A DNA stretch of 45,334 bases from Oscillatoria sp. HE19RPO. Lineage in GTDB: Bacteria > Cyanobacteriota > Cyanobacteriia > Cyanobacteriales > Laspinemataceae. Within the stretch, counting starts at the first letter, position 1. Every line of letters starts with the position of its first letter. The translations under genes were made by a program, and so were the position numbers. This document shows, in pieces, positions 1-45,334 of this stretch. The notes under the pieces are model-generated. The model saw only the letters and a list, made by a program, of their open reading frames with translations, made no database searches and was not told where the DNA came from. The stretch is from assembly GCF_024220515.1 (NCBI RefSeq), contig NZ_JAMXOT010000050.1, forward strand, positions 1 through 45,334, written 5' to 3'.

Positions 1-33
1 GCAATGCTTGCGCCCCAAGGGCGCAAGCATTGC
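1..33. repeat. Palindromic intergenic repeat (cut by window start)
   Basis: A perfect 15-bp inverted repeat (GCAATGCTTGCGCCC and its complement) is separated by 3 bases. It looks like one of the GC-rich palindromic repeats scattered in cyanobacterial spacers; the element may begin before the window. Confidence 0.7.
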
Positions 34-73
34 GCCCCTACAAATCAATACACCTTTACAGGGCTACAGGTTT

Positions 74-106
74 AACCCTCCTCAAGACATTGGGGAGGGC
101 TTTTTC
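74..106 (+). terminator. Rho-independent terminator of an off-window gene
   Basis: CCCTCC pairs with GGAGGG across a 12-base loop and is followed by CTTTTTC. It reads on the plus strand, so it probably ends a gene upstream of the window edge. Bases 107-236 hold nothing else that I recognise. Confidence 0.5.
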
Positions 107-248
107 ATCTTTACCCAGTCTTGCCAATCCCGTCCCTGGGTTGGGTTCACCGTACCCCTCCTTCCCCCCCGAGGGGATGTTACCCTAGAGGGAATCGGAA
201 ACATGAACCCGATCGCAGAACCCTAACTCGAATATTGAGGAGTCAACC

Positions 249-1388
249 GTGGTTGCAAGTCCCGAACAACAACAAGTAACAACAGTCAGCAGTGGCAGTG
301 ATTCGCAAGGCGATCGCGTCGCTGTCTTACTCATGGGGTATGGCGAAGTCGAAAGTTATGACGACTTCGCCAACTATAACGAACAAGCGCTGAATCTACT
401 CACAGCGAAGTTCGCACCTGTTCCTAGCTGGATATACCCCCCCCTGGCAAAATTACTCGCCATTTTTGATTTCCATGAGTGGAGTCATCAACATGGCAAA
501 TTCATCTCCCCTCACAATGCCATTTTTGAGAAACAACGGGAGGGAATTGAACATGAATTACAACACCAGTGGGGCGATCGCATTAAAGTCTTCAAAGCCT
601 TTAACTTCTGTGCACCGCACCTCCCGGAGCAAGTTCTCACCCAAATTAAAGCCGAAGGATTTGATAAACTGCTGATTTATCCCCTCTTAGTGGTGGATTC
701 TATCTTTACCAGTGGGATTGCCGTAGAACAAGTCAATTTAGCCTTAGAAAAACTCAGTGAGGGAGAGAGCGAACAGTGGGTTAAGGATATGCGCTATATC
801 CCTTCTTTTTATAACCAACCCGCCTATATCAATTTAATGGCACAAATGGTCGAACAAACCATTGCTGCTGAACTCACCGGGGAACATTTTGCCTCACAAA
901 TCGGGATTGTGCTCATGAATCACGGTTGTCCTCACAAGGCTAAAGGCTTTACTTCGGGCATTACTGAAAGTCAAGCCCTCTATGATGCAGTCCGGGATAA
1001 ACTGATTGAGCGCTATCCCCTGATTTCTGTGGGTTGGTTGAATCACCAAACCCCCTTGATTGACTGGACTCAACCGAATGCCACCCTTGCTGCCGAGAAC
1101 TTGATCCAACTCGGCGCTAAAGCAGTGGTGTTTATGCCGATCGGGTTTGCGACGGAAAATCATGAAACTCTGCTGGATGTGCATCATATTATTCATGATT
1201 TAGAGAAGCGTCACTCTGATGTGAGTTATATTCAGATGCCCTGTGTGAACGAACAGCCGGAGTTTTTGAAAATGGTGGCAGAATGGGCCAACCCCCTGAT
1301 TGAAGAGTTACTCAGCGATCGCGCTGCTGTCGCCGGAGTCCCCTTAGTTTCGGCTCCTCACAGCCATCACCATCACCACCATCACTAA
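249..1388 (+). CDS. Ferrochelatase-family (class II chelatase) protein with poly-His tail
   Basis: The 379-residue protein starts at GTG with GAGGAG seven bases upstream. It follows the ferrochelatase fold pattern: an N-terminal VAVLLMGYGEVES strand-loop; a NHGCPH segment near residue 225 aligning with the FTSHG..P metal-His motif; a GWLNHQTP segment; and FATENHETLLDV near residue 300 aligning with the family's SDHIETL.E motif, so the key His and Glu are kept. It lacks the C-terminal membrane/CAB helix of the usual cyanobacterial HemH and is divergent in the first half, so it may insert iron or another metal, or only bind metal. The last residues are HSHHHHHHH, a natural histidine run of likely metal-binding use. 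Chelatase family membership is fairly sure; the substrate is unknown. Confidence 0.8.
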   Translation: MVASPEQQQVTTVSSGSDSQGDRVAVLLMGYGEVESYDDFANYNEQALNLLTAKFAPVPSWIYPPLAKLLAIFDFHEWSHQHGKFISPHNAIFEKQREGIEHELQHQWGDRIKVFKAFNFCAPHLPEQVLTQIKAEGFDKLLIYPLLVVDSIFTSGIAVEQVNLALEKLSEGESEQWVKDMRYIPSFYNQPAYINLMAQMVEQTIAAELTGEHFASQIGIVLMNHGCPHKAKGFTSGITESQALYDAVRDKLIERYPLISVGWLNHQTPLIDWTQPNATLAAENLIQLGAKAVVFMPIGFATENHETLLDVHHIIHDLEKRHSDVSYIQMPCVNEQPEFLKMVAEWANPLIEELLSDRAAVAGVPLVSAPHSHHHHHHH

Positions 1389-1490
1389 AAATCTATCTGA
1401 GGGTAGAGAGGGGATCGCACATTTGTTGAGATCCCTCTGGAGAGTGAAATCACTGGATAATCAAGGGACCCGTTTTCCAGAGGGAGACGG

Positions 1491-1562
1491 GTTTCATCCG
1501 GGGAAGTTAACCAACAGATATCAGTTTCTGTGGTAAACTGGTCGAACATCCCCGGATGAAAC
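1491..1562. repeat. Long imperfect hairpin in spacer
   Basis: A 14-bp perfect inverted repeat (1491-1504 GTTTCATCCGGGGA and 1549-1562) encloses a loop whose edges (AGTTAACCA and TGGTAAACT) also nearly pair. It is the main structure of the 1389-1825 spacer and could be an RNA stem or a remnant of a small mobile repeat. Confidence 0.5.
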
Positions 1563-1724
1563 AATTCATTACAACCGATAGTCATACTGAGACAATCGGA
1601 CTGGGGGCTTGGGATGAACCTCCAGAGAAGCCCTTGAGTAGAGGGCTGATTCAGGAAAATACTGTCATGGATTGGATGTTAAATTAGAAAACTGACACAA
1701 TTGATTAAAATTGAGTCGTTTGTA

Positions 1725-1750
1725 GGGGCTTTCTCCCGGGAAAGCCCCTT
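1725..1750. terminator. Hairpin, possible terminator
   Basis: GGGGCTTTC pairs with GAAAGCCCC across a 6-base loop. The following T tract is poor (TTCCC), so this may be only a palindromic repeat. It lies 340 bases after the chelatase gene. Confidence 0.4.
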
Positions 1751-1825
1751 CCCATCGTCTAGTGGGTACATTTTGTTATGGTGAGGGAGAGTCAAAAGAC
1801 CTTGAAAGTCAGAAATTGGATAAAA

Positions 1826-2063
1826 ATGGAGCATCTGGAAAATAATAATCCATCCATTTTTTTGCCCGTCAGTCCTGGTAATCGCCTACCGGGATCGCCA
1901 GTATGATCGGCGCTCTAGCGATCCCCAAAACTGGGAAACCGCCAGCGATGCGATCGCCATCAAAATCTCCGGTGATAACGATCGCACAACCGAACGCGAT
2001 CGGATCACCCAAATGGGTGGAGAATTCGTTGAGCATGAACGTCAGTATTCCTCACGGTGTTGA
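1826..2063 (+). pseudogene. Possible frameshifted small gene
   Basis: An ATG at 1826 opens 26 codons that stop at 1904-1906, while the +1 frame is open from 1824 to a TGA at 2061-2063 with no start codon of its own and encodes a charged stretch (RDRQYDRRSS, then ASDAIAIKI). A run of seven T at 1857-1863 is a natural place for a one-base slip or a sequencing indel. I do not recognise the product. The reading is tentative. Confidence 0.22.
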
Positions 2064-2076
2064 GGAGGAGTCATTT

Positions 2077-2184
2077 ATGGATTATACGTGGAAACCTTTT
2101 CTCTGGTTAGCAGGCACCATCGCCCTGCAAGTGGTCACCTTGAGCGTTGCCGCCCTCATGTTAGTGGCAATTTCATCCCATTAA
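2077..2184 (+). CDS. Small single-span membrane protein (35 residues)
   Basis: The ATG at 2077 has a strong GAGGAGGAG ribosome site 8 bases upstream, which decides the start over longer in-frame readings. The product is MDYTWKPFLWLAGTIALQ and then a hydrophobic run ending in SSH: one membrane helix with very short tails, like the small subunits of photosynthetic or respiratory complexes. The ribosome site overlaps the stop of the possible frameshifted ORF before it. No family is recognised; the good start context is the main support. Confidence 0.45.
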   Translation: MDYTWKPFLWLAGTIALQVVTLSVAALMLVAISSH

Positions 2185-2405
2185 ACTCGATTGCGATCGC
2201 ACATTTTCCCAGTCTCCCCACTGCCAACTTCCCTTGGCACTCATGGCATCTCGGCGCTCCATTCAGATCAGCATTCCCAACAGCTAAATAGGACCAAATG
2301 CCATCCCCCGTCTGCACCGTCCGCCTCTAACCCGACGCCAACTCAATCGTCGGTCAAATAGCGTGAAGGTCAACAGATGCCGGATCCCTTGATTCGGCAG
2401 GCATT

Positions 2406-2446
2406 AAACCCTCCCCTTGGAAATATCGTCCAGGGGGAGGGTTTTA
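2406..2446 (+). terminator. Rho-independent terminator
   Basis: AAACCCTCCCCTTGG pairs with CCAGGGGGAGGGTTT across a short loop and is followed by TTAATTG. It would end the transcript of the small membrane protein. Bases 2185-2405 hold no gene that I can support. Confidence 0.5.
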
Positions 2447-2604
2447 ATTGAAAGAGTAACACCGGATCAAGGCAGGGCGACCGGACAAACGTTAAACTAG
2501 AAACAGGACCTAATTTCGAGGGATCAATCGCCGAGGGTTCATCTTTGGGACCTCAGCATAGACAACTTCAAACAGGCACAGGTGAAGCGATTGAATGTAA
2601 ACAA

Positions 2605-2900
2605 CCCAGCACTGACGCTATAGCGTACAGTGTGGGCTTTGAAAGAAGCCCGAAGTTTACCAGACTCAGGTAGAGATACCTACGTTAGGAGCAAGCGTTA
2701 AAGTTCTTACCTTGGGATGCGAAGCTAGTCCCAAGCTCTAAAACTCAAAAGTTAAACAGGCTTAAATGGGTTAAACCAGTGCTTTTGGGATAGTACCGAC
2801 TCCTAACATTGTCGAAGCTAACATTACCTGAGAAATCAGAGTGGGAGAAATCCCAAAAAACGGGGTTCGGCAAATACAACAATTTTTGTCGAATCCCCAT
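2605..2900 (+). ncRNA. Structured RNA-like region, possibly a tnpB-derived (omega-RNA-like) remnant
   Basis: At least six local stem-loops follow one another on the plus strand: 2610-2632 (CACTG/CAGTG with inner ACGCT/AGCGT), 2634-2651 (GGGCTT/AAGCCC), 2669-2680 (GGTA-GAGA-TACC), 2711-2735 (CTTGGGA/TCCCAAG), 2842-2855 (TGGGA-GAAA-TCCCA) and 2862-2898 (GGGGTTCG/CGAATCCCC). Two loops are GNRA tetraloops, which points to an RNA rather than DNA palindromes. Overlap with a TnpB-like reading frame end suggests the right end of an IS200/IS605-type element. It stops about 120 bases before ftsH and could also be its leader. Confidence 0.35.
2643..2741 (+). pseudogene. Possible C-terminal remnant of an IS605-type tnpB
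   Basis: An open stretch of 32 codons preceded by a stop reads KKPEVYQTQVEIPTLGASV and ends in GCEASPKL and a stop. This resembles the tail of cyanobacterial TnpB proteins, and it overlaps the hairpins listed at 2605-2900, as tnpB tails overlap their guide RNA. Nothing else of the gene is visible upstream. This is an inference from pattern memory only. Confidence 0.25.
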
Positions 2901-3022
2901 CAATTCAATTATTTTCAAGCAAGAAGGATGGCTACGCTTATGTTGCAAACCCTACACCCTTTTCCTCCCGACATCAACCTGGGTCCAGCAGGTATAGTGC
3001 GGGTCTCCAAGGGGGAAGAAAG

Positions 3023-5023
3023 ATGAAAGGTTTTTTGAAACAGTGGATCGAGGGACAACGGGGAGTCAGTCAACCGAGTTCACTCAACCGTCAGAGCATG
3101 ACCAAACAAGGCAACCGTGCCAACAGTACAGGGCCTGTCGCTAAAAAAACATCTCTCCCGGCCAAACTAGCCAGTACCCTAGGGGCCATGCTGGCATCGG
3201 GAATACTGACTCAAGGGGTGCTGCTGACCACTCCGGCGATCGCCCAAACCGAAGCCACTGCCCTGAGTTATAGCGAATTATTGCGGAAAATTGATGCCGG
3301 AGAAGTCCAACGGGTAGCAGTGGATCCGGCCCAAGGAGTTGCCCGAGTTAAATTACTACAGGGCGATCGGGAATATACCGTTCCCCTGTTCGATCGCCAC
3401 CCGGAATTATTTGAAAGAATTAGAGAACAAAACCGGGCAGCAGAGACGATCCAATTGGACGTTCAGCCCACCTCTGACCCCTCAGCCGCCTTTGGCATGG
3501 CTGCCAATCTGCTCTTAATTCTCCTGTTAATTGGAGGATTGATGATGATTGTCAAGCGATCGGCGCAAGCGGGAAATCAAGCCATGAGTTTTGGCAAATC
3601 CAAAGCCCGATTTCAAATGGAAGCCAAAACCGGCGTCATGTTTGATGACGTTGCTGGAATTCAGGAAGCTAAAGAAGAACTGCAAGAAGTGGTCACCTTC
3701 CTGAAAAAACCCGAACGATTTACGGCGATCGGGGCCAAAATTCCTAAAGGCGTCCTATTAATTGGACCCCCGGGAACCGGCAAAACCTTACTTGCCAAGG
3801 CGATCGCCGGAGAAGCAGGCGTCCCCTTCTTCAGCATCTCGGGTTCTGAATTCGTGGAAATGTTTGTCGGCGTCGGGGCCTCCCGCGTCCGGGACCTGTT
3901 CAAAAAAGCCAAAGAAAACTCCCCCTGCATCGTCTTCATCGATGAAATTGATGCCGTGGGTCGTCAGCGTGGTGCAGGCATCGGTGGTGGCAACGATGAG
4001 CGAGAACAAACCCTCAACCAACTCCTCACCGAAATGGATGGATTTGAGGGCAACTCTGGAATTATTATTATTGCTGCTACCAACCGACCCGACGTCCTAG
4101 ACCAAGCCTTACTCCGTCCCGGACGATTTGACCGCCAGGTGATGGTCGATTTGCCTAGTTATAATGGCCGCCTAGGGATTTTACAAGTCCATGCGCGGAA
4201 TAAGAAACTGGCCCCAGAAGTTGCCATCGAGGCGATCGCCCGTCGCACCCCAGGATTTTCCGGTGCTGACTTAGCCAACCTCCTCAACGAAGCCGCCATT
4301 TTAACCGCAAGGCGACGGAAAGAAGAAATTGGTCACTTAGAAATCGACGACGCCATCGATCGCATCACCATCGGGATGCAACTGACCCCCCTACTCGATA
4401 GCAAGAAAAAGCGCCTGATTGCCTATCACGAAGTCGGTCACGCCCTGCTGATGACCCTTTTGGAAAATTCCGACCCCTTAAACAAAGTCACCATCATTCC
4501 CCGTTCTGGCGGCATTGGCGGCTTCGCTCAACAAAGTTTCAACGAAGAAATGATTGATAGTGGTCTCTACACCCGAGCTTGGTTAATGGACCGGATTACC
4601 ATTACCCTAGGGGGGAGGGCCGCCGAACAGGAAGTATTTGGGGATACGGAAATCACCATTGGAGCCAGTAACGATATCCGCGTGGTTGCCGATTTAGCCC
4701 GAGAAATGGTCACCCGCTACGGAATGTCTGCCTTGGGTCCCCTCGCCCTGGAAACTCAGAACGCCGAAGTGTTTTTAGGTCGGGACCTCGGCAGCAAAAC
4801 GGACTATTCCGAAGAAGTTGCCTCCAAAGTGGACCGCCAGGTGAGAGAAATCGCCTTTGACTGCTATGAAAAAGCCCGAGTCATCCTCCGTCAGCATCGG
4901 CAACTGCTCGATCGCCTCGTGGATATGCTGTTAGAGCAAGAAACCATCGAAGGGGAAGACTTCCGCCAACTCGTCAGCCAATCTGTTGACCTCCCGGCAA
5001 AACAGCTTGTCAGTAACAGTTAA
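3023..5023 (+). CDS. ftsH: ATP-dependent zinc metalloprotease FtsH
   Basis: This 666-residue membrane AAA+ protease degrades damaged membrane proteins such as photosystem subunits. Visible parts: a long Ser/Lys-rich N-terminus (about 1-50), a signal-anchor helix near 55-75 ending in AIAQ, a lumenal domain, a second membrane helix near 165-180, Walker A GPPGTGKT near 250, Walker B IVFIDEID near 308, the second region of homology [10 protein letters not shown] and the zinc site HEVGH near 473. The start has a GGGGGAAGAAAG ribosome site. The long N-terminus and the sequence [16 protein letters not shown] suit the FtsH1/FtsH3 type rather than FtsH2; I cannot fix the paralogue. It is followed by terminators and faces the convergent peptidase gene. 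Confidence 0.97.
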
Positions 5024-5036
5024 CGGTTAAAAAAAT

Positions 5037-5058
5037 AGCCCGCCTAGGCGGGCTTGAT
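5037..5058 (+). terminator. Hairpin after ftsH
   Basis: AGCCCGCC and GGCGGGCT pair across two bases, preceded by an A run and followed by TGATTC. The A run before it would serve as a T run for the opposite strand, so it may end transcripts from both sides. Confidence 0.65.
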
Positions 5059-5063
5059 TCAAT

Positions 5064-5099
5064 TAGCTTCCACCCTCAACCGGGGGGGAGCTTTTTTTT
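5064..5099 (+). terminator. T-run terminator between convergent genes
   Basis: An imperfect GC stem (GCTTCCACCC with GGGGGGAGC) ends in eight T at 5092-5099, immediately against the end of the convergent M23 peptidase gene. It probably backs up the ftsH terminator. Confidence 0.45.
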
Positions 5100-5751
5100 A
5101 AGGTTCCATCGAAATCCGCCTGGATGAGCCATACATCGCCCGCAAAATTAATGCCGGGTCATACCACTCATCGGCATATCTCAGACCCCAATGGAGATGA
5201 GGACCCGTACTGCGTCCTGACATCCCCACTCGACCGATGCGGACCCCAGCGGGAACCTGTTGACCGTCAAAAATTTGTAAGCCCCCGGTGCGATCGATCA
5301 GGTAAAGACGCCCCCCGGAACGCTCAACAGCGCCTTGCATATGGCAATAGATATGCTCCCACTCTCCGGATTTGATGACCAAACCAATGCCACAGCGATC
5401 GTCATCGATCACCTGAGACACGGTTCCCGCCCACCAATTGCGAACATAGCTTCCCATCGGTGCCGCAATATCTAACCCCGAGTGAAATTCCCGGGTGAAA
5501 CCTCCAGTCGGGGACTGGCGATAGCCAAACGGCGAGGTATAAGCCTGAAAATTTTCCACCGGAAAGGAAGCCCCTTGCCAATAATTCGCCGTTGCCGTCT
5601 GTGGCACTCCCGGTCCCTGAGATTGAGCAACCTGGGGTTGCAGCCCCAGAACCAGTATCACCACTAAACCTAGCCCGACAAATAACAGCCGTCGTAAAGT
5701 ACGGGTTAAGTGTTTGTGCATCCATCCGGGGATAGCATTTCGCATCATCAC
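5098..5751 (-). CDS. Secreted M23-family (LytM-type) metallopeptidase
   Basis: The 217-residue protein has a basic N-terminus, then a hydrophobic signal/anchor (LLFVGLGLVVILVLGL, about 22-37) and a short linker. The M23 domain fills the rest. All zinc and catalytic parts are seen: HSGLD (His and Asp), HIYCHM and GPHLHWGL (the HxH motif). It should cut peptide cross-links in the cell wall, outside the membrane. The start could also be an internal ATG about 11 codons later. It is monocistronic and convergent to ftsH. Confidence 0.9.
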   Translation of the reverse strand: MMMRNAIPGWMHKHLTRTLRRLLFVGLGLVVILVLGLQPQVAQSQGPGVPQTATANYWQGASFPVENFQAYTSPFGYRQSPTGGFTREFHSGLDIAAPMGSYVRNWWAGTVSQVIDDDRCGIGLVIKSGEWEHIYCHMQGAVERSGGRLYLIDRTGGLQIFDGQQVPAGVRIGRVGMSGRSTGPHLHWGLRYADEWYDPALILRAMYGSSRRISMEP

Positions 5752-5826
5752 TTCAATTCCTCAACCACAGATTAACATTATGAATCCGTTCAAATCCGTT
5801 TGAGCATCAAACAGATAAATCTTTTC

Positions 5827-5949
5827 TCAAGAGGGCCATGAAATTAAATGCGCCCCCATTTTGAGGGTGGATTGATCCACCACGTCGAGGTCAGGGTCGC
5901 GCTTGAGAACCCCTTGCGTTCCATCAAATTCTGCACCCCAGTCATTCAA
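5827..5949 (-). CDS. Possible 40-residue peptide or gene remnant
   Basis: A minus-strand open stretch from a TTG at 5949 to a TGA at 5827-5829 reads NDWGAEFDGTQGVLKRDPDL and continues to HLISWPS. The amino-acid mix looks coding rather than random, but there is no clear ribosome site and no family is recognised. It may be the tail of a lost gene. The rest of the 5752-6169 spacer holds AT-rich promoter-like sequence near 6110-6150. Confidence 0.2.
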   Translation of the reverse strand: MNDWGAEFDGTQGVLKRDPDLDVVDQSTLKMGAHLISWPS

Positions 5950-6169
5950 CAGGCCCTACCCCAACGCTACTAGGAAAGTTATTTTCTCGACGTGGATTTT
6001 ACCCTAAGTTGTACCCTGGTCACTCATTCACGCACCGAATCCATAAATCGGTTTAATTTTGGGGCTGCCCTGAATCAATCTCATCTCATCCGAGGACACC
6101 GGATCCTAAATTCTTAACTTTTGTTAAAATCGCTGACAAAGATAAATTCATGACCCCAGTGCCTCAACT

Positions 6170-6550
6170 ATGTTAACTGAAATTTTTCCCTTTCAATTTG
6201 CCATAGATACCACCGCCTTAGCGGGAGCCTCATTATGGGCCCTGGCCTTATATCTGGGGCTTTCCAGCCTCAGTGAATGGGTGACGGAACAACTCAATCG
6301 CTGGTTTAACTTTGCCGATCGCGCTCTCTACACCTCAGAAAAAGAGTTCGAGCGCTCAAAAAAGGCTAGAGAGTCCCAAAATGCCCTCTATGCCTCGGTG
6401 TTGAGTATTGTCCCCTTTCTAGCGATGGGGGGAGTTTGCAACTGGGGTGTCCAATTTACCCTGGGGAGTAGTTGGGCGATTTCTGTGGGGATTATTGCCT
6501 GTATTATTTGTGGCGTCTATGAGTTGGGGCGTCGAGATGGGATGTCGTAA
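6170..6550 (+). CDS. Small integral membrane protein of unknown function
   Basis: The 126-residue product has three hydrophobic segments: about 15-33 (LAGASLWALALYLGLSSL), 76-92 (LYASVLSIVPFLAMGG) and 100-118 (WAISVGIIACIICGVYE). A charged loop (EKEFERSKKARESQ) lies between the first two. It ends LGRRDGMS. No domain is recognised. It stands alone after a 200-base AT-rich leader and is probably a cyanobacterial hypothetical protein. Bases 6551-6813 after it hold nothing that I recognise. Confidence 0.7.
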   Translation: MLTEIFPFQFAIDTTALAGASLWALALYLGLSSLSEWVTEQLNRWFNFADRALYTSEKEFERSKKARESQNALYASVLSIVPFLAMGGVCNWGVQFTLGSSWAISVGIIACIICGVYELGRRDGMS

Positions 6551-6813
6551 TTGGGGGCGATCGTCTTTGGTGTTTCATCATCCGGTTATCGTGAGCAGTC
6601 TTAGAATTAATGCTCCCTAAGTTTTGCCTGGAAAGTTTTGCCTGGAATGGGGCGATCGGCATGACTAACATTAAATCGATAACCCTCCATAATTGACCGC
6701 TGAGACCTAACTCTCTGCCTTAGCGGTCATTCCCCTACCTTTTTCCGTTGTTTCTGGCAACGATGAATCAGGTTTTCAACCGGGTTTGACTTCAAGAGGG
6801 ATATATTGTCTGA

Positions 6814-7128
6814 CTACAATTTTAGCAGATTGCCCCGAGAGGAAATTTTATTCAGAATCTCTTGTTCTTCCTGTTGGGTATGATATAAATCCCAACGCAG
6901 TTGAAGATTCAGCCAAAAATCGGGTGATATATCAAAGAATTTAGCCAAGCGCAAAGCGGTACTGGGAGTGATTCCTCGCCGTCGATTGATAATCTCATTG
7001 ACTCGTTGATAGGGGACATGAATAGCATCAGCCAAGTCTCGTTGGGTCAGTTCCAACGGCTTCAGAAACTCTTCTAAAAGCATCTCCCCCGGATGAGTGG
7101 GGGGGCGATGAGTGGGAATGCGAACCAT
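6814..7128 (-). CDS. higA: HigA-type antitoxin (XRE/HTH)
   Basis: The 104-residue protein opens with the HigA signature THPGEMLLEEFLKPLELTQ and continues through a helix-turn-helix (LADAIHVPYQRVNEIINRRR, about 33-52) and the family's TPSTALRLAKFFDISPDFWL segment. It should bind and silence the toxin encoded just upstream (23-base gap) and repress their shared promoter. The order toxin first, antitoxin second is the one typical of higBA. A truncated second copy lies at 8388-8573. Confidence 0.93.
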   Translation of the reverse strand: MVRIPTHRPPTHPGEMLLEEFLKPLELTQRDLADAIHVPYQRVNEIINRRRGITPSTALRLAKFFDISPDFWLNLQLRWDLYHTQQEEQEILNKISSRGNLLKL

Positions 7129-7151
7129 TATGAATTACTCCGTAAGTGATA

Positions 7152-7445
7152 TTAGTGATAATCGACGATTTCAACCTCTTCAGGACCCTGTTCACTCCAG
7201 ACAAAGCAAATGCGATATTGATCGTTAATCCGGATGCTGTATTGACCATTACGGCTACCGCCTAGAGCTTCCAAGCGATTACCGGGGGGTACTCTTAGCT
7301 CATCAAGGCTGATGACTGAATCAAGTTGATCGAGTTTGCGCTGGGCAACTTTCCACAGGGTTTCTGGACAAGTCTTGCGCGCTGCTTTGGTGTTTTCACC
7401 GTTAAAGATATCTTGGGTCGCTGTGTCTTTGAACGAGACAATCAT
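7152..7445 (-). CDS. higB: HigB-type RelE-superfamily toxin
   Basis: The 97-residue protein starts MIVSFKDTATQDIFNGE and has the HigB core: a central helical region, LEALGGSRNGQYSIRINDQY and RICFVWSEQGPEEVEIVDYH. HigB toxins are ribosome-dependent mRNA endonucleases; the C-terminal Arg/Tyr set (R..QYRI) agrees with an active enzyme. It is first in the operon with higA downstream. The 3' part of a duplicate survives at 8597-8724. Confidence 0.93.
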   Translation of the reverse strand: MIVSFKDTATQDIFNGENTKAARKTCPETLWKVAQRKLDQLDSVISLDELRVPPGNRLEALGGSRNGQYSIRINDQYRICFVWSEQGPEEVEIVDYH

Positions 7446-7454
7446 AATGACATG

Positions 7455-7482
7455 ATAGCACGGTTGTCATGCTATTAGTATA
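7455..7482 (-). promoter_or_regulatory. Promoter and operator of higBA
   Basis: ATAGCA (7455-7460) and TGCTAT (7470-7475) form an inverted repeat with a 9-base centre just upstream of the higB start, and a TATACT -10 box on the minus strand sits at 7477-7482. The palindrome is the natural binding site for the HigA dimer and lies between the -10 box and the start codon, which suits autorepression. Confidence 0.55.
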
Positions 7483-7540
7483 GATAGGCAAAATTTCAGG
7501 GGTAGAGTTACTGTCAAATTCACCCTCCCGGTATCGCAAC

Positions 7541-7607
7541 AAATGAGGTTGATTGGGGGAAACCTTTTAAGGGCGGGTCTAAGGATTCGTCGGTGAGAAA
7601 GGCGATT
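7541..7607 (-). pseudogene. Decayed fragment 1 of the tail of a lost gene
   Basis: Minus-strand translation gives IAFLTDESLDPPLKGFPQS, which matches IVVAFLTDEPLEAPLKGFPP in the larger fragment at 9480-9840, with a small deletion near the end. It lies in the 7446-7806 spacer, whose remaining part (7608-7806) holds no gene that I can support except a leader for the next pair. Confidence 0.5.
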
Positions 7608-7806
7608 CTCCTCTCCTACGGAGATGCTTCGCGAAGATGATGGCGCGGTGAGGGAGGAGGTTACAATGTTTTAGGCAGCTTTGGTGGCAGCGTAGTTGGG
7701 CCGGAGTTGCGGGTGGATCTCTGTTTTCCACGATTGCCCTGGTGTCGTTCGTCCATCTTTGTCCGCAGGAAATTGTAGTAAAATAAAAAAAAGGTCAAAC
7801 ACCGCT

Positions 7807-8085
7807 ATGAATACTACAGACAATTCCCCAATGCCAGAGCAATCATTAGCAGGAGCAATATCTGTCACAGAATTGGAATCCCAGCTAAATGAGACACTCA
7901 AGCAACTATCACCCCAGAAATTACAGGTAGTTGCTGATTTTGCTGCTTACTTAGTTCAGGTTGAAAGTGAAGCAGCAACCCAGGAAATTTTGGCAATTCC
8001 TGGGCTGTTAAAACGAATTCAGCAAAATCAAGCTACTCCTAAAACAGATTACACAAACTGGAGAAACATTCGATCTGATGTATGA
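7807..8085 (+). CDS. Antitoxin of a RelE-type pair
   Basis: The 92-residue acidic protein from ATG 7807 has an Ala-Ile-Ser-Val-Thr opening followed by a helical KQLSPQKLQVVADFAAYLVQ segment, as in cyanobacterial antitoxins (DUF2281-like), and a basic tail WRNIRSDV. Longer in-frame readings lack a start context; TAAAAT upstream of 7807 is a plausible -10 box. It overlaps the toxin gene by 8 bases, so the two are translationally coupled. The pairing with the toxin is the best support for its role. Confidence 0.75.
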   Translation: MNTTDNSPMPEQSLAGAISVTELESQLNETLKQLSPQKLQVVADFAAYLVQVESEAATQEILAIPGLLKRIQQNQATPKTDYTNWRNIRSDV

Positions 8086-8341
8086 AGTTTTGCTTCATCC
8101 CGATGCTCAAAACGTTTATGCTAACGCTGATCAAGCCCTAGTCAAGAAAATTGCTCAATGTTTGCAGCAGCTAGAGCAAAATCCTCGTTCTCATCCTAAT
8201 ATTAAATCTCTCAAGGGAGATTTGGCAGGATTCTATCGGTATAGAATTGGAGATTATAGGATTATTTATTCAATAGAAGATGAAGTAGTTCGGGTGTTTG
8301 TTGTGGCGATCGCTCATCGGAGTCAAGCCTATAAACCATGA
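8078..8341 (+). CDS. RelE/ParE-family toxin
   Basis: The 87-residue protein MYEVLLHPDAQNVYANADQ has the compact RelE fold pattern: two N-terminal helices, LKGDLAGFYRYRIGDYRIIY (the RelE core with Arg-Tyr-Arg and Gly-Asp-Tyr-Arg) and a final strand VRVFVVAIAHR. Members are usually mRNA interferases. Its ATG lies inside the antitoxin's last codons. Confidence 0.88.
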   Translation: MYEVLLHPDAQNVYANADQALVKKIAQCLQQLEQNPRSHPNIKSLKGDLAGFYRYRIGDYRIIYSIEDEVVRVFVVAIAHRSQAYKP

Positions 8342-8387
8342 AGTGCCGCGAATATAATTAAGAAAATTGTGTCAGAAACCCGGTTGC

Positions 8388-8573
8388 TCAAATCTCCTCT
8401 AACCCGGTTTCAATGGCGGATCTCAGATTCGGTTGATTGGGGGGGAAGCCTTGATAGGGGACATGAATCGCATCAGCTAAGTCTCGTTGTGTCAGTTCCA
8501 ACGGCTTGAGAAACTCTTCTAAAAGCATCTCCCCCGGATGAGTGGGGGGGCGATGAGTGGGAATGCGAACCAT
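8388..8573 (-). pseudogene. Chimeric ORF: truncated higA fused to the tail of another broken gene
   Basis: The first 41 residues are identical to the intact HigA at 6814-7128 up to HVPYQ; then the frame runs directly into GFPPNQPNLRSAIETGLEEI and a stop, which matches the C-terminus of the fragment at 9480-9840. The helix-turn-helix is cut, so it cannot work as HigA. The 61-codon frame is intact with its start, so a chimeric peptide could still be made. It arose from a partial duplication of about 272 bases around the higA/higB junction (7008-7279). Confidence 0.8.
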
Positions 8574-8596
8574 TATGAATTACTCCAGAATTGATA

Positions 8597-8724
8597 TTAG
8601 TGATAATCGACGACTTCCACCGCTTCAGGACCCTGTTCACTCCAGACAAAGCAAATGCGATATTGCTCGTTAATCCCGATGCTGTATTGACCATTACGGC
8701 TACCGACTAGAGCTTCCAGGCGAT
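8597..8724 (-). pseudogene. 3' fragment of a second higB
   Basis: Translation gives SRNGQYSIGINEQYRICFVW and EVVDYH before the stop, nearly the same as the end of the intact HigB. Homology stops abruptly after GCGAT at 8724, so the N-terminal half is missing. It pairs with the truncated higA just downstream. Confidence 0.85.
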
Positions 8725-8757
8725 GATGATATTAATAAGGCAGGTTTCGCTTTGCTG

Positions 8758-9174
8758 TTAAGACATGAAAAGATTCTCAAAATAATTCTTGTTATTCCAT
8801 TGATAAATACTGAAATCCTTAATGTCTAATGATAAAATTCGTTCAGTTTTGTACTCTTCTGCTAACAGAACTAGGGATGCGTCTGCTAAATCCATCGGAA
8901 CATCGCGATATTTATTAATCAAATCTTTGAGTCTGGAGATATGGTAAGGCTTAATTTCAAAAACTTGAAATAATCCCTCAGACATGGCATTAATAAACGT
9001 AACTGAAGATTGAACTCCCCGACGAGCTTGTAGAAAGTAGCAAGTTTCTGTGACAACACACCATGTGGTTATCAAAGGTTCATTATATTGACCGAAAGTT
9101 TGTTTAGCCGCTTCATGGTAGTTATCGTTTTTGTTGGCTAAGGCCACCCAAAAGCCGGTATCAACAATAATCAT
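8758..9174 (-). CDS. PIN-domain toxin (VapC-like)
   Basis: The 138-residue protein begins MIIVDTGFWVALANKNDNYH, the usual PIN start with the first acidic ligand D5. Further acidic residues are in TETCYF (E44), PMDLADASLVLLAEE (two Asp) and ILSLDIKDF (Asp). All four PIN carboxylates are kept, so an Mg-dependent RNase is likely. It overlaps its antitoxin by 4 bases. Confidence 0.9.
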   Translation of the reverse strand: MIIVDTGFWVALANKNDNYHEAAKQTFGQYNEPLITTWCVVTETCYFLQARRGVQSSVTFINAMSEGLFQVFEIKPYHISRLKDLINKYRDVPMDLADASLVLLAEEYKTERILSLDIKDFSIYQWNNKNYFENLFMS

Positions 9175-9422
9175 TGTTCAGTCCCTATTTCCTGCATTAA
9201 GATGGATTCGCAGTTTTCAGCTAGGTCAGGTTCCGCTTCAATACAACCAATAAAGCCAATTTTACTAAAATTCTCCAGATGATTATTAGAAGTAGTCAAG
9301 AGTTGTTGATAATAATAGTCAAGGGCTGTTCCTAAGATTTCATCTGGATTTTGTCTGGTTTTCTGTTGGATAAAAGCAAGTTTTTGAGCTTGTTCATCAG
9401 TGAGTTGAGTGGCAATTTCCAT
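9171..9422 (-). CDS. Antitoxin of the PIN-domain toxin (VapB-like)
   Basis: The 83-residue protein has a short opening strand (MEIATQL), a helix pair compatible with a ribbon-helix-helix fold (DEQAQKLAFIQQ and PDEILGTALDYYYQQLL) and a hydrophobic/acidic tail that would wrap the toxin. It is upstream of and overlaps the PIN gene, the normal order in such modules. A specific VapB subfamily is not recognised. Confidence 0.78.
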   Translation of the reverse strand: MEIATQLTDEQAQKLAFIQQKTRQNPDEILGTALDYYYQQLLTTSNNHLENFSKIGFIGCIEAEPDLAENCESILMQEIGTEQ

Positions 9423-9479
9423 TGTTTCTTCCTGTTGTCTATCAACTTAAGGATATTTTAACCTAAAAAACGCAAATCC

Positions 9480-9840
9480 TCAAATCTCCTCTAAGCCGGT
9501 TTCAATGGTTGATATCAGATTCGATTGATTGGGGGGAAAGCCTTTTAACGGCGCTTCTAGGGGTTCGTCGGTGAGGAAGGCTACGACTATTTCCCGGGTC
9601 AGTTTTTGGCAAAAGGCGATCGCTTCTGGTGTGGGTTTCATAGGGGTGGAAAATCTTTCCCCGTCGAACCGGATGGCGCGGTGGGGTTCGAGGTTACGGC
9701 GTTGTAGGCCTTTGAGGGCGCGGCGCAGTTCATCGGGGGTGGCGGGTTCCGGGGGGTCTTCCTCGGGACAAGTGATTTCCCCAATCAGTTCGAGCCAGGG
9801 TGAGGGCGATTTTTCGTTCGCTCGTTTCGTTGTAAACCAG
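9480..9840 (-). pseudogene. C-terminal fragment of a lost gene (largest of three)
   Basis: The minus strand reads ANEKSPSPWLELIGEITC, then PEPATPDELRRALKGLQRR, FDGERFSTPMKPTPEAIAF, FLTDEPLEAPLKGFPPNQ and ends ETGLEEI. The frame is open for about 115 codons but runs without a start into the junction with the DUF262 gene at about 9845-9857. Smaller pieces of the same tail are at 7541-7607 and 8388-8450. I do not know the family. The fragments mark recombination points in the island. Confidence 0.6.
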
Positions 9841-9857
9841 GTATCTCCAGACTATAG

Positions 9858-11639
9858 CTACTTTTGAAAAAGTTGAAAAATAGCAAGTAGTTCTGGCCCT
9901 TTAGCTTCTACTGTTGAAGAATCCTGCCTTATAAAAGCTTTTTCACCTACAAATGAAATCTCTTTTTGAGGTGGGATATTAATTCTAATTACAGAGTTAC
10001 CTTTGTAATTTATAGTATCAATTCTTGTCAGAACTTGAGTCTTTAGAGGATTAGTTAATTCAGAGTTTTTCAAGGTATTAATTAATATTCCAACATAATC
10101 CTCTAGTGTTTTACATAAAAATTTAGCTTCTCTATCAATTCCCACCACATATCTATCATTGATTTCATTGGGTTCAATCCCATATAACCTTTTAATTTTT
10201 TCGGCATCTTCCTTTTTATCTACTACCCCCAAAAAAATATACCCATCATTATTCGGATCCGAGTTAGCAATTCCACAAATTGTTTCAACCAGTCGTTCGA
10301 GCAACTTGTTATTTAGTTCTCTTTTGGGTGACAAATCAAGTAAGCCTTGCTTACATTCATACTTTGTAGTTTCTATACGAGAACGAAGTAAAGAATTTTT
10401 GAAAGTTTGTATCAACTCAGCACCTTGACCCAGACTTGATTTATCTTTCTTCGCAAAGTATTTTTGTATTAGTCCCTGAGTTTGATTAATATTATTCATG
10501 CGATCTTTTGTCGCTGCGTAGCGCTTGCTTAAATCTAGCTTTCTCTGAAGCCTTTCGAGTGATTGCATAATCTTTTGAGGATCAGTAGGCAGAAACTCTA
10601 ATTGGATAACTAATTCAAAAAAAGCCATAAATATTGTGTAGAAAGCCTGCGGTATAGGATTCTTAGTTCCGGGATTAACAAGCTGTTGTAAGCATTTATT
10701 ATCCGAGCTATATGTTTCAATCGTTTCTCCAAGAACAGAAAAAGTTTTGACAATTTCTTCTTGTAGCCGGTGGGCTCCATAACTAGCAATTTTCTTTTCT
10801 ATTAACTTGAAATTGTTGCTTTTTTCATCGTACAAACTATCGAGCTTTTCTTTGCTTCTTTCTAAAGGTTTATCAAGTAATATCGATGCGGCAATATCTG
10901 CTATTATATTTTCATCTTCACTATCACGCAGTTGAGGTATGGTGAGAATTCCTTGCTTGCACCATAAAGTTTCTTCTGCTTGAATCCCATAGCCTTGATG
11001 GTTTCGTTTTGAATCAATACTCACCTGTGGCATATCAAATAGATGAAGTGTTTTCTGAGTATCATCCCCACGCAACTGCATAGCAATTGTCCGAACTGTT
11101 TCTGCAAATGATGTTGTAACACCTGCTTGTCGTCTCTCTTGATTGCTTAGATGCTTACCCCCAGAATTGATTCTGCCAAAAACCTCAGTGATGTCACTTT
11201 CATCCATTGCCGTATAGATGGTTACGGCAAGCTGATAGTCTAAAATATCTGCACACTTTTTTCTGTCTAGCTTATCAACCTCGGACTTTTCTTCATATTT
11301 AAAAACTTTGTCATCAGCTAATTGTTTTGCATAAGAAAACTCATTAATATCGAAAAACTTTTTATCAAATGAAAATAAATTTTCAATAAATCCGCAAAGC
11401 GCATTAAGTCGCTGCATACCATCTATAATCTCATACTTGCCACTTCCATGAACTTTAGGACGTTCAGCTAGGAGAATTAAGGGGATGGGATATCCGTTTA
11501 AAATGCTTCCAATTAATTTTCCTTTTTCTTCAACTGACCAAATTAATTTTCTTTGATATTTTCTGTTTACTAATAAGTTTCCTGACCGATAGAGTCTATA
11601 CGCTTCAGTCACTGTCATGCCGCGTGGAACAATGCTCAT
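9858..11639 (-). CDS. DUF262 (GmrSD/ParB-like) + AlbA_2/Schlafen-type protein, candidate defence gene
   Basis: The 593-residue protein starts best at ATG 11639 (GAGGGA upstream); a TTG six codons earlier is possible. The N-terminal DUF262 domain shows NRKYQRKLIW (QR..W motif, about 25-34) and EIIDGMQRLNAL (DGxQR, 70-81), the nucleotide-binding/nuclease signature of GmrS-, BrxU- and SspE-like proteins, followed by a long helical middle. The C-terminal 190 residues resemble an AlbA_2 (Schlafen-group) domain: IETTKYECKQGLLDL, TICGIANSDP..GYIFLGV and FIRQDSSTVEAKGPEL. The gene is more AT-rich than its neighbours and sits at the end of a toxin-antitoxin island, so transfer and an anti-phage role are likely inferences. 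A restriction-like action is not shown. Confidence 0.8.
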   Translation of the reverse strand: MSIVPRGMTVTEAYRLYRSGNLLVNRKYQRKLIWSVEEKGKLIGSILNGYPIPLILLAERPKVHGSGKYEIIDGMQRLNALCGFIENLFSFDKKFFDINEFSYAKQLADDKVFKYEEKSEVDKLDRKKCADILDYQLAVTIYTAMDESDITEVFGRINSGGKHLSNQERRQAGVTTSFAETVRTIAMQLRGDDTQKTLHLFDMPQVSIDSKRNHQGYGIQAEETLWCKQGILTIPQLRDSEDENIIADIAASILLDKPLERSKEKLDSLYDEKSNNFKLIEKKIASYGAHRLQEEIVKTFSVLGETIETYSSDNKCLQQLVNPGTKNPIPQAFYTIFMAFFELVIQLEFLPTDPQKIMQSLERLQRKLDLSKRYAATKDRMNNINQTQGLIQKYFAKKDKSSLGQGAELIQTFKNSLLRSRIETTKYECKQGLLDLSPKRELNNKLLERLVETICGIANSDPNNDGYIFLGVVDKKEDAEKIKRLYGIEPNEINDRYVVGIDREAKFLCKTLEDYVGILINTLKNSELTNPLKTQVLTRIDTINYKGNSVIRINIPPQKEISFVGEKAFIRQDSSTVEAKGPELLAIFQLFQK

Positions 11640-11657
11640 CTGTTCTATATCCCTCAA

Positions 11658-12139
11658 TCAGGATTGTTTCTATCTGAATTAACTAATTATATCAGTAAGC
11701 AACAACCATCGGCTAATTGATAATTTTGACTGATACGCTTGCTAAAAACCGATACAATAATTTAAACTTTGCCCAGTTTTTGCCCTAAATTCACTACCCG
11801 CATCCCCAACGAATTGGCAAGGGTTTTGGGCAGTTTTTGACAATCTGCCAAATTATGGTAGAGTGTATTTTCAGCGGAGCAGTTTGCCTTGTTGCTAAAA
11901 TTGCTGGATTTTGCCACAACTTTTTGCCGATAACCCTTATGATACCGTTGTCAGTGGGGCCAATTTTTAGTCCCGATCGCCTCCCATCTGTCCTCCCCCG
12001 TGACTAATTTTTTTCGCCACCCAACACCGGCTATTGACAAATCAGCCAACTTGTGTACTTACTCCATCCTGTAAGTTAGGAGTGCCTAGAATCCTAGAGA
12101 CAGGGGGAATCCCCGATCGCCGCTAGGGATCTGATAAGA
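11658..12139. other. Spacer without recognised gene
   Basis: This stretch lies between the divergent DUF262 and panB genes. I see no coding frame of note. It contains a partial inverted repeat (TTGGCAAGGG...GGGCAG region near 11814-11835) and a TTGACA at about 12035 that could be a further promoter element. Confidence 0.5.
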
Positions 12140-12167
12140 TTGGAAAGGCAATCCATCTCTATATAAT
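12140..12167 (+). promoter_or_regulatory. Sigma-70-type promoter of panB
   Basis: TTGGAA (12140-12145) and TATAAT (12162-12167) are spaced by 16 bases, 60 bases upstream of the panB start codon. Confidence 0.55.
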
Positions 12168-12226
12168 GATGTGACTGCCGGTTGCTACTCTTGCCAGCGG
12201 ATTGACCGACTTGAACTCACCCAGCT

Positions 12227-13006
12227 ATGCCCATCACCCCTCAACAATTACTAGAGCGAAAACAACAAGGAATGGCGATCGTGGCGCTGACGGCTTATGA
12301 TTATGTCTCGGCGAAATTGCTCGATCGCGCTGGGGTGGATTTGCTGTTAGTTGGCGATTCGTTAGGGATGGTGGTGTTGGGATATGAAACCACTCTGCCG
12401 TTAACCCTTGATGAGATGATTCATCATGCGAAAGCTGTGCGACGGGGTATCGAAAAAGCTCTGATGGTGGTGGATTTACCGTTTTTAACTTATCAAGAAA
12501 GTTCGCAACAGGCGATGCATTCGGCGGGAAGAATTTTGAAGGAAACGGGTGCTCAGGCGGTGAAGTTGGAGGGGGGATATCCGGAAATTGCGGAAACTGT
12601 GCGGCGATTGGTGTTGGCAGGAATTCCGGTGTTGGGTCATGTGGGGTTAACGCCGCAATCTGTGCATCAATTAGGGTATCGGAAACAGGGAAAAACTCCG
12701 GAAACGAGCGATCGCATTTTTAAGGAGGCAGTCGCTTTGCAGGAAGCCGGTGCTTTTGCGGTGGTTTTGGAGCATATTCCTAGTAAATTAGCCGCAGAAA
12801 TTTCCAAAACTTTGGTGATTCCGACCATTGGCATTGGTGCCGGGGTGCATTGTGATGGACAGGTTTTGGTGACTCATGATTTGTTGGGTTTGACTGACCG
12901 AGTGCCGCCTTTTGCAAAACGCTACGCTAATTTGCAGGAGACGATTACTCAGGCGGTACAGGCTTATGGGGAAGACGTTCGCGATCGCCGTTTTCCTCCA
13001 AACTAA
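12227..13006 (+). CDS. panB: 3-methyl-2-oxobutanoate hydroxymethyltransferase
   Basis: The 259-residue enzyme makes ketopantoate from ketoisovalerate and methylene-tetrahydrofolate, the first step of pantothenate (coenzyme A) synthesis in the cytosol. The family's motifs are plain: [40 protein letters not shown] (metal Asp), [36 protein letters not shown]-like segment (here [11 protein letters not shown]) and PTIGIGAG. Length is typical. It stands alone between the DUF262 gene and a repeat-rich spacer. Confidence 0.97.
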
Positions 13007-13027
13007 AACTTGTGACATCGCAGGACA

Positions 13028-13094
13028 AGAAACCGGGTTTCTGCTCCAAAGTTGTTGAAAGTTGGCAGAAATTTGGACAAGAAACCCGGTTTCT
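13028..13094. repeat. Pair of AGAAACC-GGTTTCT palindromes
   Basis: AGAAACCGGGTTTCT (13028-13042) and AGAAACCCGGTTTCT (13080-13094) are each palindromic and complementary to each other, so the 67-base unit can fold as one large stem. The same core forms the stem between isiA and isiB at 22951-22986. Confidence 0.65.
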
Positions 13095-13155
13095 AACCCT
13101 TGTTTTATCCACAAGTTCAAGTATTGCAGGTTGACAACCGAGGATTGCCTGGAAG

Positions 13156-13450
13156 CACCATTCTCAACACCGGCGGGGGATCAATCCCCCGCCTTATAGC
13201 TAAAGTCGGTTAAAACCGACTGCAAGCCTTATTCGGTGGTGTTTTCAGTCGGTTAAAACTGAGATTTTGTACCATTCTCAACACCGGCGGGGGATCAATC
13301 CCCCGCCTCATAGCTAAAGTCGGTTAAAAACCGACTGCAAGTCTTATCCCCTGGTGTTTTCAGTCGGTTTCAACCGACTTGATCTGTTAGGCGGGGGATT
13401 GATCCCCCGCCGGTTGTTGCTCCTGAAGGAGTCACTACCAACTTTTATTA
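13156..13450. repeat. Composite palindromic repeat element
   Basis: Two tandem units of about 110 bases (13156-13272 and 13273-13390) each begin with CAACACCGGCGGGGGATCAA-type palindromes and contain AGTCGGTTAAAACCGACT-type stems; the element closes with GGCGGGGGATTGATCCCCCG. A 29-base direct repeat with one mismatch flanks it (13127-13155 and 13451-13479). Relatives are at 18722-18935 and 24471-24509. It fills the panB to CAAX-protease gap. Confidence 0.7.
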
Positions 13451-13488
13451 CAGGTTAACAACCGAGGATTGCCTGGAAGGGTCTGGAT

Positions 13489-15069
13489 TTAACTGCCGCC
13501 ACTGCCGAGGACGAACAGACTAAAGAGTGTGCCGCTATTCCAGAGACTGTGGAGGAGGATGGAGGAGAGGAGATTGCGCGATCGCGTATAGACGAATCCC
13601 AAGACCATTCCCAAGGTTGCTAATGGCAGGACTTCGGAGAGGTTGAGATGTGCCAAGGCAAACAATAAGCTGCTGAGGACAATAGCGGTGGTAACGGAGA
13701 AGTAACGAGTCAGGGAGGGTAACAGAAATCCCCGAAACATGATTTCTTCAAAAATAGGTGCTGCCACAGATGCGGTGATGAAAAAGATAGTTAATGCTAC
13801 GGTATCTCGGTTTTCTAAAGCGATGGATAAAATGGGGTTGCTGCCACCGCGTCCCTGCCAAAATTGTTGGTTAATGATGGATATCAGAATGACTAAAGGT
13901 AAGGCAGCGAAATAACCGCCGAATCCCCAGGAAATCCAGCTTGCCTGGAGAACATTAAAGCGAAACCAGTCTTTGGCGAGGGGAAAGAAGGACCGGATGG
14001 AGAAGAAGAGGACTAATAATCCGCCAATGGCGATCGCAATATAAGTTGCCAAGATATAGAAGGCACGACTGCGAACATCTAACATGGCAGATTGGACGCC
14101 TAAGAGTTGAACACCGATGGGGACTAAAACTTGTCCGAGGAAGAAGAATCCGACAATGAACACTTGCCAGATAGTTTCCCAATCCCAAGGAGTTTCCCAG
14201 TTGTTATCGCCATTTTGAACCAGGAGGGAATCTTTGCGTTTGAGGAACCATTGAATCCCGAGAAAGATGAGTAAACTGACTCCGACAACAAACCCAAATG
14301 CGGGAATGCCGGTAACGGTTGCTAATTTCCCTAACGATTCCGCTGCCATCTCTTGTTCTTGGAGATTGAGGCGAGTTAAGGCTTCATCTTGTCCCTGGAT
14401 TTGATACAGTTGTCGGAAGGCTTGATAACGAAACCATCCGTCTAAGTTTTGGGTGAGAAGTTCTTCTGAATTAGCGGGGAGGGTGGGGGAATCTTGCCAA
14501 AGGGTTAATAATAAATCTGCTGTATTAGCGGTAGGTTGCAGATGGGGACTAGAACGTTCAGTTAAGGGAGTCCAAGTCTCGATCGCCTGTTCTAAATTAC
14601 CTTGACTGGCTTTTAAAATACCGAGTCTTAACAGGAGTTCATCCCTGAGAGTTTCTTGGTTGGATATTTGCTTTTGAATTTTTAGTTCGGCAAGTTCCGG
14701 GGAATTTATGCCTTCAATTAGCGGAGGTTCCGAAGATTCATCCGGTGGGAGGATGACAGTGGAGGAGAGGCGACTGCGTTGGGTGGCGATCGCCTCTTCT
14801 GTGGAGGTGACTGCTTCTTGATACTGTTTCAGCGCTGCCTCTAGGGGTTCTTCCCCGCCCAAAGCCTGGACAATTTGCAGTGCCGGATCATTGTCAGACT
14901 CGCCTTGGTACTCTGCCACATGAAGCAGCAGATTGGTTTGATAGAGTTCTAGACGGCTTTGAACCTGGGGTTGATTGAAACTTTGAACCAAAGAGGTTCC
15001 CACCAGGAAAAGTGCCAGCAGGGTTAGTGCCGTTAAAACCACGCGCTTAATGAGCTTGATTGCATCCAT
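13489..15069 (-). CDS. CPBP-family (CAAX/Abi) intramembrane protease
   Basis: The 526-residue protein has an N-terminal anchor (LTALTLLALFLVGTSLV, about 12-28), an extended soluble part with helical, TPR-like content (about 30-250; GNLEQAIETWTPL), then about eight membrane segments. The C-terminal CPBP domain has EEIMFRG (EExxxR), FALAHLN (FxxxH) and HSLWNSG (HxxxN/B), all catalytic residues kept. Substrate is unknown; cyanobacterial and plant relatives affect membrane protein turnover. It is monocistronic. Confidence 0.92.
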   Translation of the reverse strand: MDAIKLIKRVVLTALTLLALFLVGTSLVQSFNQPQVQSRLELYQTNLLLHVAEYQGESDNDPALQIVQALGGEEPLEAALKQYQEAVTSTEEAIATQRSRLSSTVILPPDESSEPPLIEGINSPELAELKIQKQISNQETLRDELLLRLGILKASQGNLEQAIETWTPLTERSSPHLQPTANTADLLLTLWQDSPTLPANSEELLTQNLDGWFRYQAFRQLYQIQGQDEALTRLNLQEQEMAAESLGKLATVTGIPAFGFVVGVSLLIFLGIQWFLKRKDSLLVQNGDNNWETPWDWETIWQVFIVGFFFLGQVLVPIGVQLLGVQSAMLDVRSRAFYILATYIAIAIGGLLVLFFSIRSFFPLAKDWFRFNVLQASWISWGFGGYFAALPLVILISIINQQFWQGRGGSNPILSIALENRDTVALTIFFITASVAAPIFEEIMFRGFLLPSLTRYFSVTTAIVLSSLLFALAHLNLSEVLPLATLGMVLGFVYTRSRNLLSSILLHSLWNSGTLFSLFVLGSGGS

Positions 15070-15221
15070 TGTCTGTTTCTTCTTCCTCTGGATCCGGTAG
15101 ATGGGATGATAATTCGACAGTCACGCTGTTGTCAGTTTACCTTGGATTGGAGTCTAAACGTCTGGATGTCTGGGAAATTGATAAGAATTGAACAGGAATT
15201 GTGCAGGTTTTGACAATCTAA

Positions 15222-15263
15222 TCTCAATGTAGAGGCGATTCGCGAATCGCCTCTACATTGAGA
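15222..15263. repeat. Perfect 42-bp palindrome
   Basis: The left 21 bases (TCTCAATGTAGAGGCGATTCG) are exactly complementary to the right 21. A second copy with the same 34-base core and different but still paired ends is at 34812-34853. The rest of the 15070-15622 spacer holds no gene that I recognise. Confidence 0.85.
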
Positions 15264-15622
15264 ATTTTATGTTAAATATTGTGGCAGTCAGGTTAAGTTA
15301 ATCTGGGGATGGATGGATTAATTCAGTTTGAAGTTAGCTGCTTTGCCTGAGTAATTCACCTCTGAGAATTGTTAGATTTTGAAATAGCCAAAAGTTTAAC
15401 TGTTAAAGATTAAGGCTCAATTTTAGACTAAAGTTTTTGCCTAATTCCGAAAGAAATGCTGCTCATAGCCCTGAATCAGGGGTCTGGTTGAGAGGGAGGG
15501 AATAGGCGGCAAGGGGGGAATAAAAATGCAGTCGCCTAGTTTAACTGGAGACCAAGAAGGGGTAAAATGCGATCGATTCTGCCCCTGCGCTTCACTCGCC
15601 TTGGGACTCTGCACCATTTCTG

Positions 15623-16996
15623 TTGGAGGATAGAACCCTGACTACTCGCGTAATTATTGTCCGTCATGGTCAAAGCACGTTTAACAAAGAACGGCGCATC
15701 CAAGGTCGCCTCGATAAATCCGTCCTCACCGAAAAGGGTCGCGAGACGGCGAGTCAAGTAGCGGCAGCCCTCAGTGGCATTTCCTTTGATGCCGTCTACT
15801 GTAGTCCCCTAAAACGGGCGAAAGAAACCGCCGAGGCGATCGTTGCTGATTTGGCGGGAGACTCCAAACCTCCCGCACCCCAACCCAGCGATCAACTCAT
15901 GGAAGTGGACTTGCGGTTGTGGGAAGGAATGCTCAGGGAAGAAGTCCAGGAGAAGTTTGCCGAAGATTACCGCTGTTGGCAAGAAAGACCCCATGAATTT
16001 TCGATGAATGTTCCCGGAGAAACCGGAACTGTGGAACATTTTCCTGTTTTAGCATTGCATGAACAAGCGAAACAATTCTGGGATGAAGTCTTACCTCGCC
16101 ATCCCAATCAAACCATTTTAGTCGTGGGTCATAATGGAATTAATCGCTGTTTGTTGAGTACCGCTTTGGGAATTTCCCCGGCGCGATATCATTCGATTCA
16201 ACAGTCGAATTGTGGGATTAGTATCCTGAATTTTGGCACACCCCGACCCCCATTAAAAGGGAAACTCCCCGTCCAACTGGAATCGATGAATTTAACCAGT
16301 CATGTCGGGGAAAAAATGCCCAAACCTAGACCCGGACATATTGGACCCCGACTGTTATTAGTCCGGCATGGGGAAACGGAGTGGAACCGGCAACAGCGTT
16401 TTCAGGGACAAATTGATGTTCCCCTGAATGATAATGGGAGAGAACAGTCTAAATGTGCCGCTGACTACTTACAAGATGTGCAAATTGATTTTGCCGTGAG
16501 TAGTTCCATGTTGCGTCCCAAAGAAACTGCTGAAATCATCTTGCAACATCATCCAGAAGTTGAATTAAAAGTGGATGATTTATTGCGAGAAATTAGTCAT
16601 GGACTGTGGGAAGGAAAGTTTGAATCTGAAATCGAAAACGACTTTCCGGGAATGTTAGACCAATGGAAAGATAGTCCCGAATTGGTGCAAATGCCAGAAG
16701 GGGAAAATTTGGAACAGGTGTGGGAAAGGAGTATTCAGGCATGGAATGCGATCGTCAAAGCTGCTAAACCCGGGACGACGGGATTAGTGGTTGCTCATGA
16801 TGCGATTAATAAAGCGCTGTTATGTCATTTCTTTGGTCTGGATCCTGAGCATTTTTGGAACTTCAAACAAGGGAATGGCGCAATTACAGTGATTGACTAC
16901 ACCCTAGGACCGGATCACCCCCCAGTGTTAGAAGCCGTTAACATTACAACCCATTTTGGAGGAATTTTGGACAAGACTGCGGCAGGTGCATTGTAA
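15623..16996 (+). CDS. Two-domain histidine phosphatase (phosphoglycerate mutase-like)
   Basis: The 457-residue protein has two histidine-phosphatase domains in tandem. Domain 1 shows VRHGQSTFN near 12, CSPLKRAKETAE and VVGHNGINR; domain 2 shows VRHGETEWNRQQRFQGQID near 248, SSMLRPKETAEII, LREISHGLWEG and VVAHDAINK. Both RHG nucleophiles and late His residues are kept. Substrate may be phosphoserine or another small phosphate ester. The frame can begin at TTG 15623, but homologues normally start MxTRVIIVRHGQS, and a GGAGGA site at 15625-15630 lies 7 bases before a CTG at 15638, so CTG 15638 is the better biological start. Confidence 0.92.
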   Translation: MEDRTLTTRVIIVRHGQSTFNKERRIQGRLDKSVLTEKGRETASQVAAALSGISFDAVYCSPLKRAKETAEAIVADLAGDSKPPAPQPSDQLMEVDLRLWEGMLREEVQEKFAEDYRCWQERPHEFSMNVPGETGTVEHFPVLALHEQAKQFWDEVLPRHPNQTILVVGHNGINRCLLSTALGISPARYHSIQQSNCGISILNFGTPRPPLKGKLPVQLESMNLTSHVGEKMPKPRPGHIGPRLLLVRHGETEWNRQQRFQGQIDVPLNDNGREQSKCAADYLQDVQIDFAVSSSMLRPKETAEIILQHHPEVELKVDDLLREISHGLWEGKFESEIENDFPGMLDQWKDSPELVQMPEGENLEQVWERSIQAWNAIVKAAKPGTTGLVVAHDAINKALLCHFFGLDPEHFWNFKQGNGAITVIDYTLGPDHPPVLEAVNITTHFGGILDKTAAGAL

Positions 16997-17020
16997 TTTT
17001 AGAACTGGGTTTTATAAAAG

Positions 17021-17278
17021 CCCTCCCCTTGGCAAGGGGAGGGTTTGGGTGGGGTTCCCCCGGGGATGATGAGAAACCCGGAATTGCAAGGATTGAAAAG
17101 CCCTCCCCTTGGCAAGGGGAGGGTTGGGTGGGGTTCCCCCAGGGATGATGAGAAACCCAGAATTTCAAGGATTTAAAAGCCCTCCCCTTGGCAAGGGGAG
17201 GGGACCGGAATGTTGAATCCTTGCGTATGGGGAGGACCCCACCCTAACCCTCCCCTTGCCAAGGGGAGGGGACCGGAA
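17021..17278. repeat. Tandem repeat built on CCCTCCCCTTGGCAAGGGGAGGG
   Basis: Two units of about 80 bases (17021-17100, 17101-17179) and a partial third (17180-17203) follow each other, each opening with a 23-base GC palindrome; a reverse-type copy is at 17249-17278. The same palindrome recurs at 35345-35378, 42484-42499 with 42689-42706, 42855-42880 and 43000-43027. They fill the spacer between the phosphatase and the dihydroorotase-like gene. Confidence 0.85.
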
Positions 17279-17312
17279 TAAAGAGAGATTGATTGATAGT
17301 GTTTGCTGTTGA

Positions 17313-18629
17313 GTGTGGACTGTGAATGAACTGCTGCAACAAGTTCGGATAATTGACCCGGTTTCGGGAGAGGATACGATCGCCGATGTTGGGATTGCTA
17401 ATGGTGCGATCGCGCAAATAGCGCCAGAAATTGCCGACTGGGGAAGTGATACTCAAGTGCGGAATTGCCAGGGATTAATCTTAGGTCCTGGTTTAGTGGA
17501 TCTGTACAGTCACAGTGGCGATCCGGGATTTGAGGAACGAGAAACCCTGACTTCATTAATGCAATCGGCAAAAAGTGGAGGGTTTACTCAAGTGGCAATT
17601 TTGCCGGATACTTCTCCATCGGTGGACAATCCTGGAGGGTTAGCATTTTTGCAACAAAAAGTCCAAGGAATTAGAACCCTGAATAGATTGTTGCCTCCCC
17701 CAACTCCTTCCTTGCCGAAACTGCATTTTTGGGGTGCATTAACCCTGGGAATCAAGGGAGAACAAATGACAGAATTAGCCGAATTAGAGGCATCCGGCAT
17801 CGTGGGTTTTGCTGATGGTCAACCCATTGCCGATTTAGCACTGCTGAGGCGGATTTTGGAATATTTGCAACCGTGGGGTAAACCTGTGGCACTGTGGGCT
17901 TGTAGTCGTAAGTTAGCAGGAGATGGTGTTGTTCGGGAAGGGACTGCCTCAATTCGGTTGGGATTGCCAGGAAATCCGGCGATCGCAGAAACAACCGCTT
18001 TAGCAGCATTGCTGGAAATTGTTGCAGCAACGGGAACGCCGGTTCATATTATGCGAGTGTCTACCCAGCGAGGAGTGCAACTAATTGAAGCTGCCAAGGC
18101 GCAAGGATTACCTATCACTGCCAGTACCTCCTGGATGCACCTGTTGGTGAATGCGGCACAAATTAACAATCCAGCGCTGTTTACTCCCTACTGTCCCAGT
18201 CTGCACCTAGAACCGCCGGTGGGGAATCCCCAGGACCAACAGGCGTTGATTGCGGGAGTGAAATCCGGGGTCATCGATGCGATCGCCATTGATCATACCC
18301 CTTACACCTACGAAGAGAAAACCGTCGCCTTTGCTGAATCTCCACCCGGTGCGATCGGACTCGAATTAGCATTACCCTTATTGTGGGAACATCTGGTGAC
18401 AACTGAGAAGTTATCGCCAGTGGAATTATGGCGGGGGTTGAGTAGCAATCCTGCCAAATGTCTGCAACAAACCCCAGTGGCGATCGCACCGGGTACAGCA
18501 GCAGATTTCACCTTGTTTGACCCTCAACAGTCTTGGCGGGTGACGGGAGAGAGTCTCAAATCCCTGTCGAGTAACACCCCTTGGTTGGAACGAGAGATTA
18601 CAGGACGGGTGGTGGAGGTTTGGTGTTAG
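17313..18629 (+). CDS. Dihydroorotase-family protein lacking most metal ligands
   Basis: The 438-residue protein has the full amidohydrolase length and order of type-I dihydroorotases: PGLVDLYSHSGDPGFEERET, GGFTQVAILPDTSPSVDN, VHIMRVST, DAIAIDHTPYTYEEK and a C-terminal TAADFTLFDP. Compared with the active-site pattern DxHxH...HxxHVS...EVTPHHL, the first His is Tyr (YSH), the HVS His is Arg, and the TPHHL region is SWMHL; the late Asp is kept. It is probably a non-catalytic DHOase-like partner (as in pseudo-DHOases that assist aspartate transcarbamoylase), though cyanobacterial orthologues are often named PyrC. Start is GTG 17313; GTG 17322 is possible. Confidence 0.85.
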   Translation: MWTVNELLQQVRIIDPVSGEDTIADVGIANGAIAQIAPEIADWGSDTQVRNCQGLILGPGLVDLYSHSGDPGFEERETLTSLMQSAKSGGFTQVAILPDTSPSVDNPGGLAFLQQKVQGIRTLNRLLPPPTPSLPKLHFWGALTLGIKGEQMTELAELEASGIVGFADGQPIADLALLRRILEYLQPWGKPVALWACSRKLAGDGVVREGTASIRLGLPGNPAIAETTALAALLEIVAATGTPVHIMRVSTQRGVQLIEAAKAQGLPITASTSWMHLLVNAAQINNPALFTPYCPSLHLEPPVGNPQDQQALIAGVKSGVIDAIAIDHTPYTYEEKTVAFAESPPGAIGLELALPLLWEHLVTTEKLSPVELWRGLSSNPAKCLQQTPVAIAPGTAADFTLFDPQQSWRVTGESLKSLSSNTPWLEREITGRVVEVWC

Positions 18630-18684
18630 TCATTTGTCATTTGTCATTTGTCATTGGTCATTGGTCATTTGTCATTGGTCATTG
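18629..18684. repeat. Heptanucleotide tandem repeat (GTCATTT/GTCATTG, eight units)
   Basis: Eight 7-base units follow directly on the stop codon of the dihydroorotase-like gene, whose last G is the first base of the array. Such STRR heptamers are common in filamentous cyanobacteria and change copy number by slippage. Confidence 0.9.
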
Positions 18685-18721
18685 GGGGAGATGGGGAGGG
18701 AACGACTGAAGTTGCAACAAA

Positions 18722-18935
18722 CGGCGGGGGATCAATCAAGCGCCTCATAGCTAAAGTCGTCTAAAGACGACTGCAAGTCTGATACGGTGGGGTTTTCAGT
18801 CGGTTTCAACCGACGTAGTGGCGCTTCGCGAAGCGCCACTACAGGCGGGGGTTTGAACCCCCGCCGGTTGTTGCAATGGGTGCAAGATCTCAGGAAGACC
18901 AACTTAAGAAACGACTGAAGTCGTTACTACAAACT
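18722..18935. repeat. Composite palindromic repeat, relative of 13156-13450
   Basis: It carries GGCGGGGGATCAATC, AGTCGTCTAAAGACGACT, CAGTCGGTTTCAACCGAC, a GTAGTGGCGCTTCGCGAAGC palindrome and a closing GGCGGGGGTTTGAACCCCCG unit. It shows the same order of parts as the element before the CAAX-protease gene, with an extra palindrome inserted. It fills the spacer before lpdA. Confidence 0.7.
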
Positions 18936-19014
18936 TTTCCATCTTCCCAAAATCTTGCTTCATATCCCTCCAGCATTTAACAATGGGAATAATTAACAAC
19001 GCGCATCAGGAGAA

Positions 19015-20451
19015 ATGACGGTGAGTGAAGGATTTGATTACGATTTAGTGATTATTGGCGCAGGAGTGGGGGGACATGGTGCCGCCTTACACGCCGTGAA
19101 ATGTGGCCTAAAAACGGCGATCGTCGAAGCAGGGGTTATGGGAGGTACTTGCGTCAATCGTGGCTGTATTCCCTCAAAAGCCCTGCTTGCAGCCTCGGGA
19201 CGAGTGCGAGAGTTGCGGGATGCTCATCACTTGAAAACCCTCGGCATTCAACTCGGTGGCATCTCGTTCGATCGCGAAACCATCGCCAATCATGCCGATA
19301 ATACCGTCTCTAAATTGCGCGGCGAATTGGTCAACAGTCTCAAACGCCTGAATGTGGATGTGATTGAAGGGTGGGGAAAACTGGCCGGAAGTCAAAAAGT
19401 TGTCGTAGAAACCTCTAGTGGTGAAAAGACAATTACCGCTAAAGATATCATGTTAGCACCCGGTTCCGTGCCTTGGGTTCCTCCTGGGATTGAAGTCGAT
19501 GGCAAAACGGTTTTTACCAGCGATCATGCAATTAAATTAGACTGGTTACCCCAATGGATTGCCATTATTGGCAGTGGTTATATCGGGTTAGAATTTGCTG
19601 ATATTTACACCGCCTTGGGTTCGGAAGTGACCATGATTGAAGCGTTGGATAGACTGATGCCAACCTTCGATCCGGATATTGCCAAACAAGCGCAACGAGT
19701 GTTAATTGCACCTCGGGACATTGAAACTCGGGTGGGAGTTTTAGCAGCCAAAGTCACTCCCGGTGCTCCGGTGGTGATTGAATTAATGGACCCCAAAACT
19801 AAGGAAGTGGTGGAAGTCCTAGAAGTCGATGCCTGTTTAGTGGCAACGGGACGAATTCCTGCTACTAAAAACTTAGGATTGGAATCTGTGGGTGCAGAAA
19901 CCGATCGCCGAGGGTTCCTCCCGGTGAATGATGCCATGCAATTGTTAGCCGGGGGTGAACCTGTTCCTAATGTATGGGCGATCGGCGATGCAATGGGTAA
20001 AATGATGTTGGCACACGCTGCATCGGCACAAGGGGTTGCCGTGATTGAAAACATTTGTGGACGTCCTCGCACTATTGATTATCGGAGTATTCCTGCTGCT
20101 GCGTTTACCCATCCCGAAATGAGTTTTGTGGGATTAACTGAACCTGCGGCGCAAGAATTAGGGAAAGAAGAGGGATTTGAAGTTGCGGCAGTGCGAACCT
20201 ATTTCAAGGGGAATTCCAAGGCGATCGCCGAGGGAGAAACCGATGGAATTGCCAAAGTGATCTACCGCAAAGATACCGGAGAAATCCTCGGCGTCCATAT
20301 TTTTGGCTATCATGCCGCTGATTTAATTCAAGAAGCTGCCAATGCGATCGCCAATCGGGAATCCGTCAATGAATTAGCCTTTAGCGTTCATACCCACCCC
20401 ACCCTTTCCGAAGTCCTGGATGAAGCCTATAAACGCGCTGCCACCGTGTAA
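19015..20451 (+). CDS. lpdA: Dihydrolipoyl dehydrogenase (E3)
   Basis: The 478-residue FAD enzyme re-oxidises dihydrolipoamide of pyruvate dehydrogenase and the glycine cleavage system. Seen in order: FAD motif [15 protein letters not shown], redox disulphide [16 protein letters not shown] (Cys about 44 and 49), NAD motif [15 protein letters not shown], second FAD motif NVWAIGDA and the C-terminal catalytic HTHPTLSE (His-Glu). An AGGAGA ribosome site precedes ATG. Length is normal and a terminator follows. Confidence 0.97.
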
Positions 20452-20484
20452 TCCTTCACCCTAACCGGGACCAATAGTTAAGAA

Positions 20485-20515
20485 AAAGCCCGCACAAGTG
20501 CGGGCTTTGTGTTAT
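20485..20515 (+). terminator. Terminator of lpdA
   Basis: AAAGCCCGCAC and GTGCGGGCTTT pair across two bases, preceded by an A run and followed by GTGTTATTTT; it can act in both directions. Confidence 0.8.
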
Positions 20516-20565
20516 TTTAGACATGAATAAAAATCAACAGTTCATCGTCAAAATAAACTGTCACT

Positions 20566-21378
20566 ATGTATGATAACATCTGTAAGTTCTTAGCGGAACA
20601 CTTTAGCCTAGATTTTGCCCGGTTGTTCGTGGGACAAGCCGTTGAATTAACCGAACTTAGTCCCAGGGAACTCTCCCTAGAACCGATTCGCGCCGATTCC
20701 CTGATTTTACTGCAATCGTTTGACTTTATTCTCCACCTAGAATTCCAAATAAACCCGGACCCCAAAATTTTCTTTCGGATGGCGGACTATCGTCTGAGGG
20801 TTTATCGACGCTTCCCGGACAAAGAAATGAAACAGGTGGTGATTTACCTCAGACCCACCGAATCTCCCTTAGTCTATCAAAATCAGTTTAACTTAGATAA
20901 ATTCCACCACGAGTTTGAGGTGGTTCGGTTATGGGAACAACCCACGGAACTGTTCTTAAACTCACCGGGTTTACTCCCCTTTGCTGCCTTAAGTCGTACC
21001 GATAACCCCGTTGCAGTGTTAACTCAAGTGGCGCAGGCGGTGGAACAAATCGAGGATCCAGAAGAACAGGCTAATATTGCTGCTGCTTCCTCGATTCTGG
21101 CTGGGTTAATATTGAATCAAGAGTCAATTCAACGGATTTTAAGGAGGGACCTCATGCGCGAGTCGTCCATGTATCAATCCATTTTAGATGAAGGGTTGGA
21201 AAAGGGTATCGAACAGGGTATCCAACAAGGTATCCAACAAGGTCTTCAACAAGGTCTTCAACAAGGTTTTGAACAAGTTGCCATGAATCTGTTCCGCAGT
21301 GGAATGCCAGTGGAACAAATTATCAATGTCACGGGGTTAACTCGGGAACGACTTGAGGAACTGACAAGGGAGATTTAA
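20566..21378 (+). CDS. Rpn/YhgA-like PD-(D/E)XK nuclease-family protein (DUF4351-type)
   Basis: The 270-residue protein matches the widespread cyanobacterial transposase-like/Rpn group: DNICKFLAEHFSLDFARLF opening, ADSLILLQSFDFILHLEFQI (Asp and the ExQ of the nuclease core near 43-62) and a RMADYRLRVYRRF segment. Rpn proteins are DNA endonucleases that promote recombination. The C-terminal part has a GIQQGIQQGLQQGLQQG repeat coded by 12-base tandem repeats at about 21200-21275, which can vary in number. Function in the cell is not known. Confidence 0.85.
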   Translation: MYDNICKFLAEHFSLDFARLFVGQAVELTELSPRELSLEPIRADSLILLQSFDFILHLEFQINPDPKIFFRMADYRLRVYRRFPDKEMKQVVIYLRPTESPLVYQNQFNLDKFHHEFEVVRLWEQPTELFLNSPGLLPFAALSRTDNPVAVLTQVAQAVEQIEDPEEQANIAAASSILAGLILNQESIQRILRRDLMRESSMYQSILDEGLEKGIEQGIQQGIQQGLQQGLQQGFEQVAMNLFRSGMPVEQIINVTGLTRERLEELTREI

Positions 21379-21383
21379 AATAA

Positions 21384-21410
21384 AGGCGGGATTGAAAATC
21401 CCCGCCTTGG
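21384..21410 (+). terminator. Terminator-like hairpin after the Rpn-like gene
   Basis: GGCGGG pairs with CCCGCC across about 10 bases, just after the stop codon. The T run is weak (TTGGCGTT). Confidence 0.5.
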
Positions 21411-21467
21411 CGTTAATTTGTGGAATTAAAATTTATCACTTTCTCTCTTATGGTGGGTATTGAGTTT

Positions 21468-21505
21468 CCAAACCCCTACAAAACCCTCTGATAGTAGGGG
21501 TTTGG
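21468..21505. repeat. CCAAACCCCTAC inverted repeat
   Basis: CCAAACCCCTAC (21468-21479) and GTAGGGGTTTGG (21494-21505) form a 12-bp stem, and a third CCAAACCCCTAC follows at once. It is in the isiA upstream region; the remaining 21506-21800 has no gene that I would support, only a GGTCCCCTTT/AAGGGGCC stem with a T run near 21573-21626. Confidence 0.7.
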
Positions 21506-21807
21506 AAACCAAACCCCTACATTGAATCCCCCACGGTATCAAATTGCAATTAAATCCGACAACCCGGGGAATGGTCCCCTTTCAGACGACTGGATTTTAC
21601 CCCGATCGCCTAGAAGGGGCCTTTTTCATTTATTGAGAATACTTAGAGATAAATCGACTCTCCAGCCATTCCTCCCCCTCAATACCAGCTATCCCCATGA
21701 ATTCCTCAAAATCCTGAAACCCAAGCGGGAAAACCATTTCTCCCGGGAACTCTTGTCGAAAATCCCCCCAAAATGGGCAGTTCTTCATAAAACTTCATAA
21801 TTTTTAC

Positions 21808-21859
21808 TTGACAATTATTTTTAATAACGAGTATGGTCTATTGAGAATAAAGTTCAATA
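21808..21859 (+). promoter_or_regulatory. isiA promoter with Fur-box-like palindrome
   Basis: TTGACA (21808-21813) and TATGGT (21832-21837) are spaced by 18. Just downstream TATTGA and TCAATA (21839-21859) form an inverted repeat around GAATAAAGT, a position where bound Fur would block transcription. The 11-mer ATTGAGAATAA (21840-21850) recurs at the same distance after the -10 box at 27488-27498, and a 10-base match ATTGAGAATA is at 21632. Fur control of isiA is known in cyanobacteria; the exact site here is inferred. Confidence 0.6.
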
Positions 21860-21890
21860 ACGAGCCTTTTCTCTCTCTAGCACTAAACCT

Positions 21891-22925
21891 ATGCAGACCT
21901 ACGACAATCCAAGGGTCAAGTACGACTGGTGGGCCGGAAATGCCCGATTCGCCAACCTTTCCGGCTTATTTATTGCCGCCCATGTTGCCCAAGCAGCCCT
22001 GATTACCTTTTGGGCTGGTGCTTTCACCTTATACGAAATATCCTGGTTCGACCCCACCCGCCCGATGGGAGAACAAGGTGTGATTCTCTTGCCACATCTA
22101 GCCACCCTCGGATTGGGTGTCGGGGACGGGGGACAGGTGGTAGATACTTACCCCTACTTTGTAATTGGAGTCGTTCACCTGATTTCTTCAGCGGTACTCG
22201 CCGCCGGTGCACTGTTCCATACCCTCCGCGCACCGGAAAACCTGAAAACTGCTAAGGGTCAAGCCAAAAAATTTCATTTTGAATGGGACGACCCCAAACA
22301 ATTGGGACTAATTTTAGGCCATCACCTGCTATTTTTGGGCGCAGGAGCCTTATTGCTAGTTGCGAAAGCCATGTATTGGGGCGGTTTATACGATGCCGCT
22401 ACCCAAACCGTGCGGCTAGTGACCGAACCCACCCTGAATCCAGCGGTCATTTATGGCTATCAAACTCACTTTGTTTCCGTTGACAACTTAGAGGATTTAG
22501 TGGGCGGTCATATTTATGTCGGGGTGATGCTAATTGCTGGGGGGATTTGGCACATTCTAGTCCCGCCCTTGAAGTGGGCCCGAAAAGTGTTGATTTTCTC
22601 GGGGGAAGCGATTCTCTCCTATTCCCTGGGAGGCATTGCGTTGGCGGGATTTGTCGCAGCTTACTTCTGTGCCGTGAATACCCTCGCCTATCCTGTTGAG
22701 TTTTATGGTCCTCCGTTAGAGGTCAAATTGGGAATTGCCCCCTATTTTGCGGATACGGTGAAGTTGCCATTCGGGGACCATACTTCTCGGGCTTGGTTAG
22801 CGAATTCTCACTTTTTCCTAGCCTTTTTCTTCCTCCAAGGGCATCTCTGGCACGCCTTACGGGCGATGGGATTTAATTTCCGTCGCGTTGAACAGGCTTT
22901 GACTCCTTCTATTGAAGAAGCATAA
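21891..22925 (+). CDS. isiA: Iron-stress chlorophyll-binding protein IsiA (CP43')
   Basis: The 344-residue thylakoid protein is the iron-starvation antenna that forms rings around photosystem I. It begins [20 protein letters not shown], as CP43/IsiA/Pcb proteins do, and has six membrane spans with paired chlorophyll-ligand His in helices ([53 protein letters not shown]). It lacks the large lumenal loop of CP43, which separates IsiA from PsbC. It leads an isiA-isiB-isiC cluster with an iron-type promoter. Confidence 0.96.
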
Positions 22926-22950
22926 AGCCGGTGGGCCGATCGCAACCCGC

Positions 22951-22986
22951 AACCGGGTTTCTATCTCACTATTCAGAAACCCGGTT
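22951..22986 (+). promoter_or_regulatory. Stem-loop between isiA and isiB
   Basis: AACCGGGTTTCT and AGAAACCCGGTT form a perfect 12-bp stem with a 12-base loop in the 103-base gap. It has no proper T run at its foot until TTTTCT, so it may partly terminate or protect the isiA 3' end, which would give more isiA than isiB message. Confidence 0.6.
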
Positions 22987-23028
22987 TTCTAAAACCCTTT
23001 GTAAACCCGACTCTCACAACAAAATACA

Positions 23029-23541
23029 ATGGCAAAAATTGGACTATTTTATGGCACTCAAACAGGTAACACGGAAAGCGTAGCCGAACTCATTCAAAAA
23101 GAATTCGGGGGCGAGAGTGTGGTGGAATCAGAAGAAATTTGTAATGCTGACCCGAGTGATTTTGAAAATTATGAGTGCATTATTGTCGGTTGCCCCACCT
23201 GGAATGTTGGCGAACTCCAATCAGACTGGGAAGGGTTTTATGAAGACCTGGATTCCATTGATTTTAATGGTAAAAAAGTGGCTTACTTTGGAGCCGGTGA
23301 CCAAGTGGGCTATGCTGATAACTTTCAGGATGCAATGGGCATTTTAGAGGAAAAAATCTCATCTTTGGGGGGTAAAACCGTCGGATATTGGCCTACGGAT
23401 GGCTATGATTTTGATGGTTCAAAGGCGGTTAAAAATGGTAAATTCGTCGGACTCGCAATTGATGAAGACAATCAGTCTGACTTGACCCCTAGCCGAATCA
23501 AAACCTGGGTCGCTCAACTCAAGAGTGAGTTCGGAGTATAG
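23029..23541 (+). CDS. isiB: Flavodoxin
   Basis: The 170-residue FMN protein replaces ferredoxin in electron transfer when iron is scarce. The phosphate loop IGLFYGTQTGNTESVAELIQ is at the N-terminus; the FMN-stacking loops PTWNVGELQSDW (Trp about 57) and GAGDQVGYADNFQDA (Tyr about 94-98) are typical for the long-chain type. It follows isiA in the same direction after the stem-loop. Confidence 0.98.
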   Translation: MAKIGLFYGTQTGNTESVAELIQKEFGGESVVESEEICNADPSDFENYECIIVGCPTWNVGELQSDWEGFYEDLDSIDFNGKKVAYFGAGDQVGYADNFQDAMGILEEKISSLGGKTVGYWPTDGYDFDGSKAVKNGKFVGLAIDEDNQSDLTPSRIKTWVAQLKSEFGV

Positions 23542-23575
23542 AAACTAAAATAAAGCGCATTCCCTCACCCTAAAT

Positions 23576-23598
23576 CCCTCTCCCAAAAGGGGAGAGGG
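23576..23598 (+). terminator. Palindromic hairpin after isiB
   Basis: CCCTCTCCC pairs with GGGAGAGGG around AAAAG in the isiB-isiC gap. It is followed by ACTTTG only, so it may attenuate rather than end the transcript; the same motif is a common cyanobacterial repeat. Confidence 0.45.
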
Positions 23599-23661
23599 AC
23601 TTTGAATCCGGATGCCCTTACCCCGATTTAATGCTAATTGTACTGACAAGGAACTGATATC

Positions 23662-24438
23662 ATGTCTCAATTTCCCGATGCACTTTGCCTAAATGTTAGC
23701 CCCTCTCTCCAAGTATTCGATCGCCCTTTATTAAAGGTTTTATCGCGACATCTGACCGTGGGCCAATGGGAATATTCCCAAACCCAAGATGAGCCCATGT
23801 CTATAGAAATTGCCTTAGAATTGCTCCATGATTATTTAACCCAAGGCGATCGCCCGATTCATCTGCTTGGACATGGCACCGGGGGTCTGCTGGGATTACT
23901 CTATGCCCGCCGTCATCCCGAAACCGTGCGTTCTCTCACCTTGCTCTCTGTGGGGGTCGATGCGGCAGCAGATTGGCAGTCTTACTATTACAATCAACTC
24001 CAATGCCTACCTTATTCTCGATCGGCGATTTTGACTCGGACGGTCCATGAGATATTTGGATGCCAATCTCCGACGATTGTTCAACAAATTCGCCGCCGGT
24101 TTGATAGGGCACTCAGTCAGTCGTTGTCTCTCCATACTTTGTATCAGCAAGGCCGGTTATTTCCCGGAGGAGTGCCAGTCCCCCTGTTGGTCTGCGGCAG
24201 TCAAAATGATGTGATTATTGAACCCAACTTATTGCAGGGATGGCAACCTTGGTTCAAAGATGGCGATCGCCTCTGGCAATCTCCCGAGGGGGGCTACTTT
24301 TTTCACTATTTCTATCCCCAACAAGTCGGCGAACAAATTACCCAGTTTTGGGATGAGCGAGTTGCAGGCCAATTAAAACGGTCCCGCCTGACCCTCCTGA
24401 ACCGGGTTGCCTCGAACACTCGCCGGTTGATCTCCTAA
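23662..24438 (+). CDS. isiC: IsiC-like alpha/beta hydrolase with Thr at the nucleophile elbow
   Basis: The 258-residue protein has the alpha/beta-hydrolase order: N-terminal strands, nucleophile elbow IHLLGHGTGGLLGLLYA (about 73-88), LTLLSVG, VPLLVCGSQNDVI (acid Asp near 181) and a late GYFFHYFYP where the His would lie. In the elbow the usual Ser of G-x-S-x-G is Thr, so activity is uncertain. Its place 120 bases after isiB on the same strand matches the third gene of the isiABC clusters of other cyanobacteria; function there is unknown. A start with AAGGA upstream is clear. Confidence 0.85.
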   Translation: MSQFPDALCLNVSPSLQVFDRPLLKVLSRHLTVGQWEYSQTQDEPMSIEIALELLHDYLTQGDRPIHLLGHGTGGLLGLLYARRHPETVRSLTLLSVGVDAAADWQSYYYNQLQCLPYSRSAILTRTVHEIFGCQSPTIVQQIRRRFDRALSQSLSLHTLYQQGRLFPGGVPVPLLVCGSQNDVIIEPNLLQGWQPWFKDGDRLWQSPEGGYFFHYFYPQQVGEQITQFWDERVAGQLKRSRLTLLNRVASNTRRLIS

Positions 24439-24470
24439 CGCAACACCTGGAGGGGATTTGAACTAAAGTT

Positions 24471-24509
24471 GCAACACCCTGCGGGGGTTAAATCCCCGCC
24501 GGGTGTTGC
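24471..24509. repeat. GCAACACCC palindromic repeat
   Basis: GCAACACCCTGCGGGG pairs with CCCCGCCGGGTGTTGC around TTAAAT with one bulge. It resembles the closing units of the elements at 13156-13450 and 18722-18935 and may also end the isiC message. Confidence 0.7.
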
Positions 24510-24567
24510 TCTCGTTGGGAAAATTTAACTAAAAATGCCTCGTCTTGGGTTATGCTCAGGACTGAAC

Positions 24568-24610
24568 AAAAAGGCGATCGCAGCAAAAATTTTTGCCGCG
24601 ATCGCTTTTT
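24568..24610 (+). terminator. Near-perfect palindromic terminator containing two HIP1 sites
   Basis: AAAAAGGCGATCGC...GCAAAAA is followed by TTTTTGC...GCGATCGCTTTTT. The stem with T run would end isiC transcripts and can act in both directions; it insulates the next operon. Confidence 0.65.
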
Positions 24611-24621
24611 GCATCTAAAAT

Positions 24622-24645
24622 AAGAATGATTATCATTCTTATAAT
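24622..24645 (+). promoter_or_regulatory. Fur/Zur-family operator overlapping a TATAAT box
   Basis: AAGAATGAT-T-ATCATTCTT (24622-24640) is a perfect 9-1-9 palindrome with the GATTATC core typical of Fur and Zur sites. It directly overlaps a TATAAT -10 box at 24640-24645, so a bound repressor would exclude RNA polymerase. Which metal (iron or zinc) is sensed cannot be read from the site; the isi genes next door favour iron, the CobW-type product favours zinc. Confidence 0.8.
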
Positions 24646-25419
24646 ATGGATCCGATGATTACTGCTGTAGGTGGGTCCTCCGGAGTGGGGAAAACGACCT
24701 GGATTCGAGAACAGATTGCCCAGGTGCAAAAGCGGGTACTGTATTTTTGCCCGAGTGCGGATACCATGCCGATTGATGGCACTTGGATTGCCGATGAGTT
24801 TGGCGATCTCGTGGAAATTATCACCCTTGAGGAGGAATCGCGGTTGCGGACAATGGGTCCTGATACCGTTGCCTATATCGAGTTAGGATTTCATCTGGAT
24901 TTGCAGGCAACGGCCCCTGTTTTAGACCGCTATCAGTGCGATCGCGTGGCGATCGTCCCGGAAGGCAGTTCCGGCAGTCCCTGGCATGAGTGGGGGAATC
25001 CGGTGATTGCCGTCCCTCGTCCCGAACTGACAACGGCCCCCTCCGAGATTTTTCGAGGGGTCCTCACTGGAGAAATTCTCGACCCCGCCAGTTTAGAGAT
25101 TTTTTGGTATGAACTCACCGAAGGCGCGTATGGGACAGTCACCCGCGCTAAAGGGATTTTTGAACTCGTTGACGGGCAATCGATTCTCGGAGATTTTACC
25201 CGGGATGAGGTCAAAAAAGACTTTCAACCCTTAAATCGCAGTCCCTGGTTAGAGGGCAGGCCGGACCGTTTCAGTGGTTTAGAAGTGGTGGGCGAAACCT
25301 TAGATAAATCAGCAATTTCCCTGACCTTACAGGAATTTTGTTTAGGGGACAATGCCATCGCTTACTATCAACAACAACTCAAAGAAAACCTAGAAATTCC
25401 CGAGGTAGCTCTCTCATGA
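24646..25419 (+). CDS. Divergent CobW/COG0523-like GTPase
   Basis: The 257-residue protein has a Walker A loop AVGGSSGVGKTTWI near the N-terminus and a C-terminal part that follows the CobW_C pattern (GTVTRAKGIFELVDGQ, then WLEGRPDRFSGLEVVGE). It lacks the CxCC metal motif of normal CobW/ZNG1 proteins, and the switch/NKxD regions are not evident. CobW proteins deliver metals, mostly zinc or cobalt, to target enzymes. The start may be ATG 24655 rather than 24646: the -10 box ends at 24645, so the message would be nearly leaderless. Its ATGA overlap with the next gene shows coupling. Confidence 0.72.
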   Translation: MDPMITAVGGSSGVGKTTWIREQIAQVQKRVLYFCPSADTMPIDGTWIADEFGDLVEIITLEEESRLRTMGPDTVAYIELGFHLDLQATAPVLDRYQCDRVAIVPEGSSGSPWHEWGNPVIAVPRPELTTAPSEIFRGVLTGEILDPASLEIFWYELTEGAYGTVTRAKGIFELVDGQSILGDFTRDEVKKDFQPLNRSPWLEGRPDRFSGLEVVGETLDKSAISLTLQEFCLGDNAIAYYQQQLKENLEIPEVALS

Positions 25420-26225
25420 AACTCGCCGTTATCTCTTGCATTCATGGCAATATTTTCGCATTAGATGCGGTATTAGCCGATATCGAAGAACAACAAGCAG
25501 AACAGATTTTTTGCGTGGGGGATTTGGTCGGTTATGGACCCTATCCCAACGAAGTTGTGGAACGGATTCGCAGTTTACAAATTCCCACCTGTGCGGGATG
25601 TTGGGATGAGGATATTGTGGAAGGATTGAATGCCTGTGAGTGCAGCTATCCCTCGGTTTTAGCCGAAAGTCGGGGCAAACAAGCTCATGAATGGACGGAC
25701 CAAGAAATTACCCCAGAAAACCGGCAATTTTTAGCCGAACTTCCCCACATTTTGCGACAAGATAATCTCGCTTTTGTGCATGGGAGTCCGCATAGTCCCC
25801 ATGAATATTTGTTGCCGAATATGGATGCATTTGTGGCCAGTGAACGAGTCTTGGCAACTGGGGCGGATGTGCTGTTTTGTGGACATACTCATGTTCCTTA
25901 TGTTCGCACTCTGGAGGGGGGAGAGTTGCGGGTTCGGGTGACTCAAAATGGGAACGGAGAATCCCAAACGTTTACTACGCCTTTGAAACGGATTATCAAT
26001 GTGGGTTCGGTTGGGGAACCGCGTCATGGACGGACTAATGCCACCTACGTTATTTATAATACGGAAACGGAACAGGTGACTCTGCGGGAAGTGACTTATG
26101 ATTATCACCAAACCTGTGAGGCGATCGTTGCCAGAGGATTGCCGAAAATTTTTGCTTGGCGGTTGGCCCGAGGGTTAGAATATGCAGAACGGGCGGATGA
26201 CCCGACTCATGTCTGTGAACGGTAA
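25416..26225 (+). CDS. Calcineurin-like phosphoesterase homologue with Cys at metal-ligand positions
   Basis: The 269-residue protein starts at ATG 25416, which overlaps the stop of the GTPase gene; longer in-frame readings are not needed. The family pattern is SDIHGN..GD.VGYGP..GNHD..HGSP..GHTH. Here it reads SCIHGN (Asp to Cys), VGDLVGYGP, AGCWDED (Asn-His to Cys-Trp), VHGSPHSPHEYLLP and CGHTHVPY. So two ligands are Cys and the catalytic His of GNHD is Trp. The protein may bind a different metal or act without hydrolysis. Its cotranscription with a CobW-like GTPase under a Fur/Zur site suggests a metal-starvation role. Confidence 0.82.
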   Translation: MKLAVISCIHGNIFALDAVLADIEEQQAEQIFCVGDLVGYGPYPNEVVERIRSLQIPTCAGCWDEDIVEGLNACECSYPSVLAESRGKQAHEWTDQEITPENRQFLAELPHILRQDNLAFVHGSPHSPHEYLLPNMDAFVASERVLATGADVLFCGHTHVPYVRTLEGGELRVRVTQNGNGESQTFTTPLKRIINVGSVGEPRHGRTNATYVIYNTETEQVTLREVTYDYHQTCEAIVARGLPKIFAWRLARGLEYAERADDPTHVCER

Positions 26226-26325
26226 TTTTTGCGGTGGAATGTTTGTGGATTTTTCTCTGAATGAGTCGAGACAGAGATAGGAACTTTAAGGGTTTGTTGA
26301 TGTTTTAGTAAGTTCAGCAGTCAAG

Positions 26326-27057
26326 ATGGCATATTGGGCAATTCTCAGCGGGATTGAAGGAAATTTACAGGCATACGAAGCGGTGATTCAGGATTTAAAA
26401 CGGTCTAAGTTGTCCCTGGAAGCGCTTTATATTTTAGGGGATGTAGTTGGACCAACTCCGGAGTCGGAAAAGTTGGTGCATCGGATTAGGAATCCGCGCC
26501 CGGGGGAACTGGAAGCGCAGGTCTGTCAAGGATGGTGGGAGGAACAATGTCTGATTTTGCATGGACTCGGACGGACGGGAAAACCGACTCAGTTGATAGA
26601 ACAATATGGGATGAAAACGACTAAGGTTTTGTGGGATTCGGTTTCCCGGGAAACGGTTCAATGGATTAGTGGTTTAGATTTTGGTTTTTTTGAGTTGGAC
26701 TGTTTGCTGATTCATGGCACAACGGTGAGTGTGGATGATGAAATTACGCCGGAAACACCGCCGATGAAAGTTCTGGACCGTCTGATGAGGATGGGGGCGA
26801 ATTATCTGTTTTGTGGTCGGTCTGGATTGAGTTTTCAGTATCAGATTGAAGGGGGTTCTCTTCGGGATGCGATCGCCACTTTAGATGCAGCAGAATCGGC
26901 AACGGTGACTCATACCCCTCCCCGACAGGCGATCGGGGTCGGCAGTGTGGGACGGATTCCGGGTCAGGCGACTTACACCCTCTATCATCCCGGAGGCGAT
27001 CGCCTGCAATTTAAAACCGTTCACTACGGAGTTCAGAAGGGATTCCAATCCCGATAA
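26326..27057 (+). CDS. Degenerate calcineurin-like phosphoesterase (probable pseudoenzyme)
   Basis: The 243-residue protein is a shorter relative of the preceding gene: SGIEGN replaces SDIHGN, LGDVVGPTP keeps the GD, QGWWEEQ replaces GNHD, LIHGTT keeps the HG, and CGRSGLSF replaces GHTH. With most ligands lost, catalysis is unlikely. It ends with the same IGVGSVGRIPG..TYTLYHP strand pattern as its neighbour. It lies 100 bases downstream in the same direction and probably belongs to the same metal-responsive unit, perhaps as a partner subunit. Confidence 0.72.
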   Translation: MAYWAILSGIEGNLQAYEAVIQDLKRSKLSLEALYILGDVVGPTPESEKLVHRIRNPRPGELEAQVCQGWWEEQCLILHGLGRTGKPTQLIEQYGMKTTKVLWDSVSRETVQWISGLDFGFFELDCLLIHGTTVSVDDEITPETPPMKVLDRLMRMGANYLFCGRSGLSFQYQIEGGSLRDAIATLDAAESATVTHTPPRQAIGVGSVGRIPGQATYTLYHPGGDRLQFKTVHYGVQKGFQSR

Positions 27058-27455
27058 TTCAGATTGCCCCCATCCCCTCGGGGTGGGGCCTGTCTTCTCT
27101 CCCCATCTTACTTAGGGAACTCCAAAAAATAAAATACCCAAAAAACCCGCAGGCTGAAGCCCTGGGGCTACACGGACAAAGCCCGCCTGCGCGGGCTAAT
27201 ACAGTCTTGTTAGGTGCTTAACCATCGGGATTTGGATGATTTATTTGTTGGAACACCCTTATTGCTAATCTTTATTGATTAATGGAGTCATCAAATTGGT
27301 CTTAAAATCGATAAATCTCTCAAAAGTTATATCAATGAATAGAGCTAATGACGGATTTAGGGGCTTTTTTGTCCCAATTTTCCCTAAACTACCCGGCAAT
27401 CTAGGGACTTTACTAGAAAATTTGGGGCCTCTTCACAAAATTTCATGAATTAACA
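27058..27455. repeat. Spacer with dispersed repeat (27140-27201)
   Basis: The repeat ACCCGCAGG...GGGGCTACACGGACAAAGCC with a GCCCGCCTGCGCGGGC stem recurs at 31005-31063. A short CCCCATCCCCTCGGGGTGGGG hairpin lies at about 27068-27089 and may end the phosphoesterase operon. The rest is AT-rich with no gene seen. Confidence 0.6.
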
Positions 27456-27498
27456 TTGACAAATGCTATCAAACTCTCCTATTATTAATTGAGAATAA
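27456..27498 (+). promoter_or_regulatory. Promoter sharing the isiA operator motif
   Basis: TTGACA (27456-27461) and TATTAT (27480-27485) are spaced by 18, as at isiA. ATTGAGAATAA (27488-27498) begins 3 bases after the -10 box, exactly as in the isiA promoter. This points to the same Fur-type repressor. Confidence 0.6.
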
Positions 27499-27559
27499 CT
27501 TGCAAGTAGAAGCTCCCTGACTCTCCTGGATTTATGGATCCACCCAAGGAGTCCTCACT

Positions 27560-27669
27560 GGGAGCATCTCAATTTAACCTCAAAGGGGAATTTATACGTC
27601 TTGCTCCCCCTTCCCTCTTAGGGAAGGGGGCTGGGGGGTTAGGTCTCTTTGCCAAATTGAGATGCTCCC
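27560..27669. repeat. Inverted-repeat element between promoter and zinc-ribbon gene
   Basis: GGGAGCATCTCAATTT (27560-27575) and its exact complement (27654-27669) flank a CCCCCTTCCCTCTTAGGGAA-type repeat also found inside the gene at 40946-41923. The element sits in the 5' leader of the zinc-ribbon gene and extends the reading frame upstream without looking like real protein. Confidence 0.75.
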
Positions 27670-27713
27670 TCCTCACTCAACTCAATACAAATGCCTTTAC
27701 CCCTCAACTTAAT

Positions 27714-27890
27714 ATGAACTGTCCTTGTTGTTCGGGAAAAATGCTGAGATCTATCAATCGAAATGGGTTGTATTGGTATTGTCCAGATTGTCGCCAAACC
27801 ATGCCCGTTTCCCCCACGATTAATCGCTTATTAACACAAGGTGAACTGTCCCCAAACCAAGCTATCAACTTGGATTATATCGTCCATTGA
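27714..27890 (+). CDS. Small zinc-ribbon protein (58 residues)
   Basis: MNCPCCSGKMLRSINRNGLY is followed by WYCPDCRQTMPVS: two CPxC knuckles 21 residues apart form one zinc ribbon. A longer in-frame start at 27534 reads through the inserted repeat and is unlikely to be the natural start, although no strong ribosome site precedes 27714. It lies behind the isiA-like promoter and upstream of the Crp-type regulator, in the same direction. Confidence 0.6.
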   Translation: MNCPCCSGKMLRSINRNGLYWYCPDCRQTMPVSPTINRLLTQGELSPNQAINLDYIVH

Positions 27891-28032
27891 CCTAACCGGA
27901 ATGGATTAAACCACCGGGGAAAACCAAGTGGATTAAATAATGGACATAATTCCCCTAACTTTACCGCCACTCACTCTAAATTACAGGCCACCCTAAATTG
28001 CCCGGTTACCCCTTTATCACCGAGGAACCAAC

Positions 28033-28683
28033 ATGAGCACAAATACATCCGTTGCCAGTCCCCTTCGACTGATGGACTCTCAACTTTCTCTACCGTCACT
28101 GACGCGGACAATCGCCCTAAGCGAACGGTTCAAAAGTAAAGAAATATTGCCATTAAAACCCGACATAATCTGGAAAATTGAAACCGGAGTAGTCCGTTCT
28201 ATGACCTGGAATGAGGAAGGGAAAGTCATCACATTAGGCTTTTGGGGAGAGGGAGATATTGTCGGTAAACCGTTATCTCAAATGAACCCATATCAACTGG
28301 AATGTTTAACCCCCGTCGAGGTTAGCCAAATCGGTCCTCATCTTTATTTGCAACAAGCCTTGTTAGGTCAGGCTTGGAAAAGTGAAAAATTTCTCAGCAT
28401 CATTCATCAACTTTCTGTTACGGATCGCTTTTTAAGTTTATTGGAATGGCTGTCCGCAGAATTTGGTCATCCCCTGGGCAACAATCAAGGAACATTAATC
28501 AATTTACGGATGACTCATCAGGATTTTGCCGATACCATCGGGTCTTCCCGAGTCACGATTACTCGATTACTCAGTAATTTTGAACAAGCCGGAATCATCG
28601 AGCGTTTTTGTAGCGGACATCAGCACAAATTAAGCAATTTGTGCCATTTATTATGTCGGCAGAGTTTGATTTTTAAAGGTTGA
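28033..28683 (+). CDS. Crp/Fnr-family transcriptional regulator
   Basis: The 216-residue protein has an N-terminal cyclic-nucleotide-type beta roll (WKIETGVVRSMTWNEEGKVI, LGFWGEGDIVGKPL), a dimer helix (LSIIHQLSVTDRFLSLLEWL) and a C-terminal winged helix (LRMTHQDFADTIGSSRVTIT then RLLSNFEQAGIIE). It lacks the usual cAMP-binding Arg/Ser cassette, so another signal or none is sensed. GAGGAA precedes the ATG. It may be cotranscribed with the zinc-ribbon gene from the Fur-type promoter; this would make it a second-level regulator of metal starvation. Confidence 0.85.
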   Translation: MSTNTSVASPLRLMDSQLSLPSLTRTIALSERFKSKEILPLKPDIIWKIETGVVRSMTWNEEGKVITLGFWGEGDIVGKPLSQMNPYQLECLTPVEVSQIGPHLYLQQALLGQAWKSEKFLSIIHQLSVTDRFLSLLEWLSAEFGHPLGNNQGTLINLRMTHQDFADTIGSSRVTITRLLSNFEQAGIIERFCSGHQHKLSNLCHLLCRQSLIFKG

Positions 28684-28880
28684 TTTTTGTAAATCCGGAT
28701 TTTGATTGCAAAATTCAACGGAGAGTGTGAATTTTTTTTGTAGACAGAGAAAGGAGACGACACTGGGTGCGGGGTTGGTGAATCTGTAATTTTATCCAGT
28801 TCCCCTCGCCTGTGGGTTATAATCTAACCCTTGGCATCCCAGTCTGCTTCTCCTCATTGTTTACCCCTCCACTCTTAACG

Positions 28881-29471
28881 ATGCTAAACCTTAAAACAGT
28901 TCTTTGCCTAAGTTTCTTAGTGTTATCCGCTTGTGCCACCAGTCCCACAACTGAGGTGAATGCTCCCCCGGGGAATGGTCCTACAAATCCTTCCGTTCCC
29001 TCTGTACCCCAGAATCCTCCGGTTTCCCAAGCGCCTATTCCTAATCCAATTTTTGAGCCAATTCTGCCGCAAATTAAACAAGAAACTGAGATTCCAATTC
29101 TTTTGCCAGATTATATTTTTGGGTCCGATGGTGCTACCCAACTCTATGGCAATATTGAGACAGTAACGGCTTCTCAATATGCGCTGATTCTCGGATTTAC
29201 GCCGGACTGTACCGGAGGGACTGCTTGTCGATTTGGCAGCGTTTCTGGAGAATCTCTTTTAGCAAGTAGTCCGGAGTTAGAAGGGAAAGCGGTCCCGTTA
29301 GATGATGGCATCACCGGCTATTTTATAGATGCAGTTTGTGGTGCAAACTGCTCAGATTCGACGATGACTTGGGACCAAAATGGCACGCGCTATCAGATGG
29401 GAATTAAAGCTGGAAAGCCTGAAGATTTGGTAAAAATGGCTAATTCGGCGATCGCCAGCGGGACCTATTAG
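28881..29471 (+). CDS. Lipoprotein of unknown function
   Basis: From ATG 28881 the protein begins MLNLKTVLCLSFLVLSAC, a clear lipoprotein signal with lipobox LSAC, followed by a Pro/Asn-rich linker (about 30-60) and a globular domain. The latter has two Cys pairs (DCTGGTACRFG and CGANCSD) likely to form disulphides. An in-frame GTG at 28812 would put the signal internally and is rejected as a start. The domain is not recognised; GESLLASSPELEGKAVPLDD suggests a small extracellular beta protein. 196 residues. Confidence 0.75.
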   Translation: MLNLKTVLCLSFLVLSACATSPTTEVNAPPGNGPTNPSVPSVPQNPPVSQAPIPNPIFEPILPQIKQETEIPILLPDYIFGSDGATQLYGNIETVTASQYALILGFTPDCTGGTACRFGSVSGESLLASSPELEGKAVPLDDGITGYFIDAVCGANCSDSTMTWDQNGTRYQMGIKAGKPEDLVKMANSAIASGTY

Positions 29472-29591
29472 AGTATCCCTACAGCCGAGCAATTGAAAAA
29501 TGCAGGGACAGGAATCAACCCGGCTTTCCCAGGGTCAACATCCAGAGAAAATAAGTTTTTGGCAACCGGATTGAGTATAAAACGGTTTTTC

Positions 29592-29629
29592 AGAGGATTT
29601 TGGTCCCCACCAAAGTCCTCTATTTTTTA
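29592..29629. terminator. Bidirectional terminator
   Basis: AGAGGATTTTGGT and ACCAAAGTCCTCT pair around CCCC, followed by ATTTTTTAG on the plus strand. It ends the lipoprotein gene and overlaps the end of the convergent gene at 29620. Confidence 0.75.
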
Positions 29630-30051
29630 GGAATCGGGACAATTTCCTCGATCCATTGTTTTTCCATTACCTTTTGTAAGGCTTTGGAGAAATTCCATAA
29701 CAGTTGTCGCGTGGCATTAATGGTTTGCTTCAAAAAATTCCATCTCATACCCAGACTATCTTCTTTAGTTTCATGAATCCGGGGAATTGGGGCGATCGCC
29801 AAGGGAAAAATCCCATAGCCTTTGAAATCTATCATCCTCTTCCCCTGTTTTTTCAGATTAAATCCAAATTTAAACCCCGAATTGACCCGCCCCTTTTTCT
29901 TAATCCAGCCCGGTTCATTCGGTTGAGACTCTAAGTCACCCCAACTGTCAGTCTGAGGCAAAAATAATTGAGAGGGAAACGCAATAATCAGGGCAATGAA
30001 GCAAATTAAAATTCCCCGAACTATCAACCAAGAGTACCCTGTCTTATTCAT
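29620..30051 (-). CDS. Hypothetical membrane-anchored protein
   Basis: The 143-residue product has one N-terminal membrane helix (LIVRGILICFIALIIAFPS, about 9-27) and a basic, soluble remainder with FKFGFNLKKQGKRMIDFKGY and a helical tail. No family is recognised. It is convergent to the lipoprotein gene and stands alone. Confidence 0.55.
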   Translation of the reverse strand: MNKTGYSWLIVRGILICFIALIIAFPSQLFLPQTDSWGDLESQPNEPGWIKKKGRVNSGFKFGFNLKKQGKRMIDFKGYGIFPLAIAPIPRIHETKEDSLGMRWNFLKQTINATRQLLWNFSKALQKVMEKQWIEEIVPIPKK

Positions 30052-30709
30052 CGTAGTTGTTGCTAATTATTCCTAAGTAATGCCAGGAAAAACTCGACAA
30101 ATCTCACCGATTTGAAGACCGAATAATCCGCAAGCCCAAGCAATGCTTTTCTTCATCCCACCCAGTCTGGGAACTCCCCAGGATGAAGCCTCATCCCAGA
30201 CGGGCGATCGCCTTAACTCCTGCGATCGGGGTCTGTTCATCACCCCAATTGGGGATGGTTGTCCTCACCCTTAATGTTCCTCTGGGAACTGTGTACCTGT
30301 CTGCGCCCCATGATGATTTGGCGGGGCTGTGCAGTCCGGTTTCTACCTTAAACTCTCCTCACTGTTGGGCAAGACAACCCATGAATGAGGCTGCTGAGAT
30401 TAAACCGCCTAAATTTTTCCTCGTTTTAATTGTAACTCTTTCGGGGACAATTCCCTGAAAATTTAATGTTTAATCAGCGAAAAAAATCTCAGGGTTTTTA
30501 CGGAGAAAATCGAGCCTGATGCTGTTAACATTGCCCTGACTTCTCGGCTGAAAACTCCACTCACCCATTGGTGTGAATCAGCAACTGGGACTCCCTTGCC
30601 CCTTTCACCTTTTGACCCCTGGGGCCATTGATCCGGCTCATGCTGGATCCACGAACCTCCCCGGTATCTTGGGGAGGGCCAGCAAAACCCGCATTTGCAA
30701 AGAGTTTAG
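30052..30709. other. Spacer without recognised gene
   Basis: A plus-strand frame at 30183-30458 has no coding character that I trust. Short GC-rich stems are present (CCCCAATTGGGG near 30242 and CTCCCCGGTATCTTGGGGAG near 30657). It may be remnant mobile DNA. Confidence 0.4.
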
Positions 30710-30714
30710 GATTT

Positions 30715-30767
30715 ATTGTAAAGATTTGTAAATCTACTTGCGGGGTATCACCCCTCACTGCTATATT
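30715..30767 (+). promoter_or_regulatory. Promoter of small RNA copy 1 with HLR1 (RpaB-type) site
   Basis: On the minus strand 30732-30715 reads TTTACAAA-TC-TTTACAAT, a full match to the HLR1 consensus (G/T)TTACA(T/A)(T/A)-N2-(G/T)TTACA(T/A)(T/A) bound by the response regulator RpaB. TTGCGG (30738-30743) and TATATT (30762-30767) are spaced by 18. HLR1 would lie about -59 to -42, a place where RpaB activates under low light. Confidence 0.6.
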
Positions 30768-30773
30768 AAATGG

Positions 30774-30824
30774 AGTAGATGCACCCTGATGGCAACGCCC
30801 ACTCACCCAGTGGGCGTTTTTTTT
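30774..30824 (+). ncRNA. Putative small RNA, copy 1 (about 50 nt)
   Basis: From the predicted start the RNA has a 20-base single-stranded part (GTAGATGCACCCTGATGGCA) and then an intrinsic terminator, CGCCCACT-CACCC-AGTGGGCG with eight T. There is no reading frame. Promoter, start and terminator fit one short transcript. Not a family I can name; Yfr1 and PsrR1 were considered and do not match. Confidence 0.6.
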
Positions 30825-30883
30825 ATCTCCCATTTTTAAAATTGCAGCAGTGTAATTGACTACAAATTCCCCTTCCCAGATTT

Positions 30884-30936
30884 ATTGTAAAGATTTGTAA
30901 ATCTACTTGCGGGGTATCACCCCTCACTGCTATATT
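30884..30936 (+). promoter_or_regulatory. Promoter of small RNA copy 2 with HLR1 site
   Basis: This copy is identical to 30715-30767, displaced by 169 bases. The HLR1 site, -35 and -10 boxes are all retained. Confidence 0.6.
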
Positions 30937-30942
30937 AAATGG

Positions 30943-30993
30943 AGTAGATGCACCCTGATGGCAACGCCCACTCACCCAGTGGGCGTTTTTTTT
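30943..30993 (+). ncRNA. Putative small RNA, copy 2
   Basis: The second copy is identical in every base to copy 1 over the 115-base repeat (30710-30824 and 30879-30993), including the terminator stem, here with nine T. The sequences between and outside the copies differ, so the duplicated unit is exactly promoter plus RNA plus terminator. Confidence 0.6.
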
Positions 30994-31004
30994 TGGATTT
31001 TCAA

Positions 31005-31063
31005 TAAAAAACCCGCACCCTAAAGGGTGGGGCTATACGGACAAAGCCCGCCTGCGCGGGCTC
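31005..31063. repeat. Dispersed repeat, second copy
   Basis: It shares GGACAAAGCCCGCCTGCGCG with 27140-27201 and has a CACCCTAAAGGGTG stem in place of the AGGCTGAAGCCCT stem there. Confidence 0.7.
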
Positions 31064-31154
31064 AAGATGACTTTTGAACTCCGGATTTGAGTATCAGTCT
31101 GTTCATGAACCCATTCCTCGATGAACCAGAGGCTACTTTACCGAGGAGGGACCC

Positions 31155-32669
31155 TTACCACGATCGCAATGCCCGGAGTTGAGGGGTTTTCTTCGACTGA
31201 TGCGCCTGCATCCGCGTCAAGACATCATCTAAAATCTGCACTGCCTCTAAAATAAACGGCCCTTTATTCAGCATCACGCATTCCGCGCGTTCCGCCATTG
31301 CCGCATCGGTCATTTCCGCCCGAGAGGGAATCCCAGTTTTGGCAAGGCTTTCGAGCACTTGGGTTGCCCAAATCACCGGAACTTGTGCCGCTTCACATAA
31401 CCAGAGAATTTCCTCCTGAATTTCGGCTAACCGTTGAAAACCGAGCTCTACCGCTAAATCCCCTCGGGCAATCATGACGCCAAAGGGTTGTTTACTGGCC
31501 CCTTGAACGATTAATTCCGGGAGATTTCGGACGGCTTCTTGGGTTTCGATTTTGGCAACGATCGCCAAAGTGCGGGCTTTTTCGGGCGATCGCAATCTTA
31601 ACTCCTCTTGTAATCGCCGCATATCTTCGGCAGTTTGCACAAAAGAATAGCCGACAATATCCGCGTGTTTGGCGACAAAATCCAAATCTTGTAAATCTTT
31701 CTGAGTGAGGGAACTTAAGGGGAAAACCGTCTCGGGAAAATTAATGCCTTTATCGGTTTTGAGTTTTTCTCCTTTAGGACGGGTGTGGGTGACTCGCAGC
31801 AAAACGTCATCAGGCAGAATCGAGTCAACGATCGCGCCAAGTTTGCCATCATCAATCCAGACTGGATCACCTTCTTTCAAGGCCGAAATTGCCTCGGGTA
31901 AGGTACAGCTAATACTGGGCATTCCCTTGTGGGATTTGGGTTTATTGCCTGATAAAACAAAGCGATCGCCTAGAAACAAACGCTTTTTTTTATCCGATGT
32001 GATTAACTTGCCCGTGCGAATTTTGGGACCGCTTAAATCAAAATAAACTTTGCAAGAATAGCCGGTTTCTGCTTCGGCACGACGAATGAAACCCAGCATC
32101 TTTTCCCATTCCACGGGGGTATCATGGGCGCAATTAATCCGCAGACAATTCGCGCCTTGAGTGAGTAAATCTCGGACTAATTCATAATTTTCCGCAGCTT
32201 CCGTGGGGAGAGTGACCATAATTCGGACGCGGCGACTGGGGGAGGGGGAACCAAAGACGGCGCGGGCGCGGTAATTGAGGATGCGATCGCCCCGGAAGAA
32301 TGCCCGTAAGGGAGGGCGTTTCGGTAAAGTTGCGGGGTCATGATTACAAACCGCCCCTAAGGTGGCGATCGCTGCCTCTAAATTCGGCAAAACCCGCGCC
32401 TCACTGCGTCCGAGGGAGGATAATCCCCAGGGAGTTAACGCCATTTGTAAATCCCGTAAATCCTGCCTTCGCAAGGCTAAATAATAGGCAAAATTCAACC
32501 CACTAATTAGAAATGACCGTCTTTGAATTCCCGGACGCCATTGTTCAAACAGTTCTCGACCCTCATCCTGAACTGTTTCACGGAGTTTGAGTAACGTATT
32601 CAGCAGGTCTTCTGGGTTGGATAACTCAGGAATAGGGAGTTGTAGCGGTTCAGAAATTAAGGTATGCAT
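31155..32669 (-). CDS. Pyruvate-kinase-family protein without the C-terminal domain
   Basis: The 504-residue protein has about 145 residues of unrelated helical N-terminus, then a pyruvate kinase barrel: VRIMVTLPTEAAENYELVRD, CLRINCAHD (phosphoryl-site Arg/Asn), SGPKIRTG, the B-domain insert, AIVAKIETQEAVRNL (catalytic Lys and metal Glu), GVMIARGDLAVELG (metal Asp) and WATQVLESLAKTGIPSRAEMTDA (catalytic Thr). The usual MLSGETA is MLNKGPF, and the protein ends about 20 residues later, so the allosteric C-domain is absent. Catalysis is possible, but the K-site and regulation would differ. The same layout is known for plant/cyanobacterial PK-like proteins; the substrate is not certain. Confidence 0.85.
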   Translation of the reverse strand: MHTLISEPLQLPIPELSNPEDLLNTLLKLRETVQDEGRELFEQWRPGIQRRSFLISGLNFAYYLALRRQDLRDLQMALTPWGLSSLGRSEARVLPNLEAAIATLGAVCNHDPATLPKRPPLRAFFRGDRILNYRARAVFGSPSPSRRVRIMVTLPTEAAENYELVRDLLTQGANCLRINCAHDTPVEWEKMLGFIRRAEAETGYSCKVYFDLSGPKIRTGKLITSDKKKRLFLGDRFVLSGNKPKSHKGMPSISCTLPEAISALKEGDPVWIDDGKLGAIVDSILPDDVLLRVTHTRPKGEKLKTDKGINFPETVFPLSSLTQKDLQDLDFVAKHADIVGYSFVQTAEDMRRLQEELRLRSPEKARTLAIVAKIETQEAVRNLPELIVQGASKQPFGVMIARGDLAVELGFQRLAEIQEEILWLCEAAQVPVIWATQVLESLAKTGIPSRAEMTDAAMAERAECVMLNKGPFILEAVQILDDVLTRMQAHQSKKTPQLRALRSW

Positions 32670-32897
32670 GATAGGTCACTGAATAGAATACAGGGTTAAT
32701 TTCCTGAAATTTTTTCAAGCATCAGATTCAAGACCTTTTCTACTATTTGTCTTGATGAAGATACTTTTATTCTATAAGACTCAGCAACTTCACAACCGCC
32801 TGAGCAACAAATCTTAATTTGTTGCCCAGAACACAAAGATATATTACAAAAATGGAAACAGTCTATTTTTTCCCTAATTTTACTGGGTTAGACACCG

Positions 32898-33926
32898 TTA
32901 AACCCAATGGGTTCTTCTCCAAAACACAATACTGGTAATTACCACAAACAACAAACCAAACCAGAGAAAATAAGCGGCATTCGTCGCTTTTTGAGCCTTA
33001 GAAGCCAACCACCATTCCCCTGGACGAATATCTTGTACCGAAAAGGTCAAAACCCCGGCTAAATTCAAACAAACTAAATTCGTAAAAAATAGCAACATCG
33101 CCCCAACAGCAGCCTCCCACCGTCCCGAACCTAGCAACAGCCCAAACGTCACCAAAGGCGGCAGCAAAGCCACAGAAACCATCACCCCCACCAGTCCACT
33201 AATCGTCCCCGAAGTAAACGACAATGCACCGGCAATTCCCGACGCTAATGCTAACAAAACATCGGACCACCGGACCCGAGTTCTTAAAGCAATTTCGGTA
33301 ATATCCAGATTAATGGGAATAAAAAATCCAATCAATAAAGATAAAGCGAGGGCCAGAGAAATTCCAAAGGCCCCAATTTGTAAGGCTTTTTTAGCCAAGG
33401 ACATATCTCCCAAAGTCGTTGCCAGGGATAACCCCATATTCGGACCCAATAAAGGCGCAATGACCATTGCTCCAATAATAATCGTCGAATCATTTCGCAA
33501 TAAGCCGATCGCCGCAATAATTGCCGAGATTAACAGCATGACAATATGCTGAATATTTAACTCTAAATCTCGGTCAATTTGTTGCTGAAGTTCTTGCCGA
33601 TTCAGCCGCGACCCCTGGGGGTCTAATTCCACCTCGGGCAAGGGATTCTTATCTTCTTCCTCCGATGATTCCGACTCCGAGGAATGAGGTAAATAGGCAC
33701 TAACCGGCAGGAGAATAATCCGAAAATCCTCTAAGGAGGAGAAATGAGAAGATAGAGTATCGATCGCCTCTTCTGCTTGTTGAGAAGACAGGATAATTTT
33801 AACCAAAGTCTTCTCTTCAGAAATCGGACTCTGCCAAATCGCCTCAACCGACTGGTTTTCCAGCAAGCCTTCTACTTTGTCAGCACTCGCTTTCGGTAAA
33901 AATAATTCAATTTGCCTTAGACTCAT
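32898..33926 (-). CDS. DUF389 (TIGR00341) membrane protein
   Basis: The 342-residue protein has an N-terminal alpha/beta domain (MSLRQIELFLPKASADKVEG to about 80), an acidic linker (SSESESSEEEDKNP), a helix LNRQELQQQIDRDLELN and then about six membrane helices with the family core IIGAMVIAPLLGPNMGLSLA. Function of the family is unknown; a transporter or channel is often supposed. Its promoter faces 34 kb; it is probably alone. Confidence 0.9.
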   Translation of the reverse strand: MSLRQIELFLPKASADKVEGLLENQSVEAIWQSPISEEKTLVKIILSSQQAEEAIDTLSSHFSSLEDFRIILLPVSAYLPHSSESESSEEEDKNPLPEVELDPQGSRLNRQELQQQIDRDLELNIQHIVMLLISAIIAAIGLLRNDSTIIIGAMVIAPLLGPNMGLSLATTLGDMSLAKKALQIGAFGISLALALSLLIGFFIPINLDITEIALRTRVRWSDVLLALASGIAGALSFTSGTISGLVGVMVSVALLPPLVTFGLLLGSGRWEAAVGAMLLFFTNLVCLNLAGVLTFSVQDIRPGEWWLASKAQKATNAAYFLWFGLLFVVITSIVFWRRTHWV

Positions 33927-34110
33927 TTAAGCACTAATTTAATAATGATGTTCACAGCAGCATTATGCTTTAACCTCAAATTAGCATAAATAGCCAGTCT
34001 ATGACCTAACCCTATAGGTAGAGAATCTCATAACTCGTTACTAGGACCTGCCTAATCATGCCTAAGTCAACAAAATCAAATGAAGGACCCTTCAATGCCT
34101 TGTCCCAACA

Positions 34111-34761
34111 TCAAGTGTCAAGATGCTCCTGACAAATTGCCTTCATTACCTGCAATAACTGAATAGACTGTTCTGGATAGAGTAAACTTAGCTTGGGAAA
34201 GAGTTGATAGGTGGGAGGTTCACCTTTTTGAACCCACACGAATTGATAATCCATGCCATTCGTGGTGACTCCCCAAACCGCATCTTGATGAGTTAACCCT
34301 GTGTAAGCATAAGTGAGTAACTGTGCTAATCCTTCTGAAGCATCAATGCTGCTATTTTTTGATTCAATTAACATGACCCATAAAGCAGTAACGGTTGCCT
34401 CTTCTCGACTCCGAGTCGCGGCTAGAATATCCATCCGACCCTTAATTTTGGTCTCAGCATCTTCGATATCAATATCAGCGATTCCCACTTCCAGACTAAT
34501 TTTAATCTGAGGATGGTGAAACCCAGACAGCCACATTAACGGAGAAATGAATAAAAATTGAATTTGGCCCTCTAAAATTTTCCCCGCTTCATAGTAACTT
34601 TCAAAAGTTTGGCGAATTTCTGACAAAGCCTTCTGTTCGGATTCTGTCACAGGTTGCAAAGAGAGCAATGAGGTGAAAGAGTCATTAAGCCGTCTTTGCA
34701 GATTCAACAAACGATGTACATCTTTTAACACCAAATTTGTGGCATCCAATGTAAGTACCAT
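34111..34761 (-). CDS. PD-(D/E)XK-like protein of unknown role
   Basis: The 216-residue protein has a helical N-terminal half and then IKGRMDILAAT followed by ALWVMLIESKNSSIDASEGLAQLLTYAYTG: an Asp and an ExK on the next strand give the nuclease core D...ESK with a following helix (Q for the family's QxxxY). Such single proteins are common in filamentous cyanobacteria and are often named restriction endonuclease subunit R-like. No methylase or helicase is nearby, so a restriction role is not supported. Confidence 0.7.
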   Translation of the reverse strand: MVLTLDATNLVLKDVHRLLNLQRRLNDSFTSLLSLQPVTESEQKALSEIRQTFESYYEAGKILEGQIQFLFISPLMWLSGFHHPQIKISLEVGIADIDIEDAETKIKGRMDILAATRSREEATVTALWVMLIESKNSSIDASEGLAQLLTYAYTGLTHQDAVWGVTTNGMDYQFVWVQKGEPPTYQLFPKLSLLYPEQSIQLLQVMKAICQEHLDT

Positions 34762-34811
34762 TGAGTTGTCCTCTGATTAAATCAAAACTTACTCATTTGG
34801 GGCAGGCAGAC

Positions 34812-34853
34812 CCTAAATGTAGAGGCGATTCGCGAATCGCCTCTACATTTAGG
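34812..34853. repeat. Perfect 42-bp palindrome, second copy
   Basis: The left arm is CCTAAATGTAGAGGCGATTC plus G. The 34-base core equals the one at 15222-15263 while the outer four base pairs differ in both arms together, so the pairing was kept. Confidence 0.85.
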
Positions 34854-34882
34854 CGCGATGTTATAGAGCGCCTTTTCTTTCT

Positions 34883-35251
34883 CTACTGGATTCCCATCAA
34901 AATCCGGCTTTCTTCCTGGTAAACTTGATTGTCAATCACCCGATAAATTATCGTTTTCTCACCGTCTTCCCCTTGAGCGTGAAAATAACCGGACAAGTTT
35001 AAATCCATTGCCAGAAGTTTGAACAAATTATCCTGGAACAACTCTAAACCTTCAGCAGTGACATCCGCACCCTAAAATAAATACCGAGTCCAATTAACCG
35101 GGGATTCGCCCCAACACCAACCCTGTAAAGATAGTCCAGCTTTTGGATCTTGTTTATGACTCAGTTGGAGTAACTTTACCAAAGAGATCGCCTGTTCAAA
35201 CTGTTCTGCTTCGAGTTCCAACCAACCCCGCAATGAATAAAAGTAAGCCAT
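34883..35251 (-). pseudogene. Gene interrupted by an in-frame TAG
   Basis: From ATG 35251 a frame reads MAYFYSLRGWLELEAEQFEQ and on to WTRYLF, meets a TAG at 35072-35074, and continues in the same frame GADVTAEGLELFQDNLFKLL to RILMGIQ and a TAG at 34883. Both halves look like one 122-residue protein of a cyanobacterial family without known function. A nonsense mutation is the simplest reading; a sequencing error is possible. Confidence 0.75.
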
Positions 35252-35335
35252 TTATTTAGTCTCCTTTTTTCAAACTACAAGCTGATAGTGACACTCGCAC
35301 CAAGCATTGCTCGTGCTGTGGCGCAAACCACGTCA

Positions 35336-35383
35336 CGGGGACCCCACCCTAACCCTCCCCTTGCCAAGGGGAGGGGACCGGAG
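35336..35383. repeat. GGACCCCACCCTAACCCTCC-type palindromic repeat
   Basis: It contains CCCTCCCCTTGCCAAGGGGA, the same family as at 17021-17278 and 42440-43030. The 35252-35603 spacer has no other gene seen; a repeat frame at 35288-35575 is dismissed. Confidence 0.8.
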
Positions 35384-35603
35384 ATGCAGTTAATCGTAGG
35401 GCAAATCACCATAAAGGAGGGCAACTTTTGGCAATCTTTTATCAATCTCCCCCTCCAGATAGATGGCAACCTTGGACCCTCTCAACCCCTGGAGTCTGGT
35501 GTCAACCCCCTTTCCTCCCTGGATTTCTTCTATTTAGTTAGAATAGCCAATGGGAAAACCCAGGGGAGACAATGACAATAGAATAGCCAAGCTTGAGGCA
35601 TTC

Positions 35604-36341
35604 ATGAAACAAATCCTACTGGCGATCGCCTTCTGGGTAACCAGCGCAATTCCCCTGCTTGCTGAGAACCCCCAGCACCTGCAACAACTCTTCAATACCC
35701 GAGACTGTCGCAACTGCGAACTCAGCGGCATCAACCTCAGCGGGGCCAACCTCACCGGCGTCAACCTCAGCGGGGCCAATCTGAACGGGGCCAATCTCAG
35801 CGGGGCCAATCTGAACGGGGCCAATCTTAACGGGGCCTCTCTCCTCGATGCCAACCTGATTGGGGCCAATCTCAGCAGGGCCTCTTTAATCGTCACCAAC
35901 CTCAGTGGTGCAATTTTGCATGAAGCTAACTTAAGGGATGCGGATTTATATGGGGCGATCGCCGCTGATGCCGAATTCAACTTCGTGAACCTCGTTGGGG
36001 CCTCTCTCCCCAAAGCCAATCTTTATCTCTGCGATTTCACCGAAGCGGACCTCTCCACCGCCAACCTCGAAGGGGCCAACCTCGAACGCGCCGACTTAAC
36101 CGACGCCAAACTCCGGAATACCATCCTGATTGACGCCTCCCTCTGTCGCGCCATCATGCCCGATGGTTCTGTTTCGGAAATCGGTTGTCCCCCAGCTGAA
36201 CCGGTGGCTGAACCGGCGGCTGAACCCCCACCTGAACCGACACCTGAACCGGCGGCTGAACCCACTGCTGAACCTGCGCCTACCCCCACAGCGCCAACCC
36301 TTCCGCCACCGCCACCCCCGCCACCGCCAGTCACCCGGTAA
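35604..36341 (+). CDS. Secreted pentapeptide-repeat protein with Pro-rich tail
   Basis: From ATG 35604 the 245-residue protein has a signal peptide (MKQILLAIAFWVTSAIPLLA), then CRNCELSGINLSGANLTGVN and about 25 A(N/D)LxG pentapeptides (about 40-185) that form a right-handed quadrilateral helix, and a tail of PAEP/PEPT repeats and poly-Pro (about 200-245). Near-identical 15- and 30-base DNA repeats at 35725-35850 code the first repeats, so copy number may vary. It is likely in the periplasm or lumen. It lies just upstream of the CIS genes but has its own terminator, so a link is not shown. Confidence 0.88.
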   Translation: MKQILLAIAFWVTSAIPLLAENPQHLQQLFNTRDCRNCELSGINLSGANLTGVNLSGANLNGANLSGANLNGANLNGASLLDANLIGANLSRASLIVTNLSGAILHEANLRDADLYGAIAADAEFNFVNLVGASLPKANLYLCDFTEADLSTANLEGANLERADLTDAKLRNTILIDASLCRAIMPDGSVSEIGCPPAEPVAEPAAEPPPEPTPEPAAEPTAEPAPTPTAPTLPPPPPPPPPVTR

Positions 36342-36442
36342 CGGTTGGGATAACTAGCCATAAGTCGAATGTGACTCCCCAACCGAGTCCCGTAAAATAA
36401 GTGGATTCCATCTTATACGGAATACGTTACTCAGAGGTTTAT

Positions 36443-36474
36443 AAAAACCCCCACCCTTGAGGGTGCCGGTTTTT
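36443..36474 (+). terminator. Terminator between pentapeptide and CIS-associated genes
   Basis: AAAAACC-CCCACCC pairs with GGGTG-CCGGTTTTT around TTGA. The T run follows the stem. Confidence 0.7.
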
Positions 36475-36496
36475 GCTCGCCCCAGGAGGAGTCTTT

Positions 36497-37309
36497 ATGA
36501 AAAAAATCAGAACCCTAGTTCAGCGCAAAAGTAAGAAAAAATATCCCCAAGCCTCTACAGTAGAGGGTCAATTTGAGTCGCGTCCTTTCCCCTCACCGAC
36601 GGAAGCATCCCCGGAACAGACGCCGGGGGTCCAAGCCGAATCCGAGGGGAAAAAGCGTCAGGGTTTCAACTTTGCCAATATTGATATCTTTCCACCAGAG
36701 GAATCGGCAACTCCGGGGGTCCAACCCACGATTCAGCGTCAGGGAGGCGATCGCGACGAACCCGAAGCCGAGTTAATCCAGCCCGATACCCAGGCAACCG
36801 CCACTCCTGAGACCCTGCAACTCCAGGAAGACGAAGAACACTCAACCCCAGCCACTGCTCAAACTCCCGAGGAGGAATTAACCGTCAAGGCTGCACCGGA
36901 TACAACCCTTCAGCGAAAAGGCAAAGATAGACAGGCGCAAATAGACGATCGCCATAATATCAGTGACCCCTACATCGAACCCACCCGCTGGTTAGAAACC
37001 CTCAAGCGGGAACGAGTCGCGGATTTGTTCCGCACCCCTGGGGGATTAGACGGTCATGTTCAACAGATCCAAATGGAAGTCAACCGGCTAATTTCAGACC
37101 GCAATCGGCGCAAATTAGAAGGTCAAACCGGGGAAGAAGTTACGCAATATACAACCGCCTTAAATACCTTGCGAAATGCCCTGATTGCCAGTGCCAAAGC
37201 TGCCGAATTTGATTTTGCCAAATTTGGGATTACCTTTGCCCCCCTAGGCTCCGACCTTTATCTCGAATGTGACCAGGGTCAGGTCAAAGTGGATGGCAAG
37301 CCCGTTTAA
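36497..37309 (+). CDS. CIS-locus protein with QR motifs, candidate cargo or accessory
   Basis: The 270-residue protein starts at ATG 36497 with a strong AGGAGGAG site. The first 150 residues are disordered and low-complexity with repeated QR(K/Q) motifs (LVQRKSKKK, PTIQRQGG, TTLQRKGK) and a FNFANIDIFPPEE segment; these resemble the N-termini of cyanobacterial eCIS-associated DUF4157-type proteins. The C-terminal 120 residues are helical (RWLETLKRERVADLF, VQQIQMEVNRLISDRNRRKL) and end in a small beta part. No toxin active site is seen. A loaded or spike-associated protein is the best inference. Confidence 0.6.
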   Translation: MKKIRTLVQRKSKKKYPQASTVEGQFESRPFPSPTEASPEQTPGVQAESEGKKRQGFNFANIDIFPPEESATPGVQPTIQRQGGDRDEPEAELIQPDTQATATPETLQLQEDEEHSTPATAQTPEEELTVKAAPDTTLQRKGKDRQAQIDDRHNISDPYIEPTRWLETLKRERVADLFRTPGGLDGHVQQIQMEVNRLISDRNRRKLEGQTGEEVTQYTTALNTLRNALIASAKAAEFDFAKFGITFAPLGSDLYLECDQGQVKVDGKPV

Positions 37310-37350
37310 GCCCAGCCCAGGCAATGCCGTGCCAGTTTACTTTGCGGGGG

Positions 37351-37560
37351 TTAAATGCCCGGAATTTCCGATAACTTTGACTCTAGTTCTTCGACCTTAA
37401 ACTGGGTCGCTTCCATCCATTCCTCCGTTGTAAAATCATATCCATCTTGACGAGCCATCGCGACTAATTTCTCTAAACTGGGAGCAGAATTATATTTTTC
37501 TTTAAGGGAAGGATCGGCTTGAACTGCTCTAAATAATCGAACAACTTCCGGGAGCGCCAT
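37351..37560 (-). CDS. Nif11-domain small protein
   Basis: The 69-residue protein from ATG 37560 (GGAGGA upstream; TTG 37575 less likely) has the Nif11 pattern: VVRLFRAVQADPSLKEKYNS, a short loop and LVAMARQDGYDFTTEEWMEA. There is no Gly-Gly leader end or Cys-rich core, so it is not a RiPP precursor. It is antisense within an otherwise plus-strand CIS locus, between the cargo-like and pseudokinase genes. Confidence 0.8.
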   Translation of the reverse strand: MALPEVVRLFRAVQADPSLKEKYNSAPSLEKLVAMARQDGYDFTTEEWMEATQFKVEELESKLSEIPGI

Positions 37561-37647
37561 TTGAGATTCCTCCAAACATTCACTATCAGGCGGTCAACTG
37601 AAACATTCCCTTAAATTCTAAAACAACTTTTAAAAAATAACCAGATT

Positions 37648-40161
37648 ATGTCTAAAGAAGTTGGCAAAAAATTAGCCCAGGAAGCGGGTAGCCGAGAAAT
37701 CAGTCGCATCATCATGCGGGGTTCCTCCGTGAAAATGGGCATGAAGAATCGCCTGTTCCGATTTGTCCCCGCTCGATTTCAATGGGTGATTCCCTTCGCC
37801 CAGCAAAACTTAAAAATTAAACCCCCCAAACTGCCGGAATTAAAATTTAAGCTGCCGGGAAGATTTCGTCAAAACCAAAATAGTGAGAAACAGTCGCAGC
37901 AACTCGCCCCAGAAATTGAAATAGGGACAGTACCAGAGGTTATTCAACTGGTTCAACCCCTGTATTCAAAGTATGATTGTGTCCGAGGAAATCCTTTAAG
38001 CTGCGAAGTGGCTCAACAGACCCTGGAGGCAAAATCCCAAGCCAAATATTGCAGACAATGTGGGTTTCCGGTTCCCTTAGCACCGGAAACCAAAATTCGA
38101 GGCGATCGCGGAACTTACCAAATTGAAAAATTGCTGCGCCATCGCGGAATGGGACGGCTGTATGAAGCGATCCAACTCAGCGATCGCCAACCCGTCATCC
38201 TCAAAGAATATGTCTTACCCAAACGCTATTTTAACTCCGAAGAAATTCGCCAGCGCAAAGACTTATTTCGGTTAGTCGGTGGGATTAATTTAGCCGATGG
38301 TCGCATCCAGGACCAGCGGCTGATTTCCCCCTGGGAGGCAGTCGCCCCCTTACGAGAAGAACGCTGCTATCTCGTCACCAAAGGTCAAATCGACGCTTTC
38401 CCCACCCTGTCCAGCTACCTCTTAGAAACCGGACCCTTTACTAGCCCCCAAGTCCGCCAAGTTCTCGACCAAGTATTACAAAGCTTAGAGTTTCTCCATG
38501 AGCAGAAATTTCGTCTGCGTTCCGGTGCGCTGAAACAGGGAATTATTCATGGAAACCTCAGTTTAGATAGCCTAATTTTTGTCCCCAATGTTCAAGGATT
38601 TTTTATTTACTTATGCGATTTAGCTCTCTGGGAAAATTTTGGTCAAGCCCTGTTGTCTGACTCTACTTATTCATCTCCCGGACAAGATTTAAAAGCCTTA
38701 GGATATATTGCCTTTTATCTATTAGTTGGCCACACCTTCAACCCGCAAACGGAACAGGAACTCGACCCCAGGATAGAGGACGATTGGCCTTTGGGCGTTC
38801 ACCTTGGACTGAAAGACTTTATTTTAAACTTAATTGGACTGGGAACTCAAAAATTTGAAACCGCTCAAGTGGCGCGGCAAACCCTGCTAAAATTATCCGG
38901 GGAATGGTGGATCGGCGATGGCAGCGTGATTCCCTCGGGAACACCGGAAACAGTTATTGTGAAAACCCTTGAAAAAAAACGCCGTCAACGCACCCGAATT
39001 TTAGCCTTTTTATTGGGGATTTTGGGTTTACTATTACTGGCCCTGTTAATTTGGTGGGCAATGGTGACTCGGCAGCAAAAAGCTATGGCAAAAGACCCGG
39101 TTTGTTGTATTGACAAAGTAGCCAGTATTCCCCTGGGAAAGTTTACTTATACCGCATCAGTAAATGGCACTTGGAGTTATGTCCTCCAGCAACCGAATTT
39201 AATTGCCCCGGGCAGAACATTAGAGCAAGACTTGCAACAACGCCTCCAACCCGAAGACCCCAGCGAACCCCCGAAATACACCTTTCGCTATGTACCCGAA
39301 CCCTCTTCAACCGAGGCGATCGCCAAGGTTTTATCCGGAGAAACGGACTTTGCTATTACCAATTTAGCCAATGCTCGCACCGCCTACGATAATTTAATTC
39401 ATACTCAAATTGGCTATCGAGAATTTGCCTACGATGGCATTGTCGTTTTCGTTTCCTTCAGCTATTCTCGGCGAGAAAATGGCCTCCCCCAACGGTTAAA
39501 TGGGAGCATTACTTTCGAGCAATTACGGCAACTTTATACGGGAAAAATTACCAATTGGCAAGAAGTAGGCGGTCCTAATCTGCCCGTCAAACTCTATATT
39601 CCTAATGAAGAAGAAGCTTTGCGAATCTTTGAACAGCGCGTGCTCAAAGATGAACGGGCGATCGCTGAATTTCACAACCTCCTGAGAGCCCAAACTACCG
39701 GGGATAGTTTAGTCAGAATTCCAGCCACAATTACCCCACTGTCTACCTTCAATATGCTGCGAACCGTCATCCGAGATTTTGAGGATAGAAATATCGGTAG
39801 TATTGGATTTGCCACCTTGAGTAAAGTCTTTGGACAATGTTCCGTTTATCCCCTCGCCTTAAGTCAGGGAAACCAACCTCCAGTTTCTCCCTTAGTTAGA
39901 AATCTGGATAACCAACCGATTTCTCCCCTCACCGACTTGTGTAATAATAAAGGCAGTTATCGCCCGAATGTGACCGCTTTTTCCCAAAATCACTATCCCT
40001 TAGCCTATTCTTTGGCGGTGATTTATCCCCGGGACAATCGTCTCCCCTCCGTCGGAGAAAAATTTGCCGAAATTATCACCACCTTAGAAGTTCAAAACCT
40101 ACTCGATCGCGCGGGACTCATTCCAATTTACCGAGAATCTGCGCCCTCGGGAGTTCCATAA
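37648..40161 (+). CDS. Zinc-ribbon/pseudokinase - TM - PstS-like fusion protein in the CIS locus
   Basis: The 837-residue protein has: a basic N-terminus (1-75); four Cys (about 111, 119, 135, 138; CRQCGFPVP) of a zinc ribbon; a Ser/Thr-kinase-like domain (about 150-420) with VILKEYV (Lys 186), HGN at 301-303 in place of HRD, and CDLALWEN in place of DFG; a single membrane helix at 451-473 (LAFLLGILGLLLLALLIWWA); and a PstS-like periplasmic-binding domain (about 485-830) with PEPSSTEAIAKVLSGETDFA and the PstS hallmark ITFEQLRQLYTGKITNWQEV. The catalytic Asp of HRD is missing, so it is likely a pseudokinase. One side faces the cytosol, the other the periplasm or thylakoid lumen. It may sense phosphate or stress and act with the CIS; this is inference from context. 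Confidence 0.8.
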   Translation: MSKEVGKKLAQEAGSREISRIIMRGSSVKMGMKNRLFRFVPARFQWVIPFAQQNLKIKPPKLPELKFKLPGRFRQNQNSEKQSQQLAPEIEIGTVPEVIQLVQPLYSKYDCVRGNPLSCEVAQQTLEAKSQAKYCRQCGFPVPLAPETKIRGDRGTYQIEKLLRHRGMGRLYEAIQLSDRQPVILKEYVLPKRYFNSEEIRQRKDLFRLVGGINLADGRIQDQRLISPWEAVAPLREERCYLVTKGQIDAFPTLSSYLLETGPFTSPQVRQVLDQVLQSLEFLHEQKFRLRSGALKQGIIHGNLSLDSLIFVPNVQGFFIYLCDLALWENFGQALLSDSTYSSPGQDLKALGYIAFYLLVGHTFNPQTEQELDPRIEDDWPLGVHLGLKDFILNLIGLGTQKFETAQVARQTLLKLSGEWWIGDGSVIPSGTPETVIVKTLEKKRRQRTRILAFLLGILGLLLLALLIWWAMVTRQQKAMAKDPVCCIDKVASIPLGKFTYTASVNGTWSYVLQQPNLIAPGRTLEQDLQQRLQPEDPSEPPKYTFRYVPEPSSTEAIAKVLSGETDFAITNLANARTAYDNLIHTQIGYREFAYDGIVVFVSFSYSRRENGLPQRLNGSITFEQLRQLYTGKITNWQEVGGPNLPVKLYIPNEEEALRIFEQRVLKDERAIAEFHNLLRAQTTGDSLVRIPATITPLSTFNMLRTVIRDFEDRNIGSIGFATLSKVFGQCSVYPLALSQGNQPPVSPLVRNLDNQPISPLTDLCNNKGSYRPNVTAFSQNHYPLAYSLAVIYPRDNRLPSVGEKFAEIITTLEVQNLLDRAGLIPIYRESAPSGVP

Positions 40162-40180
40162 AAAAAAGGATGAAGGAGTA

Positions 40181-40226
40181 GGGTGGGCAATGCCCACCAA
40201 CACAGAAAGGTGGGCATTGCCCACCC
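40181..40226. repeat. Perfect 18-bp inverted repeat
   Basis: GGGTGGGCAATGCCCACC (40181-40198) and its exact complement (40209-40226) are 10 bases apart. Each arm is itself nearly palindromic. It is in the gap between the fusion gene and the tube gene and may act as a terminator or processing stem. Confidence 0.85.
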
Positions 40227-40371
40227 TACAATTTCTTCTAATCCAAATTAGTCTAGGGAAAAGGGTGAAGTTCGACCTTTGTCTAGTATCCACAACCCTC
40301 CAACAACCCTAAACTGAGCTATAGTTTTGGGGCCTCAATGTGTCACCAAATCAAAGGGGAGTCATTAATTC

Positions 40372-40938
40372 ATGACGAAACAAAATCAGACGGAAACCCA
40401 CGGACTGAATTATATTGCAGCCAATCGCTTTTATGTGGAGATGCAGGAAACTAACTCCATCTCCGCTTGTTTTAGCGAATGTTCGGGGTTGAGCGTGACG
40501 GTTAACTATGACACCTATTTTGAAGGGGGAGTCAACAACCAACAGCGAATTATCCTGGGAAACACCCAATTTTCAGAAGTCACCCTCAAACGAGGGCTAA
40601 CCAATGATGCCGCCTTTTGGGGTTGGGCATCGCGAATGCTGACCAAAATCAGTCCGGATAATGCCGCGAGTCCCCAGCGTCGGAATATTAATATTTTACT
40701 ATTTAATACCGCCGGAGAAACGATTCAATGTTGGACCCTAGTCGGGGCGGTTCCCGTTGCCTGGAGAGCACCGGCATTAAGGGCAGATGCGGCAACGGTA
40801 GCCATTGAAGAGTTATCTTTGGCTTATGAAGGGTTAAATGTTTCGGTGGATACGAACCCTGGTGGCAGTGGCAATGCTCTCGGTGGCGGTGGTAAAATTC
40901 ACCCGAGTGGCAGGGGTGCTGGTGGGTTCTTTATTTAG
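40372..40938 (+). CDS. CIS inner-tube protein (T4 gp19-like)
   Basis: The 188-residue protein has the gp19/Afp-tube pattern: NRFYVEMQETNSISACFSEC, SGLSVTVNYDTYFEGGVNN, ILGNTQFSEVTLKRGLTND and FWGWASRM, then a C-terminal CWTLVGAVPVAWRAPALRAD, VAIEELSLAYEGL. This family stacks in rings to form the needle of contractile injection systems. A Gly/Ser-rich tail (about 160-188) is unusual, and suggests a baseplate-side or initiator tube paralogue. GGGGAG precedes the ATG. Confidence 0.92.
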   Translation: MTKQNQTETHGLNYIAANRFYVEMQETNSISACFSECSGLSVTVNYDTYFEGGVNNQQRIILGNTQFSEVTLKRGLTNDAAFWGWASRMLTKISPDNAASPQRRNINILLFNTAGETIQCWTLVGAVPVAWRAPALRADAATVAIEELSLAYEGLNVSVDTNPGGSGNALGGGGKIHPSGRGAGGFFI

Positions 40939-40945
40939 GGGGTAA

Positions 40946-41923
40946 ATGATGGTAGAAGCTGTGGAGAATTATGGGGAGGAACCGGGCGATCGCAGTCGCC
41001 TTGCGGGGTTGAAACCTCTGGGAATTAACAAGCCTTTTTTGCCCCATCAACCCCTGGGACAAAAACCTTTTGAACCGCAATTTTTAAAATCCATTGCCCG
41101 GGAATCTTTAACGAGTTTTGAGTTAGAACTGGCGATCGCATCCGGTGAGGAGGAAGGGGAGTATCTCAATTTTGAAAAGAGACCTAACCCCCCAGCCCCC
41201 TTCCCTAACAGGGAAGGGGGAGAAAGAGATTTATTTCCCCCTTCCCTCACAGAGGAAAAGAGACCTAACCCCCCAGCCCCCTTCCCTCTGAGGGAAGGGG
41301 GAGAAAGAGATGTATTTCCCCCTTCCCTCTTAGGGGAGGGGGGCAGGGGGGAGAGGTCCGATCGGGTTTTAGACAAAATTGCGATCGCCACCAAAGCAGG
41401 ACAACCCTTGGGACAGTGGCATTCCATCGGCGATCGGCAAACCCAACGTACCCTGTCTGCAAATCCCTCCCCTCAACTCCCCCTCACCCTCTCCTTAGAA
41501 GAGATTCCCGCAAATTTTGCTCAACTGTCCGCCTTAACCCCCTTCAATAGTCCTCCCTTAGATGTGGGAATCGCTGCTACAACCGACTCCATGCCAACCG
41601 CTTGGACGAATTTGGAAGACTTACTCACCCAAACCGCCCAAATCGATACCGATGGGGAATTTGTGTTAACCCCCTGGGGAGTACAACGAGAGACCCCTCC
41701 AGAACCCAAAGGCGATCGGTCCCCCGTCCCTGCCCAAAATCCCCCCGACTATTCCGATCCTAGAAGTCGAGAAGTCACCATCACCGCCCTGGGATATGGA
41801 CCCACACCGGAACCGGAAAACTTAGAGATTTTAGCCCGAAAAGTTTACGATTTGATTAAACAGCGCCTAACCATTGATCGCGAACGGAATGGGGGTCGGT
41901 ATTCTCGGCGATCGCCCTGGTAA
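40946..41923 (+). CDS. CIS-associated protein with an internal coding repeat insertion
   Basis: The 325-residue protein starts 8 bases after the tube gene and is therefore probably translated with it. The N-terminus (GLKPLGINKPFLPHQPLGQ) and the C-terminus (ITALGYGPTPEPENLEILAR, KVYDLIKQRLTIDRERNGGR) look ordered; the last 50 residues carry a helix. Between, residues about 77-138 are coded by intergenic-type DNA repeats (41176-41358) and read RPNPPAPFPNREGGERD twice. Family not recognised by me; by position it may be an adaptor between tube and baseplate, like small Afp/PVC proteins. Confidence 0.72.
   Translation: MMVEAVENYGEEPGDRSRLAGLKPLGINKPFLPHQPLGQKPFEPQFLKSIARESLTSFELELAIASGEEEGEYLNFEKRPNPPAPFPNREGGERDLFPPSLTEEKRPNPPAPFPLREGGERDVFPPSLLGEGGRGERSDRVLDKIAIATKAGQPLGQWHSIGDRQTQRTLSANPSPQLPLTLSLEEIPANFAQLSALTPFNSPPLDVGIAATTDSMPTAWTNLEDLLTQTAQIDTDGEFVLTPWGVQRETPPEPKGDRSPVPAQNPPDYSDPRSREVTITALGYGPTPEPENLEILARKVYDLIKQRLTIDRERNGGRYSRRSPW
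41176..41358. repeat. Intergenic-type repeat inside a coding region
   Basis: GAGACCTAACCCCCCAGCCC and CCTTCCCT...AGGGAAGGGGGAG are present twice in frame, with a third partial unit CCTTCCCTCTTAGGGGAGG. The same repeat, in reverse, lies in the leader at 27601-27650. Confidence 0.85.
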
Positions 41924-41965
41924 ATGTAGTATTTAATGCCGTATTCATAATAAGGAAAAACCGCC

Positions 41966-42439
41966 ATGCCTGGTAACAACGTTGCCTCCGGGAAACTCGA
42001 AAAAGCAAAACTAATTTCCCAAGAAAGCGACACCATCGAATTCATGTTCAACCCCACCGAACTGGTATTCGACCACTCTATTAGCGTCAATCCCAGTCGA
42101 GGTGCGCGGACCAGTTCCGGATTATCCAAAGTCAGCTTTGCCCATCCCGAACCTTGCACCCTCACCATTAGTAACATCATCTTTGACACCTACGAAACCG
42201 GCACCAGCATCCTCCCCTCTATCAATCTGCTCAAACAAGCGGTCAGTTTTGCCACCAAAGGAACTGCCGCCAAAAAACGTCCTCCCACCTATATTTTTGC
42301 CTGGGGACAACAACAATATATGCGCTGTTTCGTCACCCGACTCAGCTATCGATTAACCCGCTTTTTACCCGATGGCACTCCCGTACAAGCGCGAGTGGAT
42401 TTGACCCTAACTGAAGTGGATAAGGCAACTGGGAAGTAG
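41966..42439 (+). CDS. CIS baseplate hub/tube-adaptor protein (CIS_tube N-domain, Afp7-like without LysM)
   Basis: The 157-residue protein has KLEKAKLISQESDTIEFMFNPTELVF, SKVSFAHPEPCTLTISNIIF, FDTYETGTSI and PPTYIFAWGQQQYMRCFVTRLSYRLTRF, the pattern of the CIS tube-protein N-terminal domain (PF19266 family) found in Afp7-type proteins that link tube and spike. A C-terminal LysM domain, usual in longer relatives, is absent. AAGGA precedes the ATG. It is followed by a repeat-filled gap before the spike gene. Confidence 0.9.
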   Translation: MPGNNVASGKLEKAKLISQESDTIEFMFNPTELVFDHSISVNPSRGARTSSGLSKVSFAHPEPCTLTISNIIFDTYETGTSILPSINLLKQAVSFATKGTAAKKRPPTYIFAWGQQQYMRCFVTRLSYRLTRFLPDGTPVQARVDLTLTEVDKATGK

Positions 42440-42947
42440 GGGAGATGGAAGAGACTTACAAGAGTAGGTTTTTATTTCCGGTCCCCTCCCCTTGGCAAGG
42501 CTATGCGTTACTCACATATTTCTTAACATTCTCTAAGCCTTGCCAGTCAAGGGTTTTCGCCATTGGCTTCACAAATCTTAACTGAGGGCTTGTTGAGAAT
42601 CAACCTAATTTATTGACAAGAGGTAACGAGAGCATAAGGGTTGAGCGAATGCTCATCAATTGTTAAGAAAGATGCGAGTAACGCATAGCCTTGGCAAGGG
42701 GAGGGTTAGGGTGGGGTCCACCCAGTTCGCAAAAACACCACTTTTGATAGCCGGATTTGCAATAGAACCCTGATGGGAAGTAGGGGAGGATGGGGAGGAT
42801 GGGGAAGATGGGGAGGATGGGTGAGACTTACAAGAGTAGGTTTTTATTTCCGGTCCCCTCCCCTTGGCAAGGGGAGGGTTAGGGTGGGGTCCACCCAGTT
42901 CGCAAAAACACGACTTTTGATAGCCGGATTTGCAATGGAACCCTGAT
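42431..42947. repeat. Tandem duplication of a repeat unit, one copy with a MITE
   Basis: Copy A (42431-42774) and copy B (42775-42947) share GAGACTTACAAGAGTAGGTT, CGGTCCCCTCCCCTTGGCAA, CACCCAGTTCGCAAAAACAC and GATAGCCGGATTTGCAAT. Copy A holds the 188-base insertion at 42501-42688; copy B has the empty site. Copy A overlaps the end of the preceding gene by 9 bases. Confidence 0.88.
42501..42688. mobile_element. 188-bp MITE with 27-bp terminal inverted repeats
   Basis: The ends CTATGCGTTACTCACATATT (left) and GATGCGAGTAACGCATAG (right) are inverted repeats of 27 bases with two mismatches. CCTTGGCAAGG occurs on both sides (42490-42500, 42689-42699) but once in the empty copy B, giving an 11-bp target duplication. 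This length suits IS4/IS231-type transposases. No reading frame is inside. Confidence 0.85.
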
Positions 42948-42994
42948 TAAGTAAAGGATTAAACCTCTTTCTTATCATCCAAGGAGAAGAGGAC

Positions 42995-43027
42995 CCCACC
43001 CAACCCTCCCCTTGCCAAGGGGAGGGC
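42995..43027. repeat. GGACCCCACCCAACCCTCCC-type repeat
   Basis: Another copy of the CCCTCCCCTTGCCAAGGGGA palindrome family. Bases 43028-43171 after it hold a possible 28-codon frame from ATG 43029 that I do not support and an AT-rich leader for the spike gene. Confidence 0.75.
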
Positions 43028-43171
43028 TATGAACAACCAAAACTTGAAAAAATTACCTCGTAAAAAACCTACCGTTATAAGGATGGGGGAGAATCGGTTG
43101 ATTAGAACTGAATAGCTCTTTTCATTGATTCATTATCATCAGAAATTTATACCAAAATTACATTAAGAACC

Positions 43172-45331
43172 ATGACAGCAATCTCTTACTTAGCTCAACC
43201 TAGCTTAAAAATAGATGGAACCGAGGCGTCTGAACAATTAAGGGCAGATATTATAGAAATCTCCGTAGAAGAAAGCCTTCATCAGCCGGGAATGTTTACC
43301 CTGATGATTAATAATGACTACTTCCCCGGGACCGGAGACCCCTGGGGACATGAAAAATTATTTGCCATTGGTAAATCCATCGAAATTGGGTTTAGTTCTA
43401 GTACCACTGAAGCCCAGGAATTTTCCCAAGGGAAAACCACTGCCAGCCTGTTTAAAGGAGAGATTACCTCCATTGAATGTAGCTTTACCGAAACCTCAGA
43501 AGCTACCATGCTGATTCGCGGGTATGACGTGGGTCATCGGCTGCATCGGGGGAGATATAATCGGTCTTTTCAAAATATGAGCGATACGGATATTCTCAAG
43601 AAAGTGATTGGAGAAGTGGGAATCTCCGGTGGGACTATTGATTCTAGTGGTTCTCCCCATGATTATGTGTTTCAAGAAAACCAAACCAACATGGAATTTC
43701 TGCGGGAACGAGCAACCCGCAATGGATTTGAACTGTTTGTTCAAGATGGAAAACTTAATTTTAGAAAACCCAAAGCAGGCAGTACCTTGGAGTTAAAATG
43801 GTTGCAGGATATCCATAGTTTTAGAGTGCGAGTTTCCAGTAGCGAACAAGTGAGTGCAGTGGAAGTGCGCGGGTGGGATTATAAACAAAAAAAAGCGATT
43901 GTTTCTAAGGCTGAGTCTGCCAAGGTATTAACCAGCACCCAATATCAAGAGGGGAAGAAAACCAGTTCTGCCTTCAATGGTAAACCCTCCAAAGCCACGA
44001 TGATAGTTGTGGATAAACCTGTTTTTAGTAATAAAGAAGCCGATACGATCGCCCAATCTTTGTGCAACGAATTAGGCGGAGAATTTGTCCAAGCTGATGC
44101 TGTTGCCGAAGGCAATCCCGACATCCGCACCGGCAAACTGGTCCAATTTGCCGACATGGGAAAATATAGCGGCAAATACTACATTACCGAAGCCCGTCAC
44201 CTTTATCAAGATGGCATTTATACCACGGAATTTAGTGTCCGAGGATTGCGGGCGGATGATATTGCCACCACCGTCGCACCGGAAACTCGACTAGAACCGG
44301 GACAAACCATGATGGTGGGAGTGGTATCTAATAATAACGACCCGGATGGGTTAGGACGAGTGCGGGTGAAATTTCCTACCCTGACAGAAGAACATGAAAG
44401 TAATTGGGCGCGGGTGGTGGCGATCGGGGGCGGACCCGATCGCGGATTTGACTGCTTACCCGAAATCAACGACGAAGTGCTGGTTGCCTTTGAACATGGA
44501 GATATTCATCGACCTTATATCATTGGCGGTGTCTGGAATGGCAAAGATAAACCCCCGGAAAAAGTGGCCGAATCCGTCGCCAATGGAAAAGTGCGTCTCA
44601 GAACGATTAAAACTCGTCTCGGTCATAAATTGCAATTTGTCGAAGAAGATAAAGGCAGCAGTAAAAAAGGAATTTATATCGAAACCGTTGACGGAAATAA
44701 ACATAAACTGCATCTGAACGATACAGACAAAAAGATAGAAATGAAAACCAGCGGTTCTCATTATCTGTTGTTAGATGATAAAAACAAAAAACTCGAAGCC
44801 AAAACCAATAGCGGTCATACCGTCTTAATGGATGATAATGGCAGCAAAAAAATAGATGTCACCTCCGTCGGAGACATGAACGTGAAAACCGGGAGTTCGG
44901 GAAAAACCCGCACCCTCAAAGTCGATGCGGGAGAAATTCAGCTCACCGGCACCACTAAAATCGTGCTGAAAGTGGGCGCGAATCGTATTGAAATATCCAA
45001 TTCGGGGATTAAAATTGATGGCTTAAAAGTCGAAGTGTTGGGAAAAACAGGAATCGAGATTAAATCACCCCTGAAAGTTGACATTAGTGGCGCAACTCAA
45101 GTTAATGTGCAGTCAGCGGTCCAAGTTGGGATTAAAGCCGGGGCCTCGCTGAATGTTCAAGCGGGGGGTTCCTTGGGTCTGCAAGCTGCCGGGTCCCTAA
45201 GTGGCACTGCCGGGGGTTCGGTAAGTTTGACCAGTGGGGGTGCCGCAAGTATTACTTCCGGTGCCGCATTCCAAGTCACTGCCGGTGCCAGTGCCGGGAT
45301 TTTAGCACCCCTGATTCGCCTCAACTGTTGA
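43172..45331 (+). CDS. VgrG/Afp8-like CIS spike protein
   Basis: The 719-residue protein has the order of a VgrG spike: N-terminal gp27-like hub (ISYLAQPSLKIDGTEASEQL, LIRGYDVGHRLHRGRYNRSF, YVFQENQTNMEFLRERATRN, about 1-350), a gp5 OB fold (VGVVSNNNDPDGLGRVRVKF, INDEVLVAFEHGDIHRPYII, about 375-455) and a long beta-helix of short repeats (about 480-719; GTTKIVLKVGANRIEIS, then Ala/Gly/Ser-rich repeats). It ends in RLNC, with stop three bases before the window edge. No enzymatic extension is present. It sits on the tip of the tube and pierces the target or own membrane. Confidence 0.95.
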   Translation: MTAISYLAQPSLKIDGTEASEQLRADIIEISVEESLHQPGMFTLMINNDYFPGTGDPWGHEKLFAIGKSIEIGFSSSTTEAQEFSQGKTTASLFKGEITSIECSFTETSEATMLIRGYDVGHRLHRGRYNRSFQNMSDTDILKKVIGEVGISGGTIDSSGSPHDYVFQENQTNMEFLRERATRNGFELFVQDGKLNFRKPKAGSTLELKWLQDIHSFRVRVSSSEQVSAVEVRGWDYKQKKAIVSKAESAKVLTSTQYQEGKKTSSAFNGKPSKATMIVVDKPVFSNKEADTIAQSLCNELGGEFVQADAVAEGNPDIRTGKLVQFADMGKYSGKYYITEARHLYQDGIYTTEFSVRGLRADDIATTVAPETRLEPGQTMMVGVVSNNNDPDGLGRVRVKFPTLTEEHESNWARVVAIGGGPDRGFDCLPEINDEVLVAFEHGDIHRPYIIGGVWNGKDKPPEKVAESVANGKVRLRTIKTRLGHKLQFVEEDKGSSKKGIYIETVDGNKHKLHLNDTDKKIEMKTSGSHYLLLDDKNKKLEAKTNSGHTVLMDDNGSKKIDVTSVGDMNVKTGSSGKTRTLKVDAGEIQLTGTTKIVLKVGANRIEISNSGIKIDGLKVEVLGKTGIEIKSPLKVDISGATQVNVQSAVQVGIKAGASLNVQAGGSLGLQAAGSLSGTAGGSVSLTSGGAASITSGAAFQVTAGASAGILAPLIRLNC

Positions 45332-45334
45332 TCC

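Follow-up and report, generated by a model that had tools for sequence, protein, structure and literature searches.

How an intracellular contractile injection system (CIS) is held, triggered and aimed is an open question beyond Streptomyces and Anabaena. It is raised here by a contig of the cyanobacterium Oscillatoria sp. HE19RPO, where a run of CIS genes is headed by a gene for a membrane fusion protein. The window, that is, the whole stretch of DNA that was analysed, has 45,334 bases and is a complete contig (C443), with the CIS genes at positions 40372-45331. A first-pass annotation, made from the sequence, had read these as a module cut by the window end, and an ORF check recovered every gene named in it at its coordinates. 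The genes do end at the window edge; since this edge is the end of the contig, the cut is an assembly break.

The CIS genes all lie on the forward strand. The first (40372..40938, +) encodes a gp19-type tube protein (PF06841, 6e-34; TIGR02241 over cut-off) that is nearest to Cis5, the tube adaptor or initiator, matching the NCBIfam models CIS5_fam (tube adaptor) at 3e-20 and CIS1 at 1e-6, both below the model cut-offs. The main tube is probably encoded beside the sheath on another contig, C466, by one of the tube genes there. Next comes a Cis6-like linker (40946..41923, +), which has a variable, disordered-looking N-terminal part and a conserved C-terminal helix (LEILARKVYDLIKQRLTIDRER), and for which no Pfam or NCBIfam family matched over cut-off. 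Its C-terminus is shared by proteins of 2509 and 1888 aa encoded at the same place in two relatives (G009 and G050), and a 1300-aa Streptomyces ORF at that place ends in a similar helix. The run continues with a CIS_tube protein, Cis7-like (41966..42439, +; PF19266, 1e-17), and a VgrG-related, Cis8-like spike (43172..45331, +) that matches PF04717 Phage_base_V (2e-26), Phage_GPD (8e-9, over the Pfam cut-off) and NF033848 VgrG_rel (over cut-off). From 40372 onward the genes follow the order 5-6-7-8 and then 9/10, 11 and 12 of AFP. The layout is thus less unusual than the first-pass annotation had supposed when suggesting that it may be distinct, and its novel element is the fusion gene heading the Cis5-8 run.

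Two further genes precede the fusion. The pentapeptide-repeat protein (35550..36341, +; PF00805, 1e-43), whose membership in the system is uncertain, is kept upstream in four relatives (G003, G004, G006, G007), and a second gene of this kind is recognised by similarity at the opposite end of the baseplate module. The cargo-like protein (ORF 36473; 36497..37309, +; 270 aa from its ATG) has no Pfam or NCBIfam match and carries an N-terminal F-x(1,2)-RPF motif. This motif, picked after inspecting the sequences, occurs in five of 169 ORFs of at least 100 aa from nine sources: ORF 36473, its G004 ortholog and three of the five eCIS_core proteins there. The cargo-like ORF adjoins the fusion in the same four relatives and, weakly, in G012.

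Further CIS parts were found on four other contigs of the same genome: PAAR, gp25, baseplate J and tail I on C262; an eCIS_core cargo on C79; a cap-like protein and an AAA+ ATPase on C291; and the sheath, three tube paralogs, a histidine kinase and a response regulator on C466. The core set thus comprises tubes, sheath, VgrG, PAAR, gp25, baseplate J, tail I, two Pvc16-type proteins, ATPase and eCIS_core cargo, and the presence of sheath, tube, VgrG, gp25, baseplate J, AAA+ ATPase and a Pvc16-type cap within one genome places it in the eCIS-related CIS superfamily. The cargo (DUF4157) is represented by three ORFs on C79 (E 4e-33 to 3e-32). Among the ORFs searched with queries for other parts, an Afp14-type tape-measure protein went unrecognised. 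The genes expected to the right of the window were only in part where the first-pass annotation had put them: by synteny with a relative the wedge genes follow immediately, on their own contig C262 in this genome, but the sheath lies beyond 20 kb, at 36-45 kb in five relatives. A sheath gene does exist in the genome, on C466, as do genes for a cap-like protein and the ATPase, on C291.

This bears on the notion of a decayed phage tail remnant, which that annotation had kept as the case against itself. The tube, spike and wedge genes are indeed homologous to those of phage tails. However, the parts are long open frames, and the genome has a sheath, a cap-like protein, an ATPase and eCIS_core cargo; no phage head or terminase family was found among the ORFs searched. 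A remnant has next to no probability, and the genes at the window end are part of an apparently complete CIS.

The system had been assigned to the thylakoid-anchored class, to which the Anabaena tCIS belongs (all3313-3327, PDB 7b5h; PMC8894136). The cyanobacterial host and a membrane protein linked to the system speak for such a particle, and sheath, tube and spike are homologous; the sheath matches All3325, and the window tube protein, which does not discriminate, is slightly nearer to All3324 (43.6 bits) than to the Streptomyces chain (39.9 bits). Sheath, VgrG and baseplate J argue against this class, being far less similar to Anabaena than to Streptomyces: 166 against 365 bits for the sheath, 109 (All3320) against 197 (9gtr) for VgrG, and 22 against 406 for baseplate J. 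The best solved match for these three is the cytoplasmic CIS of Streptomyces coelicolor (lineage IId; PDB 8bky, 8bl4, 9gtp, 9gtr), where 9gtr is taken to come from the same work as the other entries. Among the chains in the PDB, those of lineage I are more distant from sheath and baseplate J than the Streptomyces ones, as expected of a lineage II (Streptomyces-like) CIS. In a tree of the sheath C-domain, for which four Streptomyces rows were kept, rows with fewer than 150 aligned residues were left out and L286 and L287 counted as cyanobacterial, the 12 cyanobacterial rows form one group (100/100) apart from Streptomyces, with weak deeper forks. Judged by sequence similarity, the system appears to be a CIS of lineage II (Streptomyces-like), within a cyanobacterial clade of that lineage.

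Of three features specific to tCIS, two were looked for and neither was found; the PDB searches that were run brought up no match to the third, the Cis19 crown protein (All3314). The tail-I protein has only 372 aa (331-384 aa in the relatives listed) and so lacks the extension of about 490 aa seen in Cis12. In P483, the Cis13-like protein, no segment exceeds the hydropathy cut-off for a transmembrane (TM) helix, a result to be read with its tentative identity, since it matches CIS13_fam weakly (2.5e-5, under cut-off); a PDB search with P483 gave no match at E up to 0.1. A thylakoid-anchored machine as in Anabaena is therefore a very improbable reading. The Streptomyces-like placement also agrees with the long linker ORF, with its similar C-terminus and corresponding place, and with the link of each system to a membrane protein of bitopic type; in contrast to Streptomyces, the genes of the cyanobacterial relatives are dispersed over tens of kilobases. 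The CIS of four other genomes (G010, G033, G047, G053) had been considered as tCIS, an assignment that was dropped; the G033 sheath, the sole one tested, scores 371 bits against Streptomyces and 159 against Anabaena.

The protein heading the run (37648..40161, +) is an 837-aa fusion. It consists of a Cys motif (C111, C119, C135, C138), a pseudokinase (about 150-420), a TM segment (451-469) and a PstS-like PBP_like_2 domain (about 500-827; Pfam 6e-14). Seven Lys/Arg residues precede the TM segment and three follow it, and the protein is predicted to be bitopic, with its N-terminus inside and a ligand-binding-type domain outside. The kinase half is under the Pfam cut-off in the window protein (0.087) and in all seven other fusions scanned (4e-5 to 0.08); a profile built from 16 fusions reaches 7e-5 against protein kinases of solved structure, over positions 150-367. 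HRD is the catalytic motif of kinases, and its Asp is replaced by Asn (HGN) in all 16 fusions, so that they do not qualify as active Hanks-type kinases; Lys186 and Asp324 are retained in all of them. The label of pseudokinase fusion, given at first sight, is thereby borne out.

Kinases are numerous in cyanobacteria, and the fusion could be an unrelated signaling gene hitchhiking beside the CIS genes, all the more as its PBP half has relatives on other proteins, such as the CHAT-TM-PBP protein of L307. Its distribution makes this improbable. A search of 386 cyanobacterial genomes gave the fusion in 22 and, at E below 1e-70, a strong baseplate J of this type in 23, all 22 being shared; a possible distant relative of the fusion is present in the 23rd. 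No genome had the fusion only, although misses are possible, since no more than two candidates were scored in each genome. The association (Fisher p 6e-35, uncorrected for kinship) is inflated by kinship. Among the 59 nearest genomes, 18 share both genes, while one genome has only the fusion and one only the baseplate J. A baseplate J of this type is present even in G040, G109 and G251, in which the fusion has no structural CIS gene seen beside it. The fusion and baseplate J lie about 1 Mb or more apart in G276, G374 and G386. G077 and G165 each carry a pair of strong baseplate J genes and also two fusion copies, one of those in G165 being truncated. Cyanobacterial CIS of other kinds occur without the fusion: G047 gave no match, the matches in G010, G033 and G053 were confined to the PBP half, and four Streptomyces genomes lack it at 1e-10. 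Three hits are on plasmids, two of which, in named species, are annotated and have a similar neighborhood.

The neighborhood of the 39 fusion copies bears on what the protein does. A structural CIS gene lies within 1.5 kb of 27 copies, a further seven adjoin a response regulator and a histidine kinase, and five have no structural CIS gene, response regulator or clear histidine kinase within that distance; in G017, eCIS_core-like matches lie 1.6 kb away. The fusion might then be a regulatory input and not a docking factor, with the PBP domain sensing a solute and the pseudokinase steering the histidine kinase and LuxR-type response regulator that switch on the CIS genes. The fusion directly follows this pair in the seven copies, 49-62 bp past the response regulator match, and L310 has the same order with a wider gap. 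The genome of the window and several relatives (e.g., G004, G009, G012, G017, G023, G050, G145) also have the pair oriented divergently to Pvc16_N-sheath. GerE-type regulators with a histidine kinase are known beside eCIS loci (PMC8213781), which supports such a role; in the present case the pair is found, in several genomes, next to either the fusion or the sheath module. However, the 40372-type tube gene is the nearest query-set gene in 21 of the 39 copies, and a pure regulator would need no seat heading the Cis5-8 run. A purely regulatory fusion is accordingly rated unlikely.

The closest functional parallel is CisA (SCO4242), a membrane protein needed for firing in Streptomyces (PMC12237407). 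Both proteins have a cytoplasmic N-terminus with Cys motifs, one TM segment and an outer ligand-binding-type domain (predicted in the case of the fusion), and each is tied to a Streptomyces-like CIS. Homology between them was considered and rejected, with no sequence match in either direction: a CisA query found nothing in 12 cyanobacterial genomes against two of two Streptomyces controls, and CisA is absent among the reported matches of the fusion profile. CisA has no kinase-like match, unlike the fusion, and its outer domain is F5/8 type C-like (PF25302, 4e-7) and not a PBP, so that the parallel is architectural only. Close cisA homologs are also lacking in Roseiflexus, according to a paper on hot-spring CIS (PMC12998442). 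Among the open-licence papers listed, as judged from titles and the beginnings of abstracts, none deals with a membrane partner of kinase-like or PstS-like type for a CIS of cyanobacteria.

Taken together, the window end would be the head of a baseplate module (Cis5-Cis6-Cis7-Cis8 onward) of a CIS whose genes are spread over the chromosome. The two-component system probably controls its expression, the particle would assemble in the cytoplasm with the eCIS_core cargo, and the fusion may be a dedicated membrane receptor that senses a ligand and docks or triggers the particle, doing the job of CisA through an unrelated outer domain. Counting against this reading are the five copies with none of these genes nearby, the distance of about 1 Mb or more from baseplate J in G276, G374 and G386, the other cyanobacterial CIS that do without the fusion, and the order histidine kinase, response regulator, fusion in seven copies, which would fit a role in transcription instead. 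We hold it somewhat probable that this is an apparently complete Streptomyces-like CIS, with dispersed genes, two-component control of expression, cytoplasmic assembly and the fusion as its docking or triggering receptor. The wider proposal, that across the whole cyanobacterial clade docking and firing through the cell's own membrane are governed by a signal from beyond the cytoplasm, either a solute or stress, via an obligate pseudokinase-TM-PstS-like receptor, is tentative, with a little under an even chance.

Cyanobacteria thus possess CIS unlike the tCIS, and CIS genes can lie scattered along tens of kilobases, so that a survey by locus could overlook such a system or break it up. The fusion is a candidate trigger tied to one CIS clade with almost no exceptions among the surveyed genomes, and its domain type allows a direct search for the ligand. 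If the proposal is true, the principle of CisA would have been invented a second time, here with a nucleotide-type switch and a ligand pocket that could be identified.

All open reading frames named in the first-pass annotation are found in the window sequence. Pfam assigns a tube protein at 40372 (PF06841, 6e-34), a CIS_tube protein at 41966 (CIS_tube, 1e-17) and a VgrG at 43172 (Phage_base_V, 2e-26; Phage_GPD, 8e-9), preceded at 37648 by an 837-aa fusion protein with a PBP_like_2 match over the cut-off (6e-14) and a kinase match under it. The window takes up all of contig C443 and comes from a 7.67 Mb genome of 511 contigs, which probably encodes one contractile injection system (CIS), since it yields a single sheath match and a single Phage_base_V match. 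The Cis6-like linker at 40946 (Cis1-Cis16 numbering follows AFP usage, as in the cited papers) has 325 aa, lengthened by two copies of the peptide NPPAPFP.REGGE. Its ortholog in the relative G006 has 271 aa, other linkers reach 2509 aa (L044:2636-10165) and 1888 aa (L053:3794-9460), and in Streptomyces this position is held by an ORF of 1300 aa (L143:2421-6323). The main conserved part is the terminal helix, and the linker could serve to measure length or to tether cargo. Repeated DNA lies within or beside the locus at 41170-41350, 42460-43030 and the start of contig C262; the repeat at that contig end matches many places in the genome.

Further machine genes are found on other contigs. DNA of the relative G004 from the VgrG end onward aligns to C262, where the main match begins at the point at which that to C443 stops (query 118 vs 120), after the repeat at the C262 end, and this places gp25 and baseplate J to the right of VgrG, as had been expected. 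C262 encodes, in order, PAAR, gp25, baseplate J and tail I proteins and then a protein of 483 aa with DUF4159 and a weak likeness to CIS13_fam. Next come a dCache-HAMP-cNMP protein, a WD40 protein containing one hydrophobic segment, an NPCBM_assoc-domain protein that also has hydrophobic segments, a protein that by similarity is pentapeptide-like and, last, a TPR protein. The dCache-HAMP-cNMP protein (L101:6521-8440), a possible second signal input, lies amid baseplate-module genes in both this genome and G004; in G009 a different ORF of 357 aa takes its position. The sheath and AAA+ ATPase, also anticipated, are present as well. On contig C466 (12.2 kb; L007) lie genes for a response regulator (RR) with a LuxR-type (GerE) domain, a histidine kinase (HK), Pvc16_N, the sheath and three further tube proteins of gp19 type, along with two small genes (~120 aa) that had no match in the Pfam search; C291 encodes a full Pvc16-type protein and the ATPase. 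Contig C79 encodes an alpha/beta-hydrolase-like protein and three eCIS_core proteins; two of the latter also match Aspzincin_M35, one of them above the cut-off and the other below it. In the ORFs searched, with queries aimed at other parts, no tape-measure protein came to light.

The sheath had been expected to the right of VgrG, within about 20 kb. The direction holds in five relatives (G003, G004, G006, G007, G009), where the sheath lies downstream on the same strand, but the distance there is 36 to 45 kb. Elsewhere it lies 1.66 Mb (G012) or ~93 kb (G057) from VgrG, ~17 kb away on the opposite strand (G050), or ~6 kb upstream (G036). In G050 and G023, a single run comprises the sheath module, HK-RR, Pvc16, ATPase, the fusion and then the tube gene. 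Given these runs and the varied distances, the dispersed layout of the window genus is one among several. In G004, three consecutive methyltransferase genes (L103:12101-15451) separate the HK-RR pair from the cap/ATPase genes.

The proposed thylakoid-anchored class (tCIS), known from Anabaena, is not borne out. In a search of solved chains, with 9gtr taken as part of the same Streptomyces CIS work as 8bky, 8bl4 and 9gtp, Streptomyces chains rank first and outscore those of Anabaena for the sheath (365 bits vs 166 to All3325), VgrG (197 vs 109) and baseplate J (406 vs 22); the tube does not discriminate (best chain 7adz at 43.9, Anabaena 43.6, Streptomyces 39.9). Entries 8bky, 8bl4 and 9gtp are described as Streptomyces CIS structures (PMC10066040, PMC12237407). 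Three tCIS-specific features are described in PMC8894136: a Cis12 extension, a Cis13 TM helix and Cis19. The extension is missing from the 372-aa tail I protein, and no helix was found in the 483-aa protein, a tentative Cis13 with its weak CIS13_fam similarity. A sheath C-domain tree of 31 rows (12 of this cyanobacterial type, 4 Streptomyces, 15 other cyanobacterial CIS) unites the 12 in one group (100/100), separate from both other sets, with weak support at deeper forks. Chain scores, feature tests and tree together point to a Streptomyces-like clade of lineage II.

Protein kinases are recognized by the HRD and DFG motifs and the catalytic-loop Lys and Asn. In an alignment of 16 fusions (from the 19 genomes then known to carry one, three near-copies excluded), HGN replaces HRD in every sequence, and Lys186 and Asp324 (DFG position, here DLA) are invariant; the window fusion (37648..40161, + strand) has also lost the catalytic-loop Lys and Asn. 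Pfam gives a kinase match, under cut-off, in all seven other fusions scanned, and the 16-fusion profile hits, among solved structures, both protein kinases (4eqm at 6.9e-5, over profile positions 150-367) and phosphate-binding proteins (4q8r at 4e-10). The single strong TM segment spans 451-469, a weaker hydrophobic stretch at 309-327 falling inside the kinase-like domain. Since seven Lys/Arg occur in the 15 residues before this segment and three in the 15 after, the kinase half should lie in the cytoplasm and the PBP half outside. The four cysteines of the outer half (731 and 765 invariant, 486 and 487 nearly so) are compatible with disulfides outside the cytoplasm. A CHAT-TM-PBP_like_2 protein in G053 (L307:1498-3666) has the same outer half, the same receptor type joined to a caspase-like domain.

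Among the 59 nearest genomes, 19 encode a strong VgrG of this type (E ≤ 1.2e-134) and 19 encode the fusion; 18 have both. In this survey G001 (680 contigs) has the fusion and a sheath, with VgrG not found, and G049 has VgrG, with the fusion not found at E 1e-20. Across 386 phylum genomes, with at most two candidates scored per genome, the fusion occurs in 22 and a strong baseplate J in the same 22 plus G049; in four further genomes baseplate J is matched only weakly and the fusion was not found. The Fisher p of 6e-35 ignores kinship and is read only as 'not scattered'. Upstream of its tube gene, G049 encodes a 752-aa protein with one TM segment and no match in a Pfam search, whose C-terminus matches the fusion profile (3.6e-22, search of four proteins). 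A CHAT-PBP protein scored better in that search (1.7e-27), so the match reflects a PBP-type end, not a kinase-like part.

Two surveys combined give 39 fusion copies in 37 genomes (G000, G017, G040 and G046 common to both; one G001 remnant left out). A structural CIS gene lies within 1.5 kb of 27 copies, only RR and HK within that distance of seven, and neither near five (G017, G040, G109, G251, G035). The DNA examined was 20 kb each for the first four, 13 kb extra for G040 and G109, and 4.2 kb for G035; G017 has eCIS_core-like matches at 1.6 kb, and the HK matches of G040 and G251 are weak and were not counted. The 40372-type tube gene is the nearest query-set gene in 21 of the 39 copies. The HK-RR-fusion order of the seven copies favours the chief rival to a docking or trigger receptor, namely that the fusion is a sensory input to HK-RR, which is considered a rather doubtful reading. 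In G165 (L291), a second, truncated fusion adjoins an RR matched in two pieces, with shortened tube and Pvc16 matches; this second copy is apparently decaying.

Like arrangements surround the fusion on plasmids ABRG53d of Pseudanabaena sp. ABRG5-3 (L309) and pBOCT2 of Brasilonema octagenarum UFV-E1 (L310), where it is annotated as 'substrate-binding domain-containing protein' and 'serine/threonine protein kinase'; a third plasmid match, in Kovacikia minuta, is unannotated. Because L309 and L310 bear large parts of this CIS type and one is of MPF_T type, yet called non-mobilizable, the system may move between cyanobacteria on plasmids.

The putative CisA of S. violaceorubidus (L143) was picked by its position behind the baseplate genes, its length and the presence of a TM segment. 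It comprises the final 468 residues of a longer ORF and has, besides that segment, zinc ribbons and a domain of the F5/8 type C-like kind. The fusion shares this overall plan, but has another outer domain and an extra pseudokinase. The CisA query matched both Streptomyces controls and none of 12 cyanobacterial genomes with this CIS, and the fusion query had no match in four Streptomyces genomes at 1e-10. According to PMC12237407, in situ contraction and stress-induced death in Streptomyces depend on the bitopic CisA. The preferred reading, held by a modest degree over even chances, is that the fusion is a candidate CisA-like receptor, a putative protein of the cytoplasmic or thylakoid membrane that would dock or trigger the CIS particle.
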